Below are positions 1-15,112 of a DNA stretch of 15,112 nucleotides, one piece after another. The position numbers and the translations under genes are program-made. The stretch comes from Thiohalomonas sp. (GTDB lineage: Bacteria > Pseudomonadota > Gammaproteobacteria > GRL18): positions 1-15,112 of the forward strand of contig JAIVER010000005.1 of NCBI GenBank assembly GCA_023864145.1, in the 5' to 3' direction. Below the pieces are notes generated by a model. The model saw nothing but the letters and a program-made list of their open reading frames with translations, was not told the DNA's origin and ran no database searches. Numbering within the stretch: the first letter of the stretch is position 1; the number at the start of each line of letters is the position of its first letter.

Positions 1-477
1 AAAAGAAATCATAATGATGAGGTGGCGGATAATTTGCTTAATCAGAACTTCGATCCTGTTGCGCCTAATCATATTTGGGCCGGAGATATTAGCTACTTAA
101 AAACAGGTGAAGGCTGGATGTATTTGGCTGTTGTAATGGATTTGTACTCGCGCCGTATTGTAGGCTGGTACGTCAGCAAACGAATGACAACAGACTTGAT
201 ATGCAAAGCAATGATCATGGCCTGCAACTTAAGGCAACCACCTTTTGGGCTTGTTTTTCACAGTGATCGAGGTTCTCAATATACCAGTAAGCGGTACAGA
301 AAATTACTGAGTAATTATGGAATCCGAGCAAGTATGGCTGATGTTGGAGCTTGTTGGGATAATGCCGTAGTTGAACGCTTTTTTGGAAGTCTCAAGCACG
401 ACTGGATATTTAAAATTGCTCAATCTACCCGTGAACATATGAAGAAAGATGTTGCAGTTTATACCCATGACCTATGA
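1..477 (+). pseudogene. IS3-family transposase (OrfB), truncated at both ends in this window
   Basis: This is the catalytic domain of an IS3-family DDE transposase, which cuts and joins IS ends. The frame is open from base 1, so the start lies outside the window; the GTG at 22 is only the first possible start codon visible. The triad is present: D in WAGDI (base 85), D in FHSDRGSQY (base 265) and E in NAVVERFF (base 373). The second D and the E are 36 codons apart, the D-35-E spacing of the family. The frame matches the family up to KDVAVY, then runs into an IS630-type end at base 460 and stops at 475-477. The usual continuation, an RYYN-type segment and about 30 more residues, is missing. 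Truncation at a TA dinucleotide fits disruption by an IS630-type element. Family assignment is secure; the protein is very unlikely to be active. Confidence 0.88.
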
Positions 478-508
478 AAATCAAGCATTTTCATAGGTCA
501 TGGGTATA
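460..508. repeat. 45-bp palindrome of two facing IS630-type terminal repeats, flanked by TA
   Basis: Bases 462-480 (TACCCATGACCTATGAAAA) are the exact reverse complement of 488-506, with a 7-base loop, TCAAGCA. A TA dinucleotide lies directly outside each arm (460-461 and 507-508), the target duplication typical of IS630/Tc1-type elements. Bases 472-507 read in reverse complement are identical to 14941-14976, the outer end of the IS630 element at the right edge of the window. The palindrome therefore consists of two ends of that element type joined head to head with no body left. It also closes the IS3 frame with a stop. It could be a deletion derivative or the scar of aberrant excision. Confidence 0.8.
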
Positions 509-677
509 GCCCAAATTTGAATCCGATAGAGCGGTTTATGGAAAGTAATGAATGAAAAGGTGAGAAATAATCATTTTTTTCACAGTGCTTAAAGAGTTTC
601 GAGAGAAAATTAATGAGTTTTTTGATGAAATTTTACCGAGCATTTTCAAGTTGATTGGGTATAAGTTCTTCAGTTAA
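505..677 (+). pseudogene. IS630-family transposase, C-terminal remnant with two frameshifts
   Basis: The first frame reads YSPNLNPIERF, the hallmark near the third catalytic acidic residue of IS630-family transposases (the E of NPIE). A single extra base near 538 shifts the frame to WKVMNEKVRNNHFFHS. Another extra base near 587 shifts it again to LKEFREKINEFFDEILP and SIFKLIG, ending at TAA 675-677. Together these give the usual C-terminal tail of the family; everything upstream of YSP is missing and replaced by the palindrome at 462-506. The last codons overlap a probable IS right end. Non-functional. Confidence 0.82.
636..663 (+). mobile_element. Probable right end of the decayed IS630 element, with TA flank
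   Basis: Bases 636-661 end in GGGTA followed by TA at 662-663. They share AGCATTTTCA and TGGGTA in register with the intact end at 481-506 and differ mainly in the middle. This is what a diverged terminal repeat of the same family would look like. The position also marks where the transposase remnant gives way, on the other strand, to amidase-like coding sequence. The boundary is inferred from the repeat and the TA. Confidence 0.5.
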
Positions 678-1016
678 GCTAACTGATTCTTTATCAGATA
701 AGATAAAAGTATGTCTTAAATATTCATCCAGAGGTGTGAGAAAACCCAGAGGGTATCAAAGTCAAAAATAACTGACTGATGATTGGTTGATGCCAGTAAA
801 ATAACATGATAATCCCAAATGACAGGCTGATTCAATGGTGCAGCCATTTGATTGAGCAAGGGGAATTTTTGCGCGGGGTTAGTGATGAGCAGACACCACA
901 TCTTATTCATTGCTATACTGGCGGATGAGAGTGAGCAGTATTAACTGCCAGATATTTTCCTCACAAAAAAGAGCGGTATAAAGGTAATCGGTTTTATGAA
1001 ATTCTTTATTGAGCAT
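664..1016 (-). pseudogene. Protein N-terminal glutamine amidohydrolase-like pseudogene (NTAQ1/Nt_Gln_amidase family)
   Basis: The family deamidates N-terminal Gln of proteins to Glu, which in eukaryotes feeds the N-end rule. On the reverse strand, ATG at 1016 starts MLNKEF and runs to LFCEENIWQL, matching the catalytic-Cys motif (CYCEENIW in human NTAQ1). This frame stops at 903-905. The next frame, from about 910, gives MWCLLITNPAQKFPL, then PVIWDYHVILL with the catalytic His, then FDFDT with the catalytic Asp 15 residues after the His. It stops at 716-718. From about 740 the first phase resumes as LTPLDEYLRHTF and continues to the IS630 end near 663. Cys, His and Asp are thus all encoded, but over two compensating frameshifts. 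The roughly 90-residue C-terminal half known from human NTAQ1 is missing. It is divergent from ycaO, with 41 bases between start codons. Family recognition is from motifs only. Confidence 0.78.
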
Positions 1017-1057
1017 AAGATTAGAATAATTTAAAAAAAATTCAGGATGTTAAAGCA

Positions 1058-2806
1058 ATGACAAAAACCTATATTAAAGGTAAAGATGAGGCTTTGGAAG
1101 TCTCAATTGAAAAAATGCAGGCACAATTGCAGGCACTTGGATTTGAGATTGAAGAAACGCTCTGGCTTAATCCTGTAGGCAATATCTACTCGGTTAATAT
1201 CCAGGATAAAAACTGCCCGTTATTATTTACCAATGGTAAGGGCAGTAGCAAAAATGCCTGTCTTGCCAGTGCTCTGGGAGAATTTTTTGAACGCCTGAAC
1301 TGTAACTATTTCTTTGCTGATTATTATCTGGGTAATAAAATTGCTCATGATGACTTTGTCCATTACCCCAATGAAAAATGGTTTTCTCTGGAAGGTTCAG
1401 ATGCTCAGATGCGTGCTGAACTGCTCAATGATGAATTATGGTCATTTTATGATCCGGAAAAACTTTTAAGCCCTGGACTGCTTGTTGATACTAATTCCGG
1501 TAATGCTCAGCGCGGTATCTGCTCGCTGCCTTTTGTAAGACACAGTGATTTGAAAACAATCTGGTTTCCAGTGAATATTATTGGCAATTTATATGTCAGT
1601 AATGGCATGTCAGCCGGTAATACCATGATGGAAGCCCGTACTCAGGCGCTGTCAGAAGTATTTGAACGCTATGTTAAAAATCGCATTATCGCAGAAGGTA
1701 TCAGCCTGCCTGAGGTACCGGATCATATTATTGAACTGTATCCTAAAATACTTGCTGCCATTGATGAACTGGAAAAAGAAGGTTTTATGATTGAGGTAAA
1801 AGATGCATCATTGGGTGGCCGTTATCCGCTGATCTCTGTGGCAATGATGGAGCCGGACTCCGGGCGTTGTCTGGCATCATTTGGTGCACATCCCAGCTTT
1901 GAGGTGGCATTGGATAGAACCATTACGGAGCTCTTACAGGGACGGTGTCTTGATTCTCTGGATGGTTTTCAAACTCCGTGTTTTGATGCACAAGCCGTGG
2001 CTGACCCGGTTAATCTGGAAAACCACTTTATTGATTCCAGCGGTTTGATAAGCTATGATTTCTTTAAAAAGGACAATGATTACGAGTTTGTCTATTGGGA
2101 TTTTGACAGCAGCACTCAATCAGAGTTTGAGTTTCTTTTGAGTATGCTTGATGGCGAAAATAAAGAGGTTTATATTGCAGATTATGAACATCTGGGTGTT
2201 TATGGTTGTCGTATTCTGGTGCCGGGTGTTTCTGAAATTTATCCGGTTGAAGAACTTAACTGGCAGAATAACAATGAAGGTCTTGCACTCAGAGAGCGCA
2301 TTTTATCTTTAGGTCTTTTAGATGTTGAACAGGCAAAAGAATTATTACAGGAACTGCAAGAAAGTGACTATACTGATCATTCAGATGTCTGTGGTTTGAT
2401 TGGTATTGCACCTGATCCGCAAAGTGTTTTTGAAAGCCTGAGAATCGGTGAATTAAAAGGCATGCTTGCCTTGCACTCAGGTGATTTTACTCAGGCATTG
2501 GAGTGGGCTGAATGGTGTCTGGAAATGGCACAGTTGCCAGCACCCAGAGAAAAACTCTATCGTGCATTGGTGGTCATGCTGGAAATTCATCTGGATGAAA
2601 ATAAGGACCGGGAAATGTATCGCGATGGTTTAGATGCTTTGTATGGTCTGGATACGGTGAAACGCTGTATTGCTCTGATTGATGGTGAAATGCACTATGA
2701 TGCTTTATTTGATGCAGGATTAAAGTTAAACGGTTTGCAGCGTCATCAGAGTTTGTTAACAGCTTATGAGAAGTTACAGGAAGCTAAAAGCAGGTTTAAT
2801 GGCTGA
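1058..2806 (+). CDS. ycaO: YcaO-domain protein, E. coli YcaO type (ribosomal S12 methylthiolation factor)
   Basis: The 582 residues are collinear with E. coli YcaO (586 aa) from MTKTYIKGKDEALE to the end (HQSLLTAYEKLQ). YcaO enzymes activate amide backbones with ATP. The E. coli protein is reported to support beta-methylthiolation of ribosomal protein S12 together with RimO; its exact chemistry there is unsettled. Visible ATP-site signatures are E75-x-x-E78-R79 (GEFFERL) and E200-x-x-E203-R204 (SEVFERYVKNRI), followed by NGMSAGNT-type and FGAHPSFEVALDRTITELLQGR segments. Residues from about 430 on form the helical C-terminal extension of this subtype. AGGA at 1044-1047, ten bases upstream, is a plausible ribosome binding site. 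No precursor peptide, dehydrogenase or exporter gene lies nearby, so a RiPP role is unlikely. It probably heads the transcript that includes folE and folX. Confidence 0.93.
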   Translation: MTKTYIKGKDEALEVSIEKMQAQLQALGFEIEETLWLNPVGNIYSVNIQDKNCPLLFTNGKGSSKNACLASALGEFFERLNCNYFFADYYLGNKIAHDDFVHYPNEKWFSLEGSDAQMRAELLNDELWSFYDPEKLLSPGLLVDTNSGNAQRGICSLPFVRHSDLKTIWFPVNIIGNLYVSNGMSAGNTMMEARTQALSEVFERYVKNRIIAEGISLPEVPDHIIELYPKILAAIDELEKEGFMIEVKDASLGGRYPLISVAMMEPDSGRCLASFGAHPSFEVALDRTITELLQGRCLDSLDGFQTPCFDAQAVADPVNLENHFIDSSGLISYDFFKKDNDYEFVYWDFDSSTQSEFEFLLSMLDGENKEVYIADYEHLGVYGCRILVPGVSEIYPVEELNWQNNNEGLALRERILSLGLLDVEQAKELLQELQESDYTDHSDVCGLIGIAPDPQSVFESLRIGELKGMLALHSGDFTQALEWAEWCLEMAQLPAPREKLYRALVVMLEIHLDENKDREMYRDGLDALYGLDTVKRCIALIDGEMHYDALFDAGLKLNGLQRHQSLLTAYEKLQEAKSRFNG

Positions 2807-2909
2807 TGACTTTAACTCCGATTCTTTTAACCCTAAAGAAAGGGCTGTTATATTTGTAAATGATTGTTTACAATCTACACAGTTTAAATACAAGAATTCT
2901 AAAAAGTAG
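2799..2909 (+). CDS. Possible 36-residue small ORF between ycaO and folE
   Basis: An ATG at 2799 overlaps the ycaO stop by 8 bases and opens a frame starting [18 protein letters not shown] that stops at 2907-2909, seven bases before the preferred folE start. An AGG four bases upstream could serve as a weak ribosome binding site, and the overlap would allow translational coupling. I recognise no family. It could equally be chance open frame within a 110-base spacer. Low confidence. Confidence 0.25.
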
Positions 2910-2916
2910 AAAAGAA

Positions 2917-3456
2917 ATGAAAGAAAATTTTGCCAATATTATCTCGGAAGTCGGAGAAAATCTGGACAGAGATGGCTTAAGAGATACCCCCGAACGAGCA
3001 GCTAAAGCCTTTCAGTTTTTAACTCGCGGCTATCATCAGAATATCGATGAAGTGGTTAATAACGCCATTTTTAAATCTGATAATGATGAAATGGTGCTGG
3101 TTAAAGATATTGAAGTTTATTCCCTGTGTGAACATCACTTATTGCCTTTGATCGGCAAATGTCATGTTGCCTATTTACCGCAAGGTAAAGTCATCGGTTT
3201 GTCCAAAATTGCTCGTATTGTTGATATGTATGCCCGTCGCCTGCAGATTCAGGAAAATATGACTAAGCAGATTGCAGAAAGCATTATGGAAGTCACAGGT
3301 GCCAGAGGCGTTGCCGTGGTATTGGAGGCGAAACATTTATGTATGATGATGCGTGGTGTGGAAAAACAAAATTCTATGATGACCACCTCAATGATGCTGG
3401 GAGCCTTTCGTGAAATGCCCTCCACACGTTCTGAATTTTTAAGTTTGATTCGTTAG
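2917..3456 (+). CDS. folE: GTP cyclohydrolase I (FolE)
   Basis: FolE converts GTP to 7,8-dihydroneopterin triphosphate, the first step to folate and tetrahydromonapterin. With the start at 2917 the protein has 179 residues, close to the Pseudomonas FolE1 length, and begins just before the conserved [13 protein letters not shown] segment. Zinc ligands are C71 and H74 (SLCEHHLLP) and C142 (KHLCMMMRG), with the same Cys-Cys spacing as E. coli. [10 protein letters not shown] and [15 protein letters not shown] are also family signatures. An in-frame ATG at 2860 would add 19 residues that do not resemble the family and has no ribosome binding site. The site before 2917 is also weak (purine-rich AGAAAAG). 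folX follows after 16 bases, the pairing known from Pseudomonas. Function is secure; the start is probable. Confidence 0.93.
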
Positions 3457-3472
3457 ATTGGGAAGGTAAGCC

Positions 3473-3856
3473 ATGTCTTTTCAAAAGCAGTCTTCTCAAA
3501 TAGCAACGATTTATATTAAAAACTTACGTCTCAGGACGTTTATTGGTTTTAATGAAGAAGAAAAAAACAAAAAACAGGATGTTATTGTCAATATTCAGCT
3601 GCGTTATGATGCAGCAGCTGCTGCTGAAAGTGATTCTGTTGATGACGCCTGTAACTATAAAATATTAACCAAAAAGATAATTGCCCTGGTAGAAGGGCAG
3701 GCATTTGATCTGTTAGAAAAAATGGCCGGGGATATTATTGCCCTGATTGCTTCTATCGGCAAAGTGCAGGAGGCATCAGTGGAAATTGACAAGCCTCATG
3801 CCTTACGTTTTTCAGACTCTGTTTCCGTTAAAATGGGATACCAGAAGAATGGTTAA
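3473..3856 (+). CDS. folX: Dihydroneopterin triphosphate 2'-epimerase (FolX)
   Basis: FolX epimerises 7,8-dihydroneopterin triphosphate to dihydromonapterin triphosphate on the way to tetrahydromonapterin, the cofactor of bacterial phenylalanine hydroxylase. The 127-residue protein has the FolB/FolX tunnelling fold. It follows E. coli FolX rather than FolB: KNLRLRTFIGFNEEE near residue 17, a CNYKILTKKII segment in place of NALNYRTVTKNII, and VEIDKPHALRFSDSVSV near the C-terminus containing the conserved Lys. GGAAGG at 3461-3466, six bases before the ATG, is a strong ribosome binding site. The substrate is the product of the upstream folE. The stop codon overlaps the stop of the oppositely oriented ispB. 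FolB aldolase is the alternative call, but the sequence favours FolX. Confidence 0.9.
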   Translation: MSFQKQSSQIATIYIKNLRLRTFIGFNEEEKNKKQDVIVNIQLRYDAAAAAESDSVDDACNYKILTKKIIALVEGQAFDLLEKMAGDIIALIASIGKVQEASVEIDKPHALRFSDSVSVKMGYQKNG

Positions 3857-4845
3857 AAGCTTCTTTCAACTGAAAAATTAGCCAGAGTAATCAGCGCTTC
3901 TTTATATTCTGAGTTAGGGATATTATCTAATTGTGCAATGGCCTGTTGAGCTTCATTTTTAGCAATATTACGCGTGTAATCCAGTGCGCCGGTTGTTTCT
4001 ATAGCTTGAGTAATAGCCTTAATTTGATCCAGACCGCCTTGTTCAATAGCTTCCTTAATCAGCGCCGCCTGTTCCTCTGTACCATGTGCCATCGCATAGA
4101 TAAGCGGCAAAGTGGGTTTGCCTTCTGCCAGATCATCACCCACATTTTTACCCATATCTTCACTGCTGGCGCTATAATCAAGAACATCATCTATCAGCTG
4201 AAATGCGGTGCCAAGATGCATACCAAATTTTGCCATGGCCTGTTCAGTGGCTTCATCCTGCTGAGCAACCATCGCACCTAATTGTGAGGCTGACTCAAAT
4301 AATTTTGCTGTTTTGTAATGAATCACTTCAATGTAGCGTGCTTCTGTAGTAGACGCATCATTACAGTTTAATAGTTGTAATACTTCACCTTCGGCAATGG
4401 TATTAGTGGAATGAGAAAGAATTTCCATCACTTTCATACTCTCCACACCTACCATCATCTCAAAGGCTCTGGAATAGAGAAAGTCGCCGACTAATACACT
4501 GGCAGCATTACCCCAGAGTTCATTGGCAGTCTCTTTACCGCGACGTAGTGCAGATTCATCAACCACATCATCATGCAATAAGGTGGCCGTGTGGATAAAT
4601 TCAATCACTGCAGCTAGCGTCACATCATGTTCATCTGTAGTGTCTGATCCTTTAGAATCATTGTAGGCAAAAGCATTGGCACTGAGCAGAACCAGTACAG
4701 GACGGAGGCGTTTGCCAGCGCTATTAATAATGTATTGGCTGATCTGGTTAATTAAAACTACTTCAGAATGAAGGCTGGTTTGAATCAAGCGGTTAACTCG
4801 CTCCATATCACCTTTGATTAATGTGAAAACGTCTTCAATGTTCAT
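3853..4845 (-). CDS. ispB: Octaprenyl diphosphate synthase (IspB), trans-polyprenyl synthase family
   Basis: IspB extends farnesyl diphosphate with isopentenyl diphosphate to make the side chain of ubiquinone and menaquinone. The 330-residue protein aligns along the whole E. coli sequence. GKRLRP lies near residue 44. The first aspartate-rich motif is D92-D93-V-V-D96 (LLHDDVVDE) and the second D219-D220-V-L-D223 (FQLIDDVLDY), with GKNVGDDLAEGKPTLPL after it. A short extra loop (about residues 61-74) sits before the IEFIHTATLLHDD helix. Chain length cannot be read from sequence; octaprenyl is by homology, and a different length is possible. It is divergent from rplU, the standard gammaproteobacterial layout, and convergent with folX, overlapping its last bases. 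No strong ribosome binding site is seen before the ATG. Confidence 0.94.
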   Translation of the reverse strand: MNIEDVFTLIKGDMERVNRLIQTSLHSEVVLINQISQYIINSAGKRLRPVLVLLSANAFAYNDSKGSDTTDEHDVTLAAVIEFIHTATLLHDDVVDESALRRGKETANELWGNAASVLVGDFLYSRAFEMMVGVESMKVMEILSHSTNTIAEGEVLQLLNCNDASTTEARYIEVIHYKTAKLFESASQLGAMVAQQDEATEQAMAKFGMHLGTAFQLIDDVLDYSASSEDMGKNVGDDLAEGKPTLPLIYAMAHGTEEQAALIKEAIEQGGLDQIKAITQAIETTGALDYTRNIAKNEAQQAIAQLDNIPNSEYKEALITLANFSVERSF

Positions 4846-4894
4846 TTGTTGAGTATAAATATCAGTTGCTATTAAAATTCATTTTAGACCCATG

Positions 4895-4900
4895 TATAAT
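4895..4900 (+). promoter_or_regulatory. Possible -10 element (TATAAT) in the ispB-rplU gap
   Basis: A consensus TATAAT lies about 270 bases before rplU. The best spaced -35 is only TTAAAA at 4872-4877 (17-base spacer). It could be a second upstream promoter for rplU, or chance in an AT-rich gap. Confidence 0.3.
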
Positions 4901-5013
4901 TACGCAGGCTGAATAAAACCTATGGATCGTATGTTTACAATATGACTGTGTCAAGCATTTACTGCTGAAAACAGCCGTATTTTAATGAATATTAAAATAA
5001 AAGAGGATAGGGT

Positions 5014-5042
5014 TTGACAGGATTAGAAAAACACGCTAAAAT
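5014..5042 (+). promoter_or_regulatory. Strong sigma-70-type promoter for rplU-rpmA
   Basis: TTGACA at 5014-5019 is a perfect -35 element. It is followed by a 17-base spacer and TAAAAT at 5037-5042. Transcription would start near 5049, leaving a leader of about 120 bases before the rplU start. I see no other gene in the 324 bases between ispB and rplU, and no obvious hairpin in the leader. Confidence 0.75.
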
Positions 5043-5169
5043 TAATCGTCTTAGATTCATGGTTTTTGTTATTGCATCACCCTTAGTATTTTTTAAGTGC
5101 GGGGTTTTAAGCAGGGATATTTTAAACAAAAGCCTTTTATATTTACTTTGGTATGTTTGGAGTATGTGT

Positions 5170-5481
5170 GTGTACGCAGTAATTAAAACTGGCGGTAAGC
5201 AGTATAAAGTAAGTGAAGGTCAGACGCTTAAAGTTGAAAAGTTGAATGCCGAAGAAGGCGAAAGCATTGATCTTAATGAAGTTTTGATGGTTTCTGATGG
5301 CGACGACGTTAAAGTGGGCGCACCTTTTCTTGATGGTGGCAAAGTGATTGCAACAGTTGCTTCTCATGGTCGTGCAAAGAAAGTAACTATTGTTAAGTTT
5401 AGACGTCGTAAGCATCATCGTAAACAGATGGGACATCGTCAGTCTTATACTGAACTTAAAATTGAAAAAATTACTGCATAG
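5170..5481 (+). CDS. rplU: Large ribosomal subunit protein bL21
   Basis: L21 binds 23S rRNA in the large subunit. From the GTG at 5170 the protein has 103 residues, exactly the usual length, and starts (M)[13 protein letters not shown] as in E. coli. The basic [16 protein letters not shown] segment near residue 75 is the rRNA-binding signature. The start is set by GGAG at 5159-5162, seven bases upstream of GTG. The ATG at 5164 lies one base from that site and would add only M-C. The frame is open upstream as far as 5014, but that stretch is promoter and leader. It is first in the rplU-rpmA transcript. Confidence 0.95.
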
Positions 5482-5527
5482 CTCTTAATAATTACCTCTC
5501 AGTAACACAAGTATAAAAAATTAATAC

Positions 5528-5569
5528 TCAGGTTTTATAGATCGGGTTTTATAAATCAGGTTTTAAAAA
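5528..5569 (+). repeat. Three tandem 14-bp repeats between rplU and rpmA
   Basis: Three adjacent copies occur in exact 14-base register: TCAGGTTTTATAGA, TCGGGTTTTATAAA and TCAGGTTTTAAAAA. The first nine bases differ by at most one. They occupy most of the rplU-rpmA spacer, ending 26 bases before the rpmA start. Function is unknown; polymerase slippage is the simplest origin. Confidence 0.7.
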
Positions 5570-5595
5570 ACGTGTATTAAAAGAAGGATAACAAA

Positions 5596-5853
5596 ATGGC
5601 TCATAAAAAAGCTGGTGGTAGTACCAGAAACGGACGTGATTCGGTATCGAAACGTCTTGGTGTTAAAAAATTTGGTGGTGAAATGGTTGTTGGCGGTAAT
5701 ATTCTTATCCGTCAGCGGGGCACTAAAGTTCATCCTGGTTTAAATGTTGGTATTGGTAAAGATGATACATTATTTGCCAAGGTTGATGGTAAAGTTGTTT
5801 TTGAAACAAAAGGCCCTAAAAACCGTAAATTTGTTAGTGTTATCGCTGCGTAA
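5596..5853 (+). CDS. rpmA: Large ribosomal subunit protein bL27
   Basis: L27 lies near the peptidyl transferase centre, with its N-terminus reaching the tRNA ends. The 85 residues begin [16 protein letters not shown], the invariant gammaproteobacterial N-terminus with no cleaved extension of the Firmicutes type, and include [15 protein letters not shown] and the terminal [16 protein letters not shown] at 5584-5588 lies seven bases before the ATG. It is cotranscribed with rplU and followed by an intrinsic terminator. Confidence 0.97.
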
Positions 5854-5948
5854 ATTTTATTTTCCGTTACTTACTTTAAAGCAATTGGTTTTAAAATAAC
5901 TAGTTTTAAGGTGATTCGGAAGTTAAAATTTTCAGTATAAACTGACAT

Positions 5949-5990
5949 AAAAGGCTCTGCCAGTTTCTGGCGGAGCCTTTTTTCGTTTTT
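5949..5990 (+). terminator. Rho-independent terminator after rpmA
   Basis: An 11-base stem, GGCTCTGCCAG (5953-5963) against CTGGCGGAGCC (5967-5977), has one mismatch, a TTT loop and a following run of T. An A run before the stem makes it potentially bidirectional. It separates rplU-rpmA from obgE. Confidence 0.9.
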
Positions 5991-6066
5991 TAAACTATAA
6001 TCCTAAATAAACGTGTTCATTGCACGCTATTAACTACCTACTACTCATAAGAAATAAAGGCTGAAA

Positions 6067-7197
6067 ATGAAATTCGTTGATGAAACGACTATAACAGTAG
6101 AATCCGGTCAGGGTGGCAGAGGTATTGCCAGCTTTCGTCGTGAGAAATATATTCCATTTGGCGGCCCGGATGGTGGTGATGGCGGCGATGGTGGTTCAGT
6201 TTTCCTTCGAGCTAGTGATGGTTTAAATACTCTGGCTGATTTTCGCATGACGCGTTTTTATAAGGCAAAAAATGGTCAGGCCGGACAAGGCAAAGAAAAA
6301 ACCGGTCGCGGCGGTGATGATCTCTACGTTGATGTGCCCGTCGGTACCAGTGTTATTGATATAGAAACAGAAGAAAGTCTAGGTGACCTGATGGAAGCTG
6401 CTCAGACTCTTCTGGTTGCCCGGGGCGGTTTTCACGGTCTTGGTAATACCCGCTTTAAGAGTAGTGTAAACCGCGCCCCCAGACAATGCACGCTCGGTAC
6501 ACCGGCAGAACGTCGGGAATTAAAGCTGGAACTAAAAGTACTGGCTGATGTGGGCTTACTGGGTATGCCTAATGCCGGTAAATCCACTTTTATCCGTGCC
6601 GTTTCTCAAGCCAAACCTAAAGTGGCTGATTATCCATTTACTACCCTGATCCCTAATCTTGGTGTCGTCAGTATTCTGGCGCATCGCAGTTTTGTGCTTG
6701 CTGATATTCCCGGTGTAATTGAAGGTGCGTCAGAAGGCGCAGGGCTTGGTATCCGCTTTTTAAAACACGTGGCAAGGACAGGCTTATTATTACATTTTGT
6801 GGATGTAGACCCCTATGACGGCAGTAGTCCGGTTGAAAGTTTTAATGCGATTGAAAAAGAGCTGGAAAAATTTAGTAATACAGCAGAAAATGAACAACTG
6901 GATAGTTTAATTAAGAAAGAACGCTGGCTGGTTATCAACAAAATAGACTTATTAGCTGATGAAGAGCAAGAGCAAAAATGTCATGAAATTGTAGAATCTC
7001 TGGGTTGGCAAGGCCCGGTTTTCAAGATTTCAGCGATGAATAAAGAGGGTACAAAAGAGCTTTGTTTTGCTATTATGGATCATCTGGAAGCTCAAATCGG
7101 CTTCAAAGGTCATGCAGATAATGATGATATTGAAGAAGATTATGAGCAAATTACCAGCGGCACCTACGATGTGGTTTCTGGAAAAATTATCAAATAG
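6067..7197 (+). CDS. obgE: Obg-family GTPase ObgE/CgtA
   Basis: ObgE is an essential GTPase acting in 50S subunit assembly and stress control. The 376-residue protein has the glycine-rich Obg domain (about residues 1-159, with [12 protein letters not shown] near 32-43), then a G domain. The motifs are G1 GMPNAGKS (166-173), switch I with PFTT, G3 DIPG (213-216), G4 NKID (291-294) and G5 SAM (322-324). The tail is short and acidic, as in gammaproteobacteria. AAAGG at 6056-6060 lies six bases before the ATG. The gene follows the rpmA terminator, so it needs readthrough or its own promoter; a TATAAT at 5996-6001 lacks a good -35 partner. It lies 51 bases before proB. Confidence 0.95.
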
Positions 7198-7248
7198 TAT
7201 CTGAACTAGCAACTATCTACTACAAAAAGAAGCCCTATATTTTTTTAC

Positions 7249-8406
7249 ATGAGAATACAAAAACGCAATCATTTACCTAAAACCCGTCGCTGGGTTGTTA
7301 AAATCGGCAGTGCTTTACTGACCAATGACGGCAGTGGACTGGACTATGAGGCCATTACGCTTTGGGTAAAGCAAATGGCGGATTTAATTGGTGCTTCTGC
7401 CCGGAGTGATTCATCTCAGGAGGCCATTGAAATTGTTTTAGTGTCTTCCGGCGCTGTTGCTGAAGGCATGAAGCGCATGGGGTGGAAGATTCGCCCTGAT
7501 TCACTTTACAAACTTCAGGCCGCCGCCGCCGTAGGCCAGATGGGTCTTGTTCAGGCGTATGAATCCCAATTTCAAAAGCATAACCTACATACTGCACAGA
7601 TCCTGCTCACTCACGATGATTTATCTAATCGCACACGTTACCTCAATGCCCGTTCAGTGTTGTTAAAACTCATTACTCTGGGGATTGTTCCCGTGCTTAA
7701 TGAAAATGATACCGTAGTCACGGATGAAATTCGTTTTGGTGATAATGATACTCTGGCTGCTCTGGTTGCTAATCTGATTGATGCTGACTTACTGGTTATA
7801 TTAACGGATCAGCAAGGCATGTTTGATAGTGATCCCAGGCATAATCAGCAGGCTAAATTATTAACAGAAGTGGATGCAGTGGATCCTGAGCTGGATAATA
7901 TGGCGGGTGATAGCAAAGGAGTTCTGGGTCGTGGAGGTATGGCGACCAAGCTGAGAGCTGCCCGTCTGGCTGCCCGTTCTGGTGTGGCAACGATTATTGC
8001 TTCGGGTCATGAAGATAATGTCCTGAACCGAATTTATCAGGGTGAACAGATTGGTACACTGCTGATGGCTAATCATGCGCCATTACTGGCAAGGAAACAG
8101 TGGCTGGCAGGACACCTGCAAATGAAAGGTGAACTGATACTTGATAAGGGGGCGGCTAATGTCCTTAAAAGCAAAGGCTCCAGCTTATTGGCTGTTGGTG
8201 TTAAAGATGTTATTGGTCAATTTTCACGGGGTGATATGGTTGCCTGTGTGGATGAAGACGGGCGGGAAGTCGCACGCGGACTCATAAACTACGATAGTGA
8301 TGAAACTGGAAAAATCAAAGGCTATGCCACTAATAAGATTGCCGAAATCTTAGGTTATATTGATGAGCCGGAATTAATTCATAGAGATAATCTGGTGGTT
8401 ATTTAA
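7249..8406 (+). CDS. proB: Glutamate 5-kinase (ProB) with C-terminal PUA domain
   Basis: ProB phosphorylates glutamate to gamma-glutamyl phosphate, the first step of proline synthesis, and is normally feedback-inhibited by proline. The amino-acid-kinase domain covers about residues 10-265: [43 protein letters not shown], and [19 protein letters not shown] with the conserved Lys. A PUA domain follows at about 285-370 ([18 protein letters not shown]). The 385-residue length and HRDNLVV terminus match Pseudomonas ProB. No good ribosome binding site precedes the ATG, which follows a T run; the nearest purine stretch is about 17 bases away, so the start is less certain than the function. The partner proA is not in the window. 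Confidence 0.94.
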
Positions 8407-8468
8407 TCACTATTATTTCAGTTTGAACTAATGATTGTTTATTGCTTTTAGTAAGCAAAAGAAAGCAC

Positions 8469-8497
8469 TTGATCTTTCGTTGGAAATATCGGATAAT
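8469..8497 (+). promoter_or_regulatory. Probable promoter of rpsT
   Basis: TTGATC at 8469-8474, a 17-base spacer and GATAAT at 8492-8497 form a good sigma-70-type match in the proB-rpsT gap. The predicted leader is about 58 bases. Confidence 0.65.
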
Positions 8498-8561
8498 CTC
8501 CCGCTTTCAAAATTAGCCGTATAAGTTTGATACAAATTAATAAATTTCAGGAGTAAGACCA

Positions 8562-8825
8562 TTGGCAAATTCACCACAAGCTAAAAAACGTGCGCGTCAG
8601 GCAGTTAAACATCGTACCAGAAACGTTGCTAAACGTTCTGAGTTCCGTACCGTACTTAAACATACAGTTTCTGTAATTGATACAGGTGACAAAGAGTCTG
8701 CAGTCAGCGCACTTAAAGCTGCAACACCTGTGATTGACAGCATGGTTAGCAAGGGTCTTATCCACAAAAACAAGGCTGCTCGTCATAAGAGCCGTCTGAA
8801 TGCCAGAATCAAAGCTCTAGGCTAA
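8562..8825 (+). CDS. rpsT: Small ribosomal subunit protein bS20, UUG start
   Basis: S20 is a helical 16S rRNA-binding protein. The 87 residues begin (M)ANSPQAKKRARQ and include HKNKAARHKSRLNARI near the C-terminus, the standard signature and length. The start is TTG, fixed by the conserved N-terminus and by AGGAG at 8549-8553, eight bases upstream. E. coli rpsT also starts with UUG, and that weak start is known to matter for autogenous control. The gene has its own promoter and terminator, so it is a single-gene unit within the cluster. Confidence 0.96.
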   Translation: MANSPQAKKRARQAVKHRTRNVAKRSEFRTVLKHTVSVIDTGDKESAVSALKAATPVIDSMVSKGLIHKNKAARHKSRLNARIKALG

Positions 8826-8842
8826 GCTTTTTTTAATAAGAG

Positions 8843-8864
8843 AAGTTTTTAATAAGAAAAACTT
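8843..8864 (+). other. Small A/T-rich hairpin downstream of rpsT
   Basis: AAGTTTTT (8843-8850) and AAAAACTT (8857-8864) form an 8-base stem with a 6-base loop. There is no T tract after it, so it is not a classical terminator; it could protect the rpsT mRNA end or be chance in AT-rich sequence. Confidence 0.35.
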
Positions 8865-8958
8865 TGCTAAAAGAGATACTCACTAAAGAGCATTATACTT
8901 GCTAAATATCTTGAGAACGCATCGTTGAAAACGAAAGAGTACAATCTTAAAAGCTAAC

Positions 8959-8996
8959 AAAAAAGCCGGACTTTATGAGTTCGGCTTTTTTGTTTT
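8959..8996 (+). terminator. Rho-independent terminator after rpsT, 24 bases before murJ
   Basis: GCCGGACT (8965-8972) pairs with AGTTCGGC (8978-8985), including one G-U pair, around a 5-base loop. It is flanked by six A and at least six T, giving a bidirectional shape. It lies only about 24 bases from the murJ start codon. Confidence 0.9.
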
Positions 8997-9019
8997 AAGT
9001 CAGTTTCCATCAGAGCGGA

Positions 9020-10585
9020 ATGAGTCTTAAATTGTTTAAATCCACCCTTATCGTCAGTGCGATGACATTACTTTCCCGCATATTGGGTTTTATACGGGAT
9101 GTGATTTTTGCTCGTGAGTTTGCCGCATCTGCGGGTATGGATGCCTTTTTAATTGCGTTTAAAATCCCCAATTTTATGCGTCGTTTATTTGCTGAAGGTG
9201 CATTTAATCAGGTATTTGTACCGACACTGGGTGAGTACAAAGAAAAAAAAGATAAGCAAGCCGTTAAAGATCTTATCCAGCATGTTTCTGGTACTCTGGG
9301 CGGCTGGCTGTTTATTATTACCCTGATTGCTGTTATTGCTGCCCCGATTGTCATTATGATCTTTGCTCCGGGTTACCTGGAACAACAAAATCAGTCCAAA
9401 TACGAATTAACCGTTAATTTATTGCGCATCACCTTCCCCTATATTCTGTTTATTTCTTTGGTAGCTTTTGCCGGGGGCATTTTAAATACCTATCAGCAAT
9501 TTGCGGTGCCAGCATTTACCCCGGTTTTGCTGAATGTGGTGTTAATTTCAGCCGTTTACTGGATTGTACCAATGATGGATGAACCTGTAATGGGGTTGGC
9601 TATTGGTGTTTTCCTGGCGGGTTTATTACAGTTATTATTTCAACTGCCTTTTATCGCGCGCATGGGCTTTCTCAGCTGGCCTCGCTGGGATACACAGCAT
9701 GCGGGGGTTAAAAAAATACTGAAGCTTATGTTGCCGGCCATATTTGGTGCCTCGGTAGCACAGATTAATTTACTACTGGATACTATTATTGCCTCATTGC
9801 TGGTGACCGGTAGTATTTCATGGCTCTATTATTCTGACCGACTAATGGAATTTCCGCTGGGTATTTTGGGTGTAGCGCTGGCAACGGTTATTTTACCCAG
9901 TTTAACTAAGCAGCATGTGAGTGATTCTAAAGAGCAATTTTCAGCCACTCTGGATAAAGCCATTCGTTGGGTGATATACCTGGGAGTGGCTTCTGCAGTG
10001 GGCTTATTTATGCTGGCGGCACCGATCATTACCACCTTATTCGGCAGTGATAAATTTCTTAAACGTGATATTGAGATGTCCGCCATGAGTCTGATGGCTT
10101 ATAGTTTTGGTCTGGTGGGCTTTATTCTGGTAAAAGTTCTCTTACCCGGCTTTTATTCGCGTCAGGATACTAAAACACCGCTCAAAATAGGGATTGCAGC
10201 GCTGATTGTTAATATGGTGTTCAATATTGCTATTGTTGTTCCCTGGTTTTTACTGGATTATCCCGGTGCTCATGCCGGTCTGGCCATTGCTACCTCGATC
10301 TCTGCATTTACTAATGCCTTTTTGCTTTATCGCTGGCTGCGTAAACATGAAGTCTATTGGCCGGCAAAAGGCTGGGGCAAAGTCTGGTTACAAGTTATTG
10401 TGGCTAATAGTGTGATGCTGATGGTGTTATGGCTGACAAAATATGAACTGGAGCAATGGTTGAACTGGCCGACATCAGAGCGAATTATGCAACTGCTATT
10501 GAGTATTACTTTGGCAATAGCGGCCTATTTCGCCTGTCTGTTTATTCTTGGTGTCAGAAAACGAAATTTTTTCCCCACGAAATAA
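9020..10585 (+). CDS. murJ: Lipid II flippase MurJ (MviN), MOP superfamily
   Basis: MurJ moves lipid II across the inner membrane for peptidoglycan synthesis. The 521-residue hydrophobic protein fits 14 membrane segments. Family signatures include STLIVSAMTLLSRILGFIRD near residue 8, AFLIAFKIPNFMRRLFAEGAF near 42 with conserved arginines, WLYYSDRLMEFPLGILG near 270 and LLPGFYSRQDTKTPLKI near 375. Arginines corresponding to the functional cavity residues of E. coli MurJ appear present. The ribosome binding site is weak. The close upstream terminator means expression depends on readthrough or an undetected promoter before the hairpin. ribF follows after a 474-base gap filled with palindromic repeats. 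Confidence 0.95.
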   Translation: MSLKLFKSTLIVSAMTLLSRILGFIRDVIFAREFAASAGMDAFLIAFKIPNFMRRLFAEGAFNQVFVPTLGEYKEKKDKQAVKDLIQHVSGTLGGWLFIITLIAVIAAPIVIMIFAPGYLEQQNQSKYELTVNLLRITFPYILFISLVAFAGGILNTYQQFAVPAFTPVLLNVVLISAVYWIVPMMDEPVMGLAIGVFLAGLLQLLFQLPFIARMGFLSWPRWDTQHAGVKKILKLMLPAIFGASVAQINLLLDTIIASLLVTGSISWLYYSDRLMEFPLGILGVALATVILPSLTKQHVSDSKEQFSATLDKAIRWVIYLGVASAVGLFMLAAPIITTLFGSDKFLKRDIEMSAMSLMAYSFGLVGFILVKVLLPGFYSRQDTKTPLKIGIAALIVNMVFNIAIVVPWFLLDYPGAHAGLAIATSISAFTNAFLLYRWLRKHEVYWPAKGWGKVWLQVIVANSVMLMVLWLTKYELEQWLNWPTSERIMQLLLSITLAIAAYFACLFILGVRKRNFFPTK

Positions 10586-10615
10586 AAACAGTCCTACTTT
10601 AGTCCAGCAATGTAT

Positions 10616-10780
10616 AAAGCCACGTAACTATTCAGTGTGTATTTCTAAATAACGCTTGTTAAGCCCATGGTTGCTTATTTTTCTAACTTTGAAAACTCGC
10701 TGCGCTCAGACAATCAAAGTCAGAAAAATAAGCAACCATGGGTTTTTTGTAAATAATATGCTGAATAGTTACAAATCCAC
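10616..10780. mobile_element. 149-bp MITE-like element with 12-bp ends and 8-bp flanking repeats (IS66-type signature)
   Basis: The ends GTAACTATTCAG (10624-10635) and CTGAATAGTTAC (10761-10772) are perfect inverted repeats. They are flanked by AAAGCCAC (10616-10623) and AAATCCAC (10773-10780), direct repeats identical at 7 of 8 bases. IS66-family elements are known to begin with GTAA and to duplicate 8 bases, so this looks like a non-autonomous IS66-type insertion. It has no coding capacity. Inside is a further long hairpin at 10661-10745. The IS66 link rests on only four end bases and the duplication length. Confidence 0.65.
10661..10745 (+). repeat. Near-perfect 32-bp hairpin inside the MITE-like element; possible murJ terminator
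   Basis: Arm 10661-10692 pairs with 10714-10745, with one G-U pair and one A-C mismatch, around a 21-base loop containing CTCGCTGCGCTCAG. The arm core is CCATGGTTGCTTATTTTTCT. Six T follow the core stem, so the transcript could terminate here, about 160 bases after murJ. Confidence 0.75.
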
Positions 10781-10828
10781 ATAAGAAAAAAAGGTTTAAA
10801 TCACCGATTTCTGTGTTGTAAGAACTTG

Positions 10829-10923
10829 AACCTAAATTAATCAGTTGAATCTCCAGCACGTCTCCTCATGGAGCCTACTTTTGGTGATCGCTCTCGCTAC
10901 GATTCAACTGATTAATTTAGGTT
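10829..10923. repeat. 95-bp palindromic element with perfect 23-bp inverted repeats
   Basis: Bases 10829-10851 are the exact reverse complement of 10901-10923; the arm begins AACCTAAATTAATCAG and ends TTGAATC. The 49-base loop contains CTCC-TCAT-GGAG and CTCGCTACG. No target duplication is obvious. It may be another MITE or an interspersed palindrome; it has no coding potential. Confidence 0.75.
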
Positions 10924-11014
10924 GAAAGAGGTTGCTATTCCTGCGTTCTTCGGCAATTTATCCTCATTTTTCTTTATGCATATTTATGCGTTGGTGTACT
11001 AGGTCTTCATATTG

Positions 11015-11036
11015 TTGTAAACTTACGGGTTTACAA
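11015..11036. other. Small inverted repeat just upstream of ribF
   Basis: TTGTAAAC (11015-11022) and GTTTACAA (11029-11036) are perfect inverted repeats with a 6-base loop, 23 bases before the ribF start. It is followed by A, not T, so it is not a terminator for ribF-direction transcription. It could be an operator or leader hairpin, or chance. The rest of 10924-11059 shows no gene and no FMN riboswitch that I can recognise. Confidence 0.3.
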
Positions 11037-11059
11037 AAAACAGAGTACGAGACTAAGAA

Positions 11060-12061
11060 ATGGAAATAATTCGTGGCTTACACAATCTAAGCAAGCAGAA
11101 ACAGCGCTGTGTGGCGACGATAGGCAATTTTGATGGTGTGCATAGCGGTCATCAGTATATTTTGTCACAATTGAGTAAAAAAGCTCGGGCTGATCAACTG
11201 CCTTCTATAGTGATCACCTTTGAACCACAGGCACAGGAATTCTTTGTACCGCAACGTTCTCCTGCCCGCTTAACCCGCTTCAGAGATAAAGCGGAAGTGA
11301 TTGCTGATTGTGGTATTGATAAATTACTGGTGATTCATTTTAATGAATCATTTTCTCAACTTACAGCCGAGCATTTTGTACAGCAAATCCTGATAGATAA
11401 ACTGGCTGTTAACTATCTGCAAGTAGGCGATGACTTTCAATTTGGTAAAGATCGCGGAGGTAGTTTTGCGATACTGCTTGAAAGTGCTAAAGAATTTAGC
11501 TTTGAAGTGGAAAATACTCCGACTTTTGCCATTGATAATGAAAGAGTCAGCAGTACTCGTATCCGGCAAGCTTTAGAAGCCGGTAATATGGACCTGACCA
11601 GACAATTGTTAAAACGTTCTTATTCGATGTCGGGTCATGTTCAGCATGGTGCTAAGCGGGGTCGAACCATTAGCTTTCCCACAGCTAATGTTCCCCTGCA
11701 TCGTGAAACTCCGGCAGTGTCAGGCGTATTTTCGGTCAGATTATGGGGTAAAGACCTGGGGATATGTAAAAATACTATTGATGCCGACGTAAAAGAAACT
11801 AATGATGCCCGTCGTCAGGGAAAGTATGCTCCTCAGGGAATTAACGGCATCGCAAATATCGGTTATCGACCAACAGTCGATGGTCAAAAAGGTTTGTTGG
11901 AAGTTCATCTTTTCGATTTTAAAGGTGATCTTTATGGCAAACTGGTACATGTGAATTTTTTACATAAAATTAGAGATGAGATGAAGTTTGATTCTTTTGA
12001 GATATTAAAAGAACAAATACTAAAAGATGTGGTTGAGGCAAAGGCTTATTTTTCCAAATAG
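11060..12061 (+). CDS. ribF: Bifunctional riboflavin kinase / FAD synthetase (RibF)
   Basis: RibF makes FMN from riboflavin and FAD from FMN. The N-terminal adenylyltransferase domain (about residues 1-180) carries ATIGNFDGVHSGHQ near residue 19, VITFEPQ and SSTRIRQAL. The C-terminal kinase domain (about 190-333) has GRTISFPTANV near 203, IANIGYRPTV near 261 and LLEVHLFDFKGDLYG. At 333 residues it is about 20 longer than E. coli RibF. The extra sequence is a hydrophilic insert at about 229-258 (starting KDLGICKNTIDADV and including ARRQGKYAPQ), between GVFSVRLWG and NGIANIG in the kinase domain. The ribosome binding site is weak. ribF lies 51 bases before ileS, as in related genomes. Confidence 0.94.
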   Translation: MEIIRGLHNLSKQKQRCVATIGNFDGVHSGHQYILSQLSKKARADQLPSIVITFEPQAQEFFVPQRSPARLTRFRDKAEVIADCGIDKLLVIHFNESFSQLTAEHFVQQILIDKLAVNYLQVGDDFQFGKDRGGSFAILLESAKEFSFEVENTPTFAIDNERVSSTRIRQALEAGNMDLTRQLLKRSYSMSGHVQHGAKRGRTISFPTANVPLHRETPAVSGVFSVRLWGKDLGICKNTIDADVKETNDARRQGKYAPQGINGIANIGYRPTVDGQKGLLEVHLFDFKGDLYGKLVHVNFLHKIRDEMKFDSFEILKEQILKDVVEAKAYFSK

Positions 12062-12112
12062 CCCCTTAGACAAAAATTGAGTCAAAAAATTTAGACGTAA
12101 AGTGAGAACCTT

Positions 12113-14929
12113 GTGAGCAAGAAAAATATCTATAAAGATACCTTGAATTTACCAAAAACAAAATTCGCCATGAAGGCAAATCTGGCTCAGCGCGAACCCG
12201 GTATGCTGGCACAATGGGAAGAAAGTGGTATTTACAAAAAATTGCGAGAAGAAGCGGCTGGACGCCCCAAATTTATTCTTCATGACGGCCCTCCTTATGC
12301 TAATGGTAATATTCATATTGGCCATGCTGTTAATAAAATATTAAAAGATATTATTATCAAGTCTCAGACTCTGGGCGGCTATGATGCACCCTATATTCCC
12401 GGATGGGATTGTCATGGTCTGCCTATCGAACTTAATGTTGAGAAAAAACTAGGCAAGGCCGGTGTTAAGGTTGATGCCAAGACCTTCCGTAATGGCTGCC
12501 GCGATTATGCGCGTAAACAGGTGGACGGACAAAAAGAAGATTTTAAACGTCTGGGTGTGATGGGTGATTGGGACAATCCTTATCTCACTATGGATTTTAA
12601 TTTTGAAGCCAATATTATCCGTACCCTGGGCAAAATTATTGATAAGGGACATCTGCATAAAGGTTCCAAGCCAGTGCACTGGTGTACTGATTGCGGTTCT
12701 GCTCTGGCCGAAGCAGAAGTTGAATATGAAGATAAAAAATCACCAGCCATTGATGTACGTTTTAAAGTACTGGACAAGTCAGCGGTATTAGAACAATTTG
12801 CTGCCGCAGACAGCAGTGATCAGCCTATTAATGCCGTTATCTGGACAACAACACCTTGGACCCTGCCTGCCAATCAGGCTGTTGCTCTGCATGCTGAATT
12901 TGAGTATGTACTGGTTAAAACCGATAGTGAGATCTTGATATTAGCAGAAGATCTTTATGAAAGTGCCTTGCAGCGTTACGGCGTAGAAAATTTTGCAATA
13001 TTGGGTCGTTGTAAGGGAGGTCAATTAGAGCATCAGCAATTACAACACCCATTTTATAAGCGTCAGGTGCCTGTGATTCTGGGTGATCACGTTACTAAAG
13101 ATTCAGGTACCGGTGCTGTACACACAGCTCCCGGACATGGTCAGGAAGATTATATTATCGGTATGAAATATGATCTGGAAGTCGATAATCCTGTGGGTGC
13201 GAATGGCTGTTTTGTTACTGGTACACCTTTATTTGCAGGGCAGTATGTATTCAAGGCTAACCCTCTGGTGTTAGATGTTTTAAAAGAAAAGGGTGCATTG
13301 CTCAATCATGAAGAATTGCTGCATAGCTATCCTCATTGCTGGCGCCATAAAACCCCGATTATTTTCCGTGCGACACCACAATGGTTTATCAGCATGGATC
13401 AAGCCGGCTTGCGTCAGTTAGGCACCGAAGCGGCAAGAAAAACAGTCTGGCTGCCCGACTGGGGTAAGGCTCGTATTGAAGGGATGTTGGAAAATCGTCC
13501 CGACTGGTGTATTTCCCGACAACGAACCTGGGGTGTGCCCATTACACTGTTTGTCCATAATGAGACACAGGAACTGCATCCCGATACCTCCGCTCTGATT
13601 GAAAAAGTCGCTTTGCGAGTGGCTCAAAACGCTATTGATGACTGGTTTGAATTAGATGCCTCGGAACTTATTGGTGATGATGCAAAAAATTACACTAAAG
13701 TGGTTGATACACTGGATGTCTGGTTTGATTCAGGCGTTTCTCATGCCTGCGTGATCAATGAGCGTGAAGAATTACAATTTCCGGCTGATTTGTATCTTGA
13801 AGGCTCTGATCAGCATCGAGGGTGGTTTCAGTCCTCATTACTGACCTCAGTAGCGGTTAATGATGTGGCACCGTATAAAGAAGTGCTGACTCATGGCTTT
13901 GTCGTGGATGCACAGGGTAAAAAAATGTCCAAATCCAGGGGCAATGTCATCGCACCACAAAAAATAATGAAAACTCTGGGTGCAGACATTCTCAGACTTT
14001 GGGTGTCCTCAACAGACTATACCGGTGAAATAACGGTTTCGGATGAAATTTTAAAGCGCACCGCCGATACTTATCGTCGTATTCGTAATACGGCACGTTT
14101 TATTCTGGCTAATCTGGATGGTTTTGAGCCTGCTCAAAACAGTGTGTCTGTGGAACAAATGCTGCCGCTTGATCGCTGGATCACAGTTAAGGCAGAATAT
14201 TTGCAACAGGAAATTATTGCCGCTTATGAGCAATATGATTTTCATATCGTCTATCAAAAAGTCCACAATTTCTGTGCTATGGACCTCGGTGCTTTTTATC
14301 TGGATGTTATTAAAGATCGCCAGTACACTACACAGCCTGATAGTGTTGCCAGACGTTCAGCACAAACCGCATTGCATCATATTATTGAAGCCATGACACG
14401 CTGGATTGCGCCGATTCTGAGCTTTACTGCGGAAGAACTCTGGTCATTTATTCCAGGAGAGCATCCTGAGTCCGTTTTCTTTGAAACTTGGTATGCCTTT
14501 CCACTGGAAATTCAGGATGAAATGGATGATGACTACTGGCAGCAGGTTTTAAAAGTACGCGTTGCCTGTAGTAAAGAAATGGAAAAGTTGCGTATTGATA
14601 AGAGTATCGGCTCGTCCTTAGATGCAGAGATTGATCTTTATTGTGATGCGAAGATGAAAGACATTTTGAGTAAACTTGAAGATGAACTGCGTTTTGTACT
14701 CATCACTTCTGCTGTTCATCTGCATGATATTGCTGATAAACTAGCGGATGCGGTTAAGATTGAAGAGCTATCAGGCATTGCTCTCACAGTGAAAGCATCG
14801 GAACACACAAAATGTGTACGTTGCTGGCATCACTGTGAAGATGTGGGGAGTCATAGTGAACACCCTGAGCTGTGTGGACGCTGTGTTGATAATGTGGCGG
14901 GTGATGGTGAAGTACGCCATTTTGCTTAA
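12113..14929 (+). CDS. ileS: Isoleucyl-tRNA synthetase (IleS), GTG start
   Basis: IleS charges tRNA-Ile. The 938 residues equal the E. coli length. Visible features in order are [11 protein letters not shown] with HIGH at 68-71, the CP1 editing domain with [12 protein letters not shown] and [46 protein letters not shown] at 604-608, and a C-terminal zinc site with cysteines at 901, 904, 921 and 924 (CVRCW, CGRCV). These residue numbers are nearly identical to E. coli. This is the bacterial mupirocin-sensitive-type form by architecture; sensitivity itself cannot be read here. The GTG start is set by the conserved [17 protein letters not shown]-terminus; the ribosome binding site is poor (GAGA six bases upstream). 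The usual neighbour lspA does not follow: an IS630 element starts 10 bases past the stop. Confidence 0.97.
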
Positions 14930-14939
14930 ATTTTTCACA

Positions 14940-15112
14940 TATACCCATGACCTATGAAAATGCTTGATTTTCATAGAGAAGAAGCTCTAAATTATCCAAT
15001 GACGCAAATTACTCTCACAGGCCATGAAAAATCAGCTCTAGAAATGCAAGATAAGCATTCTGGAAATGGAAAAGAACGAGATAGAATCAAAGCCATCCTA
15101 CTTTGCTCTGAA
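14940..15112 (+). mobile_element. IS630-family insertion sequence, left part, running off the window
   Basis: A TA at 14940-14941 is followed by the terminal repeat starting TACCCATGACCTATGAAAA (14942-14960). This equals both arms of the palindrome at 462-506. Bases 14952-14976 also form a subterminal hairpin, CTATGAAAA / TTTTCATAG with a TGCTTGA loop. A transposase frame follows. The right end is outside the window. Confidence 0.85.
14999..15112 (+). CDS. IS630-family transposase, N-terminal fragment (cut by the window end)
   Basis: The visible 38 residues start MTQITLTGHEKSALE and contain NGKERDRIKAILLCSE, the start of the helix-turn-helix DNA-binding region of IS630-family transposases, typically followed by a DDE domain. 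No good ribosome binding site precedes the ATG at 14999. The frame stays open upstream to an ATG at 14954 inside the terminal repeat (MKMLDFHREEALNYP), so translation might begin in the IS end. Whether the element is intact cannot be seen. It points in the same direction as ileS, so ileS readthrough could transcribe it. Confidence 0.8.
   Translation, partial: MTQITLTGHEKSALEMQDKHSGNGKERDRIKAILLCSE

Follow-up and report, generated by a model that had tools for sequence, protein, structure and literature searches.

What gene once stood to the left of ycaO in the window, a stretch of 15,112 nucleotides from Thiohalomonas sp., and what did its decay take from the organism? The window corresponds to contig C5 in a draft genome that measures 1.94 Mb, comprises 432 contigs and is about 94% complete. 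The earlier note had recognized here, on the reverse strand, the motifs LFCEENIW, PVIWDYHVILL and FDFDT of an N-terminal glutamine amidase (NTAQ1 family) split over two reading phases. Reading the reverse strand of window 601–1060 in three frames bears out the three motifs in that order: YTALFCEENIWQL and, downstream, YPLGFLTPLDEYL...LTEELIP lie in the same frame, and PVIWDYHVILL and IFDFDT, which belong to the middle part, lie in a different one. The two phases therefore stand, with the addition that the first phase resumes after FDFDT and that the sequence is truncated at about 658–664. The catalytic Cys, His, and Asp are all retained in order, the Cys in a frame different from that of the His and Asp (Table 1; pieces mapped by tblastn with the proteins of 10 relatives, L007, L009, L010, and L013 being left out). 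Instead of a single open frame of about 200 residues, the window copy has two frames and a truncation. The only open reading frame (ORF) on the ORF list in this stretch is 716–910, which encodes 64 residues, the size of the fragment that the earlier note had given as the most that gene finders would call, if they called anything.

Table 1 Features of the left part of the window.
Feature	Position	Strand	Basis and remarks
IS3-family transposase fragment, to contig start	1..477	+	NCBIfam IS3 transposase 197.8 bits (cut-off 160); Pfam rve
IS630-family fragment, genome repeat	460..663	+	Right end abuts the gene remnant; begins with a 49-bp palindrome
Nt_Gln_amidase (NTAQ1-family) gene remnant	658..1016	-	ATG (1016–1014) to truncation at ~658–664; PF09764 above cut-off; 89% DNA match to a relative's intact locus; tblastn pieces
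Remnant piece 1, with CEENIW	942..1016	-	Catalytic Cys codon ~963–965; triad placed through an intact relative aligned to human NTAQ1 and the available part of PMC4214742
Remnant piece 2, other frame, with WDYH and FDFD	752..934	-	His codon ~806–808; first Asp codon ~761–763
Remnant piece 3, first frame again, up to the truncation	658..740	-	Frame reading and tblastn
ycaO, intact, divergent neighbour	1058..2806	+	NCBIfam YcaO_for_S12 850.6 bits (cut-off 700); 582 aa

The family assignment is upheld by both profile and translated searches. The 64-residue ORF alone scores 46.4 bits against PF09764 (Pfam cut-off 27), and a profile search of the window's own genome (G000) gives 44.5 bits (cut-off 27) at C5 737–916, the sole PF09764 place in that genome. 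Window 664–1016 scores 89.0 bits in tblastn with the intact protein of a relative (G015) as query. Dinucleotide-preserving shuffles of 664–1016 stay far lower, with a best score of 24.6 bits among 200 listed of 1000 and, when the control is rerun, of 24.3 bits among 656 listed of 1000. An intact relative matches human NTAQ1 (4w79) over residues 10–173 with an E value of 1.3e-22 and with the triad conserved (Cys28, His81, and Asp97 in the human enzyme, as given in the available part of PMC4214742), and the triad region is invariant in 11 aligned relatives. Against Pfam, the same protein scores 139.9 bits for PF09764 and 16.4 bits for the next family, Gln_deamidase_2, which is below its cut-off of 25; none of the NCBIfam models matches the protein. 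The intact relatives thus resemble NTAQ1 (PF09764; human 4w79 and 3c9q) in sequence family, in the Cys-His-Asp triad, and over most of the length. In contrast to NTAQ1, the window copy is truncated and divided between two frames, the gene resides in bacteria, which are without ubiquitin, and the activity of the bacterial proteins is predicted.

Elsewhere in the genus the gene is mostly whole. Twelve of the 15 same-genus genomes other than the window's own carry a full-length, stop-free amidase gene and one (G009) carries a wreck that scores below threshold; G010 and G011, which are 64% and 79% complete, give no amidase match. At the codon level, the intact genes show the mark of purifying selection, the two nearest of them giving a dN/dS of 0.09 at a dS of 1.65, which is near saturation (10 of 15 pairs were kept, five G008 pairs being left out, and three of the 10 gave no value, dS being saturated). 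In nine of the 12 genomes with a full-length copy the gene adjoins ycaO in divergent order, which supplies the intact homologue beside ycaO that the earlier note had proposed to look for, and the G009 wreck is placed likewise. The locus of the nearest relative matches window 658 to 2883 at 89% DNA identity, with 38 bp between the two start codons compared with 41 bp between the ATG of the remnant and ycaO. In G001, G005, and G006 the amidase gene lies apart from ycaO, and it is not beside ycaO at any of the seven loci compared outside the genus (G018, G071, G097, G159, G356, G366, and G381; flanks compared over at most about 1.5 kb). Because not all of the genus shares this neighbourhood, little about function can be concluded from it, and we read the adjacency as shared chromosome order rather than as an operon; a functional tie between the amidase and ycaO was considered and set aside on the same distribution.

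Two further loci deserve a description of their own. The wreck in G009 (L019 971–1126, reverse strand) is a second, separate one; it has TGA in place of the catalytic Cys codon, and its match ends near residue 53. A selenocysteine reading of this codon was set aside because of that early end. In G018, the amidase gene is near tpmT-like and topA-like genes, as named from their protein starts.

Beyond the genus the family is sparse. A search of 5.8 billion proteins returns 952 amidase relatives at E values up to 0.001, among 1004 candidates, and most of the best 120 of the 952 are nameless. PF09764 exceeds its cut-off in eight of the 368 other genomes of a class sample, spread over six genera with the window's own included, and in none of the 397 other genomes of a phylum sample. 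Two additional genomes of the class sample, G096 and G136, were rejected as carriers; they stay below the Pfam cut-off, and only later parts of the profile match. The earlier note had described a bacterial member of a family best known from eukaryotes. Membership holds, and the 952 relatives in genome and metagenome data indicate that such a member is rare rather than unique. Among the titles and abstract openings listed, in which subscription papers are largely not covered, none concerns a bacterial NTAQ1 or reports an activity of a bacterial member, nor do the available parts of PMC4214742 and PMC10318531.

In the bacterial N-end rule of Vibrio vulnificus, as described in the available part of PMC3692480, Bpt has N-terminal Asp and Glu as its targets; bulky hydrophobic N-termini are read by ClpS/ClpAP. 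We infer for the amidase a place upstream of Bpt. An intact amidase would use its Cys-His-Asp triad to convert the N-terminal Gln of a protein to Glu, the Leu-transferase Bpt would then add Leu to the new N-terminal Glu, and ClpS would pass the Leu-tagged protein to ClpAP. This placement is proposed from co-occurrence with genes that are themselves common. The comparison took in 23 genomes: that of the window, the other 15 of its genus, and seven from outside the genus that carry the amidase. Of these, 21 have Bpt (PF04377), which is absent from G005 and G010 (71% and 64% complete); Aat is present in 22, being absent from G005; and ClpS is present in 21, being absent from the window's own genome and G001 (76% complete). 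Of the 369 genomes in the class sample, 223 have Bpt; counted by genus, it occurs in 162 of 271, and all six amidase-positive genera have it (chance 0.044, uncorrected for kinship). Counting G096 and G136 as amidases would weaken this association, since neither is Bpt-positive.

Both transferase genes of the window's own genome, aat and bpt, have open frames and are conserved, with NCBIfam scores above cut-off and dN/dS values of 0.08–0.12 against two relatives, and Bpt also has an ATE_C match. ClpS has no match in this genome, for which an assembly gap is a possible cause. When a 9.4-kb stretch of a relative is used as query, neither clpS nor clpA is found in the assembly; the matches lie outside both genes, with one exception of 160 bases at 67% on another contig, which carries a Clp-type ATPase in pieces. 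On contig C208 (1–160; L143), the alignment to the relative stops at the start codon of clpS, the point at which an IS630-family copy begins. The genome would thus have lost the amidase step, apparently along with clpS and clpA, and kept aat and bpt. Several observations belong beside these. Contig C116 has, at about 2206–3529 on the reverse strand (L145), a Clp-type ATPase that is 32–46% like ClpA and matches in separate pieces, and that may be another decaying gene. An IS630-family end is located about 50 bp past the bpt stop, at the end of contig C214 (3443–3479; L129). The right end of the window (14939–15112) enters another left-end copy of the IS630 family, identical to the ends of C208 and C214, and the 53-residue frame there has no Pfam match.

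Taken as a pathway, the genes allow a tentative reading, which we hold as possible though short of probable, in which some bacteria run a eukaryote-like three-step N-degron branch (NTAQ1-type amidase, Bpt, and ClpS/ClpAP) and the lineage of the window is taking it apart: one and the same IS family lies at the start codon of clpS and at the amidase gene, and both transferases are still open. The likeness to the V. vulnificus system (PMC3692480, available part) consists in the open Aat and Bpt of the window's own genome and in the ClpS of most of the 23 genomes. The difference is that the available account of that system covers only primary and secondary residues, whereas the amidase step is a proposal made here and the window's own genome has no ClpS match. 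A rival of comparable, likewise limited, plausibility is that the intact bacterial protein puts this fold to another use, such as deamidating another protein or a peptide, and plays no part in the N-end rule. The fold is common to protein-glutaminase and other enzymes (PMC4214742, available part), and the weak match of the intact relative to Gln_deamidase_2 points in the same direction. In addition, G009 has lost the amidase and kept ClpS and Bpt, and G001 has the amidase and no ClpS match, opposite patterns which indicate that amidase and ClpS do not strictly co-occur. Against this rival, the match to human NTAQ1 spans most of the protein, the PF09764 score is far above that of any other Pfam family, and the presence of Bpt in every amidase-positive genus of the class sample compares with its presence in 162 of 271 genera overall.

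Whatever the substrate, the copy in the window is damaged in three places. Compared with the intact locus, the frame changes near 932–944 and again near 737–754, and the alignment ends at 658–664, where the IS630-family repeat starts. This repeat has 79 matching stretches among the matches listed in the window's own genome, a figure that takes in the window itself and counts the pieces of a single copy separately. Two other copies score above the cut-off for DDE_3 and below that for the IS630 transposase model, the latter because those copies are fragments. Window 460–508 is a 49-bp palindrome of IS end sequence fused to a late part of the transposase frame; the same arrangement recurs on other contigs and looks like a short non-autonomous IS derivative.

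The damage could in principle lie in the data, the gene being whole in the living organism and the frame changes and truncation being sequencing or assembly errors. The assembly is a draft in many contigs, considered here apart from its reads, so errors at repeats are possible, and the left end of contig C5 consists of IS fragments with many copies. We regard this explanation as improbable. Three separate lesions fall within 360 bases, while ycaO (582 aa), aat, and bpt are open, and no other part of the assembly matches the missing last third of the gene, with its conserved SDRSHM, at E values up to 10. IS630-family elements follow a TA rule for insertion, and at the junction the gene-like sequence runs up to a TA next to the IS end, as from an insertion. 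Continued expression and use of the 64-residue ORF, or of a frame-shifted product, is scarcely credible: the middle frame is open over 64 codons and shows a low dN/dS (0.23) when compared with the nearest relative, but the ORF has neither the catalytic Cys nor the last third, and a low dN/dS is the expectation for a recent break.

The remnant is therefore very probably what is left of a genuine bacterial N-terminal glutamine amidase gene that became a pseudogene recently, in a genome that is reduced and rich in IS elements. A recent loss beside ycaO, as the earlier note had supposed, agrees with the divergence values of the codons. Since close relatives keep the gene whole, it looks recently lost. 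The three pieces, compared apart with the nearest relative, give a dS of about 0.42 and a dN/dS of 0.19, little above the 0.11 of ycaO in the same genome pair (dS 0.41). These values fit a recent break, for which 104 codons are too few to serve as proof, and the low dN/dS of the pieces, which a recent break leads one to expect, suggests by itself no clear relaxation.

The setting of the loss is consistent with a host-associated life. The other same-genus genomes that are at least 90% complete measure 2.9 to 5.2 Mb. The YcaO of the window shares 91% identity with the YcaO of a gammaproteobacterial symbiont living in the clam Lucinoma myriamae and 88% with the one from a Bathyaustriella thionipta symbiont, and Thiohalomonadales symbionts have been detected in both hosts in a study of lucinid clams (PMC9938160, available part). 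From this kinship and from genome size, the organism of the window would itself be a symbiont. The gene cut at an IS, the many IS copies, and the small genome beside larger relatives are like the IS-driven gene loss of host-associated bacteria with shrinking genomes (e.g. the available part of PMC6020299), from which we note no difference and which provides an ordinary frame for the remnant.

As a pseudogene, then, the remnant is a commonplace of reductive evolution. What gives it value is the enzyme family to which it points, one known from the eukaryotic N-end rule that selection maintains in one genus of gammaproteobacteria and that occurs sporadically elsewhere, in genomes that mostly also carry Bpt and ClpS. 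It raises the question of whether N-terminal Gln is a degradation signal in some bacteria, and points to a little-studied step of bacterial protein turnover.
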